63,064 nucleotides of DNA from Bacillota bacterium (GTDB lineage: Bacteria > Bacillota > Clostridia > TANB77 > UBA1234), in the NCBI GenBank assembly GCA_016280725.1, contig JAEEHF010000010.1, positions 1-63,064 on the forward strand, read 5' to 3'. The notes under the pieces were generated by a model. That model searched no databases and had not been told where the DNA came from. It saw only the letters and a list, made by a program, of their open reading frames with translations. This document shows positions 1 through 63,064 of this stretch, piece after piece. The first letter of the stretch is position 1. Every line of letters begins with the position of its first letter. The position numbers and the translations under genes are program-made.

Positions 1-870
1 CCATTTGAATCAAATGTAACTGCATATGTTGGTAAATCTTCCCATTCTGCTGTTACTACTGTAGCACTTGTAATGGTTATTTTATCTCCTGGATCTTTTT
101 CTTCTCCACCAACTGACCAACATTTAAATTGTTTATGTTCTGGTGCATCAAAAGCATTTTCTGGTAATGTATATTCATCGCCTTCATAAATGGTGTCGCC
201 AGACATATCTCCGCTTCCACCATTTGAATCAAATGTAACTGCATATGTTGGTAAATCTTCCCATTCTGCTGTTACTACTGTAGCACTTGTAATGGTTATT
301 TTATCTCCTGGATCTTTTTCTTCTCCACCAACTGACCAACATTTAAATTGTTTGTGTTCTGGTGCATCGAATTCGTTTTCTGGTAACGTGTACTCTACAC
401 CATCCATAATAGTGTCACCAGACATATTTCCGCTTCCGCCATTTGAATCAAATGTGACTTCATAGTATGGAATTACTTCCCATACTGCTGAAATAACTGT
501 ATCTCCATTAATTGTTATTTTGTTTCCTGGATTTTTTTCTACTCCACCAACTGACCAACATTTGAATCGTTCTCCACTTGGTGCTTCAAATCCATTTTCT
601 AGCAATGTGTATTGTGCACCTTTATTAATAGTGTCACCAGACATACTTCCGCTTCCGCCATTAGCATCATAAGTTACTTCATATGAAGGAACATAACGAA
701 TAATAGTTCCATTCGTTCCTATACTATCTTTGACATCAAGGCCCTCAATTCTATTTATATAAATTACTTTCAAATTGTTGTCTATTGAAATTCTATCACC
801 TATTTGATACTCTCCATCTTTTAATCCTATGCCTAGTGATTCACCATCCCAAATATTAAACCTATTGCCA
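1..870 (-). repeat. 219-bp tandem repeat encoding InlB-type modules
   Basis: The motif ccatttgaatc recurs at 1, 220 and 439, with a diverged copy at 658, giving an exact 219-bp period (73 codons). Units 1 and 2 are almost identical at the DNA level and units 3 and 4 are diverged. This suggests recent unit duplication at the distal (C-terminal) side of the array. Confidence 0.9.
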
Positions 871-1844
871 CCATCAGTTCTTCCTGGTGAGGTAACAATT
901 TGATAGTTATAATACTTTGCTATCTTTTCATCCATTAAGTCATTTATATCGTGTGTGCCAGCTAAAGGCCCGCCCTCAAAGGTAATTGTATTACCATCAA
1001 TAGCTACAACATTTGATGAACCATAAACGTCATTCTCTACATGCCATCCGTAAACATAGATTTCATTTTCAGGGCCCCCTGTTAATCTAGCCAAAAGAAA
1101 TGAATTTTTCATTCTATCTAAGTTAGGAATAACTGATTTATTATAATCATCTATGTAATACTCAACACCATTGAATTCAAGATACCAACCTTCTATACCA
1201 TCTCCATACATTAAAAAGTATGGATCAAATGCTTTTATAATGGCATTACTTGCATTAGACGGATCAGCAACTATGCTGTCATACATGCCTAGTCCATCAA
1301 TAGAAACCACATACACAATTTTAAGTGTGTCATCTACAAAAATTCTATCTCCTGCAGAATATGTTCCGGAAGTCAACCCTTTTCTGCCGCTAATATTTCC
1401 GTTTGAGTAGCCAAACGATGAAGAATTATATTTTGTTGCTCCAATCATAGCCAACTCATAATCTGAATAAGTACTTACTTTTTCATCATTTTCATCACTT
1501 ATGTCAATTAAGCCTGCTAATGGCCCGCCAACAACACGTAATTTGTCACCGCTAGTCGCTACTACTATTGAAGAATTTGCCAATGGCGCTCTTGGAACTA
1601 TTCCAAATACATCAATTAGGTCTTCTCCTACAACTTCGAAAATTACTAAATCACCATCGTATTCGTCCATATCATCAGTTGTAGAATTACGTACATAATA
1701 CTCGTTACCTGCGATTATGCAGTAGTCGTCTTCTCCTTCGCTCTCTTTTCCAATCTCATATCCATATGAAATGCCAACCACTGAAAAAATCAGCAATATA
1801 CTCAATATAAAAATATATTTCATAAAACTTTTATTTTTCATCAT
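1..1844 (-). CDS. Secreted surface protein with InlB B-type repeats (3' part outside the window)
   Basis: The gene reads off the left edge, so its C-terminus is missing. The start is one of two adjacent ATGs (1844 or 1841) behind GGAG at 1851-1854. A signal peptide with a hydrophobic core (about residues 8-28) suggests export. Next come two related blocks of about 150 residues, each containing GGPLAG, a DI-D-x-DEK stretch, GL-x-SG/DGxY and GDRI-x-ID-x-LKxIY. After these, at least three 73-residue repeats begin Y-x-VTFDSNGGSG and end with the W-x-VGG-x-E motif, matching InlB B-repeat (Listeria-Bacteroides, Flg_new type) folds of surface proteins. The role is probably adhesion or cell-surface display. 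No anchor is visible because the end is cut off. Confidence 0.8.
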   Translation of the reverse strand, partial: MMKNKSFMKYIFILSILLIFSVVGISYGYEIGKESEGEDDYCIIAGNEYYVRNSTTDDMDEYDGDLVIFEVVGEDLIDVFGIVPRAPLANSSIVVATSGDKLRVVGGPLAGLIDISDENDEKVSTYSDYELAMIGATKYNSSSFGYSNGNISGRKGLTSGTYSAGDRIFVDDTLKIVYVVSIDGLGMYDSIVADPSNASNAIIKAFDPYFLMYGDGIEGWYLEFNGVEYYIDDYNKSVIPNLDRMKNSFLLARLTGGPENEIYVYGWHVENDVYGSSNVVAIDGNTITFEGGPLAGTHDINDLMDEKIAKYYNYQIVTSPGRTDGGNRFNIWDGESLGIGLKDGEYQIGDRISIDNNLKVIYINRIEGLDVKDSIGTNGTIIRYVPSYEVTYDANGGSGSMSGDTINKGAQYTLLENGFEAPSGERFKCWSVGGVEKNPGNKITINGDTVISAVWEVIPYYEVTFDSNGGSGNMSGDTIMDGVEYTLPENEFDAPEHKQFKCWSVGGEEKDPGDKITITSATVVTAEWEDLPTYAVTFDSNGGSGDMSGDTIYEGDEYTLPENAFDAPEHKQFKCWSVGGEEKDPGDKITITSATVVTAEWEDLPTYAVTFDSN

Positions 1845-1960
1845 ACTAATCTCCAAACCTCTCTTAATAGTTTGATTTTTATACAATTTCTCATAATAAT
1901 TGTATAAAAATCTTCTTATAAATACAACAAAACGTAAAAGCTGTAATATATTCTTAACAC

Positions 1961-2097
1961 TTCTCCTTTGGGGACACGACATTCGGGAGAATTTTTTCTC
2001 CTTTGGGGGCAGGTCATTAAATCTAGCTAATAATGTTTCAATGACCTGTCCCCAAAAGTCCAAATTACGACCCTAACTGTCGTGTCCCCAAAAGTTT
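1961..2097. repeat. GGGGACACGAC palindromic repeat element, composite copy
   Basis: Two hairpin units lie side by side. The first has GGGGACACGACATTCGGGAG followed by a T-rich centre and CTCC. The second pairs ggcaggtcatt with aatgacctgtcccc. A further cgtgtccccaaaag arm lies at 2080-2094. It fills the gap between the divergent surface-protein gene and asd. The same modules recur at about ten other places in the window. Confidence 0.85.
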
Positions 2098-2195
2098 TGA
2101 TACTCACTTGTCATAAACATAAACAAGTGATATTATTCAACCGTTATCCAATATTAGTTAAAAAGACCTTTACTATTAAGAAGGAGGACTCAATT

Positions 2196-3191
2196 ATGAA
2201 AACGTATAAGCTTGCTGTAGTTGGTGCAACAGGACTTGTCGGCCAGACTGTGCTCAGAGTACTAGAAGAGTTTAGGCTCCCTATCAGAGAATATAAGCTC
2301 TTCGCCTCTAAGCGGTCTGCTGGCACAACAACAAGTTTCATGGGGCAAGAATATGTAATCAACGAACTAACTGATACATCATTTGATGAAGGTTTTGACT
2401 TTGCAATCTTTTCTGCTGGTGCAGGAGTATCTACAAGATTTGCACCAATCGCCGCTTCAAAGTCATGTATTGTGGTAGATAACAGTAGCGCATTTAGAAT
2501 GGATCCAAAAGTTCCGCTTGTTGTACCTGAAGTAAACATTGAAGATGCTTTTTGCAATAGTGGAATAATTGCCAATCCCAATTGCTCTACCATTCAAGCA
2601 GTAGTTGCACTTAAGCCTATTGACAGAGTTTTCAAGATTAAAAGAATCGTATACTCTACGTATCAAGCAGTTTCTGGTGCTGGGCAAAAAGGAATATTAG
2701 AATTAGAAAATACTTCTAACGGACTTCCCCATTCAAAGTTTGCTCATCCAATTTTTAATAACTGCTTACCACACATTGATGTTTTCACAGAAAATGGCTA
2801 CACCAAAGAAGAATTGAAGATGATTAATGAAACTCGTAAGATTTTACATAGGCCTGACTTAAGAATCACTGCGACAACTGTTCGAGTGCCTGTTTTAAAT
2901 TCTCATAGTGAGTCAATTAATGTCGAATTCGAAAATCCGTTTTGCGTAAAATATGTGAGAATGATTCTTGAAAAATCTCCAGGTGTTATTGTGCTTGATG
3001 ATCCTTCAAAAGATGTCTATCCTCTGGCTACTATTGCAACTGGTCACAACGAAGTATATGTTGGAAGAATTCGGCGAGATTATAGTGTTCCCAATGGCCT
3101 TAACCTTTGGGTTGTTGCAGATAATATTAGAAAAGGTGCTGCAACCAATGCTGTTCAAATTGTAAGTGAATTAATTAAACACGACCAATAA
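2196..3191 (+). CDS. asd: Aspartate-semialdehyde dehydrogenase
   Basis: The enzyme reduces aspartyl phosphate to aspartate semialdehyde with NADPH, the branch point to lysine/diaminopimelate, threonine and methionine. The 331-residue protein has the Rossmann motif GATGLVGQ at residues 10-17 and the catalytic cysteine in NPNCST (Cys130), and the length is normal. The start ATG follows AAGGAGG by 8 nt; an upstream in-frame extension from 2082 crosses the repeat element and is unlikely. Codon use is less AT-biased than its neighbours. It has two in-frame CGG codons (2313 in SKRSAG, and one in the RIRRDY segment) that must be read as Arg, because the surrounding sequence is conserved in the family. 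No lysine riboswitch is visible upstream. Repeat elements flank the asd pair, compatible with acquisition as a cassette. Confidence 0.95.
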   Translation: MKTYKLAVVGATGLVGQTVLRVLEEFRLPIREYKLFASKRSAGTTTSFMGQEYVINELTDTSFDEGFDFAIFSAGAGVSTRFAPIAASKSCIVVDNSSAFRMDPKVPLVVPEVNIEDAFCNSGIIANPNCSTIQAVVALKPIDRVFKIKRIVYSTYQAVSGAGQKGILELENTSNGLPHSKFAHPIFNNCLPHIDVFTENGYTKEELKMINETRKILHRPDLRITATTVRVPVLNSHSESINVEFENPFCVKYVRMILEKSPGVIVLDDPSKDVYPLATIATGHNEVYVGRIRRDYSVPNGLNLWVVADNIRKGAATNAVQIVSELIKHDQ

Positions 3192-3206
3192 AAAAGGAGG
3201 CTTACT

Positions 3207-3440
3207 ATGCAATTCACAGTCGTTGGAATGAGTGGATGTCGGTATTTCTTCTATATTCAAAATGGACAGTTCTATTATCTTTCAAACAACAACTGGATTC
3301 CATGTGGCATTCAAGGCTTAAGATACATTTCACCACAAAACATTTCTATTGATGTTGGAAAACCAATTTTGGTATATTTTTCAAATCCTCAGTATAGCTT
3401 TTATACAGAGCCTGTTAGGTCAATTGAAGTAACAATGTGA
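3207..3440 (+). CDS. Small hypothetical protein downstream of asd
   Basis: I do not recognise this 77-residue protein. It starts 15 nt after the asd stop behind a strong AAAGGAGG site, so the two genes are probably co-transcribed. It is rich in Tyr, Phe and Asn, has two Cys and no clear membrane segment. It carries one in-frame CGG (3237), which must be read as Arg for the long frame; skipping the C would give only about 35 residues. A strong terminator follows directly. Confidence 0.65.
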   Translation: MQFTVVGMSGCRYFFYIQNGQFYYLSNNNWIPCGIQGLRYISPQNISIDVGKPILVYFSNPQYSFYTEPVRSIEVTM

Positions 3441-3452
3441 CATAAATTAATC

Positions 3453-3490
3453 AAAAAAGAGAAAAGAGTGAATACCCTTTTCTCTTTTTA
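3453..3490 (+). terminator. Intrinsic terminator of the asd operon
   Basis: AAAAGAGAAAAG pairs with CCTTTTCTCTTTT around a short loop and is followed by T-rich sequence. It lies 12 nt after the small gene's stop codon. Confidence 0.85.
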
Positions 3491-3556
3491 ATTATCTATC
3501 CGACTTTGGTGAATCTGTATATTTAGAAAAGCGAGCCGTCATCCTATGCTAGATTT

Positions 3557-3655
3557 AATGACCTGTCCCCGAAGGAGAGAAAATTCTCCCGAATGTCGTG
3601 TCCCCGAAGGAGAAAAAATTCTCCCAAATGTCGTGTCCCCAAAAACCAAAAGGGA
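3557..3655. repeat. GGGGACACGAC palindromic repeat element
   Basis: Three tandem arms (acctgtccccgaagg, tcgtgtccccgaagg, tcgtgtccccaaaa) are separated by GGAGA-A/T-TCTCC mini-hairpins. It fills the convergent gap between the asd operon and the lipoprotein gene on the other strand. Confidence 0.85.
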
Positions 3656-3668
3656 ACAGTTCTCTTTT

Positions 3669-4506
3669 CTAATCCTTAAAATATCTTGTCCAAGATTCTA
3701 TTGCTTGTGTCTCAGGATTAATTTTATAATAGCGGGCGCCGGTTGCACTTCTGTCTCCATATGAAAAGGAATAATTCATATACTCATCATCTACAAAAAA
3801 TTCTGAGGTCTCATCATAAGAAGGAAGTTCCATAAAGTAATCATAAGAAGACTTGTCTGAATATGAGATAAGTTGCAACCCATCAAATCTGCCATCTAAG
3901 CAATTAATTCTATCTAGAACTTGTAGGTGATCTGGTATATTTTTCAAGTCCAAATTATAGTAAAATATAGATATTAATATATTTTGGTCTTTTAGCACTT
4001 CATCAAAATTATTTCCATCAAAATATACTTCTGTATATATAGGTCCAATGTAAAAATAGTCTTCAAAATTATATATAGAAGACGCTAGAGAAGATGTTTG
4101 ATTTTCCCCAAAAAGAATCTTACCAGATACTCCGTATTTCATCATCAAAAGCTTTTTTTAAGGCCATCTTTATATCATATTGTTGATAATTATCTTTACA
4201 TTTGCAAGTTCCATCTGGTAACAATTCAACTTGAACAATGAAATATTTATTGCCTTCTTTCATTTTTATTGTCGCAGAGTCCTCCCAAACTGTAAAGCCA
4301 AAACTATCTGAATGGCTATTTGAATCTGCACTTGTGATTTTAGCAGAAATACCATATTTCGCTTTTAAGTATTTTAATGCCTCTTTTCTAGCAACAGAAA
4401 GATCTAGATTACCTCCCTGACATCCACTTAAAAGAAAAGAAAATAATAGAACCAAAATAAGAAATATAGTTTTTATTCCTGTAATATTCTTCACTGAATC
4501 TTTCAT
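3669..4506 (-). CDS. Lipoprotein of unknown function, read across a +1 shift at CGG
   Basis: I chose ATG 4506 because GGAGG lies 7 nt upstream. The N-terminus is a lipoprotein signal ending in LLSGC. The zero frame ends at 4120 after the codons ATA-CGG-AGT-ATC-TGG-TAA. The protein continues in the +1 frame (GVSGKILFGE...) to 3669. Dropping the C at 4134 gives 278 residues with ...DDEI-G-VSGK.... The two halves look alike (KYGISAKI versus GVSGKI), suggesting a duplicated domain, so both parts belong together. An alternative repair is loss of one A in the A7 run complementary to 4153-4159, giving KKLLMMKYGVSGK. It may be a pseudogene, a sequence error or a recoded gene. No function is recognised. 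Confidence 0.6.
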
Positions 4507-4539
4507 TAGATTACCTCCATTCATGAGAACTTTTTTTCA

Positions 4540-5091
4540 TTATTCTTCAGAATATGACTCAACACTAATCTTGTTTACTAAACCATTCTCATCATATTCA
4601 ATTGATGCCATACAATCACTAAATTTATATGATACATATCCTTCAAATTCAAATTCAGGCTCAACATTTGAAGTTGCTTTTGCTTCATTAAAGTCTTGTC
4701 CGACATGTGCTCCAGCTTTTACAGAAATATTAGAATTCTCTGTTTGAAATTGAACTATTTTGCCATTGCTATCAACATGAACCACGAAATTATCAAAATA
4801 ATAAAGATGAATATCGCTTGTTTGACCTGGTCCACATGCTGTTACTGTTTCAGAAGGTTTTGTTTCATCTCCAAGTAGACTTTTAACGTCTTCAAAATAA
4901 TCTCCCAATGATATTTCGTTTCCATTATGTATCATAGTTGCAAAGCCAGATTCGTCAGCTTGAGGCTCAAGATTAACTACTTGTGATTCATTATTTGATT
5001 CTTGTTCATTATTTACTGTTTCTTTTTCACCACATGCACATAATGAAACACATATAATGCAAGCTAAGCAACTAAAAATAATTTTTTTCAT
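4540..5091 (-). CDS. Lipoprotein of unknown function
   Basis: A 183-residue secreted protein. The start ATG at 5091 sits 8 nt after AAGGAG; a TTG 9 nt upstream is less well placed. The N-terminus is Lys-rich and hydrophobic and ends in SLCAC, a lipobox. An Asn/Glu/Gln-rich linker (about residues 25-45) precedes the mature domain, which is followed by segments resembling bacterial SmpA/BamE-like or DUF small lipoproteins, but I cannot assign a family. It lies 33 nt upstream of the split lipoprotein gene on the same strand, so the two may form an operon of exported proteins. Confidence 0.75.
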   Translation of the reverse strand: MKKIIFSCLACIICVSLCACGEKETVNNEQESNNESQVVNLEPQADESGFATMIHNGNEISLGDYFEDVKSLLGDETKPSETVTACGPGQTSDIHLYYFDNFVVHVDSNGKIVQFQTENSNISVKAGAHVGQDFNEAKATSNVEPEFEFEGYVSYKFSDCMASIEYDENGLVNKISVESYSEE

Positions 5092-5156
5092 AAAAAACAA
5101 CTCCTTTTTATAATCAATTTCCTAAGCAATTATATCACTTTTTTCCAAAAATGGAA

Positions 5157-5222
5157 ACATTGGAGACTCGTATCTGACTTTCCCAAAAGGAAAAATAATA
5201 TACGTGTCCCTAATGTTTCCCA
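5157..5222. repeat. Degenerate copy of the palindromic repeat
   Basis: aaacattggagac at the left and cgtgtccctaatgttt at the right are inverted partners with a decayed centre. It lies between the divergent lipoprotein gene and the YggS-type gene. Confidence 0.5.
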
Positions 5223-5252
5223 TAAATGATATAATTATATTGGTGATTATAT

Positions 5253-5885
5253 ATGATAAGTGATAATGTTAAAAAAATAAAATTAGAGCTTGAAGGTAAA
5301 GAAACCAAATTAATTGCCGTATCTAAAACACAATCAATTGACAAAATTATGGAGGCCTACAATGAAGGCGTTCGAGATTTTGGTGAAAATAGAGTCCAAG
5401 AATTGGAAGAAAAAATTAAAAGCCTTCCAAATGATATTAATTGGCACATGATTGGACATCTACAAACTAACAAAGTAAAAGATATAATAGATAAAGTTTC
5501 ACTTATTCACTCTGTTGATTCTGTAAAGCTTGCAAATGTTATTAATACCGAAGCAAAAAAGAAAAATATTGTCGCAAACATATTGTTAGAAATAAATATT
5601 GGAAATGAACCAACAAAATTTGGATTTAAAGTTCAAGAAATAAATGATGTAATTAACTCTTTAAAAGATATGGAAAATATTAGAATTAAAGGATTTATGT
5701 GTGTTGCGCCAAAAACCGATAATTCTGAGAATAGTCGCATTTATTTTGAAGAAATGAATACTATCAAAAACAAGTTTGGTTATGATATTTTATCGATGGG
5801 AATGAGCGGAGACTATAAAGTGGCCATTGATGAAAATAGTTCATATATTAGAATTGGAACTGGAATCTTTGGACCAAGAACATAA
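5253..5885 (+). CDS. YggS/PLPBP-family pyridoxal-phosphate homeostasis protein
   Basis: This family (YggS, YlmE, PLPBP) binds pyridoxal 5'-phosphate and buffers the B6 pool and amino-acid/keto-acid balance; it has no firmly established enzymatic activity. The 210-residue protein has the PLP lysine in AVSK (Lys25), the FGENRVQE motif, the WHMIGHLQTNK motif and a C-terminal MGMSGDY phosphate-binding segment with RIGTGIFG. Its length is slightly below the usual 220-230. The ribosome site is weak (ggtgat, 5241-5246). In many Firmicutes this gene sits beside sepF and cell-division genes; here it stands alone and ends in its own terminator. Confidence 0.93.
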   Translation: MISDNVKKIKLELEGKETKLIAVSKTQSIDKIMEAYNEGVRDFGENRVQELEEKIKSLPNDINWHMIGHLQTNKVKDIIDKVSLIHSVDSVKLANVINTEAKKKNIVANILLEINIGNEPTKFGFKVQEINDVINSLKDMENIRIKGFMCVAPKTDNSENSRIYFEEMNTIKNKFGYDILSMGMSGDYKVAIDENSSYIRIGTGIFGPRT

Positions 5886-5889
5886 AATT

Positions 5890-5922
5890 AAGGACAGTCT
5901 TAGATAAGACTGTCCCTATTTT
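5890..5922 (+). terminator. Intrinsic terminator after the YggS-type gene
   Basis: GGACAGTCTTA-gata-AGACTGTCC forms a hairpin and is followed by ctattttta. It overlaps the end of the convergent gene and may work both ways. Confidence 0.85.
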
Positions 5923-7118
5923 TAATCTGCGTAATTCCTAAAATAGTTTTTAATCCAAACTATCGGAGTACCCTTGTCCCCACTTCCAGACGTCAAATCA
6001 GCAAGAGAACCCAAAAGGTCAGTATACTGTCTCGGCGTAGTGCCTTGAGACTCCATACTTCCAACAAGGTCATCACGCTTATGCTCAATCTCGTAGGTAA
6101 TCGCATCCCTTAAGACGTCACCTGCAAGGTCAGCGTATTTGCCATCTGCCAAAGCCTTAAGCTTAAGTTCATTTGGCCTTCCAGAAAGAACACCAGGTGT
6201 AAATCCGGGAGAAACCACAGGATCAGCAAGCTCCCAGATTTTTCCCACGGGATCTTTGAATGCGCCGTCACCATAAATCATGACTTCAACTTCGACTCCA
6301 GTAAGCTCCTTAATCTTGCACTGAATTCTCCTAGCAATTTCTACAGCATCTCTCGGGAAAAGCTTAAGTCTTTCTTCGTTAGATTTATTACTTCCGAGAA
6401 GTCCATACTGCGGATTATAGCCCGAGCCATTCACACTCTTTGTGCAAAGCTCATCGAGTCCATAAACAGAAATACACTCCGTGCGCTTCCTTATTACATT
6501 TTTGGAAACGAATCTAGAGTGAATATCACAGCACAAGACATTACCCGCAAAGTAAAGAATATTTGAAGGATTGTTTGCGAATATGACAGTAATCTGACAT
6601 CCTTCTTCTTTGGCGATACTCTTATAATATTCAACGTAATCAATTCCAGTGAACTCGTGCTTAGGATAACCAAAAAGTTCCCTATATTTTGCTTCCGTAA
6701 TAAGAGAAAAGCTTCCGTCAACTTTGGAAAACCACTCTTCATCCGAAATCAAATGATTTCCAACCTCATCTGCCGGAAGACTAAGCTGGAGTACTACTCC
6801 ACCCTTTGCTGCTCTGCAAATTCCTTTGAAAATCATTGCGAAGCGATTTCGACTCAAAATTGGGAAAAGCACACCGACCCTTGCATTACCAAACTTTTCT
6901 TGTACTTCCCTAGCAATATCATCGACAGTTACATAGTTTCCTTGACTTCTTGCTACAACAGATTCGGTAACAGCAATAACGTCTTTTTCCCCAATGGGCA
7001 TACCTACTTCATTACTAGCACTTACAACACTCTTAGCAACGATTCCAGCCAGGTCGTCTCCTTCTTTGATTATAGGAGCTCGCACACCAATAGACATAGT
7101 ACCAACTGAGCTTCTCAT
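5922..7118 (-). CDS. Coenzyme F420-0:L-glutamate ligase-like protein
   Basis: The 398-residue protein resembles the CofE/F420_ligase family, whose founding members add glutamate to F420 with GTP. The N-terminal part has GVRAPIIKEGDDL, then an ESVVARSQGN segment typical of the family, followed by a Clostridia-type extension to 400 residues. The start ATG 7118 lies 7 nt after GGAGG; the ATG at 7124 directly abuts it. Base composition is clearly more GC-rich than the neighbours. No other F420 biosynthesis gene is visible here, so the true substrate is uncertain; a different gamma-glutamyl ligation is plausible. It is a single-gene unit convergent with the YggS-type gene. Confidence 0.75.
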   Translation of the reverse strand: MRSSVGTMSIGVRAPIIKEGDDLAGIVAKSVVSASNEVGMPIGEKDVIAVTESVVARSQGNYVTVDDIAREVQEKFGNARVGVLFPILSRNRFAMIFKGICRAAKGGVVLQLSLPADEVGNHLISDEEWFSKVDGSFSLITEAKYRELFGYPKHEFTGIDYVEYYKSIAKEEGCQITVIFANNPSNILYFAGNVLCCDIHSRFVSKNVIRKRTECISVYGLDELCTKSVNGSGYNPQYGLLGSNKSNEERLKLFPRDAVEIARRIQCKIKELTGVEVEVMIYGDGAFKDPVGKIWELADPVVSPGFTPGVLSGRPNELKLKALADGKYADLAGDVLRDAITYEIEHKRDDLVGSMESQGTTPRQYTDLLGSLADLTSGSGDKGTPIVWIKNYFRNYAD

Positions 7119-7207
7119 ATTCATCCCTCCAAAAATTTTGTTTGAGATAATAAAGGTTTAATACGATATATATTAATATAACAAAAAATGTAATATGTCA
7201 ACCGCAA

Positions 7208-7362
7208 ACCAGGTTTTTGGGGACACGACGGTCACACCTGCTGACCAGGTTTTCGAGGACACGACAGTCACACCTGCTGACCAGGTTTTCGGGGACACGT
7301 CGTCATGTCCCCAAAGGCGAAAAAATTCTCCTCAATGTCGTGTCCCCAAGGGAGAAACCTTC
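7208..7362. repeat. GGGGACACGAC repeat element with three direct subunits
   Basis: The unit caggtttt-ggggacacgac-ggtcacacctgctgac is repeated almost exactly three times as direct repeats (7209, 7247, 7282), followed by the inverted arms gtccccaaagg and tcgtgtccccaag. It lies between the F420-ligase-like gene promoter and the terminator at 7374. Confidence 0.9.
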
Positions 7363-7373
7363 CAAAATATAAA

Positions 7374-7406
7374 AAAATGGAGTCCTAATAGGACTCCATT
7401 TTTATT
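7374..7406. terminator. Bidirectional intrinsic terminator
   Basis: AAAATGGAGTCC-taat-AGGACTCCATTTT is a perfect hairpin with an A run on one side and a T run on the other. On the minus strand it ends the transcript of the gene at 7420-8106. Confidence 0.85.
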
Positions 7407-7419
7407 TTAGATTTTATCT

Positions 7420-8106
7420 TTAGAATGTTATTCTAATATCTGTTGTGAATAAAGTCTTTATTCCGCCCCAGATATCAATTTTAGTATCCCAAGGGATATC
7501 CATAAATAACACGTCTGAAAAGCTTCTTTTAGTTGTAAGTGCTCTGTCTTCAGGCACTGTAGCAAAACTAAATAATGAATTGTCTCCATCGTAGTTTGCC
7601 ATGTTATAACCCTCCTTATCATTTGCTGTGTCACCTTTCTCGGTAACACTATCATTTTTTGTAAATTGGTTATCTTCAAAACTACCAATGTTTGCATTTG
7701 AAAATACAAACGTATTATTCTCTGACACATCCTCATAGAGAGTTTTTGTAGATTGATACAACTCCTCAAGCTTCTTATCCAAGTCGCTCTCGTCGAATGC
7801 ACAAAATTGTTCAAATGGAACGTCTATACCATCCGGCCCAGTTGTTCCAAAATCTGCTGGTTTCGGGCTTTCGAAAGCCATTCCACCAACCTGTACGTCT
7901 CCATTCGCTACAACCCCGTTAGAATCAAGATTTAGCACTGGATTAACTCCAGCTGGAACATTTCCACTATTAACTTCGTTTGAAGATGCGTTTTCAAATC
8001 TAGTAGTTATTGAATCATCAATAACATAATTTGAATCAAGTAATGATAAAAACTGGTCAGTTATATCATTAATCTTTTCTTCGAAATTTTTTAGTTTAAA
8101 TTCCAT
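7420..8106 (-). CDS. Hypothetical acidic protein
   Basis: I do not recognise this 228-residue protein. ATG 8106 sits 5 nt after GGGGTGG; a GTG at 8115 is an alternative. It has a predicted coiled-coil start (KLKNFEEKINDITDQFL), an Asn/Gly-rich middle, a second helical segment with SDLDKKLEELYQSTKTLYED, and a distinctive C-terminus (FMDIPWDTKIDIWGGIK...). No signal peptide is evident, so it is probably cytoplasmic. It lies 106 nt downstream of the ClpC-type ATPase gene on the same strand and may share its transcript, raising the possibility of an adaptor or substrate, but this is speculation. Confidence 0.7.
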   Translation of the reverse strand: MEFKLKNFEEKINDITDQFLSLLDSNYVIDDSITTRFENASSNEVNSGNVPAGVNPVLNLDSNGVVANGDVQVGGMAFESPKPADFGTTGPDGIDVPFEQFCAFDESDLDKKLEELYQSTKTLYEDVSENNTFVFSNANIGSFEDNQFTKNDSVTEKGDTANDKEGYNMANYDGDNSLFSFATVPEDRALTTKRSFSDVLFMDIPWDTKIDIWGGIKTLFTTDIRITF

Positions 8107-8211
8107 ACTATCCACCCCAAATTTCTCTTTCGTCTAACAATTACATTTTACGCTGACATATTATGTAATGCAATTACACCGCTATTAAGAATAAATTACA
8201 GTTGTGTTACT

Positions 8212-10533
8212 TTAAGCCTTTGAAACTGTTGTCTTCTCACTATCATATGTCAATTTAACGTGATTTACTTTGTTTTTTGTATCAACTAAGAAGTCTGTAA
8301 GTGGGTCTTTAATGAATTTAATAATGTTCCTCTTAATTGGTCTTGCTCCATATTCATTTGAAATACTTTCATTTGCAATTTTAGAAATTAACTTATCATC
8401 AATATCTATCTGTATGTTATTAACTTCTTTCTTCAATTTTTCAACTTCAATTCTTGTTATTGCTTCATAGTCTTCTTTTCTTAATTTTTTAAATACTAGT
8501 ATATCGTCTAACCTATTTAAAAACTCTGGTGAGAACTTTTTATTTAGTTCATTTAATATTTGATTTTTTTCTTTTTCAAAAGATGTGTCTTTTTCTAGAG
8601 TGTTAAATCCAATCGATTTATTAGAAAATACTTCTTTTGCACCTATATTAGAAGATAAAACTATAATAGCATTTTTAAAACTTGCTTTTCTTCCTAATGA
8701 ATCTGTAATTGTCCCCTCATCCATTATTTGAAGTAACACGTTATATAAATCCGAATGCGCTTTTTCAATTTCATCAAAGAGAACAACAGAATATGGCTTT
8801 TTAATTATGCTTTCTGTTAATAATCCACCATCACCATATCCAACATATCCTGGTGGAGAACCTATTAGCTTTGATACTGTATGGCTTTCTGCATACTCTG
8901 ACATGTCGAATCTAATTAGTGATTCTTCTCCACCAAATATTGTTTTAGCAAGTGCTTTACAAGCAAGTGTTTTACCAGTTCCAGTTGGCCCTAATAATAG
9001 ATAAACTCCAAGAGGTCTGCTAGGATCATTCATTCCAACCATTGCACGCTTAATTGATGCTGAAAGCTTCTCAATTGCTTCATTTTGCCCAATGACTATC
9101 TTTTTCAAGTTGTTAGATAATTCCTTTGCAACTTCTTTCTTACTTGTTCCAAGAGCTTCAACGGGCACCTTAGACATTTTCGAAATAACTTCTAAAATAG
9201 TATCGTTATCAAGTTTTAGTTTATTTTTTTCTCTTCTTTTCTCAGATGAGTTTTGCGACTTTAATTCTATATACTTCTTAATATTTCCTTTTTCTATCGC
9301 AAGTTCAGATTCATTTTTTTGTTTTGATTTTTTATTTGCCTTTCCTGCATGCTTTAATGCCTCTCTACTGCATGCTTCATCCAATACATCAATCGCTTTA
9401 TCTGGCATGTACCTTCCACTAATGTATCTTTGCGAAAGTTCTGTAATTAATTCAAGTTGTTTATCAGTGACTGAGATCTTATGATAATTCTCATAATATG
9501 TCTTTATTCCTTTTAGAATCCTTACCGTAGTGTTAACGCTAGGCTCTTCCAAATAGACTTCTTGGAATCTTCTTTCTAAAGCTTGATCCTTCATTATGTA
9601 TTTTCTATATTCAGCCGTAGTTGTCGCTCCAATTATTTGAATATCTCCTCTAGCAAGTGCAGGCTTTAGAATATTTGCTGCGTCTAACGAACCTTCCGTT
9701 CCTCCAGTACCGATTAATGTATGTAGTTCATCAAAAAACAAAATAGTATTTGGATCTTTCGTTGCCTCATCTATTATATCTTTTATACGTTCCTCAAACT
9801 CTCCTCTATACTTAGAACCAGCAACTACCGCGGACAAATTTACAGATATTATCTGTTTGTCCTTTATACTATCAGGAACATCTCCTTTGTTGATGCAATA
9901 AGCTAATCCCTCGACAACTGCAGTTTTTCCGACTCCCGCTTCACCTGTTAAGCAAGGATTATTTTTGTTTTTTCTAGAAAGAATTTCAATTACTCTTTCA
10001 AGCTCTGCATCTCTTTCAACAACTTTTTGGATTTTGTTTAAAGATGCTAATTCATTAAAATTGATGCCATATTTCTTTATGGCGAAAATTGTAGTTTCTT
10101 CATCTGACATTTTCTCAATGATAAATCCCGAAAGATCTTTATATGCCTTTGTAAAATCAAACCCTAGCCCTTGCAAAATAGAAATTGCTTCGCAATCTAT
10201 TTGCTTTAGAAGGCCATATAATAAATGCTCAGAACCAATTCTATCTAGCTTGTTTTCTTTTGCAAATTCTTCTGCACACTCAAGCACTTTTAAATACTTC
10301 GGACTAGCTTTAAGCTCATCACTTTTTGTGTTTGATTCTATATTATAAAAAGACAATAAGTCTTCAAATCTGATATGTTGTTTTATTAAAACCTGATAGG
10401 CAATTCCACTTCCTTCTTCAAAAATGGCAAGAAGAAGCTCTGACGTTCCAATGTGATTATTTCCTAGTTCCTTAGCTAATTTTTCTGCACTATTAATTAT
10501 TTTTTGTGCACATTCTGTATATTTTATTGACAC
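8212..10533 (-). CDS. ClpC/ClpA-type AAA+ unfoldase
   Basis: This Hsp100 ATPase unfolds proteins, usually for ClpP. The 773-residue order is an N-terminal double Clp repeat (residues 1-140), AAA+ domain 1 with Walker A GEAGVGKT (197-204) and a Walker B ending FFDELH, a short middle region, and AAA+ domain 2 with Walker A GPTGTGKT, FDMSEY, GSPPGYVGYG and a sensor-2 GARP segment. The start codon is GTG, 6 nt after AAGGAG. The length is slightly below ClpC (about 810) and close to ClpA. No mcsA/mcsB/ctsR genes are adjacent, unlike the classical clpC operon. I saw no in-frame CGG codon in its 773 codons. Confidence 0.92.
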   Translation of the reverse strand: MSIKYTECAQKIINSAEKLAKELGNNHIGTSELLLAIFEEGSGIAYQVLIKQHIRFEDLLSFYNIESNTKSDELKASPKYLKVLECAEEFAKENKLDRIGSEHLLYGLLKQIDCEAISILQGLGFDFTKAYKDLSGFIIEKMSDEETTIFAIKKYGINFNELASLNKIQKVVERDAELERVIEILSRKNKNNPCLTGEAGVGKTAVVEGLAYCINKGDVPDSIKDKQIISVNLSAVVAGSKYRGEFEERIKDIIDEATKDPNTILFFDELHTLIGTGGTEGSLDAANILKPALARGDIQIIGATTTAEYRKYIMKDQALERRFQEVYLEEPSVNTTVRILKGIKTYYENYHKISVTDKQLELITELSQRYISGRYMPDKAIDVLDEACSREALKHAGKANKKSKQKNESELAIEKGNIKKYIELKSQNSSEKRREKNKLKLDNDTILEVISKMSKVPVEALGTSKKEVAKELSNNLKKIVIGQNEAIEKLSASIKRAMVGMNDPSRPLGVYLLLGPTGTGKTLACKALAKTIFGGEESLIRFDMSEYAESHTVSKLIGSPPGYVGYGDGGLLTESIIKKPYSVVLFDEIEKAHSDLYNVLLQIMDEGTITDSLGRKASFKNAIIVLSSNIGAKEVFSNKSIGFNTLEKDTSFEKEKNQILNELNKKFSPEFLNRLDDILVFKKLRKEDYEAITRIEVEKLKKEVNNIQIDIDDKLISKIANESISNEYGARPIKRNIIKFIKDPLTDFLVDTKNKVNHVKLTYDSEKTTVSKA

Positions 10534-10618
10534 TTTTTTCTCCTTTTATACTTCAATTTCGGGATTATTATATATTTATCAACTAGCAGTTACAAGTACT
10601 TTTGGTTAGGATTTTAAA

Positions 10619-10768
10619 GAGCAGGTTTTTGGGGACACGACAGCTAGACCTGCTCAACAAGTTTTTGGGGACACGTCATCGTGTCCCCAAAGGAGAAAAA
10701 AATCTCCTCGATGTCGTGTCCCCGAAGGAGAAAAAATTCTCCTCAATGTCGTGTCCCCGAAGGAAAAA
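10619..10768. repeat. GGGGACACGAC repeat element
   Basis: Two direct ggtttttggggacacgac-type arms are followed by three tcgtgtccccgaagg-type inverted arms with GGAGA/TCTCC mini-hairpins. It lies between the ClpC-type gene's upstream region and the lexA terminator. Confidence 0.88.
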
Positions 10769-10779
10769 CCTGGTTAACA

Positions 10780-10813
10780 AAAAAAAGCATGACGTAAATG
10801 TCATGCTTTTGAT
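10780..10813. terminator. Intrinsic terminator downstream of lexA
   Basis: AAAAGCATGAC-gtaaat-GTCATGCTTTT is flanked by A-rich and T-rich runs. On the minus strand it follows the lexA stop within a few bases. Confidence 0.85.
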
Positions 10814-10816
10814 TTT

Positions 10817-11437
10817 TTATAATTTTCTAAATACCCCCGAGACCTTACCAAGGATTACACATGTCGAAACAATTATTGGTTGCATAAAACTATTTTGAGG
10901 TTGAAGTCTTATATGATCTTTCTCCTTGAAGAAAGTTTTAACTGTTGCTTCGTCCTCAATAAGTGCAACAACTATGTCTCCATTTTCCGCAACATTTTGC
11001 TTTTTAACAAGAACAAAGTCGCCATCAAGTATTCCTGCTTCTATCATACTATCTCCACGAACTCTAAGCATAAATGACTCTGAATTTCCAACAAAATCAA
11101 CTGGTAGTGGAAACGTATCTTCTCTATTTTCAACAGCTAAAATTGGAACTCCCGCTGTAACCTTACCAACTATTGGCACATCAACCATTTCTTTTGAAGC
11201 AAAAAATCCAGGGTCATCTTCGCCAGTAATTCTAATAGTACGAGGTTTTAGAGCTGCCTTTTGGATAAGTCCTCTTTTTTGAAGTCTTGCTAAATACCCA
11301 TGAACTGTAGATGTTGAATGAAGACCTAACGCTTGGCAAATCTCTCTAACTGATGGAGCATATCCATTCTTTTTTATCTGTTCTTTAACATATGAAAGCA
11401 CTCTAAGTTGCTTATCTGTAACTTTTCTTTCAGCCAT
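10817..11437 (-). CDS. lexA: LexA SOS repressor
   Basis: The protein represses DNA-damage genes and cleaves itself when stimulated by RecA filaments. It has 206 residues. The winged helix-turn-helix spans residues 1-65 ([30 protein letters not shown]), with the Ala95-Gly96 scissile bond in VTAGVP. The catalytic Ser130 is in RGDSM and Lys167 in EATVKTF. The start follows AGGAG by 7 nt. Its promoter carries a LexA box, showing autoregulation. It is transcribed alone, with a terminator immediately after the stop. Confidence 0.97.
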
Positions 11438-11470
11438 TTCTAAACTCCTTTAATTATATTATCAAAAATT

Positions 11471-11509
11471 AATATAACATAGGCCAAAAGAAATGTCAAA
11501 CAGAAGTTC
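11471..11509 (-). promoter_or_regulatory. lexA promoter with LexA operator
   Basis: On the minus strand TTGACA (11494-11499), a 17-nt spacer and TATATT (11471-11476) form a sigma-A promoter. GAAC-ttct-GTTT (11498-11509) matches the Gram-positive LexA/DinR box GAAC-N4-GTTY and overlaps the -35 hexamer. Confidence 0.85.
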
Positions 11510-11512
11510 TTA

Positions 11513-12835
11513 TTATTTTAGATACTTTGTTGCATCAGTTTTATAAACCATAAGAGCTGGAATAATTCCTGCAACAAGTGCAAGAGCAATCGTTATAAGC
11601 ATTGCAAATAATTCTTCTTTTTGGAATACTAAACCAGACATGTATAGTCCATAATTTGTTCCAATATAATTTCCAATAAATGCAATCAAAATATGTGAAA
11701 GGATTAATCCAAGTACTACACCAATTACTGCAAGTATTAACATTTGGCAAACATTTATCTTAAATACAACTCCTCTACTTGCTCCTAAAGCTCTTAGAAT
11801 TGATGTATCTTTTCTTTGTTCGATTGAAGATGTAAGCATTGTAATAAACAACATTATTATTGAAATAATAACTGAAACTGATGCAATAAGTGTTATTACA
11901 ATTGTAAATATTTTAATGTAGTTCAAAAATTCTCTTAATGCTTGGTTTGGAATAATAACTTGAATATTACTGTCATTTGACAAATCATTATAAAGCATTG
12001 TTTGAGATGACATATCATTTGCTCTAATTAGAAGAGCAGTAATTAATGCAGTACTATTTTCTTCAGTCTCTTTTGAAGCCCCACCTCTTGCATGTGAAGA
12101 ACGCTCTTCCTCATGTTCTTCTTCGTGCTCTTCATCATGCTCTTCGTCGTGTTCCTCATCGTGCTCTTCGTCGTGCTCATGCTCTTCTCCCTCTTCGTCA
12201 TGATGTAAGCCATGCGCATGCCATAATGTCTCAATTGTTGTAAATAATACAGTATCATTTGGTGTGTTTGTTTGCTCCAATATTCCAACTACTTTATATT
12301 CAAAATCATGATGATGTTCTTCGCCTTCTACTTCATCAGTTGCTCCACCTAAACCGTGTGTACTTTTGAAAGTATCACCGATTTTCATGTTTCCTTTTTT
12401 AGCAATAGTTGAACCAAGAACAACTTCGCACTCATCTTCGATGTATCTTCCTTCGGAAAGTTTAAACATATCTCCACTAAAATAATTTGGTGTAGTTCCA
12501 ATTATTTTATAACCACGATAGTTGTCGCCCATTCCTATTGGAACAATTCTCTTAACATATTTATTATTTGACAAATTCTCATAATAAGCAATATCTATAT
12601 TTCCTTCTGGAACTCCATAATAGAAAATAGAGTTAAGTGCAAGTCCAATTCCAGAGCCTGTCTTTCCTACTATTAGGTCATACTCTTTTGTTTGATTTTC
12701 TACATTACTAACTAATTGATTTGATATATTTTGAATACAAATGATAAGTAGCAAACTAATCATTATTGCAAATATTGTCAAAAAGTTTTTTAATTTCTTA
12801 GATAATATATTGGTTTTTACAAATTGAAATATCAT
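11513..12835 (-). CDS. MacB/FtsX-type ABC permease with His-rich extracellular loop
   Basis: A 440-residue permease of the LolC/E-MacB-FtsX class: an N-terminal membrane helix (about 15-38), a large extracytoplasmic domain, then three C-terminal helices (from about residue 310) with the family's SIEQRKDTSILRALGASR cytoplasmic loop. The extracytoplasmic domain holds a tandem His/Asp/Glu array (HDEE repeated, coded at about 12105-12195) plus further HHDF and HGLHH patches, a typical Zn/Cu/Ni-binding composition. It is third in a minus-strand operon after a lipoprotein and an ATPase. I infer a metal, probably zinc, uptake or handling system comparable to the Zrg-type systems of Vibrio. Metal identity is unproven. 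Confidence 0.85.
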   Translation of the reverse strand: MIFQFVKTNILSKKLKNFLTIFAIMISLLLIICIQNISNQLVSNVENQTKEYDLIVGKTGSGIGLALNSIFYYGVPEGNIDIAYYENLSNNKYVKRIVPIGMGDNYRGYKIIGTTPNYFSGDMFKLSEGRYIEDECEVVLGSTIAKKGNMKIGDTFKSTHGLGGATDEVEGEEHHHDFEYKVVGILEQTNTPNDTVLFTTIETLWHAHGLHHDEEGEEHEHDEEHDEEHDEEHDEEHEEEHEEERSSHARGGASKETEENSTALITALLIRANDMSSQTMLYNDLSNDSNIQVIIPNQALREFLNYIKIFTIVITLIASVSVIISIIMLFITMLTSSIEQRKDTSILRALGASRGVVFKINVCQMLILAVIGVVLGLILSHILIAFIGNYIGTNYGLYMSGLVFQKEELFAMLITIALALVAGIIPALMVYKTDATKYLK

Positions 12836-12850
12836 GATTTTCGTCCCCCT

Positions 12851-13522
12851 CTACTTAATCGCTTCATTAAGTTCTTCAATGTTAATACTTCTATCGAACA
12901 TATCAAGTTGAGAATTATTATGAGTAATAACAAGTAGGGTAGCTTTTTCTTCTTTTGCAATTTGCGTAATTAATTCCATTATCTTTGCACCATTTTTATA
13001 GTCTAGATTTCCTGTAGGTTCATCCGCAAGAATTATATTTGGTTTATTAACAATACTTCTTGCAATAGCAACTCTTTGCCTTTCACCGCCAGAAAGAGTC
13101 TTAACCTTTTGATCTTTTTTGCCATCAAGTCCGACTCTTTTTAACATTGCAAGAGCTTCTTTTTCCATTTCTCCTTTTTCATATCTTTTTGAAAAAGACA
13201 TTGGAAGCACAACATTTTGAAGAACTGTAAAATCTGGAAACAAATTGAAATCTTGAAATATATATCCAATATGATTTGCTCTAAATAGGTCTCTTTCTCC
13301 TTCTGTTAATGATGTTAAACCAACATCTTCTACTGTAACTTTTCCTTTTGTAGGAAGTAGCATTCCAGAAATCAAATTAAATAATGTTGTCTTACCACAT
13401 CCTGAAGAACCTATAAATGCAACCTTTTCGCCATCATTTACTTTAAGTTCTTTTAGTTTTAAAGCCTCAATCTTTGTTCCATTGTCATCATAAATCATTT
13501 CAATATTATTAAGTTCTATCAT
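12851..13522 (-). CDS. LolD/MacB-type ABC transporter ATPase
   Basis: This 223-residue ATPase energises the adjacent FtsX-type permease. Walker A is GSSGCGKT, the signature LSGGERQR, Walker B IILADEPTGNLD, and the H-loop VITHN. ATG 13522 sits 8 nt after GGAG; an ATG at 13540 upstream is poorly placed. The gene lies 15 nt from the permease start and 36 nt from the preceding lipoprotein stop, so the three are clearly one operon. The family is usually involved in lipoprotein release, mechanotransmission or peptide/metal handling rather than simple solute import. Confidence 0.92.
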   Translation of the reverse strand: MIELNNIEMIYDDNGTKIEALKLKELKVNDGEKVAFIGSSGCGKTTLFNLISGMLLPTKGKVTVEDVGLTSLTEGERDLFRANHIGYIFQDFNLFPDFTVLQNVVLPMSFSKRYEKGEMEKEALAMLKRVGLDGKKDQKVKTLSGGERQRVAIARSIVNKPNIILADEPTGNLDYKNGAKIMELITQIAKEEKATLLVITHNNSQLDMFDRSINIEELNEAIK

Positions 13523-13558
13523 TTTATTCTCTCCAATCAAATATCTTAGAAACCCAAA

Positions 13559-14839
13559 TTATTGTTCTCTTAGTTTGTTGTTCCATGCTGTAAATTTTTC
13601 GTATTGTTTCAAATTGCCAGGATTTAATGCTTTAAGTTCTGCTATAAACCCGTCAGCTTGTTCAGTAGTCATTTTTATTCCAGTTTCATGAATTCTATAA
13701 CAAATATCTTGATACTTTTCCAATATAACGATTTGTTCGTTATAAAGCTGAATTAGTTCATCGTTTAATCCTTTTAATCTACTATCTTCTGGCTCACACG
13801 ATTTAACAATATCTGGACATTCTTTAATATAGTCTAAATAAACATATCCGCTTCCATATCCACCAGCGTATTGAGAATCAAAGCCCAAATATTCTTCACT
13901 TATTCCTCTAACAACAGCTAGCTTATTCATAACTTTTGATTTGCCAGTTTGTAAAGCTTGATCATAATAAGCCATGTATTGAGGATTTGATGCATACTCA
14001 ATATTTATTTGCATTGTTTGAATATCATAAATCATTCCAGCTTGAGAAAGTGTAGCATAATATGCATTAACTGCTTTATTTGCCCCAGAATCTTCAACTT
14101 CAACAACTTTATCAGCATAAATTCTAAACTGTGTTGTATATCCTTCACTATCTACTTTACTTGCAACTTCAAGCGTTCCAAATACATCGATTGCATTCTC
14201 AGTATATTTAATCTTTCCTTTATTAGCCATAAAAATAGGAATAACTTCAAGTTTTGTTGCATCTCCTACAGTGCAGAATGGACATGTAACATATGGCTGA
14301 TTATTTAAATATACAAAGCTTTCATCTAGCGGACTTTGTACAGCAGGGTATCCCTTAATCTCAACTTTTTTACCGTTTAAATTTTTAAGCATTGTAGAAA
14401 CATTTTTAATAGTACCTTTTGTTTCATACATATCTGAAAACTTTATAACCGTATATTCCGAATTCGATTTCTTTGGCTCTTCTGTTGCTTTTGGTGCTTC
14501 AGTAGGAACCTGAGTCGGAGCCACTGTTGGAGCTTCTGTTGGTGCCTTTGTTGGTGCTTCTGTTGGAGCTTCTGTTGGAGCCTCAGTTGGAGCTTCTGTT
14601 GGAGCCTCAGTTGGAGCCTCAGTTGGAGCTTCTGTTGGAGCCTCCGTAATAATAATGTTTTCTCCGCTTTCTACTGGAACGTCAGTTATAACTGGTTCCT
14701 CATTTACTTGAGGTTTATTCGTAGCACTTTGTGTAACAACCGGTGTATCTCCGCTTTTATTTGAATTAGAATCATCACATGCTACAAGTCCAAGCGAAAG
14801 AACTGTAATTGTTGCCAAGACTAATATAACTTTTTTCAT
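13559..14839 (-). CDS. Lipoprotein with APTE repeats and CPFC domain, likely metal-binding partner of the ABC system
   Basis: A 426-residue exported protein. The lipoprotein signal ends in GLVAC. A long tandem array of the tetrapeptide APTE (coded at about 14515-14645) is a flexible stalk. The globular part begins with KVEIKGYPAV, followed by CPFC and a V/I-FGTLEV strand, reminiscent of the DUF3299-type proteins that accompany Zrg-like zinc ABC systems. The C-terminal 150 residues are helical with no recognised family. The start follows GGGGG by 6 nt. It is first gene of the operon with the ATPase and His-rich permease. I see no convincing Zur box upstream. Confidence 0.75.
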   Translation of the reverse strand: MKKVILVLATITVLSLGLVACDDSNSNKSGDTPVVTQSATNKPQVNEEPVITDVPVESGENIIITEAPTEAPTEAPTEAPTEAPTEAPTEAPTEAPTKAPTEAPTVAPTQVPTEAPKATEEPKKSNSEYTVIKFSDMYETKGTIKNVSTMLKNLNGKKVEIKGYPAVQSPLDESFVYLNNQPYVTCPFCTVGDATKLEVIPIFMANKGKIKYTENAIDVFGTLEVASKVDSEGYTTQFRIYADKVVEVEDSGANKAVNAYYATLSQAGMIYDIQTMQINIEYASNPQYMAYYDQALQTGKSKVMNKLAVVRGISEEYLGFDSQYAGGYGSGYVYLDYIKECPDIVKSCEPEDSRLKGLNDELIQLYNEQIVILEKYQDICYRIHETGIKMTTEQADGFIAELKALNPGNLKQYEKFTAWNNKLREQ

Positions 14840-14887
14840 AATTTTCCCCCATTTTTTAAGACTTCAAGGTTCATTTTAGAACAATAA

Positions 14888-14915
14888 ACGGTGTATTGCA
14901 ACCAATACACCGTGA
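14888..14915 (-). terminator. Hairpin between DUF368 gene and lipoprotein operon
   Basis: ACGGTGTATTG-caac-CAATACACCGT is a perfect 11-bp hairpin followed on the minus strand by tttattgttct. It probably terminates the rnj-DUF368 transcript, although the U run is weak. Confidence 0.65.
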
Positions 14916-14945
14916 ATTCTTTGTGAATTTCTACATATTAATATG

Positions 14946-15803
14946 CTATTTTTCTCCTAGTTTACTAGAAATTACGTATCCAAGGGCAAAAGTAGCCAAA
15001 CTTGCCACTATAGTTAATGGGCTAAGGACCACAACTCCTAGCTTTACTATTATTGCAAATGGAGATGCTACTACTAAGCCAAGAATTCCCCATGTTGATG
15101 CATTTGGCCATCTTTTAAGCGCAAATGCAATTATTTTTGAGATAACTACTATTCCAAGAAGCACTCCAACTCCGAATGGAATCATCAAAAGTGCATTAGA
15201 TAAAAAGTTGCTAAAATCAAAATGAACTGCAGTTGAAACCGTGTCTTTAATAGTTCCAATTACAAAATTGTAATAACCAAGCATCATAAGAATCATTGAA
15301 CCCGATACTCCAGGAACAACCATTGCTGCAGCACTAATTACACCAAGTGCTCCAAGAATCAAAATATTTACAAAGTTCATTTCCATTGTTGTAACAGCAG
15401 GAGTCGAAACTGCAATTACTGCTGGAATAATTATAACAGCAAGCGTCATTAGAAAAGAAACTATATGTGTCCACTTTATTTTTTCGTCCTTAATTTTGCT
15501 ATAAAGTACAGGTACACCACCTAGAACAAGACCAATGAAACATGCTGTTGTAGGTACTGGAAATCTTTCTAGAAGAAAAGTAATTACAAATGCTAATGCA
15601 ACAATTCCTATAACCATCCCTACTAAAAAAGGCCATAAAGTTTTAACACTATTTTTAAAATCTTTTCGAATGTTGTTTATTGCATTTATTATTTTTTCGT
15701 AAACACCGGTTGAAACTGCAAGCGTCCCCCCACTTACACCAGGTATAACATTTGCAACACCAATTAATGCTCCTTTAATAATATCTATGATTTTTTCTTT
15801 CAT
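14946..15803 (-). CDS. DUF368 family polyprenyl-phosphate transporter
   Basis: The family (also called PopT) is reported to move undecaprenyl phosphate back across the membrane for reuse in envelope synthesis. The 285-residue protein has the N-terminal motif KGALIGVANVIPGVSGGT and the matching second-half motif AAAMVVPGVSGSMILMM, an inverted repeat typical of the family, with about eight membrane helices. ATG 15803 lies 7 nt after GAGGAG, in preference to upstream in-frame starts. It begins 18 nt after the RNase J stop, so the two are probably co-transcribed. Loss of such carriers affects envelope stress and alkaline pH tolerance in other bacteria. Confidence 0.9.
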   Translation of the reverse strand: MKEKIIDIIKGALIGVANVIPGVSGGTLAVSTGVYEKIINAINNIRKDFKNSVKTLWPFLVGMVIGIVALAFVITFLLERFPVPTTACFIGLVLGGVPVLYSKIKDEKIKWTHIVSFLMTLAVIIIPAVIAVSTPAVTTMEMNFVNILILGALGVISAAAMVVPGVSGSMILMMLGYYNFVIGTIKDTVSTAVHFDFSNFLSNALLMIPFGVGVLLGIVVISKIIAFALKRWPNASTWGILGLVVASPFAIIVKLGVVVLSPLTIVASLATFALGYVISSKLGEK

Positions 15804-15821
15804 TGCCCGTCTCCTCACAAA

Positions 15822-17894
15822 TTATATTTCTGTAATGATAGGAATAAGCATAGGATTTCTTTTAGTCTTTTGGAAAATATAGTCATGAAGTGAATCCCTA
15901 ATGTTATTTTTGATTGTTGACCAATCTTTAGTATCTTTGCTATTGATTTTTTCAAGTTCTTTGCCAACTACTTTTTGAATTTCATCCATCAAGTCTTCAG
16001 ACTCTCTTACATATACAAATCCTCTAGAAATTATATCTGGTTTCGTAACGATTTTTCCTGTCTTTTTGTCCATAACCATTACAACAATTATTATACCCTC
16101 TTCTGCCAAACGTTGTCTATCTCTTAGGACAATATTACCAACATCTCCCACTCCTAAGCCATCAACAAGTACTTCACCACTTGGAACGCTTCCTGTAATT
16201 TTGCAGAATTTGTTATCTAATTCTAGTACTGCACCATTATGAAGAATCATAATATTATCTTCAGGTACACCAACAGATTTTGCAGTTTCTGCATGAGCCA
16301 TTAAGTGCTTATATTCACCATGTACTGGGATAAAGTATTTTGGTTTAGTTAAGCAAAGCATTAATTTTTGTTCTTCTTTACAAGCATGGCCTGAAACGTG
16401 AACATCAGCAATTGAATGGTAAATAACTTCAGCACCAATTTTAATTAAATCATCAATAACATCAGAAACCATTTTTTCATTTCCTGGTATTGGATGTGCT
16501 GAAATAATTACTAGGTCATCTTTACCAATGCTAACTTTTTTATGACTTCCTTGAGCCATACGAGAAAGGCCTGCCATGCTTTCACCTTGGCTTCCAGTTG
16601 TAATTATTACAACCTTATTTGGAGGATATGCATCTACATTATCTATATCAATTAAAATACCTTCTGGAATATCTAAGTAACCTAGCTCTCTTGCAACTGT
16701 CATAACATTTTCCATGCTTCTTCCAGCGATAGAAACTTTTCTTCCAGTTTCAACTGCACAGTTAATTATTTGTTGAACTCTGTGAACATTTGAAGCAAAT
16801 GTTGCAACAATTATTCTTTTTTGACAGCCGTTAAATATTTTTTCAAATACTTTTCCTACTGTCTTTTCAGACATCGTGAAGCCTTCCCTTTCAGAGTTAG
16901 TACTATCTGACATTAAAGCAAGGACGCCTTCCTTACCAAGTTCAGCAAGTCTAGCAAAGTCCATAACTTTTCCGTCAATTGGTGTATAGTCCACTTTGAA
17001 GTCGCCAGTGTGAACAATTACACCAACTGGTGTATGAATTGCAAAAGCCATACTGTCTGCAATAGAGTGTGTAGATTGAATGAACTCTACTCTAAAGCAT
17101 CCTAATGTAACGCTCTCGCCCGCTTTAACTTCATGCATCTTTGTACTTCTTACAAGCTTATGTTCTTCAAGCTTGGTTTTAATTAAACCACAAGTAAGTC
17201 TTGAAGCATAAACAGGCATATTAATTTGTTTTAAAACGTATGGAATAGAACCAATATGATCTTCATGACCATGCGTAATACACATACCTTTAATCTTTGA
17301 TTGATTCTTTTCAAGATATGTAATATCTGGTGTAACTAAGTCAACACCAAGCATATCTTCTTCTGGGAACGAAACACCACAGTCAACTAAAATGATATCG
17401 TTTCCATATTCAAAAACGGTAATGTTCTTTCCAACTTCTTCAAGTCCACCTAGTGGAATAATTTTAAGTCTTTCTCTTTTTAAATTAGAAACATCTCTTG
17501 TTCTTCCCGACTTGTTTTCTACAATGGCTTTCATTTGTGTTGGTTGAACTTTTGGTGCATTTGCTTTTTCGGGCTCTTTAGTTTTAGGAGCTTGCTTTTC
17601 GCTTGGCTTGTTACTTCCATTTATTTTATTGTTGTTAAATTTAGAACGAATTGGATTTTGCATAATATTTGCTAATTTGTCTTCAGTATTAGCTTGTTTT
17701 TTAGCCTCCGGCTTTCTTTGTGTATTGTTTTGTGGAGCAGGTTTTACTGCCACATTAGGTTTATTATTTACTTTCATATTATTTGCTTTAGTTTTGTCGT
17801 TTGTGTTTTCTTTCTTTTGATTATTAGATTTTTTATTATTTCCTCTTGGAAAAAATCTTCTTTTTCCCTTTTCGTTTTTGTTTTCTTCTGTCAA
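15822..17894 (-). CDS. rnj: Ribonuclease J with long basic N-terminal extension
   Basis: RNase J is an endo- and 5'-3' exonuclease central to mRNA decay and rRNA maturation in Firmicutes. Residues about 1-140 are low-complexity Lys/Asn/Gln/Pro sequence, probably disordered and RNA-binding. The metallo-beta-lactamase core starts at LKIIPLGGLEEVGKN and has the HGHEDHIG zinc motif and GDFKVDYTP; the beta-CASP part has TTGSQGE and SAHPIPGNE, followed by HVSGH. The total of 690 residues exceeds the usual 555 only because of the extension. The start codon is TTG, 7 nt after AGGAG. A leader of about 200-250 nt lies upstream. Confidence 0.93.
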   Translation of the reverse strand: MTEENKNEKGKRRFFPRGNNKKSNNQKKENTNDKTKANNMKVNNKPNVAVKPAPQNNTQRKPEAKKQANTEDKLANIMQNPIRSKFNNNKINGSNKPSEKQAPKTKEPEKANAPKVQPTQMKAIVENKSGRTRDVSNLKRERLKIIPLGGLEEVGKNITVFEYGNDIILVDCGVSFPEEDMLGVDLVTPDITYLEKNQSKIKGMCITHGHEDHIGSIPYVLKQINMPVYASRLTCGLIKTKLEEHKLVRSTKMHEVKAGESVTLGCFRVEFIQSTHSIADSMAFAIHTPVGVIVHTGDFKVDYTPIDGKVMDFARLAELGKEGVLALMSDSTNSEREGFTMSEKTVGKVFEKIFNGCQKRIIVATFASNVHRVQQIINCAVETGRKVSIAGRSMENVMTVARELGYLDIPEGILIDIDNVDAYPPNKVVIITTGSQGESMAGLSRMAQGSHKKVSIGKDDLVIISAHPIPGNEKMVSDVIDDLIKIGAEVIYHSIADVHVSGHACKEEQKLMLCLTKPKYFIPVHGEYKHLMAHAETAKSVGVPEDNIMILHNGAVLELDNKFCKITGSVPSGEVLVDGLGVGDVGNIVLRDRQRLAEEGIIIVVMVMDKKTGKIVTKPDIISRGFVYVRESEDLMDEIQKVVGKELEKINSKDTKDWSTIKNNIRDSLHDYIFQKTKRNPMLIPIITEI

Positions 17895-18004
17895 AATAAT
17901 TCTCCTTTCAAATTTCTTAATTCATAACTTTGCACATAGAATCTTTCTACTGCGCACAAAAAAATAGACCTAGTTTTCCTGGCCTAATTTAATAACTTTT
18001 ATAC

Positions 18005-18115
18005 TCTTTTCCGTCCAAAATGATATAATACGTGCCCGTTTTAAAGCACGAAAAAACGCCACTTCAAAGTGGTGGTAAAAAATTATTAAAATTATCCGTT
18101 CACAATTAACTGTGT
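18005..18115 (-). promoter_or_regulatory. rnj leader with two hairpins and LacI-operator-like sequence
   Basis: On the minus strand, CCACTT-tg-AAGTGG followed by cgTTTTTT (18052-18074) is terminator-like and lies about 160 nt upstream of the rnj start, and CGTGC/GCACG forms a second hairpin. Upstream, TTGTGAACGGATAA resembles a lac-type operator and a partial cre site. No gene lies between, so the terminator-like hairpin may be an attenuator. The promoter position is not certain. Confidence 0.4.
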
Positions 18116-18154
18116 TAATTTTACCATAATCTTTTCAAAATGTCAACCAACGAA

Positions 18155-18297
18155 CTTTTGGGGACACGACATCGAGGAGAATTTTTTCTCCTTCGGGGAC
18201 ACGACATTTGGGAGAATTTTTTCTCCTTTGGGGACATGATGACGTGTCCCTAAAAACCTGGTGAGCAGGTCTGACCGTCGTGTCCCCAAAAACCTTG
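18155..18297. repeat. GGGGACACGAC repeat element
   Basis: Two ttttggggacacgac arms with GGAGA/TCTCC mini-hairpins and two inverted gtgtccc arms, the last preceded by aacctggtgagcaggt, fill the divergent rnj-glmM gap. It lies directly upstream of the glmM promoter. Confidence 0.88.
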
Positions 18298-18305
18298 TCG
18301 ACAAA

Positions 18306-18334
18306 TTGTGTTTTTTCCAGTGCAATGATAAAAT
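18306..18334 (+). promoter_or_regulatory. Candidate glmM promoter
   Basis: TTGTGT (18306-18311), a 17-nt spacer and TAAAAT (18329-18334) lie 31 nt upstream of the start codon. Confidence 0.55.
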
Positions 18335-18364
18335 TGATACAAGTTATTTTTGAAAGGAGTTTTT

Positions 18365-19762
18365 ATGAGTAAGTATTTTGAAACAGATGGCTTCAGAGGT
18401 GAGGCAAATGTTAGATTAACTTCAGATCATGCATACAAGGTTGGAAGATTTCTAGGTTGGTACTACACATTAAAGCACGAACAAGAAAATAAACAAAATG
18501 AAAAACCAAAAATAGTAATTGGTAAAGATACGAGGCGCTCAAGCTATATGTTTGAATATTCATTAGTTGCTGGAGTCGTTTCTTCTGGTGCAGAAGCTTA
18601 TATGCTTCACGTTACCACTACTCCATCAGTTGCATACATTACGAGAGTCGATGATTTTGATTGTGGAATAATGATTTCTGCAAGTCATAATCCATACTAT
18701 GATAATGGAATAAAACTTATTAATTCATTAGGCGAAAAAATGAGTGACGACATTTGTGAACTTTGTGAAGCATACCTTGATGATAGACTTTCAGAAGTAG
18801 AGATTTTTGGAAAAAAATACGACACCATTCCATTTGCAACAGGTGATAAAATAGGTGCTACAGTTGACTATGTTTCAGGAAGAAACAGATATATTGGTTA
18901 TTTAATATCAAACGGCTTGTATTCATTTAAAGGCTACAAAGTCGCACTAGACTGTGCAAATGGAAGTTCATGGAATATTGCAAAAGCCGTATTCGAAGCA
19001 CTTGGTGCAACTACATTTGTAATAAATGCAGAACCAAATGGAACAAATATTAACAATAATGCCGGTTCAACTCATATAGAAGGCTTAAGAAAATATGTAC
19101 TTGATAATGACATGGACGTTGGATTTGCATATGATGGCGATGCAGACCGATGCTTTGCCGTTAGCAAGAGTGGAAAAATTATAGATGGAAATGCAGTTTT
19201 ATATATTGCTGGAACATTTCTTAAGAAAAAACATATGCTATTAAAAGATACCGTTGTTGCAACAATAATGTCAAACTATGGACTAATTAAGTCTCTTAAT
19301 GAACAAGGCATAAAATGTATCACAACACAAGTTGGCGATAGATTTATTTATGAAGAAATGAAAAAAGGTGGCTATTCTCTTGGCGGAGAAGAGTCTGGCC
19401 ATGTTATTTTTTCAAAACTTGCGTCAACTGGTGATGGAATTTTAACTTCTATTAAACTAATGGAAATTATGATTGATGAGGAAAAATCTTTAGATGACCT
19501 TGTTGTAAATTTAGAAATATATCCTCAAACATTAATTAACATTAAAGTCGAAAGTAAGGAAGCTGCTTTATCTGACGAAGAAATTTTAAAAGAAAAAACT
19601 ACTATAGAAGAAGAATTAAAGTCTCGTGATGGCAGAATTGTTTTAAGAAAATCTGGAACAGAACCTGTAATTAGAGTTCTAGTTGAAGCAAAAAGTAAAG
19701 ATGACTGCGAAGTTTATGCAAATAGACTAGCCAATCTTATTAAAGATAAATATGGAATCTAA
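18365..19762 (+). CDS. glmM: Phosphoglucosamine mutase
   Basis: The enzyme converts glucosamine-6-phosphate to glucosamine-1-phosphate for UDP-GlcNAc and peptidoglycan synthesis. The 465-residue protein has the phosphoserine loop SASHNP (Ser107), the magnesium loop DGDADR, the sugar-specificity GEESGH and a C-terminal phosphate loop RKSGTEPVIRVL. ATG 18365 lies 5-6 nt after AAAGGAG; an upstream start at 18350 overlaps that site. The N-terminal half carries a short insertion (EQENKQNEKP). The related phosphomannomutase family is the only alternative; the FETDGFRG start and GEESGH favour GlmM. Confidence 0.92.
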   Translation: MSKYFETDGFRGEANVRLTSDHAYKVGRFLGWYYTLKHEQENKQNEKPKIVIGKDTRRSSYMFEYSLVAGVVSSGAEAYMLHVTTTPSVAYITRVDDFDCGIMISASHNPYYDNGIKLINSLGEKMSDDICELCEAYLDDRLSEVEIFGKKYDTIPFATGDKIGATVDYVSGRNRYIGYLISNGLYSFKGYKVALDCANGSSWNIAKAVFEALGATTFVINAEPNGTNINNNAGSTHIEGLRKYVLDNDMDVGFAYDGDADRCFAVSKSGKIIDGNAVLYIAGTFLKKKHMLLKDTVVATIMSNYGLIKSLNEQGIKCITTQVGDRFIYEEMKKGGYSLGGEESGHVIFSKLASTGDGILTSIKLMEIMIDEEKSLDDLVVNLEIYPQTLINIKVESKEAALSDEEILKEKTTIEEELKSRDGRIVLRKSGTEPVIRVLVEAKSKDDCEVYANRLANLIKDKYGI

Positions 19763-19768
19763 TAGAAT

Positions 19769-19806
19769 CAAAAAGTACACTCTTTAAAGAGTGTACTTTT
19801 TATATT
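19769..19806 (+). terminator. glmM terminator
   Basis: AAAAAGTACACTCT-ttaa-AGAGTGTACTTTTT is a perfect hairpin with flanking A and T runs, 7 nt after the stop. Confidence 0.9.
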
Positions 19807-19807
19807 A

Positions 19808-19903
19808 CCTGACCTGTCCCTAAAAACCTTATGAGCAGGTGCAACCGTCGTGTCCCCAAAAACCTGGTCAGCAGGTGCAACCGTCGTGTCCCCAAAAACC
19901 TGG
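19808..19903. repeat. GGGGACACGAC repeat element, three direct inverted-arm units
   Basis: gtccctaaaaacct, then two copies of the module gagcaggtgcaaccgtcgtg / tcagcaggtgcaaccgtcgt, each followed by ccccaaaaacct (period 38 nt). It sits exactly between the glmM terminator and the stop codon of the convergent PstS-like gene. Confidence 0.9.
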
Positions 19904-19904
19904 T

Positions 19905-20918
19905 CTATTTTCCTACTGGAACGTAGCCAGCATTTTCAGCTACGATTTGTCCTCTTTCAGAAAGCATTGCTTCTTTTAGTTTTGTAACAAGGCTATCCTT
20001 TGGTTCATCTTTTCTTGTAACAATATAATATGCTGTATGAATTGGATAAGTATTATTCTTGATTGTCTCATTTGTAGGTTGTACCCCATTAACAGCAATT
20101 AGCTTAATTGAGTCTTTTGTAAACATTGTATTTGCATAATAGTAATATGAGTAGCCCAATGCTTGTCTGCTGTTATCATAATCAGCAACAGCTTCAATTA
20201 TACCTTCCATAGTGCTTTCAAATGTTTCATTTGTTGGTTCAATCATTTTAATAGGATTTCCATTTTCGTCCTTCATAACTAAGTCAAGCATTCCTGTTTG
20301 AGACCCAGAGTTTACTGGCCTTTGATAAGGAACTATTTTTTCATCAAGACCTCCTACCTCTTTCCAGTTAGTTATCTTACCAGAATAAATATCTTGAATT
20401 TGTTTTAATGTTAAATTATCAACTGGATTTTCCTTATTTACAAAGAATACAAAACCTTCATTTACAACTGGTGTAATATCAAGTTCTATATTATTATCTT
20501 TTGCAAGTTGTTGCTCCTCTTCTGAAGGATAAGTTACAACAATAATATCTCTATCTGCATATTCTTTTTCTTTAAATTTTGTATGACCTGTAATTAGTCT
20601 TTCATAACCCCAGTGAGTATTTGTATAACCATCATAACCATCATCTGCTGGTGTTAGTCCTAAAAAGTTTTGATAAAAAGCATCTGTTAATGGTTGTGTT
20701 GCAAGTGACGCATCCATCTTAGGAAAATTCTCTTTTGTAAATAATGCGCTATGTAAATCATCCTGCTTGCTTGCTTCTGTTGGAGTTGGCACATCGTTAG
20801 AAAGTTCAACATCCGTTATTGGCTCTCTTGTAAAAATAGTATATGCGGTGAAGCATATACCCGCAATTAAAACTAAAAATAATAACACTGCTAAAACTAC
20901 AACTACTTTGTTCTTCAT
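19905..20918 (-). CDS. PstS-like substrate-binding protein
   Basis: The protein belongs to the phosphate-type periplasmic-binding superfamily. Residues 1-27 are a membrane anchor, followed by a Thr/Pro linker. The domain has DASLATQPLTDAF at the ligand N-terminus, a hinge with NEGFVFFVNKENPVDNLT, QIQDIYSGKITNWKEVGG and NSGSQTGML, typical of the PBP_like_2/PstS fold. ATG 20918 is chosen because GGAGAAGAGG precedes it; an ATG at 20939 lacks a site. There is no lipobox and no pstCAB genes next to it, so it may sense rather than import. The 13 nt between its stop-side and the repeat suggests the repeat serves as its terminator. Confidence 0.82.
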   Translation of the reverse strand: MKNKVVVVLAVLLFLVLIAGICFTAYTIFTREPITDVELSNDVPTPTEASKQDDLHSALFTKENFPKMDASLATQPLTDAFYQNFLGLTPADDGYDGYTNTHWGYERLITGHTKFKEKEYADRDIIVVTYPSEEEQQLAKDNNIELDITPVVNEGFVFFVNKENPVDNLTLKQIQDIYSGKITNWKEVGGLDEKIVPYQRPVNSGSQTGMLDLVMKDENGNPIKMIEPTNETFESTMEGIIEAVADYDNSRQALGYSYYYYANTMFTKDSIKLIAVNGVQPTNETIKNNTYPIHTAYYIVTRKDEPKDSLVTKLKEAMLSERGQIVAENAGYVPVGK

Positions 20919-20951
20919 TTCCTCTTCTCCCTTTCTCATTTTATTAGTATT

Positions 20952-22736
20952 TTACCATGGTGAAAAATATATATATAATTCATCATCAAAGCTATATTTG
21001 TATATAAAAGATAATACAGTATAAGAGTCAATCCACTCATGTTTCTTATCTTTTAATCTAACTGTTATATCAGGAATCTCAATATTCGGTTCATAATAAT
21101 ATACGTTAAACTCCTTGTCTATAATCTCTGGTTCTTTATTTTCAATTAAATATTCGTTATTTTGATATTCTTTTTCAAATATTTTTGAAACGATTTCAAA
21201 AGCATTTTCTGAAATCGTCGAAACATATTTAACTAACTGCTCCTTACTAGTTATATTGTTCAATTCTTTATCAAGAATAAAAGTGCTTACACGGTCATAA
21301 TAATGATTATTAAACAATGAATTTTCTAAATTAGCTTTATACAAATTATTACTATCAAATGCATCACAAAAATCAACTTGTAAAATATTGTAATTACTAG
21401 AATAAACATTTACAATTTCGTGATTTATATCAAAGTTATCATCTTTTCCAACAAACATGATAATTGGCATATAGGTATATGAATAGATATAATTTTCTTT
21501 GTTTATTAAATCACTAGCATTATGATTATATGGCGTACCCTTAAAAATCCCGAATACACCTGATACATATAATAGCTGATCATCCTTCTTTTCCTTTAGT
21601 GCACCATTAACATCACTATTAAGTTTTTCATTTATTATACTAACTATTTTTTTCAAATCAACATCGTTTTCTTTTTCTGGGCTTAAAATAAAATACTCAT
21701 ATTTAATGTCATCTACTAACTCATTTCTATAATATTGAATATAATTTCCCATTGTTACATTATTGAAGCACAATATATCCTTATACCCTAACGTTGTATC
21801 TTCAAATATCGAATCATCCTTAAACCTATCATAAATTGCACAATTGTTTTCGTCAAAACAAATTTCCGAATCTATGTTCAATAATTTGATATTTACTATC
21901 CTCGGTGTAAAGAAAAAGTCTATTTGCTCGCTATAATTAAATGCGTTAGCATATTGAAGAAGTTTGTTTTCATCGATTGTTGTATAAAATATACCCCTCA
22001 TTAACATCTCTTCTGAAAAATCCTTGTCATCCACAACCTCTTTTGGCAACTCCTCATAGTAAACATGTTTTTCACACGCTTCCTTATATGTTGAAATTAC
22101 TAATTCTTCTAAATTTATGCCTGATGTAAATAGTTCTTCTATTTTTAAATTCTCACCTGTATTTAAGTTTATGTTTTGATATCTTACTTTCACTAAATCG
22201 ACCGTTTTTAAATATGTTTTCAAAGAAATAACATTTGAAAAATTAGCCATAATTGTTTGGTACCCAATAAGTTTGGTATCTTCAAACACACCATTTTTCC
22301 ACAACGCATTTCTTGTATTCTTATTAAAATAATATTCATATACCTCATCATAACATTGGGAAATGTACGTAACATAATCATCTTTGATTTTTTCGTTAAT
22401 CTTATTTTCAATCTCTTTGTTTTTTAATCCAGAGATTTTTATATGTTGACCTGTTATTTTTTCATCCTCGTAATGAACATACTCAATTTTAATTGGGTTT
22501 TCATTATAGGTTTTAGAAATCATTTTTGTAATCCCATCATCAACATTGTCATGATATTTTGCATATAATCCTTTTGATTCATTCTTCTTGTCTTTCACAT
22601 CATCAGAAGTCGACGGATTAGTATTGGTATATTTTTTTAAGGAATAAATCTTTATTCTTTCTTTTAAAACTAAGTTAGTGGTAACCAAAAAGAAAAGAAT
22701 CGTTATTAAGAATAGTATAATAAATACCTTTTTCAT
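20952..22736 (-). CDS. Membrane-anchored RsiV/DUF3298-like protein
   Basis: A 594-residue protein with one N-terminal membrane helix (residues 3-24) and an extracytoplasmic remainder. The segment HIKISGLKNKEIENKIN followed by NLNTGENLKIEELF resembles the DUF3298/DUF4163 (RsiV, PdaC-like) fold. The function is unknown; members sense lysozyme or handle peptidoglycan. ATG 22736 follows GGAGG by 5 nt. It is a full-length paralogue of the interrupted gene at 23261-25187, sharing N-terminal layout, the TSQ/SKT-FD/YNENPIK/LKF motif and the TGK/ENL-KI-EELFT motif. The YARHG gene lies between them, overlapping by the ribosome site, so all three probably form one operon. Confidence 0.75.
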   Translation of the reverse strand: MKKVFIILFLITILFFLVTTNLVLKERIKIYSLKKYTNTNPSTSDDVKDKKNESKGLYAKYHDNVDDGITKMISKTYNENPIKIEYVHYEDEKITGQHIKISGLKNKEIENKINEKIKDDYVTYISQCYDEVYEYYFNKNTRNALWKNGVFEDTKLIGYQTIMANFSNVISLKTYLKTVDLVKVRYQNINLNTGENLKIEELFTSGINLEELVISTYKEACEKHVYYEELPKEVVDDKDFSEEMLMRGIFYTTIDENKLLQYANAFNYSEQIDFFFTPRIVNIKLLNIDSEICFDENNCAIYDRFKDDSIFEDTTLGYKDILCFNNVTMGNYIQYYRNELVDDIKYEYFILSPEKENDVDLKKIVSIINEKLNSDVNGALKEKKDDQLLYVSGVFGIFKGTPYNHNASDLINKENYIYSYTYMPIIMFVGKDDNFDINHEIVNVYSSNYNILQVDFCDAFDSNNLYKANLENSLFNNHYYDRVSTFILDKELNNITSKEQLVKYVSTISENAFEIVSKIFEKEYQNNEYLIENKEPEIIDKEFNVYYYEPNIEIPDITVRLKDKKHEWIDSYTVLSFIYKYSFDDELYIYFSPW

Positions 22737-22747
22737 ATTAACCTCCA

Positions 22748-23239
22748 CTATTTAACCTCATCTATTCTTGCCTTAATAGTATTCATATTCTTTATTTCTA
22801 ATTCAGATAAATCGCTTATACCAACAGTTTTTCCAGAAACCGGTTTATACCATGACTGTTTTTCGAAATATACTTTTAATTCTTTATTTTTGAAATCATG
22901 ACCATGTCTTGCAAATATTTCATTGTATGCTCTGTTTAATGTATCATAATCAAAATTCATTATTTCACTTTTTGAAATTTCACGACTATCAGATGGAAGA
23001 ATATATGCTGAATTGTTAGCATTAGTTGGAGCCGGTGTCTTAGTTGGTACCGGAGTATTTGTATAAGTCTGTGGCTTTTCGGTGACACTTTTCGGGCTTT
23101 CAGTTGTGATACTACTTGGCTCATTTTTTTCTCCCACGATTTCGCTATATTTAACGATACTCATGCCAAGCCATACTGAAGCGCATATTATTAAAATAGT
23201 TAAAATTGTAACTACTGCTATAAATAAATAATTTTTCAT
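22748..23239 (-). CDS. YARHG-domain membrane-anchored protein
   Basis: A 163-residue protein with an N-terminal helix (5-26), a Thr/Pro-rich linker (about 40-75) and a C-terminal YARHG domain containing ARHGHDF, followed by YFEKQSWYKP and a final NMNTIKARI helix. YARHG domains are extracellular modules of unknown ligand, often next to peptidoglycan-related domains. The start follows GGGG by 6 nt. Its stop precedes the ribosome site of the next gene by a few bases, indicating translational coupling within the RsiV-like cluster. Confidence 0.85.
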   Translation of the reverse strand: MKNYLFIAVVTILTILIICASVWLGMSIVKYSEIVGEKNEPSSITTESPKSVTEKPQTYTNTPVPTKTPAPTNANNSAYILPSDSREISKSEIMNFDYDTLNRAYNEIFARHGHDFKNKELKVYFEKQSWYKPVSGKTVGISDLSELEIKNMNTIKARIDEVK

Positions 23240-23260
23240 TTTTATCCCCTTTTTATACTT

Positions 23261-25187
23261 TTAAATTCCTAGATAACTTGAAATTGCAATTTCTCTTAAA
23301 AATGAGTCTGAGACATCGCTATTTTCTAAATCGAACGAAGTGCTTGCTTTGTATACTTCTTCCTTGCCAGTCTCATAATCTGTATAACTAGCCAAATACC
23401 TAAAATGAACATTAATATCGCCGTTAAAAATGTCCATCCAATAGTTATTTATATTTATATCTCTATAATTCCAAATTTCTGGACTATTATCATAAATAGC
23501 TTGAATAAGTTTTTCCTTGTCTTTAATTAAAATATCTATTAACTTGTCCTTACTTACAAGTTCGTAATTATTGCTAATCAAATATACATCTTTAAAGTCA
23601 TTTCTAAACTCTGGCTCTCCATTCCAAGTATTATATGATTCAAAAGAGTAATAATAATATCTCAACGTATCATAATACTTGTTGTATTTGCGCTTTTCAA
23701 ATTTATACTCTGTAATCCATTTTCCTTCTTCTTCACTCCAATAACCAATATCCTGATTTACACTAGAAAGTGTAATCATTGATTTTATAAAATTATTCTT
23801 TATATAACTTAAGTCTTTTTCACTTATTTCATAAACTTCTGGGGAAAAAGTGAAGCTTACCGTTTCAACATCAGTATTCAAAAATTCATTATATTTTTTC
23901 TTATCCTCATCTGTTATCTTATTATTTGAAACACTTATCTCAAAAGTACCCGTATAAAGAATTAGATTATCGCCATTATAGCTTTCATTTATCATTTTAG
24001 TGTCAACGTTAACCATTTCGATAATCTTATTCACAGCAAATTCGACTGCATCAGAATACTTCTCTTCTGAAGCCATGTCTCCTTTAAACGAAATATAGTA
24101 ATTAAGAATTACTTTATCATCTTGTGCAAATGACTGTGAGTATTTAAGTGTATTTCCAGCAGAAGCATTAAAAAATGCCAAAACGTCTTTAGGTGCTGAA
24201 TACTTTTCATCAAAAATACTTTCATCCTTTTTAAACCTGTTAAAAAGTGCAACATATTCAGGATTTTTATAAAAATCAATAATAACTCCGTACTTGCCAA
24301 ATTCTATAAATAAAGAGCTATCAGTAAATCCAAATTGAATATCCTCTGTATATTTAAACTTCCTTATTAATTTTTCTTGCTCTTCTACATTAACTCTTTC
24401 ATAAAGCCCATTAGATCCGCCAGATTTCTTCTTTTCCAGTTATTTCGTTATAATGCACATTATCTTCCCATTTAATTTCACCCTCAGCGAGCTCCAAATA
24501 TAATTGATTCATATAGTTTTCTATAAGGTTATAGTCTTTTGTAAATAGTTCCTCTACTCTAATTTTTTTACCAGTTGCAAGATTATAGTTTAGAAATCTA
24601 TGCTCTCCAATTTGATTTAAACCGTGATTAGCAATTACAGAATGTGCTCCATTCATTAAAGCAATTGAAAGAACATTGTTTCCATTATAGAGTATTTTTT
24701 CTGAAACGTATGAGTTCCAACTACTTTCTTGCTCATAATTTGCATACTTCTTTCCTTGGTATTTATCAAATAAAAAATACTTATCTTTTATTGGATTTTT
24801 TAAAATTTCATATGCATAATGCCCATAGTCGATTATTTCAGCTTTTAACTCTTCATTTATTCTTCTCTCGATTTCTTCGTCTTTAAGACCATCAATTTGA
24901 AGGTAAACTGCATATGTCTTTTCATCCTCATATACATGTTCAGTAAATTTTAAGGGATTTATATCAAACTTTTGAGAAGTTGTCGCTCCTTTTACACCAT
25001 CATCTATTGGCAAATGATATTCTTTATAAAGCGCAACACTCATAGGCTCTTCTTCACCACTTCTTTGACTTACTGATTTATTGGAGTACATTTTCAGCAT
25101 GTCCGCCTTTTTATTAATAATTAGGCTCATTGTTACCAAAAAAGCAAAAATTATAACAAGTAAGGCAACTATAACAACTCTTTTCAT
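23261..25187 (-). CDS. RsiV/DUF3298-like protein, read across a +1 shift at CGG
   Basis: The 5' part (24411-25187) has a membrane helix, then LQIDGLKDEEIERRIN and TGKKIRVEELFT, matching the intact paralogue at 20952. It stops after ATC-TGG-CGG-ATC-TAA. The +1 frame continues without stop from there to 23261. Dropping the C at 24419 gives ...KEEI-W-G-SNGLYERV... and a 641-residue protein, comparable to the 594-residue paralogue. I found no start codon with a ribosome site at the beginning of the downstream part, so it is not an independent gene. ATG 25187 follows AGGAAAGGATG. It may be recoded, a pseudogene, or a sequence error. Confidence 0.65.
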
Positions 25188-25309
25188 AATATCATCCTTT
25201 CCTATATATGTTACATCTTTTTGGGTAATAATTCAATTAAACCCTAGTCTCTTTATCTTTTCATTCTTTTCAGGAGACTTACTTTCCTGTTACAGTTATG
25301 TTAAAATGA

Positions 25310-25338
25310 TTGAAACAGCATTCCTATATATGTAAACT
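25310..25338 (+). promoter_or_regulatory. Promoter of the large structured RNA candidate
   Basis: TTGAAA (25310-25315), a 17-nt spacer and TAAACT (25333-25338) predict transcription from about 25345. Confidence 0.6.
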
Positions 25339-25344
25339 GATTAT

Positions 25345-26018
25345 GATTGAAGATGAGAGTCTTCCTGAAGACTAAGGAAAATATAATGATTATTAACATT
25401 TCCTTTTTAGTTACGAATAACTTAGGTAACATACTTTCTGACTGGAAAGAAATAAAATTGACTGCTCTTAGAGCAGACATAGAGGTCCAGCCAAAATGTG
25501 TTTTAGGTAGGCTTTTGCTTTGGCTAAAAGTAAGAATAAGCTTCAACTTTTGGCTTTTCTTGGTGAGTAGATTTATGCTACTCGGAGAAATTAAACCGGT
25601 GTGAATAAGAAAAATATGGCTAACAGCCATACTAACACCCCAAAAATTATTATTCACTGATAGGGTTTATACGGTACCTCATTTGGGGTATTCGTGGAAA
25701 AGTTAGAAGTAAAACGGTAAATGAAGTGCGGCTCATGTGCCGAGGGATTCAATTACCATGGAGTTTATCTGCTGGAAGTTATGGTAAGAGCTTGGTTAGA
25801 AGCATTGGGGGTTGGGAAAACCATCGAAAAATGTCTTTTTAGTACACGAGGAAAGTGACGCCTTCAAAGAGCGTATTGCTGTAATGAGGCGTTAAGAAAG
25901 CTTAGAAGAGATCGGATGGCATCAACATTTTATGAAGATAAGCTATCTTTGCTTCCAAAGATGAATATAAATTTAGGTACAAAGCCTATGATATGGGCCT
26001 TGTACCTTATTTATTTTT
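25345..26018 (+). ncRNA. Large structured RNA candidate (about 670 nt), possibly ROOL-like
   Basis: No credible coding frame with a ribosome site exists here. The plus strand has many local helices: CTGCTC-tta-GAGCAG (25462-25476), AGCCAAAA/TTTTGGCT (25489/25548), GAGTAG/CTACTC (25565/25578), TATGGCT-aac-AGCCATA (25615-25631), GTGAATAA/TTATTCAC (25601/25650), TTACCAT/ATGGTAA (25753/25781), ACGCCT/AGGCGT (25858/25887) and ATCTTT/AAAGAT (25945/25957). ACCCCAAA (25637) pairs with TTTGGGGT (25682) and crosses the GTGAATAA helix, giving a pseudoknot. A promoter and terminator bracket it. The size, ornate folding and the tRNA immediately downstream recall the ROOL and GOLLD classes, which often lie beside tRNAs; OLE is less likely as no isoprenoid genes are near. 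Class assignment is unverified. Confidence 0.65.
25975..26018 (+). terminator. Terminator of the structured RNA
   Basis: AGGTACAA-a-GCC pairs with GGC-c-TTGTACCT across tatgatatg, followed by tatttattttt. Confidence 0.85.
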
Positions 26019-26027
26019 ATGTCTATA

Positions 26028-26055
26028 TTGAAAATTTTCAAATCATGCGTATAAT
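26028..26055 (+). promoter_or_regulatory. Promoter of tRNA-Thr
   Basis: TTGAAA (26028-26033), a 16-nt spacer and TATAAT (26050-26055) lie 10 nt upstream of the tRNA. Confidence 0.75.
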
Positions 26056-26064
26056 ATAAGTAGT

Positions 26065-26140
26065 GCCACCATAGCTCAGCTGGCAGAGTGCATCCTTGGT
26101 AAGGATGAGGTCACGGGTCCGACTCCCGTTGGTGGCTCCA
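26065..26140 (+). tRNA. tRNA-Thr (anticodon GGT), CCA encoded
   Basis: Acceptor stem GCCACCA/TGGTGGC, D arm GCTC/GAGT, anticodon stem CATCC/GGATG with loop TTGGTAA (anticodon GGT at 26098-26100), T stem ACGGG/CCCGT, encoded CCA. G1-C72 and C2-G71 fit Thr identity. The T loop is TCCGACT, with C instead of the nearly universal U at position 55, and the D stem ends in a G-T wobble, so this tRNA is somewhat divergent. Confidence 0.92.
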
Positions 26141-26153
26141 AGATTTACAGAAT

Positions 26154-26242
26154 TCTGGGGACATGACATTTAAGTCTGTTCATGAAAAAGCTTCAAAAAG
26201 CTTTACGATTATGAACAGTTTTGAATGTTGTGTCCCCAAAAT
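26154..26242. repeat. Palindromic repeat element, long-arm variant
   Basis: ctggggacatgacatt pairs with aatgttgtgtccccaaaat. The inner arms ctgttcat and atgaacag pair around aaaaagcttcaaaaagctttacgatt-type sequence. The ends match the family and the centre is unique to this copy. It lies between tRNA-Thr and the flippase gene. Confidence 0.8.
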
Positions 26243-26268
26243 CCTATATCAAAAACGAAAGGACAATT

Positions 26269-27900
26269 ATGAAAAAGAACAAGTTTATTGAAGGAACGTT
26301 ATTCACATACGCTGTTATTTTGTTAACAAAGATTCTAGGCGCTCTTTATGTTATTCCTTTTTACAACATAATTGGTGAATCAGGTGGTGTACTCTACTCC
26401 TATGCATATAATATTTATTCCTTCTTTTTAGATATATCTATCTCTGGAATCCCAACAGCTATTAGTATCATAATTGCAGAATATAATACTTTAAAAATGT
26501 TCAATGAACGAGAATTTACTCTTAAGACAGCAAATAAGATCGTTAGTATTATTTCTGTCATATGCTTTGTCCTAATGTTTACTCTAGCCGAACCTTTTGC
26601 AAGGTTCTTTGTCGCAGATATAGAAGAACAAGTTACACTTAGTAGTATAGTACTAGTTATTAGAGTTATCTCGTTTTGTTTATTAATTATTCCTTTTTTA
26701 AGTGCTATCCGTGGGTATTTGCAAGGAAATAAGTATGTATCCACTTCCTCTTCAAGCCAACTAGTAGAGCAAATAGTTAGAATATTTATAGCACTTGTTG
26801 GTTCATATGTTGCAATTAATATTTGGAATTTAGATGTATCTGTTGGAGTTGCAATAGCATTATCTGGAACAGTACTTGGAGGACTTTCGGCATATTTATT
26901 ATTAAGGTATAAAATTCATAAGAATAAAAAAGAATTACTAGAAGGTGTTACATCAACTAAGGAAGTTAATGTAACTACTAAAGAATTAGTAAAAAAAATT
27001 TTTTCGAGAGCTATTCCCGTAATAATAATAGCTGCAACTCAAAACTTATACAATATGATAGACTTAAGACTTATAATTACAGGTCTTCATTCTATTGGAT
27101 TTGATCCAGAAACCTGCCAACTAATTGGAAGTATTTGCTCAACTTGGGCGCCAAAAATATGTATGATAATAAACTCAATTGCTGTGAGCATGTGTCTTAG
27201 TATTATCCCCTACATAGTGAATAGCTTTGTAAAAAATGAACATGAGGAGTTAAATAAAAAATTTAATCAGGCTGTAAACACTATTTTGTATATTTCTATT
27301 CCTTTAGCAATATTTATTTGTATTTTTAAAGATGATATATATAACATTTTTTATGGGCCAAGCACATATGGCGGCAATATACTAGCTGTTGACGCAATAC
27401 TTAGCATATTTTTCTGTGTTCAAATGATAATGGATATGATTTTGCAAGGAATGAAGAATTATAAAATTGTATTCATAAATACAGGTATTGGTTTATTTAT
27501 AAATGCTGCATTAGATATCCCAATTATTTTACTTCTAAATAAGTGGGGATTTCACCCTTATATTGGCTCAATAATAGCTTCTATTATTGGTCAATCAGTA
27601 TCGATTGCTATAATAATGATTAGTATCAAGAAAAAATACAAATTTGATTACAAACCAATTCTTAAAAACCTTGTCATCATTATACTTGCATCATTAATAA
27701 TGGGCTTAGTTGTATATGTAATTCAACTTAATGTAACTATCTCTCCTGCTAGAGTATTGAAAACTGTACAATGCGGAGCCATAGGTTTAGTTGCAGTACT
27801 AATCTATTTACTATCAACTTATTTTTCTGGTACAATAAAAGAGGTTCTTGGTGAAGATTTTATTAAAAATCTTTTAGGAAAGTTTAAAAAAGCTAATTAG
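26269..27900 (+). CDS. MurJ/SpoVB-type polysaccharide flippase
   Basis: A 543-residue membrane protein with about 14 helices of the MVF/MATE-like oligosaccharidyl-lipid flippase superfamily. Family traits include the N-terminal FIEGTLFTYAVILLTKILGALYVIPFYNIIGESG segment (KILGALYVIPFY), the loop SAIRGYLQGNKY, and the MILQGMKNYK segment. It likely flips a lipid-linked cell-wall or spore polysaccharide precursor. ATG 26269 lies 6 nt after AAAGGA; an earlier in-frame start reads through the repeat element and is rejected. It is followed 20 nt later by an ATP-grasp gene, probably co-transcribed, pointing to envelope glycopolymer work. Confidence 0.88.
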   Translation: MKKNKFIEGTLFTYAVILLTKILGALYVIPFYNIIGESGGVLYSYAYNIYSFFLDISISGIPTAISIIIAEYNTLKMFNEREFTLKTANKIVSIISVICFVLMFTLAEPFARFFVADIEEQVTLSSIVLVIRVISFCLLIIPFLSAIRGYLQGNKYVSTSSSSQLVEQIVRIFIALVGSYVAINIWNLDVSVGVAIALSGTVLGGLSAYLLLRYKIHKNKKELLEGVTSTKEVNVTTKELVKKIFSRAIPVIIIAATQNLYNMIDLRLIITGLHSIGFDPETCQLIGSICSTWAPKICMIINSIAVSMCLSIIPYIVNSFVKNEHEELNKKFNQAVNTILYISIPLAIFICIFKDDIYNIFYGPSTYGGNILAVDAILSIFFCVQMIMDMILQGMKNYKIVFINTGIGLFINAALDIPIILLLNKWGFHPYIGSIIASIIGQSVSIAIIMISIKKKYKFDYKPILKNLVIIILASLIMGLVVYVIQLNVTISPARVLKTVQCGAIGLVAVLIYLLSTYFSGTIKEVLGEDFIKNLLGKFKKAN

Positions 27901-27920
27901 CAAAAAAGGAGACTTTGATT

Positions 27921-28925
27921 TTGGGAGTCATTAATTACTTATACAAAAGGGCAAAAAAATTTAATAAGGGTAGATTTGAAAAGCACATAGACATTATTTC
28001 TAAAAACACTGGAAAGCCTAAGATATATATCAAATTAAATTGGTTATTAAACTTTTTTATATATGGAGCAGGATATACAGACTATTTTAGAGGTAATTAT
28101 ATAGAACTTACTCGAAAAGAAAAGAAAACTTTTGTTACTGCAAAATCATTTTATAAGATTTTGAAAAAGCTAAACGATCCTACAGATTCAGTCTTTTTAA
28201 GTGACAAAGTTAAGTTTAATACTCTTTTCAAAGAATATCTTAAACGAGATTTTTTAGATTTACGTTCTGCCAGCGTACAAGATTTAGCAAGTTTTGCAGA
28301 AGGAAAAACTTGCGTTTTTGCTAAACCAATAAATGGATATGGTGGGCATTCTATAGATAAGGTCATTATAGACGATTCCTTCAATGCTCAAGAAGCCTAT
28401 GATGTCTTTATTAGCAGAAATCAGTATCTTATCGAAGAAGCAATTATACAATCTGCTGAATTAAACGAAATTAACCCCTACTCTGTTAGCTCTTTTAGAG
28501 TCGTTACCCTATATAACAATGGTGAGGTATATCTTCTTGCAAACGCTCTTAGAGTTAATCAGTCAAAAATTAGCGTTGTAGGATGTAGTGATGATTTATA
28601 TTTTAGCTTTGGAGAAGATGGAAAAATAAACAGTAATGTTGTAGATGACTATGGAAATATATATGAAAAACATCCATTAACTGGAAAAGAATTTAAAGAT
28701 GTTTATGTTCCACATGTGAAAGAAGCATTTGATATGTGCATCGAAGCAGCAAAGAAACTTCCAAAAGTAAGATACATTGGCTGGGACGTTGGATTTACAA
28801 AAGATGGTCCATGCTTGATAGAAGGAAATGAATATCCAGGGTATGGAATCATTCAATTTTACAAACTTAATGGAAGCCGAACAGGACATAAAAAACAAAT
28901 TGAAGATTTAATTGGTAAAATCTAG
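27921..28925 (+). CDS. Sugar-transfer-associated ATP-grasp protein
   Basis: A 334-residue enzyme of the ATP-grasp fold seen beside exopolysaccharide genes. Features are NDPTDSVFLSDKVKFNTLFKEYLKRDFLDLR (a typical domain entry), the nucleotide-binding AKPINGYGGHSIDKV loop, SSFRVVTL, and the metal-binding YIGWDVGFTKDG-x-LIEGNEYPG C-terminal motif. It would ligate a carboxylate to an amine, probably on an envelope glycan. Two TTG starts are possible (27915 and 27921); 27921 has 9 nt spacing from GGAG and is preferred. It is the second gene of the flippase operon and is ended by a palindrome at 28932. Confidence 0.85.
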   Translation: MGVINYLYKRAKKFNKGRFEKHIDIISKNTGKPKIYIKLNWLLNFFIYGAGYTDYFRGNYIELTRKEKKTFVTAKSFYKILKKLNDPTDSVFLSDKVKFNTLFKEYLKRDFLDLRSASVQDLASFAEGKTCVFAKPINGYGGHSIDKVIIDDSFNAQEAYDVFISRNQYLIEEAIIQSAELNEINPYSVSSFRVVTLYNNGEVYLLANALRVNQSKISVVGCSDDLYFSFGEDGKINSNVVDDYGNIYEKHPLTGKEFKDVYVPHVKEAFDMCIEAAKKLPKVRYIGWDVGFTKDGPCLIEGNEYPGYGIIQFYKLNGSRTGHKKQIEDLIGKI

Positions 28926-28931
28926 TCAACT

Positions 28932-28987
28932 TAAAGGGACACGACATACAAGCACATTTTTTGAGCTTATATGTCGTGTCCCTAAAA
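28932..28987. repeat. Simple palindromic repeat element, bidirectional terminator-like
   Basis: GGGACACGACATA-c-AAGC pairs with GCTT-ATATGTCGTGTCCC around acattttttga. It occupies the whole gap between the two convergent stop codons (28925 and 28994). Confidence 0.88.
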
Positions 28988-28993
28988 TATTCC

Positions 28994-29656
28994 TTATTGG
29001 TCGAGGAAGGATTCCATTATCTCTTGATAATCTTCATTTTTCTCGACGTCTTCCTTTTGCTCCTCTTCTAAAATCTTATAGTACTCATCCTCTGTTTCAA
29101 AAATAAACTCTGCATTAAACATTTGCATATTTTCATTTCTTCTAGTTAAAAGGTCTTTTCTATCAAACAGCATGCTTTCTATTGCAGACCATACAAATAC
29201 CCAACCAGTTACTGTTAAAATTTCAATTAATACATTTATTGGTGTAGACGGTATTCCTCCAAGACTTTTAGCGTGATCACCTAAATAAACAAAAAGAACA
29301 AATAGCAATCCAAATGCACCTAAAATATTTGCTTTTCTACTTATTGCCTTAAGGTCAATATTGTTATCAAACACTTTTAATCCATAATGATGTTTTACAG
29401 CATCAGAAAATCTATTTTTTGTTTCTTTATCAATATTGTTAGAAACAACATCTATTCTGATTTTGTAATTAATTGGCAGATTGTATGAACATTTGTCTAA
29501 ATATGTATATACCTCCGGTGAAAGTGATGTTTTAGTTGGATCATATTTATTAAACATTTCATCTGTATTTTTAAAAATTATAGGAATCGTAGCAAGTTCC
29601 TCATCATCAACATATTTCTTAACAAGATAATTAATTGCATCAAATTTTTTCGGCAT
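28994..29656 (-). CDS. Two-helix membrane protein of unknown function
   Basis: A 220-residue protein. Residues 1-105 are soluble, with an IIFKNTDEMFNKYDPTKTSLSPEVYTY segment, then two membrane helices (ILGAFGLLFVLFVYLG and INVLIEILTVTGWVFVWS), a short arginine/lysine-rich stretch and a Glu/Lys-rich cytoplasmic tail. ATG 29656 follows GGAGG by 4 nt. I do not recognise a named family; a stress-response or DUF membrane protein is possible. It is a single gene with the repeat palindrome at its 3' end. Confidence 0.75.
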   Translation of the reverse strand: MPKKFDAINYLVKKYVDDEELATIPIIFKNTDEMFNKYDPTKTSLSPEVYTYLDKCSYNLPINYKIRIDVVSNNIDKETKNRFSDAVKHHYGLKVFDNNIDLKAISRKANILGAFGLLFVLFVYLGDHAKSLGGIPSTPINVLIEILTVTGWVFVWSAIESMLFDRKDLLTRRNENMQMFNAEFIFETEDEYYKILEEEQKEDVEKNEDYQEIMESFLDQ

Positions 29657-29747
29657 AAATCCTCCACCTAAGTCATATAACATTTTGATATATTATTGTT
29701 ATTTTCATTCTATATAGCAGAACCCACCCATGTAACTTGATAAATTA

Positions 29748-30600
29748 TCACAAATATGAATGGAAATAAAAATGAATAAATTTGTTCCAAATATTACTAA
29801 GTATACTTGAATCTAGTGTTCCTCCCGAAAACCAAATATCACCTAAATCAAATTTGCAACTCTCTGTCTTATATACTGATATTTCTCCATTAACATCTAA
29901 TTCTAGATATTCCTTAGAATCAAGTCTATAATTATGGATTGAATAATTTAATCCGTCTTCTATATGTCCATAGCTAGATGAAAAACCTCTAGAACCAAGT
30001 TTAACTTCTTTTATCATTTCATTGTATGCCGAAATATTATCCCTAGTTCTATATTTACTTAATTTTGAATTTAGGATTGCAGAATTAAAAGCTCTAAGTC
30101 CCACATGACAAATTAATAGCGCTGTCGAAACAGTTAATAAAACCTTTTGAAATTTATTTAACGAAATAGTTCTATTCTTTATTTTATTTATGATTAGTAT
30201 TACTAAAAAAACTATAGGAATACTCATTAACACAATAGCAAAATTAGAAAGCACTCCAAGTGTATATTCTTTAGTTATTCCATAATAAAGATTTATAATA
30301 TACATAGCAGTAATAAAAGTAACAATAGTATATCCAATCATAAAGCTATGCTTAATATTACTTTTTTTAACCTTTTTAATTACAAGAATAAGTGACATAA
30401 CGACAAAAACAATTATAGGTAAAAGAAAGATTATATTTTGAATTAAGGCACCTATAACGCTGTAAACCATACCTTGCGTTCTCCCTGCCCCATGCATTTC
30501 TGGTGTATATCCGTGGCATCCTAACCGGATCGATAACATCCGCAAAAGAAAAACTGAAACTCATTATAAAAGCAATCCATATAGCAGCAATTTTTTTCAT
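29748..30600 (-). CDS. Membrane protein, read across a +1 shift at CGG
   Basis: ATG 30600 lies 4-5 nt after GGAGG and begins a signal peptide (MKKIAAIWIAFIMSFSFSFA) in the zero frame. That frame reaches CCA-CGG-ATA and then runs on in nonsense to 30376. Dropping the C at 30513 gives ...RMP-G-YTPEMHGAGRTQGM, then about four membrane helices (IIFLLPIIVFVVMSLILVI and following) and a C-terminal extracytoplasmic domain, 283 residues in all. The downstream reading alone lacks a signal and a ribosome site. No family is recognised. Either it is recoded, or it is a frameshift pseudogene or sequence error. Confidence 0.68.
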
Positions 30601-30685
30601 AATTCCCTCCTGTTTGATATATTTATTAATTATTTTACATCTTCGAGTGCTTCTTAACAATACTAATACATGTATTTCAACTACT

Positions 30686-30724
30686 TAAAAAGTGCTAACT
30701 ATTTCATTAAGCCAGCACTTTTAA
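30686..30724 (-). terminator. leuS terminator
   Basis: AAAAGTGCT and AGCACTTTT pair around a 17-nt loop just downstream of the leuS stop on the minus strand. Confidence 0.7.
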
Positions 30725-30730
30725 TAATGA

Positions 30731-33124
30731 CTATTTAATCACAATTGTATACATTCTACCAGGAATATAAATTTCCTTTACTACTTCTTTACCTTCAATA
30801 AACTTCTTAATATCTTCATTTTCTTTAACTTGCTTTTCAACTTCTTCTTTTGAGGCATCTTTGCTACATAAAACTTTACCACGAAGCTTTCCATTTACTT
30901 GAACTGGAATTTCAATTTCATCATCTATTGTTTTTGCTTCATCATACGTTGGCCAGCTTTCATTTGCTATAGTTTCCTTATGCCCTAACATTTCCCAAAG
31001 TTCCTCAGTAATAAATGGAGCAACTGGATTTAATAGTTTAACAAATCCTTCAGCATATTCAGTTGGAATTACTTCTTCTTTATATGCTGCATTTATGAAA
31101 ATCATCATTTGAGAAATAGCTGTATTTAAAGATAGTGCTTCATAATCTTTTGAAACTTTTTTAACAGTCTGATGATAAACTTTTTCTAAATTTTTATTAT
31201 CTGAATCTGCTATTTTGCCACTTTCATAAAGTCTATAAACTCTTTCTAAGAATTTTCTAGCACCTTCAACACCTGTTTTGCTCCAAGGCTTATCCGCTTC
31301 CAAAGGTCCCATAAACATTTCATAAAGTCTTAATGTATCTGCTCCATATTCATTGATTATATCCATTGGGTTTACACAGTATTCTGGGTGACGTTTACCC
31401 ATCTTGTTGCCATCCTCACCTAGTATCATTCCTTGGTGAACAAGTTTCTTAAATGGTTCTTTTACTGGAACTATTCCTTTGTCAAAAAGATAATTATTCC
31501 ACATTCTTGAATATAGAAGATGTCCTACAGCATGCTCAGGTCCTCCTATATATAAGTCTACAGGAAGCCAATGCTCCATAAGTTTTCTATCTGCAATTTC
31601 ATTTTCATTATGTGGGTCAATATATCTTAAGAAGTACCAACTTGAGCCAGCACTTCCTGGCATTGTATTAGTATCTCTTTTTCCATTTTTACCATCAATA
31701 GTAACATTTACCCAATCAGTAGCATTTGCAAGAGGTGCATTTCCTCCATGAGCTTTATAGTCAGTTAAATCTGGAAGAATTAATGGTAGCTCATCATCTC
31801 TTAAGCAAACAATGCTATCATCTTCCATGTGAACAACTGGCATTGGCTCTCCCCAATATCTTTGTCTTGCAAAAATCCATTCACGAATTTTGTAATTTAT
31901 CTTTTTCTTTCCAAGACCTTTTTCTTCAAGCCAAGAGATCATTTTATCTATTGAGTCTTGTTTATTTAATCCATCCAAAAATCCAGAATTAATATGTACT
32001 CCATCTCCAACAAATGCTTCCTTAGAAACATCTCCACCTTCTAAAACTGGAATAATTTCTATGCCAAACTTTTTAGCAAATTCATAGTCTCTTTCATCGT
32101 GAGCTGGAACTGCCATGATTGCTCCAGTCCCATATGTAACTAACACATAGTCTGAAATCCATATTGGGATTTTAACACCATTAACAGGATTAATTGCATA
32201 GCTTCCTGTGAATACTCCTGTTTTATCTTTGTTTAATTCTGTTCTTTCTAAGTCAGATTTTGTTGCACATTCAGCTTTATATTTTTCAACCGCATCTTTT
32301 TGCTCTGGTGTTGTTATATCGTTAATCAAAGGATGTTCTGGAGAAAGTACGCAATACGTTGCACCAAATAATGTATCGCAACGAGTTGTGAATACTACAA
32401 ATGATTTATCAGTATCTGCAACATCAAATTTAACTTCAGCACCAATGCTTTTTCCAATCCAGTTTCTTTGGATTTCTTTGGTAGACTCTGGCCAATCAAT
32501 TTCGTTTAATCCTTCAAGTAATCTTTCTGCATACTTAGGGATATCAATAATCCATTGTTTCATGTTCTTACGGATTACTGGAAATCCTCCTCTTTCGCTC
32601 TTTCCATCGATAACTTCATCGTTTGCCAAAACCGTTCCTAGTTCTTCACACCAATTTACAGGCATATCTACGCATCTAGCAAGTCCGTCTTCTACAAGTC
32701 TTTTAAATATCCACTGAGTCCATTTATAAAAGTCTGGTGAAGAAGTTTGAACTTCTCTATCCCAGTCATAGCCAAAGCCACATTTTTTAAGTTGCATTCT
32801 AAAAGTATCAATATTTTTAAGCGTAAATTCATTTGGATGATGACCAGTATCAATTGCATATTGCTCTGCCGGAAGTCCAAAGCTATCAAATCCCATTGGA
32901 TGTAGCACATTATATCCTTGCATCTTTTTCATACGAGATACTATGTCTGTTGCGGTATATCCTTCTGGATGACCACAATGAAGTCCAACACCTGATGGAT
33001 ATGGAAACATATCTAACGCATAAAATTTAGGCTTAGAAAAATCATTTATATCTGTTTTAAATGTCTTATTTTCTTCCCAATATTTTGCCCATTTTTCTTC
33101 AATTTTTTTGTGTTCGTATGGCAT
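30731..33124 (-). CDS. leuS: Leucyl-tRNA synthetase
   Basis: Charges tRNA-Leu with leucine and edits mischarged products. The 797-residue class I synthetase has the HIGH-type motif in [20 protein letters not shown] (HCGH), a CP1 editing domain with [19 protein letters not shown] and [17 protein letters not shown], the WCEE and [12 protein letters not shown] segments, the KMSKS-type motif NKMGKRH, and the C-terminal [10 protein letters not shown] domain. Length is normal. The start follows GGAGAG. Expression is controlled by the T-box leader immediately upstream. No in-frame CGG was seen. Confidence 0.97.
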
Positions 33125-33345
33125 TTTATTCTCTCCTTCATAAAAATTAAAACACGGCCTTTCGCATAAAGGACGAAAAGCCGTGGTACCACCTTAATTT
33201 ATTCTCAAATTTCGCTATAACGGGCGAACCCAAAACATCCAAAAGCAAGTTCATAAACATTAGTTTTAGGCTCTCACAGCAAATAAGCCATTCTCTTAAA
33301 AACCTCCGTAAACTACTACTCTTTCTTCAAATGCTCATATCAAAG
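33125..33345 (-). promoter_or_regulatory. T-box leader of leuS
   Basis: On the minus strand AAGGTGGTACCACGG (33181-33195) is the conserved T-box that pairs with uncharged tRNA acceptor ends. The stem-loop CACGGC...GGCCGTG plus TTTTAATTTTT (33142-33185) is the competing terminator. Upstream Stem I sequence includes GCTGTGAGAG; a leucine codon CTT in GAACTTGC is the probable specifier. Its promoter is TTGACA (33370-33375), 16-nt spacer, TATAAT (33348-33353). Confidence 0.93.
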
Positions 33346-33347
33346 AT

Positions 33348-33375
33348 ATTATACTCGCTTTTATTAATTTGTCAA
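33348..33375 (-). promoter_or_regulatory. leuS promoter
   Basis: TTGACA and TATAAT with a 16-nt spacer, just upstream of the T-box leader on the minus strand. Confidence 0.8.
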
Positions 33376-33395
33376 ATGTTTTTGCCCTTAATAGC

Positions 33396-36300
33396 CTACT
33401 TTTCAGTAAAGTAACCAGGTGTTCCGTCTTCATCAATACGTGCATACTTAAAGCCTCTATTAGACGATGAGAATGGGGTTCCATTTCCACCAACAAGATT
33501 TGGCGTGTTGTCAAATACTACTACGTACTGACTATTTGTTACAGCTGTTGTGACAAAATCTTCAGAAACATAAATTGTTTGTAGTTGTCCCGGTGTTGTT
33601 GCACTATCTACACTAAACATGTTTGCCATATCTGTAACTTTACTTGTATCAAATGTAGATAAATCTAGTGTCGTTAAACCAATACATCCTCTAAATGCAC
33701 TTTCAAATGTTGTTACATTTGACGTAACAAAATTACTTAAGTCTACAGACGTTAATTTAGCACAGCCATTAATGAATGAAGACATATTTACAGCACTATC
33801 TGTGTGGAAGTTTGTAAAATCAATATTCTCAAGTGACTTACATAGCTTAAATATAGCATTAAAGTACTGAACATTTCTAACATTCCAGCCATCAACATTA
33901 ATAGTCTTTAGGTTAGTACATTCATCAAACATGTGGTTCATATGGGTAACATTGTCTGTATCGAATGTTGAAAGATCTAATGTATTAAGCGAAGTACATC
34001 TAGTAAACATCCATTGCATTGAAGTTACACTTTCTGTATCAAGCTTACTTATATCAAATGTTCTAAGATTTCTACAATTATAGAACATATAATCCATAAC
34101 ATCTACTTTGCTCGTATCAAGATTTCCAAGGCTTATAGTATTTAAATTTGTACAATTGTAGAACAAGTTTGTAAAGTCTGTTGAATCACTAGGTGTTGAA
34201 ATAATGAAGTTAGGTAAAGTTATTGTTTGAAGTCCTGTCATCTGTTCAAACATATGTGCACAATCTTCATTTAAAAGCCATTTTCTTGTATCACTATAAA
34301 TATGAATTGTGTTAGTTTTATACCAAGCATATACTGAAGCGCCATTTGCAGTGATATTAAGTAATTGAGTATCAGAAGTAATTGAGCTTAAATCTGTTGA
34401 TACTTTTACAGCATTTTCTATAGGAACATTTGGTAATTCTGATGACATTTGTATGTACTTAATTCTAGAATCACTATTTCCAACTTCCGTTGCATTTGTT
34501 CCTGCAATTTTCTTAAATGCTAAGTTAATATTTGTACCACTAGCAAGTCTAGCATCACTAAATTCATATATTGCATACAAAATAACACTATTAGTAATTG
34601 TGATGCTATCGCCACCTACATACTCTGCTTCAGTTGCATCTTTATCCAAACTCCATCCTAGGAAATTTGCATCAGCATGTGTTGGAATAAATGAAGGTAT
34701 AGTATATCTTCCCAAGTTTACCATTTCATAACCTGGGTTAGCACCCATGTTACCGCCATTTGCGTCAAATGTTACTCTAATTCCACTATCTATACAAATA
34801 ACTTGTCTATACGTCGTCCATTCATCAGCTTTACCTGTTGAATAGTTAAAAGCAAATACTCCAGCATATTTATAATTTCTTTGATCTGTATCACCCATAG
34901 CAGAACCTCTTTTAAATATTGGGTTTCCACCACTTGGATAATCACGTCTATTAGAAAACCATGAATATGTTTCTGCCAATGCATCACCAAAAATTGTACT
35001 ATTTTGATTAAGACCTGTTGGATAATTTTGCCTAAAGAACACTTTTTCGGTGCTTGTCATATTTACATTATCGTTTCCAGTTAATGCTCCATTTCCATTG
35101 TTTATATAAGATGCGGTAAATTCATTACTTCCTGCTGTGATATCATACACTCCATAAATATTTCCCGTAGTTGAGGCTTTTTTTCCTTGCGTTGTATTCC
35201 AAGCATATGTCGAATTAAATGTACTTTCACTATAAGCATAAGATGCATTGAAGATTTCATTAGCACCAAGACCTGGACCACCACCAGTATAATAACTACT
35301 ACACTGGTTGAATGATACTTCATGTCCACTTCTACCATATGGTGAAAATGCAAGGAATGCTACAGCACCCCACTCACTATTTTTCATTTCATGAGTATTA
35401 AGAGTTGGATACATCATCTCACTATTTTTAAAAGCATTTGAATTATTAATCCATTTCCATGAGCTTCTTGATGGCTTGCTAACGACCCTCACTTGTGCAG
35501 AATTTCCTGCATTATGTGTAAGAACATTTCCGGTGTTTTTATTAACCGCTGTTGCTGACCAAGTTGTTCCATTACTTGAACTTTCCATACTAGATTCATA
35601 CTTAGCAACCCAAATTCCCTCTAGTTCATTATCCCATTTTCCATATGGATTTGTTCCACTATCTTTTTCTGACTGAGTTAATCCTTGGAAAGCAGGATGA
35701 ACTTTATATCCGGCAGGAAGTGGAGATACTGGATAGCCTCTCGTATCCCTATATGCATCATTTCTTGTTCCGTATAAGAACAAGATATCTATATCACCAT
35801 ATAGTGTTCTCGATGAACTTTCAGTCATACGAGTTTCATCTGTATAATACGTTATCTTGTAAGCATATCTCGGAATCCATACCCAATAGCTTCCATCTTC
35901 TGTTTTAGCATTTGCCCATTTTGTAATTTTAGTATCTTCTAAACCATCATCAGCCATGTAATTATACATTGTGCTACTTAAGCCTTTATCTGTATAAGTT
36001 GCATTAGCAAACTGAGATTTATTTACTGTAGTTTCTCCTCCGCCATCATCATCTGCCCAAAAAACACCTGTCATTCCTTCATTTAGAATTGGTAAATTAG
36101 CAATAGAAGGAATGCTATTACTTTTAAACACAGGGTAAAATGTTACACTTCGAATTCCAGTATATGTACTTCCTGGAAGGTAAGCAGCCGTTGTAGCATC
36201 TGGAGTTGTAGCCCATCCCAAAAATTCATAACGTCTTTTTGTAAGCTTTTTTGTAGGAATAGTAACAGCTTCATTAAATGCGTACTCCTTAGTATCAAAT

Positions 36301-36884
36301 GGATCACCATCTGGGTCAGCGATATAGTCTACTCCACTAAGATCAAAAATGATTGTCTTGTTTTCTATTTCAACAGGAGTAGCAGCTAAGTCGCCTCCTT
36401 TTGTTGTAGTACCAACTAAGTACCTACTTACTTCTCTATTTATGATGCTATCGTTTTTGCCATTTGCATCCGCAAACTGAATTCCAAATCCAATAACATT
36501 ACTAATTGGATCATAACTAAAATATGGACTCGGTTTGTTCTCAATCGTTATATTTGCAATATTTTCACAAATTTTGGCATTGTTTCTAAACATAGCATAA
36601 GTGTCACTTTTCTCGTTATATCTTAATTCATACTTTACATTGTTTGATAGACGAATCATATGCGTATTGTAGTCTGTAACAGTTGCTCCTGATGATTTTA
36701 AATCCTTTATAAACGTAGCTTTAAATCTTAGTTTTTCGTTTGCAATGTTCGCTTCAGAAGTTAGTTCCGATATATTTGAAAAAAATTGGGCATTTAAAAA
36801 TGCAAGAACCGCAACAATAATAGTGGCTACAATTATGTATATTGTAAGAGACGTTATCGTCACGCCTTTATTATTTTTCTTCAT
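33396..36884 (-). CDS. Giant pilin-like surface protein with InlB and BspA-type repeats
   Basis: A 1162-residue exported protein. It begins like a type IV prepilin (KKNNKGVTITSLTIYIIVATIIVAVLAFL), with a short basic leader and a helix. Residues about 180-260 and 690-760 are InlB B-type repeats (ending in LGWATTPDATTA and FLGWSLDKDA). The middle (about 260-690) resembles formylglycine/phage tail-fibre-like sequence (WIPRYAYKI, YPVSPLPAGYKVHPAF). The last 300 residues are DUF285/BspA leucine-rich-like repeats (F-x-NCTNL-x-TI-x-LGNLDTSKV). It is probably a surface adhesin. The start follows GAGGAG by 10 nt. Confidence 0.78.
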   Translation of the reverse strand: MKKNNKGVTITSLTIYIIVATIIVAVLAFLNAQFFSNISELTSEANIANEKLRFKATFIKDLKSSGATVTDYNTHMIRLSNNVKYELRYNEKSDTYAMFRNNAKICENIANITIENKPSPYFSYDPISNVIGFGIQFADANGKNDSIINREVSRYLVGTTTKGGDLAATPVEIENKTIIFDLSGVDYIADPDGDPFDTKEYAFNEAVTIPTKKLTKRRYEFLGWATTPDATTAAYLPGSTYTGIRSVTFYPVFKSNSIPSIANLPILNEGMTGVFWADDDGGGETTVNKSQFANATYTDKGLSSTMYNYMADDGLEDTKITKWANAKTEDGSYWVWIPRYAYKITYYTDETRMTESSSRTLYGDIDILFLYGTRNDAYRDTRGYPVSPLPAGYKVHPAFQGLTQSEKDSGTNPYGKWDNELEGIWVAKYESSMESSSNGTTWSATAVNKNTGNVLTHNAGNSAQVRVVSKPSRSSWKWINNSNAFKNSEMMYPTLNTHEMKNSEWGAVAFLAFSPYGRSGHEVSFNQCSSYYTGGGPGLGANEIFNASYAYSESTFNSTYAWNTTQGKKASTTGNIYGVYDITAGSNEFTASYINNGNGALTGNDNVNMTSTEKVFFRQNYPTGLNQNSTIFGDALAETYSWFSNRRDYPSGGNPIFKRGSAMGDTDQRNYKYAGVFAFNYSTGKADEWTTYRQVICIDSGIRVTFDANGGNMGANPGYEMVNLGRYTIPSFIPTHADANFLGWSLDKDATEAEYVGGDSITITNSVILYAIYEFSDARLASGTNINLAFKKIAGTNATEVGNSDSRIKYIQMSSELPNVPIENAVKVSTDLSSITSDTQLLNITANGASVYAWYKTNTIHIYSDTRKWLLNEDCAHMFEQMTGLQTITLPNFIISTPSDSTDFTNLFYNCTNLNTISLGNLDTSKVDVMDYMFYNCRNLRTFDISKLDTESVTSMQWMFTRCTSLNTLDLSTFDTDNVTHMNHMFDECTNLKTINVDGWNVRNVQYFNAIFKLCKSLENIDFTNFHTDSAVNMSSFINGCAKLTSVDLSNFVTSNVTTFESAFRGCIGLTTLDLSTFDTSKVTDMANMFSVDSATTPGQLQTIYVSEDFVTTAVTNSQYVVVFDNTPNLVGGNGTPFSSSNRGFKYARIDEDGTPGYFTEK

Positions 36885-37097
36885 ATGTTCATTACTCCTC
36901 TTCTATAAGTATAACAATCGTATATATTTTATACCATTAGCCTCTTATTTGCCACATTCTAGTCAATTTGTTACTAATTAGTAATCTAAATGTGTTGAAA
37001 TTAACATAAATGCATTGTATAATGTTTTCGCTAAAATATGTTTTTCTATACATTCTTTATTAATTGTATAATAACTTTTGAAGGAGGCGCGTTTGAT

Positions 37098-38234
37098 ATG
37101 TGCACTACCCCAATTACAGTAAAGTCATTTCTCTATTATATTAGATGTCTAAAAAAGAGTTTGCAAAGATGCGAAATTGCTAGAGCTCTTTCCGAACCTT
37201 TAATCTTGTTTCTTCTAGAAAGAGATATTATTCAACGTTTTGTCTATTTTTCTGACGAAGATACTCCAATTGACGCAGTTGCAAATGCACTATATAGTGA
37301 ACTTCTTCAAATATATCAAGATTATCCCAATAACACTAACAAGGAACTTGCTTTTTGTGAGGTCAAAATTGCTTTTTATATTAAGTCAGTACTGCGGCTC
37401 ATTAAATACTCATGTACAGTTATTGATGAAAGGCTGATGAAAGAGTCTGCTTTTCAGAAACGCAGAATAATAGATTTGATTCAAACAGATGATCATCTTA
37501 ATCCTCATAACTGGAAATACTTAAGTGATGAACAATTTACACTAAAGGTTATTCATGAAACTAGTGAAGATAACGTCATAAACTGGCTTTGCCCAATTTC
37601 AAATTATAGGTTCACCGATGTTTTTAATATGCACAATTTATTTTTAAATACTCCTCTTCTAATCCTTAGCGATTTGAATTTCAGTAGTTCAATTCATAAT
37701 CTTGTGTCCAAATACATTGAAAATACTCCATCAAATCCATTTGACTCATCTTCAGCAAAATATTATGATGTTCTTTATATTGGCCATATGGAAGACTCTT
37801 TCCCTGTTACACATACTAAACGGTTTGATGAGCTATATAATGCTATTAAACGAATGTGCAAATTTCAAAAGCTAAAAGACTACGAAATAGTAATAAGTGT
37901 AGAATATGTGCCAATGCGTGCATATGTAATATCTGTCTGCTTCAAAGCTTATATCTTCATTAAAGAAGAAAATGTTGGCTATATTCTACATAGTTTCATT
38001 TGTGGTAGCATGACCGATAAAGTATTAACCAATATATTTTATACTAAGGCTGTTCAGTGGTTTGTTATTGATGATATCCTCTCTCAGTCATTTAGTTTCT
38101 TCAATGATTTGAGTAGTTCTTCACACGATGTTTCAGATGAAAAGGTAGTTAAAGTTCTTGATACACTTATTCAATGTTGGGCGGATGATGAACTTTCTCC
38201 CACAGTTCCAGAACTAATTATTTATCCCGAATAA
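37098..38234 (+). CDS. Hypothetical cytoplasmic protein with Arg-read CGG codons
   Basis: I do not recognise this 378-residue protein. ATG 37098 follows GGAGG by 10 nt; an upstream in-frame start at 37038 is less likely. It has no signal or membrane segment and is mostly helical with many Cys, Phe and Tyr. It uses CTT/TCT and CGG (at 37394 and 37819, both read as Arg) unlike the neighbouring AT-rich genes, suggesting different ancestry. It is a single-gene unit between the pilin-like gene and a strong terminator. A regulatory or phage-like origin is possible but unsupported. Confidence 0.7.
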   Translation: MCTTPITVKSFLYYIRCLKKSLQRCEIARALSEPLILFLLERDIIQRFVYFSDEDTPIDAVANALYSELLQIYQDYPNNTNKELAFCEVKIAFYIKSVLRLIKYSCTVIDERLMKESAFQKRRIIDLIQTDDHLNPHNWKYLSDEQFTLKVIHETSEDNVINWLCPISNYRFTDVFNMHNLFLNTPLLILSDLNFSSSIHNLVSKYIENTPSNPFDSSSAKYYDVLYIGHMEDSFPVTHTKRFDELYNAIKRMCKFQKLKDYEIVISVEYVPMRAYVISVCFKAYIFIKEENVGYILHSFICGSMTDKVLTNIFYTKAVQWFVIDDILSQSFSFFNDLSSSSHDVSDEKVVKVLDTLIQCWADDELSPTVPELIIYPE

Positions 38235-38249
38235 TTTCTAAAAATCGTT

Positions 38250-38294
38250 GCTAAAAAGCTCCAATTTGTTTTTACAAATTGGAGCTTTTCGTTG
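38250..38294 (+). terminator. Intrinsic terminator
   Basis: AAAAGCTCCAATTTGT-tttt-ACAAATTGGAGCTTTT, a perfect 16-bp hairpin with T run, 18 nt after the stop. Confidence 0.9.
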
Positions 38295-38375
38295 AATTTG
38301 TTTGAATTTTAGCCATCTTCTCTTTAATAATTATTTAAAATATTGTAAAATAATTTTCAGAAAGGGATGCTAAAA

Positions 38376-39083
38376 ATGATAGAAATAAAAAATTTAATCA
38401 AATCATATGGAACTTTAAAGGCAGTTGATGACGTGTCATTCAACGTAGAAGATGGTGAAATTTTTGCCTTTATTGGTCATAATGGAGCTGGAAAAACAAC
38501 AACAATAAAATCAATTGTTGGAATAAATGATTTTGATAGCGGTGATATTTTAATTAATGGAAAATCCATTAAAACTAATCCTTTGGAATGCAAAAAAGAA
38601 ATTGCTTATGTTCCAGATAACCCAGACTTATACGAAAATATGAAAGCAATAGATTTCATAAACTTTATTTGCGATATGTATGAAATTCCCGAAAATATTA
38701 GGAAAGAAAATATAACTAAATATTCTAAAATGCTCGAAATGGAAAATCACTTAAATGAATCTATATCGTCTTTTTCGCATGGAATGAAGCAAAAGATTGC
38801 TCTAATATCTGCACTTGCACATGAACCTAAAATTTTAATTATGGATGAGCCATTTGTTGGCCTTGATCCAAAAGCTGTTTTTGATTTAAAGAACGTGATG
38901 AAAGAAATGTGTTCCAAAGGAAAAAGTATCTTCTTCTCTACCCACATTCTTGATGTGGCTGAAAAACTATGCGATAGAGTTGCAATAATTAAAAACGGTA
39001 AAATCGTTAAAATTGGAAATATGAATGATATAAAAGGCGACGAATCTTTGGAGCAGGTATTCTTAGAGTTGGAGGAAAAATAA
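38376..39083 (+). CDS. ABC transporter ATPase
   Basis: A 235-residue ATPase of the multidrug/lantibiotic-exporter class. Walker A is GHNGAGKT, the signature loop SHGMKQK is a variant of LSGGQ, Walker B is ILIMDEPFVGLDP, and the H-loop is FFSTH. ATG 38376 is preferred over 38367, which abuts the AAAGGG site. It overlaps nothing and ends 1 nt before the permease start at 39085, so the two are coupled. The C-terminal end is short, without a dimerisation extension. Confidence 0.93.
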   Translation: MIEIKNLIKSYGTLKAVDDVSFNVEDGEIFAFIGHNGAGKTTTIKSIVGINDFDSGDILINGKSIKTNPLECKKEIAYVPDNPDLYENMKAIDFINFICDMYEIPENIRKENITKYSKMLEMENHLNESISSFSHGMKQKIALISALAHEPKILIMDEPFVGLDPKAVFDLKNVMKEMCSKGKSIFFSTHILDVAEKLCDRVAIIKNGKIVKIGNMNDIKGDESLEQVFLELEEK

Positions 39084-39084
39084 A

Positions 39085-40701
39085 ATGAAAAAGTTTTTCT
39101 CTTTACTAAAAGCTATGATGAGCCAAGATATGAATGTTTTTAGATATAAAAACTACTCCAGTAACTCAAATATTCGAAAAATGCTTATTCCAATAGTTTT
39201 AAGTGTTCTCGTAATGTTTAGCATAGGTTCATTATATTTTGGAGCAGCCATAGAACTTAACAAAATAGATATGATGCCATTAATTCTTTCTCTAGCGCTA
39301 GCATTCCCTAGTATTCTTGCTGTAACTGAAGGCATATACAAGGCTCCTGGAATACTATTTGAAGCAAAAGATAGTGATATGTTATTTGCATTGCCTATTA
39401 GCAAAAAACACATACTTATGGCTAGATTAATTAAGCTTTATATATTTCAATTATTGTATAGCATGTTATTTGTACTTCCTGGGATGGCAGTATATGTATT
39501 TTTTGAAAATCCCGGTATTGATTTTTATTTGATATCATTATTAATGATATTAACTTTCCCTATAATACCAACAATTATTGGTTCTATAATTGGTTTTTGG
39601 GTGAAAAAAATATCTTTGAAATTTAAGACTGGTAAAACAGTACAGACAGCATTAACGATAGCTTTCATGGCAATAATTATGATAGTTTCCTTTAACATGA
39701 ATAATTATACAGAATTACTTGTTAATAATTCGGAAAGTATTAATAATACTTTACTTAATGTTTATTATCCAATTGCTGCTTATCAAAAGCTTATAACAAA
39801 TTTTGATGTTTTGACACTATTAATTTTAATTGCTATTAATGTAGCATTTATAGGATTATTCTTGCTTGTTACAAGTAAGACGTACTTTAAAGCTTTATCG
39901 AAATCCAAAGAGAATAATAATTATCATGCTTCTAAATCAAAGCCTTTAAAATTTGAAAAGAATAATCAATTACGTTCATTAATTAAAAAAGAATTTAGCA
40001 CATATACTTCATCACAAGTATATATGTTTAACACTCTATTTGGTTTAATATTACTTGTAATAGGAACTTTTGCACTATGCACAAATTTTGATAATGCTAT
40101 AACAAGTATTACAGCAGATGAAATACCAATTGAAGATGTAGAATCATTAAGAATGCTCGCACCTAAAATTTTTCTTGCAATGATAATAGCTATTTCATTC
40201 ATGACTTCTATCACCTCTTCTTCAATTTCATTGGAAGGAAAAAAGTTTAATATACTAAAGTCAATTCCAACAAAAGTTGATACTATTCTTCTTGCAAAAA
40301 TACTAATGAGTAATATCATAACAATTCCTGTAATTTTATTATGCAATGTAATATTCTTCTGCTTTAACAAAGCAAGCTTAATGGACATTTTAATGTGCTT
40401 GATTGCTTCTGTGCTAGCTCCATCTATCTCAGCAGTATTTGGTTTATTAGTTAACCTTAAATACCCAAAGATGGATGCTACTTCAGACGCCGAAGTAGTT
40501 AAGCAAAGTACTAGTTCAATGGTATCTGTATTAGGCGGAATGGCATTTGCCGGCATTTTCTTTGTGTTAATTTTTGTGTTAGCTGGTATTGGTGATTTAG
40601 CATTGGCATCAGTAGACATTATATTATTAGTTATTCTGCTTGCTCTTTGGAGAAAACTTCGTCATTACGGCGAAAAAAGATTTAGAGAAATTGAAGTGTA
40701 A
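39085..40701 (+). CDS. ABC-2 type exporter permease
   Basis: A 538-residue membrane protein with about 12 helices and two long charged loops, partner of the preceding ATPase. Sequence such as PGILFEAKDSDMLFALPISKKHILMARLIKLY and LLFALWRK-like ends match Firmicute efflux permeases with a duplicated six-helix core. Substrate is unknown; antibiotic or peptide export is typical. Its stop TAA (40699-40701) is immediately followed by a palindromic repeat. Confidence 0.88.
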   Translation: MKKFFSLLKAMMSQDMNVFRYKNYSSNSNIRKMLIPIVLSVLVMFSIGSLYFGAAIELNKIDMMPLILSLALAFPSILAVTEGIYKAPGILFEAKDSDMLFALPISKKHILMARLIKLYIFQLLYSMLFVLPGMAVYVFFENPGIDFYLISLLMILTFPIIPTIIGSIIGFWVKKISLKFKTGKTVQTALTIAFMAIIMIVSFNMNNYTELLVNNSESINNTLLNVYYPIAAYQKLITNFDVLTLLILIAINVAFIGLFLLVTSKTYFKALSKSKENNNYHASKSKPLKFEKNNQLRSLIKKEFSTYTSSQVYMFNTLFGLILLVIGTFALCTNFDNAITSITADEIPIEDVESLRMLAPKIFLAMIIAISFMTSITSSSISLEGKKFNILKSIPTKVDTILLAKILMSNIITIPVILLCNVIFFCFNKASLMDILMCLIASVLAPSISAVFGLLVNLKYPKMDATSDAEVVKQSTSSMVSVLGGMAFAGIFFVLIFVLAGIGDLALASVDIILLVILLALWRKLRHYGEKRFREIEV

Positions 40702-40763
40702 ACTTTTGGGGACACGACATTGAGGAGATTTTTTTCTCCTCAATGTCGTGTCCCCAAAAGTTC
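40702..40763. repeat. Perfect palindromic repeat element between convergent stop codons
   Basis: acttttggggacacgacatt-gaggaga and the exact inverse with a tttttt centre. The 62-bp element fills the whole space between the plus-strand permease stop (40701) and the corrected minus-strand stop TGA (40764-40766). It has T-rich runs and could serve as a bidirectional terminator. Confidence 0.93.
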
Positions 40764-43689
40764 TCACTCTAAGTATCCTACAGTATAGCACCATAAATCT
40801 CCGCGTATATGGAGCTCTAAATTCTGATATACCTATAAATATTTTGTTATTGTATATATGTATCCCCTGTGGTTCGCTATTATCTTTTCCTTCAATAAGC
40901 TCTATGTCTCTATATATGGCTCTTGTTCCGCTAAAATCCCAGACTTCAATTCCATCATCACCATTACATCCTCTTATCTCGTATAAGTAGCCATCTTTAA
41001 TTGCAAAGCCATTGCAAAAATACTTTCCACCTTCTTTAGTATAACGCTCAAAACTGAATTTATAAAGAAGCGTTACCTTGTCTTCGTTTATCAAATCAGA
41101 ATACCTATATACTTTGCATGTAGTTCCACTTACCATAGCCAATAAATCATTTTCCGAATCAACGCATGGCTGTCCCTTAATTTTCGGATACTCTTTCCAA
41201 GGCTTTGTACTATTTTTTATTTCATCTATGCTACCACTTCCTAAATCAAATACTCTTAAGAATGAGCCTTCTTCACCGTCTGATTCTGCAGTTAAAAGCA
41301 TCAGCCATTTATCTTTATTAGGAGACTTCGCTACGTCAAATGACTGTCCATGAGTATAAAAATCACTTAAATTTACTTGTGTAACATTTCCCGAAACATA
41401 ATTATTCTTTCCTGTTGTATATTTTACTATTTTACTATTTGCTGTATCAAGAACTCTTAATCTAACTTGTTCTTTACTTGAATTACCTATATATTTAGCA
41501 ACAAGTATGAATCGTTCTGAATTGTTATTCTCAGGATTCACTAAACCAAAATTTTGAAAATTTCCTTTGTTTCCCGGAACACCCGTATATAATCGACTCA
41601 TATATGTTTTAAATGACTGATTTCTTACATCTATTAAGTTTAACTTATTAACAACTATTACCGTGCATGTTTCTGTTAGTTCCTCACATTTAGCTGTTAT
41701 TGTGGCTGTTCCTTCTGCAACCGCTGTTAGAACACCTTCCGAGTCTATTTTTGCAATTGCTTGATTACTCGAAGCCCAAGTTATTTTCTTTTTGCCTGCT
41801 TTTGCAGGCATAATTTCAAGAGTAAAATTAGCTTTTGATTTTTTTGCAATCAATAGTGAGTTTATATTATTTTCAGAATTCAATTTTAAATTGCACTTTA
41901 TCTTAATGCTCTGCACCGCAATAGTATTTAATATTGAAACACTAATACTTGCTGACGCTTCCTTAAAGTTATTTCCTGAAGTAGATGAAACATCGATGTT
42001 TGCGTTTCCCTCACCTATGCCTTCTATTACAATCTTTTTATTTATTGGATCATGTATAACGTTTGCAACATTAGGATTAGAACTTTTCACATTTATAATG
42101 CCATCTCCATTGTACTCATATAGTACTTCTTTAGTGTTGCCTTCCTCAAAAGATAATTTTGAATTCGTAGGTTTTAAACTAGCTGTTGTTTTTGTAATTT
42201 TCCAAGTTAATTCTTTTGCATCGCTTGTACCATCATCCCATACATAGCCATTCATTAAAGAAGCTTTTGCCGTATATGTACCAGCATTTGTCGCTTTTGT
42301 TATTCCGCTTAAAATATAGCCTTCATCAGCAATAAGTATGTGCTCCTTTTCGTCATATTCCATACTATTAAATGAAGGAACTTTAACGGGTTTTTTAGTA
42401 TTTATAACTGTTCTTAATGGTGTAGCAGTTGGCTTTGCATTTTTTGGAGTAGTTATAGTTTGCGTCTTTACTGGCGTTAAAATCGGAGTATTACTTGGAG
42501 AAATAGTTTTTACAACTGTATTTTTGGGAGTAGTTATAGTCTGCGTCCTTGCTGGCGTTAAAATCGGAGTATTACTTGGAGAAATAGTTTTTGCAACTGT
42601 ATTTTTGGGAGTAGTTATAGTCTGCGTCCTTGCTGGTGTTAAAATCGGAGTATTACTTGGAGAAATAGTTTTTGCAACTGTATTCTTGGGAGTAGTTATA
42701 GTCTGCGTCCTTGCTGGCGTTAAAATCGGAGTATTACTTGGAGAAATAGTTTTTGCAACTGTCTTTTCTGGAATCGATGTCACAGGTGGAACTACTTCAG
42801 TCGGTTCTACTACAACAATTTCATCATTTTGGACAATCGTAACATCCAGTGTTACAGGACTAACCAAAGTTTTTTCACTACTAATAGGTAATAATAAAAT
42901 CGTTGCTTCGCCTTCATTTATGCCCATAACTTCAACTATTTTCTTGTTAGTTTTTATAGTCGCTACTGCGATACTCGAATTTGAACTTACTGCCTTTAGT
43001 GAAAGATTATCTTCGCAAGAATATTGTATTGTTTTAGTTTTTCCTTTTTGAATAGAAATTTTATTGTTACTTAAAGTTATTTCCTTATTCTTTTTTTCCT
43101 CATTGCTAATAATATTAAATAGCATTTGCGAAACTTGTGCCCTAGATAGATTATCTTTTGGACCAAAAGTTCCATCTGCATTTCCAACCATGATACCATT
43201 AGATGCTACTATAGAAATATATTTTTCTAGTCCTTTAGATATTAGTCCTCTATCTAAAAATTTTTCTACCATGCTTTGATCATAATTCGAGCTTTCTAAA
43301 TTAAGTGCCTTAACAATAGTATATGCAACTACTTCTCGACTTATTGAGTCATTAGGCTTAAAAATAGTTCCAGCATTTGGCATATACTTTCCAATTATAT
43401 TTATATACTTATATGCCCAATGACTTGTATCAACATCTGCATAATAAGTAACATTACTATCATTCAGATTTAACGAATTTACAATTATCTTTGCAAATTC
43501 AGCCTTGGAAATATTGTTGTTAGGAAGAAAACTCCCATCTGGATATCCAGAAACAATCCCATTTTTAGCCATATAAGAAATCGCAGAATATGCCCAGTGA
43601 GACACAGGTACATCATAAAAAAAGCCACTTGCATAAGCTACGCTTACAATTATAAAAAGTATTAAAAATATTAGACTGCACTTTTTCAT
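40764..43689 (-). CDS. S-layer homology/Big2 surface protein, read across a +1 shift at CGG
   Basis: ATG 43689 lies 5 nt after AGGAG. A signal peptide is followed by three SLH domains (residues about 25-195) with SHWAYSAI and GYPDGSF motifs that anchor proteins to wall polysaccharide. A Thr/Pro linker contains four near-identical 30-residue units (coded 42440-42760). Big2-like domains (TNSKLSFEEGNTKEV, ITWASSNQAIAKIDSEG) follow, then a beta-propeller-like C-terminal part. In the zero frame the end is TAT-ACG-CGG-AGA and it then runs through the palindromic repeat. Dropping the C at 40803 gives YTGDLWCYTVGYLE and a stop one base before the repeat. This is the best-placed single-site case in the window. 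Confidence 0.78.
42437..42765 (-). repeat. 90-bp tandem repeat encoding a Thr/Pro linker
   Basis: Four copies with 90-bp period: gttatagt-tgcgtc...ggcgttaaaatcggagtatt acttggagaaatagttttt-acaactgta. Copies 2-4 are nearly identical, copy 1 has minor changes. It encodes a flexible linker, with near-identity suggesting recent expansion. Confidence 0.9.
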
Positions 43690-43751
43690 TTTTTCTCCTA
43701 TCATAAATAAACCGTATTACATACCTAAAAATTTATAACTATTCACCGATA

Positions 43752-43896
43752 CTATTCAATTTCATGTCTTTCAGCATTTTGCACAAGTGCCGTATCTATG
43801 AAATGCATCGCACTATCTATGTCTTCTCGAGTAATATTTCTTGTAGAAACACTTAGCAGCATTTATTAAAGCTTTTTGATTGTCAATATCACTCAT
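43752..43896 (-). pseudogene. Small conserved-looking ORF with a +1 shift
   Basis: ATG 43896 follows GGGGAGG. The zero frame reads MSDIDNQKALINAAK and soon stops. The +1 frame continues VSTRNITREDIDSAMHFIDTALV to a stop at 43752-43754. A single extra base near 43851-43859 (AAG-TGT-TTC) would join them into 47 residues. No CGG occurs at this junction, so it is not explained by the CGG rule. It may be a small-gene remnant upstream of the divergent pyrG promoter. Confidence 0.45.
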
Positions 43897-43982
43897 AAAT
43901 ACACCTCCCCATTTAAATTATATCACATAAAAGTATTTTTATTGTGTTGTAATATTATTGTCAATAATATATAATTTAGAAG

Positions 43983-44030
43983 AGCCACCTTGGGAGTTCT
44001 CTCAAGGTGGCTTATTTTTTTGTTTTATGG
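43983..44030 (+). promoter_or_regulatory. pyrG leader attenuator
   Basis: GCCACCTTG-gGAG-ttc-TCTC-AAGGTGGC followed by ttatttttttgtttt is a strong terminator immediately upstream of the pyrG ribosome site (TGGAGG, 44027-44032). No other plus-strand gene precedes it, so it must act on the pyrG transcript. This fits the CTP-sensitive attenuation known for pyrG in Gram-positives, but the start sequence (near TTTAGAAG) does not obviously provide the run of G needed for reiterative transcription. Confidence 0.6.
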
Positions 44031-44040
44031 AGGAAAAATA

Positions 44041-45642
44041 ATGGCTAAATATATTTTTGTAACAGGCGGTGTTGTTTCAGGATTAGGGAAAGGCATCACT
44101 GCCTCAAGTTTAGCGATGCTTTTAAAAGCACGTGGATACAAAATCTTCATGCAAAAGTTTGACCCTTATATTAATGTTGACCCAGGTACTATGTCTCCTT
44201 TTCAACATGGTGAAGTATATGTTACAGCTGATGGCGCTGAAACAGACTTGGACTTAGGTCATTACGAAAGATTTATTGACGAAGAACTAAATTATACTTC
44301 AAACATTACTACAGGAAAGATTTTCTCGAGTGTAATTGAAAAAGAACGTCGTGGAGATTATTTGGGAGCAACAATACAAATTGTCCCACATATTACAAAT
44401 GAAATAAAAGCCAAAATTCATGAAGCAACTTCAACTAGTGGTGCAGATATTGTAATTACAGAAATTGGTGGAACTATTGGAGATATTGAATCGCAGTCAT
44501 TCATAGAAGCGTTAAGACAACTTAGAAATGAATTAGGAAAAGAAAATACAATGTTTATTCATTGTACATTAGTACCATATATTTACGGCTCATATGAATT
44601 AAAAACTAAACCTACACAGCATTCCGTAATTGAACTTAGAGGAATGGGCATCCAGCCTGACATGATTGTATGTAGGGCGTGTGAACCTCTTCCCGACTCT
44701 CTTAAAGAAAAAGTGTCGCTATTCTGCAGTGTTTCAAAAGAAAATGTAATAGATAGTGTTGATGTTAAAAATATTTTTTCTGTTCCAATTAATTACTATA
44801 ATCAGAAAATGGATGAAATCGTGCTTAAACAATTTAAACTAAATGTCAAAGAAAGTTCTTTTGACACGTGGGTAAAATTTGTTGATAAAGTTGACAACTT
44901 AAAAGATGAAATTACAATATCGTTAGTTGGAAAATACGTTCAGCTTCATGATGCTTATCTTTCAGTTGCAGAAAGCTTAAAGCATGCTGGATATGCAAAT
45001 AATTGTAAAGTTAATATTAACTGGGTAGACTCTGAAGAACTTGAAAAAGATGTTGATTTAAGCGAAGTATTCAAAGATACATCAGGAATAATAGTTCCTG
45101 GAGGATTTGGTTCTAGAGGAATCGAAGGAATGATAAAATCTATAACTTATGCACGTGAAAACAAAATACCGTTCTTTGGAATTTGCCTTGGAATGCAACT
45201 TGCAACCATTGAATTTGCAAGAAATGTTTGTGGTATAAAGGAAGCTTCTTCAACTGAATTTAATGTGAATTGTCCAGAACCAATAATTGATTTAATGGAA
45301 GAACAAAAAGGAATTATTAATAAAGGCGGTACATTAAGACTAGGAAACTATGATTGTAAACTTGTTGATGGCACAATGACACAAAAAGAATATGGAGTTA
45401 AAGATATTAAAGAACGCCATAGACACAGATATGAATTCAATAACAAATATAGAGAAATTTTAAAAGAGCATGGAATGACTTTTGCTGGAATAAATGAAAA
45501 GGCTGATCTAGTAGAAATAATAGAACTAAAAGATCATCCACACTTTATTGGCTGTCAATTTCACCCAGAATTTAAATCAAGACCTATGAGACCTCATCCT
45601 CTATTTAATTCGTTTATTAGAGAAAGTATTAAAAATATATAA
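44041..45642 (+). CDS. pyrG: CTP synthase
   Basis: Converts UTP to CTP using glutamine and ATP. The 533-residue protein has the N-terminal synthase domain with VTGGVVSGLGKG and DPYINVDPGTMSPFQHGEVYV, the dimer segment EIGGTIGDIESQSF, and a C-terminal class I glutamine amidotransferase with PGGFG, the catalytic Cys in GICLGMQ, and the FHPEF His/Glu. The start ATG 44041 follows TGGAGG by 8 nt; upstream in-frame codons cover the attenuator hairpin and are rejected. No in-frame CGG was seen. A strong bidirectional terminator follows. Confidence 0.97.
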   Translation: MAKYIFVTGGVVSGLGKGITASSLAMLLKARGYKIFMQKFDPYINVDPGTMSPFQHGEVYVTADGAETDLDLGHYERFIDEELNYTSNITTGKIFSSVIEKERRGDYLGATIQIVPHITNEIKAKIHEATSTSGADIVITEIGGTIGDIESQSFIEALRQLRNELGKENTMFIHCTLVPYIYGSYELKTKPTQHSVIELRGMGIQPDMIVCRACEPLPDSLKEKVSLFCSVSKENVIDSVDVKNIFSVPINYYNQKMDEIVLKQFKLNVKESSFDTWVKFVDKVDNLKDEITISLVGKYVQLHDAYLSVAESLKHAGYANNCKVNINWVDSEELEKDVDLSEVFKDTSGIIVPGGFGSRGIEGMIKSITYARENKIPFFGICLGMQLATIEFARNVCGIKEASSTEFNVNCPEPIIDLMEEQKGIINKGGTLRLGNYDCKLVDGTMTQKEYGVKDIKERHRHRYEFNNKYREILKEHGMTFAGINEKADLVEIIELKDHPHFIGCQFHPEFKSRPMRPHPLFNSFIRESIKNI

Positions 45643-45649
45643 CAAACAA

Positions 45650-45686
45650 AGCACCTTAAAAGAATTCTTTTAAGGTGCTTTGTTCC
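45650..45686. terminator. Bidirectional terminator between pyrG and the membrane protein
   Basis: AAAGCACCTTAAAAG-aatt-CTTTTAAGGTGCTTT, a perfect 15-bp hairpin, 8 nt after pyrG. Confidence 0.9.
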
Positions 45687-45687
45687 T

Positions 45688-46942
45688 CTAGTGCTGCCAC
45701 ATAATTACAGCACCAAACACATTAAGTATTATTCCAAACGTAATTACCGCTATTTCAAATCTATCTAAGCTAATACATTCTATCTTTTCGCCATCGGAGA
45801 TAATTGCCTTATCATTTTCGTTTGTTCTTGTAAAAAATAGGCTAAGAAACATCATCGGAATGATATCACAAGTATACCTTGCCCCAAATTGCCATCCGCC
45901 TAATGTTCTATGCAAAAGTGTTAATAATATAATTGCTACTCCTCCACTTAAAAAAATTAATCTGGTTAAAGATATTTTATGAGTCTTAGCAATATTTTTA
46001 ATTGCATGATAGATAGCAACAATAATAATCGGATTTGCTATTAAAAAATTAAATGGTTGGTTAAAATTGATATGTAATTTATCATCAAAACGAATACCTA
46101 AATTTAATATACTCTTAATATTCTCTGGAAAATGAGAAAATGAAAATTGAATTCCACCTTCGGTTGAAAATTCTGGTAAATAATTATGTCCAAATTCAAA
46201 TGGATTTCTAAATCTTACATAATTGTACACCATATAAATTGTAGCAATTATAATAACAGGAATTATTGGCAACAGGTTTCCTTTAATCATTTTCTTCACT
46301 TCAAGGTTTTGTTTTTTTTCTTTAAGGATAAAGTAAAGGAAGGCTACTATCAAATATATAGCCGAAAAAGGTCTGCACCCTACTGCTAAAGCGAAAAATG
46401 AATAAGTTAATCCTTTTTTATTATCCAATAATGCATTTACGCCTAGCATTAAAAACATTGTATTCATTATTTGTGCTATAAACCATACGGCGCCACTCAT
46501 TCCGCATACTTACTAAATTACTTCCAAAAATAATGGATAAACTTAAGAAAATAGCAAAAATATCTTCAGCCTTTTTCTTTTTTAATATACGATAAGAAAC
46601 AATTATGGTAATAATAGAACAAATGACAGATATCAAATTATTTGGAACATTTTCTCTTCCAAATAAGGCCACAAATGGCAATAGTATTACCGATGGTAAA
46701 GGCGGAAAACTTACATAGTATTTTCCTTCAAAAATAGCAAGTTCTAAAAATTCACGATTATCTACATCTACTCTACCATTAAGCCATGATTCAGCTTGTA
46801 TCTCATAAGAATCCCAATGAATATGTGTCAAAAGTGATTGTTCTGTCAGATTATATATCATAAGAAATACAAACATAGATAAAAATATAATTATTAATAT
46901 ATTACCTAAATTTTCCTTTAAATAAGATTTCATTTTATTCAT
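45688..46942 (-). CDS. GT-C-like membrane protein, read across a +1 shift at CGG
   Basis: A multi-helix membrane protein of the dolichyl-mannosyltransferase type. The 5' part has an N-terminal helix, then a lumen-type loop with HIHWDSYEIQAESWLNGR and KYYVSFPPLPSVILLPF, and further helices ending in GSNLVSM. The zero frame then reads ATG-CGG-AAT and fails after 22 codons. Dropping the C at 46504 gives SM-G-MSGAVWFIAQIMN, joining eight or so more helices and a C-terminal tail; 417 residues, a plausible glycosyltransferase of an envelope glycan. The start ATG has a weak ribosome site (TAGGTATC). Alternative readings include pseudogene or sequence error. Confidence 0.68.
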
Positions 46943-47010
46943 AATAGATACCTACCCTATTCTTTATGATATTAATTATACCATTTTTTCCAATTTGTTA
47001 CTCATTTTGA

Positions 47011-47425
47011 AAAAACAAAAAAGCCTGCGGGATTTCCCGCAGGCATTGAGAAAGAAATTTAGGCTCAAGCTGGGCGATTACCCCCCTCGGCATATGCGCC
47101 ATGGCACGCATGGTAAGCAAGCGTGCTTACCTTTACGCTCAAGCCAAGGTAGCGTATTACTCTACCTAAAGAACAACACCGTGCCTTGCACTGCGCGTTG
47201 AGAACTGCGAGTATCGTCGCTAGTTCTTTTAATAAGGGAGCAGTTGGATTTTTACCAACATCTCGTGGTGCACCTTGCGTAAAATGGTTGTTGACTTGAG
47301 GAGGAGAATCATCAAAAGAAGCTAAACAACCTCTATAGAACAACACCACACGCTTTTATTAAGCCATGCTCCCACATTGGCTTTTATTCTCAAAAAAATG
47401 GAATAAGACGATAATTTTTTGTGTC
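47011..47425 (-). ncRNA. Second structured RNA candidate (about 400 nt)
   Basis: A GC-rich island inside AT-rich DNA, on the minus strand. Supported helices (plus-strand coordinates) are GGGAGC/GCTCCC (47236-47241/47368-47373), GTGGTG/CACCAC (47265/47344), GTTGG/CCAAC (47243/47255), a bulged AGAACTGCGA/TCGC-t-AGTTCT hairpin (47201-47227), GGTAG/CTACC (47148/47162) and GGTAAGC/GCTTACC (47112/47125). The 3' end is a terminator, GCCTGCGGG/CCCGCAGGC (47023-47044) with a T run. A TTGACA-17-TAAAAT promoter lies upstream (within the hairpin at 47436). It contains a 94-codon open frame, but with low-quality start context. It does not show tmRNA or RNase P signatures. A raiA-type or other abundant Firmicute RNA is worth testing first. 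Confidence 0.6.
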
Positions 47426-47435
47426 GCAGGATATT

Positions 47436-47470
47436 TTATAAAACACTTGACAAATTGTCAAGTGTTTTAT
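47436..47470 (-). terminator. Terminator/promoter hairpin downstream of the P-II-like gene
   Basis: AAAACACTTGAC-aattt-GTCAAGTGTTTT is a perfect hairpin 10 nt after the gene. On the minus strand the TTGACA inside it and TAAAAT 17 nt later could also form the promoter of the RNA candidate, so the element may do both jobs. Confidence 0.7.
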
Positions 47471-47479
47471 TATATTTTT

Positions 47480-48151
47480 TTAATTTTCTAAAAAACCCGC
47501 CACTTCGTTAATTGGAAGCGAAAACGAAATAGCTTCACTTGGAGTCCCGCTCCCAGCCTTTTCTTTTATTTCCTTCATAATCGCATTTCTTTTTTCTGTT
47601 TTCGAAACGATAAAGATCATCTCTTTTTCAGCACCAATTAAAGTACCAAAAAACTTTTCTGAGGCTTCTTGTCCAGTTCCTCTTGCATGGACTACAGTTC
47701 CTCCTTCTGCTCCAGCCTTTCTAGCTACTTCCATAACATTGTCTGTATATCCTCTATTTGCAATAATAACAATTAGTTCGTTATCAGTATTTGGCATATA
47801 TCCCACATCCTCTTTTTCAACATCTACGCCTTTTACAATTTTATTTAATGATTTTAAACCATCTATGCTACTTAATGGAACTGTAAATGAAAGTCCAACT
47901 CCAACTTTTTTAAGTTGCATTTTCCCTTCTATTTCATTTAATAATATATGTGACTTTTCCATGGTCATAAAACTAAAAATGACAAATTTATCCGATGAAC
48001 CAATTCCAAGAGTGGCGAGTATTTCTTTTGTTGCTGTTCCCGTTCCAAAAGTTGCTAAGCTAAGCTTTATATCATGTTCTTTAAAGAAATCAAGAAATGC
48101 TTCGCTTTTTTCTCTTTCACCTATTGTGATATTTAAAACAACGTTTTCCAT
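47480..48151 (-). CDS. P-II-like regulator associated with DUF1538 transporter
   Basis: A 223-residue protein with two P-II-like halves. Each has a GxGTA/TGQ-type loop segment (GTGTATKEILATLG and ARGTGQEASEKFFG). P-II proteins sense nucleotides or 2-oxoglutarate and control transporters. The gene starts 10 nt downstream of the DUF1538 gene stop with an AGAGGTGATTT site, so they are co-transcribed. I infer that it gates the neighbouring membrane protein. No T-loop uridylation Tyr is obvious. Confidence 0.75.
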   Translation of the reverse strand: MENVVLNITIGEREKSEAFLDFFKEHDIKLSLATFGTGTATKEILATLGIGSSDKFVIFSFMTMEKSHILLNEIEGKMQLKKVGVGLSFTVPLSSIDGLKSLNKIVKGVDVEKEDVGYMPNTDNELIVIIANRGYTDNVMEVARKAGAEGGTVVHARGTGQEASEKFFGTLIGAEKEMIFIVSKTEKRNAIMKEIKEKAGSGTPSEAISFSLPINEVAGFLEN

Positions 48152-48161
48152 AAATCACCTC

Positions 48162-49688
48162 TTACATTGCTTTTTTCTTAAATACTATTATGTCATCATT
48201 TGATTCTGAACTTTCAAATCCAATGTTAAGTTTAGCTCTATATTTATATAAAACTCCAACTATTTGTATAACAATTAGTGGCATCATGGCAACCATAGAT
48301 ACAAGTCCAAATGCATCCTGCATTACATTTATATTTTTTCTACCAGATGCTTCACAAATTCCAATAATTAATGGCAATATAAAGCTTGCTGTCATTGGAC
48401 CAGATGCAACTCCTCCACTATCAAAAGCGATACCTGTAAAAATTTCTGGCGAAATAAATGTTAAAATTAATGCGATTAAATATCCCGGTATTAAAAAAAC
48501 ATAAATTGGAAATCCATACAGCGCTCTTAAAAGACTAAAAATAAGTGCTATCGCCATACCTATAGATAATGAACTTTGCATTAACTTTTTAGATACAGCA
48601 CCATCTGTAATGTTATTAACTTGTTTTGTCAAGACTTGAACTGCTGGCTCTGCACCAACAACTGCAACGCCTATAAAAATCATTAAAACAAGTATTATTC
48701 CTTTTCCTTCAACACTCATTAATGCTGTTCCAATTTCATTTCCGACTGGTAAAAATCCAACCTTAACTCCTGTTAAAAATATTACAAGTCCAAAGAATGT
48801 ATATAGAAATCCTGTTGCAATCTTTTTAATCTCATTTTTAGGAAGCCTAAGATTAGAAAAATTATATAATATAAAGAAAACTATAATCGGTGCTAAGGAT
48901 TTTGCAACTTCTATACAATTAATTGGGATAGCCTGGAAATATGCATTCTTAATTTCATTTGAATTTGATATAAACAATCGTGTAGTAGATATATATTCAG
49001 CACCACTTATATTAAATAAAATTCCTAGTATCATAACTGCAATTATTGGACCAATTGAACATAAAGATACAAGACCAAAACTATCACTTTCAGAATCTTT
49101 ATCCCCTCTAATAGAGGCAGCACCAATACCTAGCGCAATAATAAATGGCACTGTCATTGGACCAGTGGTTACTCCACCACTATCAAATGCAATCGGTAAA
49201 AAATCTGGTGGAACAAAAAATGATAAAACAAACACGATTATATATAAAAATACTAGTAACCTTGAAAGCTTAATTTTGAAAACAATTCTAAGCATTGCAA
49301 GAGCAAGAAATATACCTACTCCTATCCCAACAGTGCTAATTAATACCATGTTAGGAACTTCACTAATCTGTGTTGCTAAAACTTGCAAATCTGGTTCAGC
49401 TACGGTTGTTATAAGGCCTACTATGAAAGCAATTAAAGCGATTACCCAAATTTTCTTACTCTTACTTAGACTTGCACCTATCCTCTCTCCAATGGCACTC
49501 ATTGACATTTCTGCACCCATAGAGAAAAAGCCCATTCCAAACACAAGAAATATAGCTCCCACAATAAACATTATCATTAAGCTAGATGGAACTGGTATTA
49601 TAAAGAAACAAATTACTGCCACCAAAACTGTAATTGGAAGAACTGAACCAAGCGCCTCCCTAACTTTTTCCTTTAATTTCTCGTTCAA
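48162..49688 (-). CDS. DUF1538 membrane protein (UmpAB-like antiporter)
   Basis: A 508-residue, about 12-helix protein with two internally repeated halves, each carrying IAFDSGGV-T/A-TGPMT (the DUF1538 hallmark) and SFGLVSLCSIGPI or AFGLVSMVAMMPL. The family (UmpA/UmpB in Halomonas) is reported to be a Na+/H+ or K+/H+ antiporter; here both halves are fused in one chain. The start is TTG, 7 nt after GGAG. It is paired with the P-II-like gene. Confidence 0.88.
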   Translation of the reverse strand: MNEKLKEKVREALGSVLPITVLVAVICFFIIPVPSSLMIMFIVGAIFLVFGMGFFSMGAEMSMSAIGERIGASLSKSKKIWVIALIAFIVGLITTVAEPDLQVLATQISEVPNMVLISTVGIGVGIFLALAMLRIVFKIKLSRLLVFLYIIVFVLSFFVPPDFLPIAFDSGGVTTGPMTVPFIIALGIGAASIRGDKDSESDSFGLVSLCSIGPIIAVMILGILFNISGAEYISTTRLFISNSNEIKNAYFQAIPINCIEVAKSLAPIIVFFILYNFSNLRLPKNEIKKIATGFLYTFFGLVIFLTGVKVGFLPVGNEIGTALMSVEGKGIILVLMIFIGVAVVGAEPAVQVLTKQVNNITDGAVSKKLMQSSLSIGMAIALIFSLLRALYGFPIYVFLIPGYLIALILTFISPEIFTGIAFDSGGVASGPMTASFILPLIIGICEASGRKNINVMQDAFGLVSMVAMMPLIVIQIVGVLYKYRAKLNIGFESSESNDDIIVFKKKAM

Positions 49689-49724
49689 AATATCACTCCA
49701 TTCAATGTTGATATTTTTTGTTAT

Positions 49725-50963
49725 TTATTTCCAAAAAATATTTTTGTAAACAATTCTGTCATTATAATCTGACGTGTTATCAATATCTTTTCTAATATTA
49801 TCCTTTGTTTTGTCTAATGAATCTTTTGTGAGGAATAATATTAAAAAGAAAAAAGCAAATATCACAATCATTATAGTGAAAAAGAGTAGATAAAATGTAT
49901 ATTTATCTTCTCCTTGGTAGTGCCCTAGTAAATATACTAATATGGCTGGCAAAAGACCACATAATATAAAAGCTGAAATAGAAAGAATAATTAGTGTCAC
50001 ACCTTCTCTTTTTACTTTACCAATAGCTTTCTTTTTTTTCTTATTGTCAACCGGAAGGCTACTTACTATTTTTCCAGTTTCTCCATTCATAGCAAAACTA
50101 TACAACTTATCTCTAAACAAGTATGTACAAAGCCATACCGGAACGTATACACTATTTTTTTCACTAGTCTTATTAATGGTACAACTAATACTACCATTCT
50201 TTAAGAGTGCTTCACCATTATCATTGTAGCCTTTTATAGCATAGTCTAATCTTTTTTCAATGTCATTTTTTAACAATGATTCTTTTATAATTCTTTCGGG
50301 ATTTTCTAATTGTTTCCCTTCACTATCATTTGAATATGCACTGGAAAATCCTGCAAAATAATATGGTGAAAAATCCACCTTTTTTTCATAGTTAAAAGGA
50401 TGAATTCCTGATATTGTTTTGTCATCTATTTCTCTAATTAAATCAAAAGGAACTATGACATTATATTCTCCTCTTCGACTTGTATTTCCATTATTAGAAT
50501 CTGTATCATTTCCTTTTTGTTCTACATCAATAACTGCATTATATTCATCATAGCTAACCGGAATATATATGCCTTTTATTGATTGAATACTTTTTTCAGA
50601 AAAATCTTTTAATTCTGTATATTCACTTGCTTTACACTGCTCTTTAAATTTTTCAATAAAGGCATCCTTACTGTAATTAAAAGGAATTACTTTGTTAATA
50701 TAGTTTTTTATATAGAACACTTCTTTTGAAAATTCGGTGCTACCACAATAATTACAAACTGCAATCGGAGAATCATCAAGTGATAATATCTGATTTCCAC
50801 AGGAGCTACATGTGTACTTTTGAGCCTCAATGCTTTTTCCATCGTTAAGCCAAGTATCTTCTTGCGGTAACTCCATATAGGAACCACATGCTGGGCAAAA
50901 CAAGTTCTTTCCGTTAACATTATAAACCACATTATCTCCACAATTTGAGCAAGAGAGCTTCAT
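49725..50963 (-). CDS. Zinc-ribbon membrane protein A
   Basis: A 412-residue protein with two N-terminal zinc ribbons (CSNCGDNVVYN...CPACGS and CSSCGN...CNYCGS), an extracytoplasmic-like beta-rich domain with NKVIPFNYSKDAFIEKF and KGIYIPVSYDEY, and two C-terminal membrane helices (VTLIILSISAFILCG and YTFYLLFFTIMIVIFAFFF). It is a paralogue of the interrupted gene at 54248-55595, sharing domain order and the YVPVWL/F segment. It is an intact reference for that gene. Function is unknown. The start follows GGTGAAAAG. Confidence 0.78.
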   Translation of the reverse strand: MKLSCSNCGDNVVYNVNGKNLFCPACGSYMELPQEDTWLNDGKSIEAQKYTCSSCGNQILSLDDSPIAVCNYCGSTEFSKEVFYIKNYINKVIPFNYSKDAFIEKFKEQCKASEYTELKDFSEKSIQSIKGIYIPVSYDEYNAVIDVEQKGNDTDSNNGNTSRRGEYNVIVPFDLIREIDDKTISGIHPFNYEKKVDFSPYYFAGFSSAYSNDSEGKQLENPERIIKESLLKNDIEKRLDYAIKGYNDNGEALLKNGSISCTINKTSEKNSVYVPVWLCTYLFRDKLYSFAMNGETGKIVSSLPVDNKKKKKAIGKVKREGVTLIILSISAFILCGLLPAILVYLLGHYQGEDKYTFYLLFFTIMIVIFAFFFLILFLTKDSLDKTKDNIRKDIDNTSDYNDRIVYKNIFWK

Positions 50964-51000
50964 TTTCTTTTCACCTTATCTTATGCTTATTATTGACTAT

Positions 51001-51546
51001 CTAAATATTGCTTCCATCAGAAAAAGCCTTTCCAACGACATCACCAAGAACCCTATAAGAATTTGAAACCATATCAAAAGCTATGATTCCCATTTTATCT
51101 ACGTCAGGCTTTCCATTTTCATCAAGGTATGCTTCATCACACGAAACATTAACAATCTCTCCAATTAGTGATCCATCTTCAAATGAAATAACTTTACATT
51201 CAAGTGTTAAAGGATATTCTTCTATTATTGGAGCATCAACATGTGGTGCTTTGCTAACGTGAACTCCTGATTTTTCAATTTTATCTTCTTTATTTCCTGA
51301 AACCATTCCAAAGTAATCCGATATTTTTTCTGTATCTTTTGTAGCAAAAGATACTGTAAATTCTTTCTTTAATTCTAAATTATCCGTAGTTTTATGTTTT
51401 GAAAGTGAGATAATAATTTGTCCATAATCATATACTCCACCCCACGCAGCATTCATAACATTAGCTTTTCCATTTCCATCATATGTCCCAATCATAAGTA
51501 CAGGAAGTGGCATAAACATTAATTCTTTACCTAAATCTTTTCTCAT
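51001..51546 (-). CDS. Flavin reductase family protein
   Basis: A 181-residue FMN-binding protein of the flavin reductase/NimA-like split-barrel class. The PLPVLMIGTYDGNGKANVMNAAWGG segment is the FMN contact, followed by SLSKHKTTDNLELKKEFTVSF. Related proteins reduce flavin or are cofactor-dependent electron carriers in anaerobes. ATG 51546 lies 6 nt after GGGGG, and an adjacent ATG at 51549 is too close to it. It is a monocistronic-looking gene. Confidence 0.88.
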   Translation of the reverse strand: MRKDLGKELMFMPLPVLMIGTYDGNGKANVMNAAWGGVYDYGQIIISLSKHKTTDNLELKKEFTVSFATKDTEKISDYFGMVSGNKEDKIEKSGVHVSKAPHVDAPIIEEYPLTLECKVISFEDGSLIGEIVNVSCDEAYLDENGKPDVDKMGIIAFDMVSNSYRVLGDVVGKAFSDGSNI

Positions 51547-51774
51547 CATAATCCCCCTTAATAAAACATCAAATTACCCCAGTTTTATAACATATAACTA
51601 TTATATACTATTTTTAATTAAATTATGGCTTTCCTCTTAAAAATTCATTCATTTTTAATTTTTCAAAAAATTTAAATTTCCTATTTACAAGTAAAATATC
51701 TTATGATATTCTTTCATGAGTCGTCGCACTTTTTAGATTTCGACATCACGAATTTTCTAGGAGGTGTTATTTTT

Positions 51775-52589
51775 ATGCTCATTCATCTTGAAAATGTTTC
51801 AAAAACATTCAAAGTTGCAGAGCGAGGCAGTACGATTAAAGATGTACTTCTTTCATTTGTACATCGAAAATATCGAGAAGTTCACGCACTGCAAGGTATC
51901 TCCTTCGATATCAAACAAGGAGAAATTGTTCGGTTACATAGGACCGAATGGAGCACGGCAAATCCACAACAATCAAAATTATGTGTGGAATACTTACACC
52001 AACATCTGGTAGTTGCATAATTAATGGAAAGGTTCCTTACAAGGAACGAGCCGAGTATGTTAAAAACATTGGCGTTGTGTTCGGGCAACGCAGTCAATTA
52101 TGGTGGGATGTTCCACCCGATGATTCTTTTTATCTCTTACGAGATATCTACAAAATTCCAAAGGACAAATTTGAGTCCACACGAAAGATGCTAATCGAAG
52201 CATTAGATTTGAAATCAATTATTCAAATTCCAACAAGACAGTTAAGTTTAGGTCAGCGAATGCGATGCGAGATAGCAGCCGCACTACTTCACAATCCCAA
52301 AATTTTATTTTTAGATGAACCAACGATTGGATTAGATGCAGTCTCCAAGATTCAGGTTAGAAACTTCATTAAAAAAATCAACAAAGAACTGGGAACTACA
52401 GTAATCCTTACAACACACGATATGCAAGATATTGAGGCACTGACAAATAGGATAATACTAATAGGAAAAGGCAAAAAACTCTTTGATGGAAAACTTTCAG
52501 AGATTAAAGAAAAATACAAAGAGGGCGAAGTAAATACAACAGATGAGATTATTGCTAATATGTACAAAGAATTAAAGCTAGTGTCTTAG
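51775..52589 (+). CDS. ABC transporter ATPase, Walker A restored by two +1 shifts at CGG
   Basis: ATG 51775 follows AGGAGG. The protein runs HLENVSKTFKV...HALQGISFDIKQGEIV, then the zero frame reads GTT-CGG-TTA at 51931 and is lost. Dropping that C gives V-G-YIGPNGA, after which GCA-CGG-CAA at 51956 is again in frame. Dropping its C gives A-G-KSTTIKIMCGILTPTSGS. The result is Walker A GPNGAGKST, then the signature LSLGQRMR, Walker B ILFLDEPTIGLD and H-loop TTHD, 270 residues. The two downstream permease genes are intact, so a working ATPase is expected. It matches the ATPases (COG4586 type) that serve DUF990 exporters. Without correction the Walker A is destroyed. Confidence 0.8.
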
Positions 52590-52634
52590 ATGCACAGTTT
52601 GCACATTGAAAATTAAATATTGAAAGGAGAAAAA

Positions 52635-53432
52635 ATGGGATACTTATCTTTCTTTAAACTAAGATTCGCCATGGGACTTCAGTATAGGTTCTCAGCAATT
52701 GCTGGTTTAGCGACTCAGTTTTTTTGGGGATTTATGATGATTCTTCTTTATGAAGCTTTTTACAAAAACGGAATCCCTACTCCAATGCAGTGGCAAGAAT
52801 TAATCTCTTACGTTTGGCTTGGTCAAGCATTTTACGCTCTTGTATTCTTTAGGGTAATCGATAAAGATATTTTTGAGTGTATAAAAACTGGGCAAATTGC
52901 TTATGAGCTTGTAAGACCCTTAAACATCTATTGGATGTGGTTTACAAAGATATGTGCTCAAAGGCTTTCTGCAACCGCACTCAGATTTCTTCCGGTTATT
53001 ATTGTTGCTGTCTTACTCCCTGAAAACTATAGACTAGGCGGACCAGAAACCATGGAAGCTTTAGTACTATTTATCATAACAATACTACTTGGTTTAGTAA
53101 TATCCACCGCACTTTTAATGCTAGTTTATATTGTTATGTTTTATACAACATCTTGTACTGGAGTATTCAATGTGTTCGGAAGTTTTGCCGTATTCTTTTC
53201 GGGAATGAACCTCCCTATCGTATTCATGCCAGCTGCAATTCAAACACTTTGCTTTATACTTCCATTTAGACTTAGCATGGATTTACCAATGAGAGTATAT
53301 GTAGGCAACATCACAGCCTCCGAGGGCACGCAAACCGTTTTGCTTCAAATTGCTTGGATTTTGGCATTAACTTCTTTTGGAAATTACATGATGAAAAAAA
53401 TAAGCAAAAAAATTGTGGTACAAGGAGGTTAG
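52635..53432 (+). CDS. ABC-2 exporter permease, DUF990 type (first subunit)
   Basis: A 265-residue, six-helix permease. FKLRFAMGLQYRFSAIAGLATQFFWGFMMILLYEAFY at the N-terminus and QAFYALVFFRVIDKDIFECIKTGQIAYELVRPLNIYWMWF are typical of the two-permease DUF990 exporters. ATG 52635 follows AAAGGAG by 5 nt; a TTG at 52620 is less good. It is second of three genes (ATPase, this, second permease) and ends 3 nt before the next start. Substrate unknown; related systems export viologens or peptides. Confidence 0.9.
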   Translation: MGYLSFFKLRFAMGLQYRFSAIAGLATQFFWGFMMILLYEAFYKNGIPTPMQWQELISYVWLGQAFYALVFFRVIDKDIFECIKTGQIAYELVRPLNIYWMWFTKICAQRLSATALRFLPVIIVAVLLPENYRLGGPETMEALVLFIITILLGLVISTALLMLVYIVMFYTTSCTGVFNVFGSFAVFFSGMNLPIVFMPAAIQTLCFILPFRLSMDLPMRVYVGNITASEGTQTVLLQIAWILALTSFGNYMMKKISKKIVVQGG

Positions 53433-53435
53433 CCA

Positions 53436-54215
53436 ATGAGTGTATATTTTAAATCTGCTTGGATGTATATTAAAAGTGAAATGGAATACAAATTGTCATT
53501 CTTTTTAACAATGCTAGGGTCAATGATGAACACGCTATTTGCAGTTTTGGGAATCGTATTTCTACTACAAAAGTTTGGAAGTGTCGGTGGTTGGAGCATT
53601 CATGAAGTGATGCTAACAACAGGCCTTGCAATATTCGGACACGCTAGTTCTGAAATGATTCTATATGGCTTAAATCACTTTCACTTTAAGGTAAAATCCG
53701 GAGTTCTTGACCAAATGATGGTAAGGCCAAGAAGTATCATATTTCAGGTTGTTTGTTCTGAATTTGAACTAAATAAAATAGGAAGACTCATCGAATCAGT
53801 AGTTATACTTATTTACGGATTATTAAATATCAACATAGTTTGGACACCTTATAAAGTCCTTGTATTAGCACTAATGATAATTGGAACATTCATTTTGTTT
53901 TCAGCACTGCTTGTGCTAAAAGGTGCATTTTGTTTTTGGGCAATAGATGGAATGGAGCTGATGAATATATTGCAAGAAGGTGGCAGAGATTTGTCATCCT
54001 ACCCTATTTCAATTTATAAAGATTGGTTTGCAAAGTTTTTTACTTACATTGTACCATTTGGTATGTGTAATTATTTTCCTCTAGTATTTCTACTAGATAA
54101 ACAAGGTGCAACATGGTGGTATGGACTAGCACCACTTGCTACAATACCGTTCACGATTGCAATGCTTGGTCTATGGAAAATTGGACTTGCAAACTATAAA
54201 TCAACAGGATCATAA
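53436..54215 (+). CDS. ABC-2 exporter permease, DUF990 type (second subunit)
   Basis: A 259-residue, six-helix permease related to the preceding one. It has the family features SAWMYIKSEMEYKLSFFLTMLGSMMNTLFAVLGI near the start, HEVMLTTGLAIFGHASSEMILYGLNHFHFKVKSGVLDQMMVRPRS, and SSYPISIYKDWF. The start follows AAGGAGG by 7 nt, only 3 nt after the previous stop, so it is translationally coupled. A strong hairpin follows. Confidence 0.9.
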   Translation: MSVYFKSAWMYIKSEMEYKLSFFLTMLGSMMNTLFAVLGIVFLLQKFGSVGGWSIHEVMLTTGLAIFGHASSEMILYGLNHFHFKVKSGVLDQMMVRPRSIIFQVVCSEFELNKIGRLIESVVILIYGLLNINIVWTPYKVLVLALMIIGTFILFSALLVLKGAFCFWAIDGMELMNILQEGGRDLSSYPISIYKDWFAKFFTYIVPFGMCNYFPLVFLLDKQGATWWYGLAPLATIPFTIAMLGLWKIGLANYKSTGS

Positions 54216-54217
54216 TA

Positions 54218-54250
54218 AAAAAGTCGAGGATTACCTCGACTTTTTTTTTA
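54218..54250. terminator. Bidirectional terminator
   Basis: AAAAAGTCGAGG-atta-CCTCGACTTTTTTTT, a perfect 12-bp hairpin just after the exporter operon and overlapping the end of the convergent gene. Confidence 0.9.
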
Positions 54251-55595
54251 AAACTCATCTTTATCAATTGTATAATTGGCATTACTTGATTGCCTTATGT
54301 TTTTAACTATACCTGTCATATCAATATTCTTTTTAAATTGTCCATTTTCGTACTCTTGAAAAGTTATATTATTTAGGTTGTCTCCAGGGAAAGCATTCAT
54401 ATATTCTTTCCTGCTACGAAAAGTATTATTCTTAAAACTTTGCTGATTCCACGTTTTTATAGGATTTTCCAATACATTTTTAACATTTTTATATTTTGCC
54501 TTAATTCCAAAATATGGTGCAACCACTATACCACCCCAAATTAATGCAAGCGCTCCTCCACCTTCATCATCATCATCGTCATCATATGAACTAGCAAATA
54601 CAAGTGAACAATACCCAATCGTAAGTATTGTAGCAATAAGAATTAATACTGCCATAAGAGAACGAAATTTTATTGGACTAAGTGGAACTTCACCTACAAC
54701 CTTTCCAGTCTGCCCATTAACTGCATAGGAATATTTTTTTCCTTTAAAATTAGTATTTAAAAACCAAACTGGCAATAATACGTATTCTTCCTCACCTTGT
54801 CTTGATAAATCAGAAATAACAAGTCCGTCCTTTATGGGTATATCTTCCTGTTAGTTCTTTAACTTTTCTTTTAGAATGCATAATAGCTCTCATCTCAGAT
54901 TTTTCATTAAGCGATTCTTTTGTTTCATCTGAGCATTCAGCCTGAAAACCTGTAATATATGCAGGATTAAAATCTGTTAGCACATCCAAATTATATGGTT
55001 CTAATGATGACATAACACTATCATCAAGTCTTGTACTCCCATCTACCATAACAAGTGCATCCTGACTAACCTGATGCTCAAACCAAGAATAATATGTATG
55101 CTTATCAGAACGATAAGAGCCTTCGCCTCTTGCATAAGTTCCAATTTTATAGTTGTATAAATAGAATGGAACATATAGCCCTCTAGTCTCTGTTATTAGT
55201 GGATTAAACCTAAATTCGTTTGGTGCTAATATTTTATTAGTAACAAATGTACGATATATATTTACGAAAGAATTCTTATCTATTTTAAATGGAATAACTC
55301 TTTTTGGTTCAAATTTGCCTGTTAGTCTTTGCTTTATAAGTTGCTGGCTACCACAAAAAACACAACGAGTAATTGTAGTTGTTTTATCTGTAACTAATTT
55401 TGCACCACAGCTACTACAATGAAACTCATCATATATATCTGTTTCATTGTAATCCTTTTGAACTTTTTGCTTTTCATACTGATTTGTTTCGAGCTCAGAC
55501 ATTTCAGAATAGCTACCACAGTATTCGCAATATAGCTTCCCAGTCTTTGGGTCAAATGCAATATCAGCACCACATCTTGGACACGGAATTTTCAT
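54248..55595 (-). CDS. Zinc-ribbon membrane protein B, read across a +1 shift at CGG
   Basis: The 5' part has zinc ribbons CPRCGAD...CEYCGS and CSSCGA...CVFCGS, then RVIPFKIDKNSFVNIY and RGLYVPFYLYNY as in the intact paralogue at 49725. It reads AAA-GGA-CGG-ACT and stops at 54810 four codons later. Dropping the C at 54827 gives KG-G-LVISDLSRQGEEEYVLLPVWFLNTNFK, then the membrane helices of the 54248-54775 frame, for a 448-residue protein. The alignment with the intact paralogue (YVPVWL versus YVLLPVWF) shows the join is correct. An Asp-rich stretch (coded near 54575) follows the helix. The start follows AAAGGAT. Confidence 0.78.
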
Positions 55596-55694
55596 TTTAA
55601 TTTATCCTTTCAATAGAATAATAATTTTCTAAAGATATTTTATCACATAATAAATAAATAGTGTTTTTAAAAATATATTACATCGATTAATTGC

Positions 55695-56432
<738 letters not shown>

Positions 56433-56451
56433 ATTCTACCTCAAAAAAAAT

Positions 56452-58389
56452 TTATTTCATAATCTCATCTATTGCTTCTTTACCTTTATACAATGGATGG
56501 TTTTCTTCAAATTTTGACCCATTCTTTGCTTCTTTAGATTCAACATGCTTTTGCTTTTCATTTATGATATCTTTTGTAAGAGAACTTAGTGCATCATCTA
56601 TATCACCAGTATTATCTAATCCCATATATATAAGTTGAGGCACAAATCCTAGAGTTGCCGAAGTATAATAATTACCTCCAAAATTATTTGCATTATCTAA
56701 CGTTTTCTCGCCTATGATTGGAGTATTTTTTGAATTCGTTAAATATACAACGACTAGATTATTATCAAAATCTATCATGGTTAGAGTTCCTGTCCACCCC
56801 TGATGGCCGATTGTACTTTCTGGTGCTTGTGTTCCAAAATAGTATACTCTTCTATCATCCGCTTCTCTCCACCAGCCTATTCCATAATTCATAGTGTTTG
56901 AAAATTGTGGGGCAATAAAAATATCTCTTATATCTTTTGAAAAGAACCTATTATTTCCATATCCACCTGTAAGCATTACTGAAGCAAGTTTAGCTAAATC
57001 AGATGCATTTGAGAACAATCCTGCATGGCCTGAAATTCCTTCCATAGTGTAGTATGCTTCTTCGTCATGTACTTCACCTTGTATTGTTTCTTTTCTAACT
57101 CTTGGAAAAGATAGTACTCCATCTCTTGTGTTACCATTAAGTTCAGTCGCTGCACAGTCTTCTTTTTTAAAGCCATTATCCAAAGGATTATATGTTATAT
57201 GCGTTAATCCCATAGGATCCCAATATGTCTTTTTTAAAAATGTATTTAAGTCTTCACCAGTAATTTTTTCAATAATCATTCCCAAAAGCATATAATCAAT
57301 ATCTGAGTACAACGTTTTAGTTCCTGGCTCATATATTAGAGGCGTTTTGCAAATACCTTCATTTAATGTTTTTTCACGAGTTGCATTTTCAACATATAAT
57401 ACATTATCTACATTTTCATCCAATCTTTGATTAATTGCATCATATTTTTGATTGTGATAATGTCCACCATCTGGAAATCCAGCTCTATGCATCATAACGT
57501 CTTTAATAGTAAGGTTCGATTTCCACTCTTTTATTTTGCTAAATCCAGGGTAGTTTTCTCCGAATGAAGCAAATTTAATTTCTAGTGTATTATCTACAAA
57601 TTTTGAGCCAATAATATCTACTATCTTATCTTCTAATTTTATTTTTCCGTTTTCCATCAAATACTGAATTCCATATGCAACAGAGTACATTTTTGTATTT
57701 GATGCCAAATCAAACAAAGTGTCATTAGTAACTTTAACTTTGTTATCAAGTTCTGTTCCGTCTTGATTATATGAATTTAGATATCCCCAAGAGTTTTCAT
57801 ATATTAGTTTTCCATCTTTTACAACTGCAAGTTGTGCACCTGGAAATCCATGATTTACATCTGATTCAATTATTTTGCTAATAAGATCAAATGGTTCACT
57901 TCTAAGTCCAACTTCTTCCAATGAACCGTTTATTACTTCTGGATATGGAACATATAGAGTAACTGCGTTTGAAAGTCTATTAGGCATGATATTACTTACT
58001 TGAATAGTGTTAATATTATTTGTTGTATAATTTGAAATATCTAATTCATAAGTTCCCGCAGTTACATTAGTAGTATCAACCCTATGATTATTTACAAATA
58101 ATTCAAAGCTTTCTACTTCAGCGCTAATATCAAAATATACTTTTCCTTGCCCCTTATTCATATTAAAACTATACATACTATTCATTGCAAGCGTATCATC
58201 GACGTATCCCTTCCAATCTGGAAAGGATACTTTTCCTTGCCATGAACCACTTACATTATTAATTCTATTCATTACTAGTTCTCCACTTATACTATAATCT
58301 TCATTAGAACATTGCGTTAAAAAAACTCCCATTCCTAATATAGCAAGAAAAACTGTAGCTGACAAAACGAAAATTAATAACCCTTTCAT
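56452..58389 (-). CDS. Serine beta-lactamase-like hydrolase with N-terminal beta domain
   Basis: A 645-residue exported protein. The N-terminal hydrophobic signal ends LTQC; the lipobox is atypical. Residues about 35-155 are a beta-rich region (VSGSWQGKVSFPDWKGYVDDT) followed by the class C beta-lactamase/esterase fold with the SxxK serine in LASNTKMYS, the catalytic-type YSD motif, and HQGWTG. Such proteins are PBP-like peptidases or esterases, not necessarily antibiotic-degrading. The start follows GAGGAATATAG. Confidence 0.85.
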   Translation of the reverse strand: MKGLLIFVLSATVFLAILGMGVFLTQCSNEDYSISGELVMNRINNVSGSWQGKVSFPDWKGYVDDTLAMNSMYSFNMNKGQGKVYFDISAEVESFELFVNNHRVDTTNVTAGTYELDISNYTTNNINTIQVSNIMPNRLSNAVTLYVPYPEVINGSLEEVGLRSEPFDLISKIIESDVNHGFPGAQLAVVKDGKLIYENSWGYLNSYNQDGTELDNKVKVTNDTLFDLASNTKMYSVAYGIQYLMENGKIKLEDKIVDIIGSKFVDNTLEIKFASFGENYPGFSKIKEWKSNLTIKDVMMHRAGFPDGGHYHNQKYDAINQRLDENVDNVLYVENATREKTLNEGICKTPLIYEPGTKTLYSDIDYMLLGMIIEKITGEDLNTFLKKTYWDPMGLTHITYNPLDNGFKKEDCAATELNGNTRDGVLSFPRVRKETIQGEVHDEEAYYTMEGISGHAGLFSNASDLAKLASVMLTGGYGNNRFFSKDIRDIFIAPQFSNTMNYGIGWWREADDRRVYYFGTQAPESTIGHQGWTGTLTMIDFDNNLVVVYLTNSKNTPIIGEKTLDNANNFGGNYYTSATLGFVPQLIYMGLDNTGDIDDALSSLTKDIINEKQKHVESKEAKNGSKFEENHPLYKGKEAIDEIMK

Positions 58390-58473
58390 CTATATTCCTC
58401 ATTTCTTTATTGTTTTTCTTCCTTCATTTTAACACATGAAATACGGCAATTACACCATTTTCCATTATTAAAA

Positions 58474-58513
58474 AACAAAAAGACACCTGAAGTATAACAC
58501 TTCAGATGCCTAA
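58474..58513 (-). terminator. Terminator of the 58.5-kb gene
   Basis: AGGCATCTGAAGT-gttat-ACTTCAGGTGTCT followed by TTTTGTTTTTT on the minus strand. Confidence 0.85.
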
Positions 58514-58518
58514 AAATA

Positions 58519-59202
58519 TCAAACCTTTTTGCGAACTTCTTTGAGCACCTTGTGACGATCACGAATCCCCTTACTCATTTTGGGAATATCGGTATCGAGA
58601 TAGTGGAAATCAAAGGTATCCGCATCCTCAAAAATCCTCAAACCGAGTTCACAGAATTTGATGGCAAACCTTGCAACCCTTCCATTCATGAAATAGCTTG
58701 CAGAAGTTTCCATCTCACCCTTCGCCTCAATAAGCAGGTCATAAAGGTCATTGATTTTATCCATAACAGGTGCCTTGGCAATCAGAAAACCAGTCTTGTC
58801 TTTGAGAATGTCTGTGGTTACTTTCTTTCTCTCAAGGCTAGCGATTGCGACTTCAAGGTCTCCAAATTCTTCATCATACTCACGAATAGTAGAATAGTAC
58901 TTACTCATGGAAGAAATATAAATAGCCTCACAATTCATAAGTCCCATTTTGGTATACTGGTAAAAACTTTCCAGAGAATGGATACCATGAGTCTTAAGGT
59001 ATTCCTCAATCATCTGCACAATATGATACAAGATCTGCTGACGGCTACCGAAAATAGAAGTATCATCAGTAGGCTTACCGTCAATTCCGATTCTAGGAGT
59101 ATCCTTCAGCCGTTCATACTCGCTTTCAGCACACGCCTTAAAATCGTCGAAAGATTCAAAAGCCACAGAAATACGCTTGCCATCCACCAGAATGCTATTC
59201 AT
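58519..59202 (-). CDS. Hypothetical helical protein with atypical codon use
   Basis: I do not recognise this 227-residue, mostly alpha-helical protein. Its base composition is more GC-rich than neighbours, like the F420-ligase-like gene at 5922. It starts 7 nt after GGAGG. It has one CGG (59112) read as Arg in YERLKD; skipping the C would lead to an immediate TGA. No signal or membrane segment. It has its own terminator, so it may be a recent acquisition. Confidence 0.75.
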   Translation of the reverse strand: MNSILVDGKRISVAFESFDDFKACAESEYERLKDTPRIGIDGKPTDDTSIFGSRQQILYHIVQMIEEYLKTHGIHSLESFYQYTKMGLMNCEAIYISSMSKYYSTIREYDEEFGDLEVAIASLERKKVTTDILKDKTGFLIAKAPVMDKINDLYDLLIEAKGEMETSASYFMNGRVARFAIKFCELGLRIFEDADTFDFHYLDTDIPKMSKGIRDRHKVLKEVRKKV

Positions 59203-59316
59203 GTGCCAACCTCCTCACAATTAGTCATATACCAAATCTTGGTACATCGTTATAATTATTGAATCAGGAGGATTATACTATATAAAATAGCTTTAATCAA
59301 GTATTATGTTAATTAT

Positions 59317-59850
59317 TTATCTATCTCTGCCTCCATGTTCATCTTTTGTTATTCTTCGCGGAGGTGAAATAATATCTATTACATGTCCTTTTGGCAGTTC
59401 TTGCGCAATTGCATGATATGCCTCTCCAAATTGCTTATACATTCTATCAATAGCATACTCAGGAACAACACGGTCCCTTCTAGTATTTTGCCTTTTTATT
59501 CTATCCAAAGGAACATTCAGAACTAATGCATAGATGGGAACATTACATCTTTTTGCAATATCATATAGTTCTCTTCTTGCTCTTTCTTGAAGGTTTGTAG
59601 CATCAGCAATTGTTGTTTTGCCTTCTTTAAGTTTTTCTTCTATTTCACGATAGAAGATTTCAAAAACTTGTTCATTTGCAGTTTGATCTTTTGAGTCACC
59701 ACATAATCTCTTTCTAATATCATCACTAGAAATAATTACTGCCCTTTCATCATTACCAAATGTCTCTTTAGCAAAAGTAGATTTCCCGGCACCTGCTATT
59801 CCAACAAGTATTATAAGAGAATTATCTGGGATATTTATTATTTTATTCAT
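59317..59850 (-). CDS. P-loop kinase, polynucleotide-kinase/zeta-toxin-like
   Basis: A 177-residue AAA_33-type kinase with Walker A GIAGAGKST (residues 17-25) and a downstream DDIRKRL, GKTTIADATNLQ and RR motif seen in polynucleotide kinases, tRNA-ligase-like kinases and metabolite kinases. It probably phosphorylates a nucleic-acid end or small molecule. It is followed by the AAA ATPase gene only upstream on the same strand (35 nt gap). The start follows AGAGGAACTGTT. Confidence 0.85.
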   Translation of the reverse strand: MNKIINIPDNSLIILVGIAGAGKSTFAKETFGNDERAVIISSDDIRKRLCGDSKDQTANEQVFEIFYREIEEKLKEGKTTIADATNLQERARRELYDIAKRCNVPIYALVLNVPLDRIKRQNTRRDRVVPEYAIDRMYKQFGEAYHAIAQELPKGHVIDIISPPRRITKDEHGGRDR

Positions 59851-59884
59851 AACAGTTCCTCTCTTAACTGAAATCGCTTACAAT

Positions 59885-60604
59885 TCACTCATCGAATAAT
59901 ACTTTTTGCATACCATATGGATTATTTATAAAATCCTTATATGTTTTAAATACTTCTGTATCCTCATATTTTATTTCTTCCATACAATTATTTAAATCAA
60001 TAATTTTTCCATATTTATATGACAAAAGTATTGGAGAATGTGTTGCAATAATAAACTGAGAACCATTTTGGGCTAAATCATGAATATAGCATAAAAGTGT
60101 CATTTGCCTTTGCGGAGATAATGCAGCTTCTGGTTCATCCAAGAAATATAACCCTTTATCCCAAAACCTGTGTTCAACTAGTTTTAAAAACGACTCTCCA
60201 TGTGAACAAGAATGCAAGTCTTCTCCTCCATATGTTGTATATACTAAATCACCATTCTTGCTTATATCTGAAGCAACGTTAAAGAACGATTCTGCTCTTA
60301 AGAAAAATTTTGTTTTAGGAACACCAAATTTACTAATCATTAAATGCTTATATAGATCTGAATAATCATCATAATTTGAAAACTGCATATTATCACTACC
60401 ACCTTCTGGATTCATTCCAAGAGCAATAGCAATAGCCTCAAGAAGTGTAGATTTGCCAACACCATTTTCTCCATATAAAAAAGTCACTGAATTGTCTATC
60501 TCAAGTTCTTCAAAATCTTTTAGACATTTTATATTATATGGATATTGATTTGTATTTATAGAGTCCCTATTTAATCTTATTCTATTTATAAATAATCTAT
60601 CCAT
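59885..60604 (-). CDS. AAA family ATPase of the ABC/SMC-like head class
   Basis: A 239-residue ATPase with Walker A GENGVGKST, a Q-loop-like region, the signature SHGES, Walker B GLYFLDEPEAALSP and an H-loop IATHSP. It lacks a coiled-coil arm and is of the single-domain AAA_21/AbiEii-like group found next to small kinases and defence genes. The adjacent genes (kinase, YcxB-like protein) may form a small unit. The start follows AGAGGTTAA. No nuclease partner is seen, so defence is only a guess. Confidence 0.88.
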   Translation of the reverse strand: MDRLFINRIRLNRDSINTNQYPYNIKCLKDFEELEIDNSVTFLYGENGVGKSTLLEAIAIALGMNPEGGSDNMQFSNYDDYSDLYKHLMISKFGVPKTKFFLRAESFFNVASDISKNGDLVYTTYGGEDLHSCSHGESFLKLVEHRFWDKGLYFLDEPEAALSPQRQMTLLCYIHDLAQNGSQFIIATHSPILLSYKYGKIIDLNNCMEEIKYEDTEVFKTYKDFINNPYGMQKVLFDE

Positions 60605-60616
60605 TTAACCTCTAGT

Positions 60617-61072
60617 TTATTTTTTCTTTTCTCTAATAAATTCTTCTAAACCTTCTGGCATGTTTTCCTTTGAAAGCATAAGGCCTTGATTTTTAGCTAT
60701 CATTAAATAAAAATTCGTTTTTGTTTCCAAAATTTTATCTAATTTTTCATATGGAATTTTTGCTTCTCCGCCCTCATGTCTTTCTATCACATATTCATTA
60801 TAAAATTCATATGTAATTTCAGCATTTTGAATTAATTTATTTGAATTAAATACTCTTCTTACACCAATTTCAGCAGCACCAAAAAATAGTATTGGATATA
60901 TTATTGCAAATAAAATTAAGAAGATATTATTTAATAGTATTCCACCCGTTAATATCATTAATACTGCAATTATTGATACCACTAAAATGTATTTTCTGTT
61001 CATAACTGCTCGATTAAATTTTTTATACTCTTCAAAAGTATATTTCGTTGTTGTTTTATACAAACAATCCAT
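60617..61072 (-). CDS. YcxB-like membrane protein
   Basis: A 151-residue protein with two adjacent membrane helices (ILVVSIIAVLMILTGGILL and FLILFAIIYPILFFGAAEIG) and a C-terminal PH-like segment (YEFYNEYVIERHEGGEAKIPYEKLDKILETKTNFYL), matching the YcxB-like domain of small Firmicute membrane proteins. Function is unknown. The start follows GGAAGAATACT. It lies 12 nt upstream of the AAA ATPase gene. Confidence 0.8.
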   Translation of the reverse strand: MDCLYKTTTKYTFEEYKKFNRAVMNRKYILVVSIIAVLMILTGGILLNNIFLILFAIIYPILFFGAAEIGVRRVFNSNKLIQNAEITYEFYNEYVIERHEGGEAKIPYEKLDKILETKTNFYLMIAKNQGLMLSKENMPEGLEEFIREKKK

Positions 61073-61099
61073 AGTATTCTTCCTTTTTTATTATTTTAA

Positions 61100-62152
61100 T
61101 TAATTATTTCCAAATTGTGATACACATCTTACACTTATTAAAAGTGACTGTTCTCTTGTTGCATTACCTAATACTCCAAACTCGTTGTTTCCAATTCCTT
61201 TAATAATTTCTTTATCTGACATAAAGTAAATTGCATCCATGCTCCAATCATGCATCAATTTATGGTCTGCAAATACTGTTCTTGCTGTTGGGTCAAATCT
61301 TTTAGTATCTACACCAGCTTTTTCTAATGCTCTTGCCATCATTGTTGCCATTTGCTCTCTTGTAATTAATGCATTAGGATCAAATGTCGTTTCTGATGTA
61401 CCAGTTGTGATTCCTATTGCATACGCTTTTAACACTTCAGTATTAGTTGTATCTGTAAATGGATTTGGGTCAGCTGGAGGTGTGTAGCTTTCAGAAATAT
61501 TTTGGTAAGCTAGTACTGCAACTTCTGCAAATTCTTCTCTTGTAATGTTTTGAGATAAATCTGCCTCTTTTAAACTTGCTGGAATTAAATCCAACTTGGC
61601 TGCTTTTTTTAGTTCTTCTATTGCCCAATCAGATGCTTTAAAGTTAACTTTTTCATTTAATATCAACGTCTCAGAAGGGTCACTTGAACGTTCTAAACCA
61701 TCAGCGGTAGCGCCTGTATAGAATGCTCTTGCTTCTACCTGAGAATCAACATGTAGCTCAGATAAATAACCTGTTTCAAATATTCCATTCCAATGGTCTT
61801 CATCTTGTTCATAGTTTGGAGAATAATTTAGTCCTATATCATCCCAAATTTGTTTTCCATCTATATCATATTGAAGTCTAAGTCCACCAATATAACCAGC
61901 CTGATTATATCCTGCTTCATGAGTTTCAAAGTATTCTATAGCTCTTCTAACATTTTCTGGGGTCTCGATTGTAATTTCAAGCCAAACATTGTTTCCACCA
62001 TCATTATGAATTTCTAGATTTGAAACAATAGGTGGTGTCAACAAATCTTCAGCAGTAGGCTCTCTTCTTTCTGGAATTACAAGGTCAGCAAATGCAAACG
62101 AACTAATCACAAATATACAAACTAATAATAAAACTACTACTTTTTTAACCAT
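61100..62152 (-). CDS. S-layer homology domain protein
   Basis: A 350-residue exported protein. After a signal peptide (VVVLLLVCIFVISSFAFA) comes a beta-sandwich-like N-terminal domain (residues 30-165), then three SLH repeats with ITREEFAEVAVL, ITREQMATMMARAL and ATREQSLL motifs. SLH domains bind pyruvylated wall polymer. The start at 62152 follows GGAG by 11 nt, so the upstream ATG at about 62188 in the same frame is a weaker alternative. It lies next to the Cys-rich protein at 62208. Confidence 0.85.
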   Translation of the reverse strand: MVKKVVVLLLVCIFVISSFAFADLVIPERREPTAEDLLTPPIVSNLEIHNDGGNNVWLEITIETPENVRRAIEYFETHEAGYNQAGYIGGLRLQYDIDGKQIWDDIGLNYSPNYEQDEDHWNGIFETGYLSELHVDSQVEARAFYTGATADGLERSSDPSETLILNEKVNFKASDWAIEELKKAAKLDLIPASLKEADLSQNITREEFAEVAVLAYQNISESYTPPADPNPFTDTTNTEVLKAYAIGITTGTSETTFDPNALITREQMATMMARALEKAGVDTKRFDPTARTVFADHKLMHDWSMDAIYFMSDKEIIKGIGNNEFGVLGNATREQSLLISVRCVSQFGNN

Positions 62153-62207
62153 GTCTTTAACGTCTCCTTTATCTTTCTCTATATTCATTATACTTCTAAA
62201 CCACAAA

Positions 62208-62657
62208 CTATCTCTTTTTATAAATTACTAGCTCTGGATTTGTGCCATTTGGACCATACTCACTTACAAGTATAAAACTCATATTGGAAGCTATTCCAAA
62301 ACACCTATCTTCTCCATCACTAAATTCAGCTTTAACTTGGGTACCAAGATAGTTCTCATCATTGTTCAATAATTTAGCTTTTTGCCCATTAGGTAGAGTA
62401 TATTCTATATTTATAGTCCCACCATTTAGTGCGAAAAGTTCTGTAATTTTTGGCATACCAAAAACATCTAGAGAATTAATCTCCTCTATTAATTGTTTTT
62501 TAAATTCTTCAAATTTTGCTTTTCCACCAGTTAGAATATACTTTGCAATAAAACATTGTTTTCCAAAAGGGCACCCCTTGGTTTGCTCACAGCCCTTGCA
62601 ATTATTCGCCATTCCATATCTGCATCCATTACATTCAGCACCACAAATTGATCCCAT
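62208..62657 (-). CDS. Cys-rich DUF3795-like protein
   Basis: A 149-residue protein starting MGSICGAECNGC, with CKGCEQTKGC and CFIAKYIL, typical of DUF3795 zinc- or iron-binding small proteins. The second half (about 60-149) resembles a DUF3788/YdhG-type fold (FGIASNMSFILVSEYGPNG). The start follows GGAGG. It is probably cytoplasmic. It shares direction with the SLH gene 1 nt after its upstream codons, so it may be co-transcribed. Confidence 0.75.
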   Translation of the reverse strand: MGSICGAECNGCRYGMANNCKGCEQTKGCPFGKQCFIAKYILTGGKAKFEEFKKQLIEEINSLDVFGMPKITELFALNGGTINIEYTLPNGQKAKLLNNDENYLGTQVKAEFSDGEDRCFGIASNMSFILVSEYGPNGTNPELVIYKKR

Positions 62658-62679
62658 TTCATTTCCTCCTAAAACTACT

Positions 62680-63064
62680 CTATATTAACAATTTCATGTT
62701 TTCTTTTAATAGCTTTTCAATGTTATCTGCAAGCCTTGTTAGGTAGTCAATCTTGTATCCTAGCTTTTCGATTTCATCCATATTTCTAAGCATCTCTGCT
62801 TCAGTTTTTCTATCTTCCTTTGCTACATCTATTAATAAAATTTCCAACTCATTTCCACTAAATGCAAACATAAAATCAAATACTGTATCATTTATAAGGT
62901 TGGCACATTCGTGCTTAAAGCTTGCTTCCTCTTTACTAACATAAGCACCATTTAGCTCGGGAATCCCTTCAATTTCAAAATCTAATTCTTTAGGTTCAAT
63001 ATCTATACTACATGGTACATCTGACTTCCATTTTTCATAATCTATAAAATATAATACTTCACCA
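62680..63064 (-). CDS. C-terminal part of an unknown protein (5' end outside the window)
   Basis: An open frame runs from the right window edge to the stop at 62680, about 127 residues. It has an acidic, helical C-terminus (RNMDEIEKLGYKIDYLTRLADNIEKLL) and contains EASFKHECANLIND. No family can be named from this part. A shorter internal start near 62871 lacks a ribosome site. Confidence 0.6.
   Translation of the reverse strand, partial: GEVLYFIDYEKWKSDVPCSIDIEPKELDFEIEGIPELNGAYVSKEEASFKHECANLINDTVFDFMFAFSGNELEILLIDVAKEDRKTEAEMLRNMDEIEKLGYKIDYLTRLADNIEKLLKENMKLLI

Follow-up and report, generated by a model that had tools for sequence, protein, structure and literature searches.

A candidate genus-restricted family of large structured noncoding RNA upstream of tRNA-Thr in rumen Clostridia

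Introduction

Does a stretch of about 670 nt lying beside a tRNA gene in a Bacillota genome encode a large structured noncoding RNA (ncRNA), and, if so, does it belong to a known class? The DNA analysed here, referred to as the window, is a 63,064-nt stretch of contig JAEEHF010000010.1 (assembly GCA_016280725.1). An initial annotation, made from the letters of the window, proposed a large ornate RNA with a pseudoknot at this locus and likened it to ROOL and GOLLD RNAs because of its size and its proximity to a tRNA. To our knowledge, few bacterial RNA classes are longer than 500 nt, and most of these were found through being widespread. OLE is a large chromosomal structured RNA that works with proteins. 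ROOL (RF03087) is an ornate RNA of about 570-660 nt, of rumen origin and located near tRNA, and assembly into a homo-oligomeric nanocage is a ROOL trait. GOLLD and ROOL are often found near tRNA islands in phages or prophages, and GOLLD is conserved in its 3' region but variable elsewhere (PMC12286853).

Results

The whole predicted unit spans positions 25345-26016 of the plus strand, which also carries the promoters, domains, helices and tRNA gene described below, and is delimited by its promoter, a conservation edge, its fold and its homologues. The promoter and the conservation edge place the predicted 5' start near GATTGAAG, while the predicted 3' end is the U-tract of the terminator hairpin P12. 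The promoter of the initial annotation corresponds to a promoter-like site, TTGAAA-17-TAAACT, at 25310-25338, which has a counterpart (TTGAAC-17-TAAACT) at the equivalent position in a sister species, G003; the terminator was likewise recovered as a hairpin at 25975-26007 followed by a U-rich tail. A block upstream of the promoter, TTACAGTTATGTTAAAA (25290-25306), is identical in the three-species alignment except for one base and lies within a 22-nt palindrome, ATTATGTTAA-AA-TTAACATAAT, in a second sister species, G001. This block (TTACANTTATGTTAAAA) is retained in all three species though the promoter of G001 differs, and could be a UP element or an operator. No exact second copy occurs elsewhere in the window genome, and as a regulon marker the block gave no signal, with 17 genome matches at up to two mismatches compared to 16 for a reversed-pattern control.

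When 95 related genomes were searched at the DNA level, a near-full-length relative was found in G003 only (70% over query positions 26-731, E 8.6e-72), and the G001 relative matched in two blocks representing both ends. The homologue records, JAEEYG010000097.1 and JAFYBZ010000041.1, are both from Clostridia MAGs, and all three genomes are MAGs with an estimated contamination of 6-10%. JAFYBZ010000041.1 is a sheep rumen record, and JAEEYG010000097.1 also appears to derive from the rumen. In the three-species alignment, both ends form conserved domains, and the sequence between them diverges. Identity among the three species is 78-86% in the 5' domain (about 140 nt), 91-96% in the 3' domain (about 82 nt) and 40-55% in the middle (400-520 nt), where alignments of shuffled sequences give a baseline of 42-43%. 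As a neutral yardstick we used the fourfold-degenerate sites of leuS, which are 52-53% identical, the LeuS proteins of the two sister species being 91 and 89% identical. Since the end domains lie far above this neutral level, our data indicate that the ends are under strong selection while the sequence of the middle is close to neutral.

The conserved 5' domain (25345-25483) contains helices P1 to P5, and its model R1, built from the three species, scores 148-162 bits in these same species. P1 (GAAGAU-GAGA-GUCUUC, 25349-25364) has an invariant GNRA loop, and in G001 one of its A-U pairs is replaced by G-C; it is the first hairpin of the comparative structure and replaces the version given by the single-sequence fold. 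P2 (AAGGAAA/UUUCCUU, with an inner UAAU/AUUA, 25374-25405) also has one A-U pair replaced by G-C in G001, and P4 (CUUUC/GAAAG, 25434-25449) has C-G, U-G and U-A at one pair when aligned in a hand register. In the alignment, P3 (GUUAC/GUAAC, 25410-25430) and the stem of P5 (CUGCUC-UUA-GAGCAG, 25462-25476) are invariant. P3 and P5, together with P10 of the 3' domain, are almost without variation and are thus uninformative on covariation either way. Across the 5' domain, 94% of cells pair compared to 43-49% when the alignment is slid. The case for this domain leans on conservation more than on covariation, since 61 of 500 shuffles attain the observed number of double changes.

The middle domain (25484-25885) keeps its helices. 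The closing helix Pm1 (UAAACC/GGUUUA, 25592-25597 with 25664-25669) is ACAGAC/GUUUGU in G003 and ACAAAC/GUUUGU in G001. Pm2 (GUGAAUAA/UUAUUCAC, 25601-25608 with 25650-25657) is replaced by AAAUGUA/UACAUUU in G003 and by a 15-bp helix in G001, and the hairpin Pm3 (UAUGGC/GCCAUA, 25615-25631) has another stem in the equivalent place in both sister species. In the MFE fold of segment 25589-25670, or its counterpart, Pm3 is nested in Pm2 and Pm2 in Pm1 in all three species, with different bases, though these middle helices were picked by hand with the folds already known. P8 of the window is not clearly more stable than shuffled sequences. P9 (UGACGCCUU/GAGGCGUUA, 25856-25894), immediately before the 3' domain, folds as a hairpin in each species. 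Six of its nine pairs differ on both sides among them, a count that rests on the chosen hand register, as the MAFFT alignment A10 places a gap of G001 inside the stem and gives no double changes.

The middle domain also holds the strands of the 8-bp pseudoknot proposed earlier, 25637-25644 with 25682-25689. The complementarity exists, but 37% of dinucleotide shuffles have one or more of equal quality, and the G003 sequence creates two mispairs, with TTTGAGCT instead of TTTGGGGT as the second strand; our data therefore do not support this element. The helix that it was said to cross, GTGAATAA/TTATTCAC, recurs with other bases in G003 (AAATGTA/TACATTT) and in G001 (15 bp).

The near-invariant 3' domain (25892-25973) contains P10 (AGCUUA/UAAGCU, 25899-25904 with 25939-25944), whose loop of 32-34 nt is almost invariant, and, in the alignment, the hairpin P11 (AUCUUUG-CUUC-CAAAGAU, 25945-25962). 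The P10-P11 region is not clearly more stable than shuffled sequences in any of the three species. The terminator P12 (25975-26018) follows, with 8 bp, a 1x1 loop, 6 bp and a U-rich tail, and this architecture is kept in the three species while both sides are changed in 11 of its 14 pairs. For the outer helix, on the alignment made by the tool itself, the observed score was reached by 3 of 500 shuffles and all slid controls scored lower.

Compared to shuffled sequences, the whole RNA of the window has a folding z-score of about -6.5 (20 shuffles) or -9.2 (60 shuffles), with -4.3 in G003 and -7.5 in G001. The corresponding values for the middle domain are -6.2 (window), -1.9 (G003) and -4.2 (G001). 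A strong fold is by itself weak evidence here, as hairpin repeats in other parts of the window fold more strongly still. Double-sided changes number 1 in P1, 1 in P2, 3 in Pm1, 6 in P9 and 11 in P12; with three sequences, the covariation statistics are weak except for the terminator. The comparison of homologues that the initial annotation had called for thus yielded double-sided changes and did not refute the structure. Comparative helices displaced some of those in the single-sequence fold. The initial proposal of a large ornate RNA candidate was upheld.

We found that neither the plus-strand ORF at 25347-25604 nor the antisense ORF at 25301-25657 has a Pfam match. A gene for a small protein, translated from a structured mRNA between an ATG near 25387 and position 25604, would be consistent with an AGGA-like Shine-Dalgarno sequence ahead of that ATG and with a frame that is open in the window and G003, where the protein starts are alike. 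In G001, however, the ATG is replaced by ATT and the frame is interrupted by in-frame TAA and TGA stops; similarity ends at the edge of the RNA domain rather than at the end of the ORF, and the best-conserved 3' domain lies about 290 nt past the ORF. Such a gene is therefore very improbable, and the earlier statement that the 670 nt contain no credible protein agrees with both the Pfam result and the broken frame of G001.

A tRNA-Thr gene (anticodon GGU), predicted by ARAGORN and Rfam 15, lies at 26065-26140, about 47 nt from the end of the ncRNA. The tRNA adjacency noted in the initial annotation is thus real, with the correction that the ncRNA and tRNA-Thr are separate units, since the tRNA has its own near-consensus promoter, TTGAAA-16-TATAAT, at 26028-26055, with a comparable site in G003. 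The same tRNA-Thr(GGU) gene is located downstream, on the same strand, in all three species while the remaining neighbours vary, and therefore the ncRNA and tRNA-Thr constitute a conserved pair. A constant position upstream of tRNA-Thr(GGU) is what a leader, attenuator or processing product of the tRNA-Thr unit would have, yet we regard this origin as highly unlikely. In addition to the promoter of the tRNA itself, an intrinsic terminator precedes the tRNA in the window and G003, and other genera of the family have the same tRNA without such an RNA ahead of it. Furthermore, two opposite-strand genes, CcdA-like and thioredoxin-like judging from their sequences, stand between the ncRNA and tRNA-Thr in G001, so that the two do not form one transcript there. 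The tRNA-Thr surroundings in nine further genomes from the same family contain no relative of the ncRNA. Where this genus has the ncRNA, other genera have different genes ahead of the same tRNA-Thr(GGU), with an ECF-type sigma factor gene there in all three cases tested (L041, L042 and L045).

The window also contains a REP- or MITE-like family of GGGGACACGACA hairpin repeats, with 32 matches compared to about 5 expected, many of them in gaps between ORFs. These repeats are located at 1970-2089, 3559-3640, 7219-7347, 10631-10758, 18160-18287, 19810-19893, 26152-26242, 28935-28983 and 40695-40768, and they coincide with several of the segments that fold most strongly in the window. In G003, GTGTCCCCAAAAT, which has similar letters to GGGGACACGACA, lies upstream of the ncRNA. 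A long structured RNA without an ORF, in a window with many such repeats, one of them directly after the tRNA, brings to mind the decayed remnant of a mobile ribozyme or intron (group I, group II or HEARO-like) or a local hairpin repeat. We consider this the least credible origin, as the ncRNA is single-copy in the window genome, has no Rfam intron or HEARO match and differs in family from the GGGGACACGACA repeats, while 91-96% identity and compensatory pairs are not expected from decay.

We found that, at the gathering thresholds of Rfam 15, the sole match above cut-off is tRNA-Thr at 26065-26140. With E up to 10 and permissive filters, the ncRNA locus gave only chance matches far below the Rfam 15 cut-offs. 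The covariance-model search proposed with the initial annotation was run and, with E up to 10, the ROOL, GOLLD and OLE models did not match the locus; the ROOL model found nothing anywhere in the window genome. The same model scores 219.7 bits in sister species G001 (G001:C30:8-558, L070), at a contig edge and followed by tRNA-Ala, on what is possibly a phage contig. The ROOL test therefore has power in this genus, and the suggested kinship with ROOL or GOLLD is not borne out. The window genome has an ordinary tmRNA (173.5 bits) and an ordinary RNase P RNA (268.7 bits) elsewhere, so the ncRNA is not either of these in disguise. Two more short pieces above the cut-off of the tmRNA model (G000:C59:18879-18958 and G000:C57:40895-40974), besides the full tmRNA on C12, may be tRNA-like matches. 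The locus has the hallmarks of the broad class of large structured bacterial ncRNAs, namely a promoter and a terminator, both read from the sequence, no ORF and a conserved structure.

A divergent ROOL or GOLLD member left behind by a prophage would be of similar size, and would fit the rumen origin, the same-strand tRNA nearby and the many helices, given that both RNAs often lie near phage tRNA islands and that GOLLD joins a conserved 3' region to a variable rest (PMC12286853). Against such a relic, the models are silent at the locus while a real ROOL is present elsewhere in G001, and no phage genes were seen in the adjoining ORFs. The tRNA setting is a single chromosomal tRNA-Thr, constant in three species, rather than a phage tRNA island, and no copies were found in phage, plasmid or viral collections. 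The arrangement also differs from that of GOLLD, as both ends are conserved, the 5' end included, and the variable part is the middle. A prophage remnant is thus very doubtful; of the two options first raised, a chromosomal or a relic copy, the former holds and the latter, a phage relic, is not supported.

The distribution of the ncRNA is narrow in the collections searched. The 3'-domain model recovered only the known members from 385 genomes of the order, and the 5'-domain model did the same in 95 related genomes and in 391 from the class. A pattern for the 3' loop matched only G001 and G003 in a collection of 84,980 species genomes and had no match in viral contigs, nor did two further patterns, although the patterns are exact and distant relatives could be missed. 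Searches of phage and plasmid DNA returned only short chance matches. No copy was detectable in G002, the fourth species placed in the genus (leuS 57% identical, genome 84% complete). Weak candidates in other genera with 25-30 bits for the 3' domain (G361, G088, G259 and others) were rejected for having no 5' domain close by, and G548 (35.7 bits) was rejected because it lies in an apparent flagellar gene cluster without a 3' domain.

Discussion

Our data indicate that the locus very probably encodes a real, new family of structured ncRNA that matches no catalogued RNA family. The best reading is that the family would be chromosomal, present in three or more species within a single genus of rumen Clostridia and, as far as sampled, restricted to that genus. 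Most likely it acts as a scaffold or ribonucleoprotein RNA, or as a self-assembling RNA, rather than being a cis-regulator, an intron or an antisense RNA. We would assign about one third of the weight to a ribonucleoprotein scaffold and somewhat less than one third to self-assembly in the manner of ROOL, and our confidence in any single mechanism is much lower than that in the family itself.

The 5' and 3' ends may form the working core, including the GNRA tetraloop of P1, which is invariant on a varying stem and may dock within the RNA. The 32-34-nt loop of P10, also part of this putative core, remains nearly unchanged among species in which about half of the neutral sites have changed, and is probably a contact site for a protein or a second RNA. 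The middle would be an arm, constrained in shape but not in sequence, that acts as a spacer or support for the core.

The same P10 loop, together with conserved single-stranded stretches in the 5' domain and the lack of a tie to a cis target gene, could instead point to a base-pairing RNA or sponge that acts in trans and would pair with mRNAs through its invariant single-stranded loops. We consider this unlikely, since a seed needs neither two distant conserved ends nor a shape-constrained middle, and most bacterial base-pairing sRNAs are much shorter. Tentatively, we suggest as one possibility a new large bacterial RNA class, unrelated to ROOL, GOLLD and OLE, that originated in a single rumen genus and is borne by the chromosome and not by phage, with ends that would form a self-assembling particle or ribonucleoprotein core around a sequence-free structural arm.

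A genus-restricted family with near-invariant ends and a middle conserved in shape only suggests that catalogues understate how often large RNAs arise. With this ncRNA, the question of which part of a large RNA does the work can be put to the test on a small scale. Moreover, with a true ROOL in the same genus, it illustrates that size and tRNA adjacency are insufficient to call an RNA ROOL or GOLLD.

Like OLE, the ncRNA described here is large, chromosomal and structured, but it has no OLE model match. The raiA-motif RNA (ModT), described in one account as conserved in >2,500 species (PMC11706538), is similarly a chromosomal structured ncRNA of Clostridia, whereas the ncRNA reported here has no Rfam match and is confined, as sampled, to one genus. 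With GOLLD it shares large size, a conserved end domain joined to a fast-evolving remainder, and a tRNA neighbour; it differs in having no model match, no phage link and a 5' end that is conserved as well. Finally, it resembles ROOL in size, rumen origin, ornate structure and a nearby tRNA, but has neither a model match nor a phage context, and is built with conserved ends that flank a variable middle.
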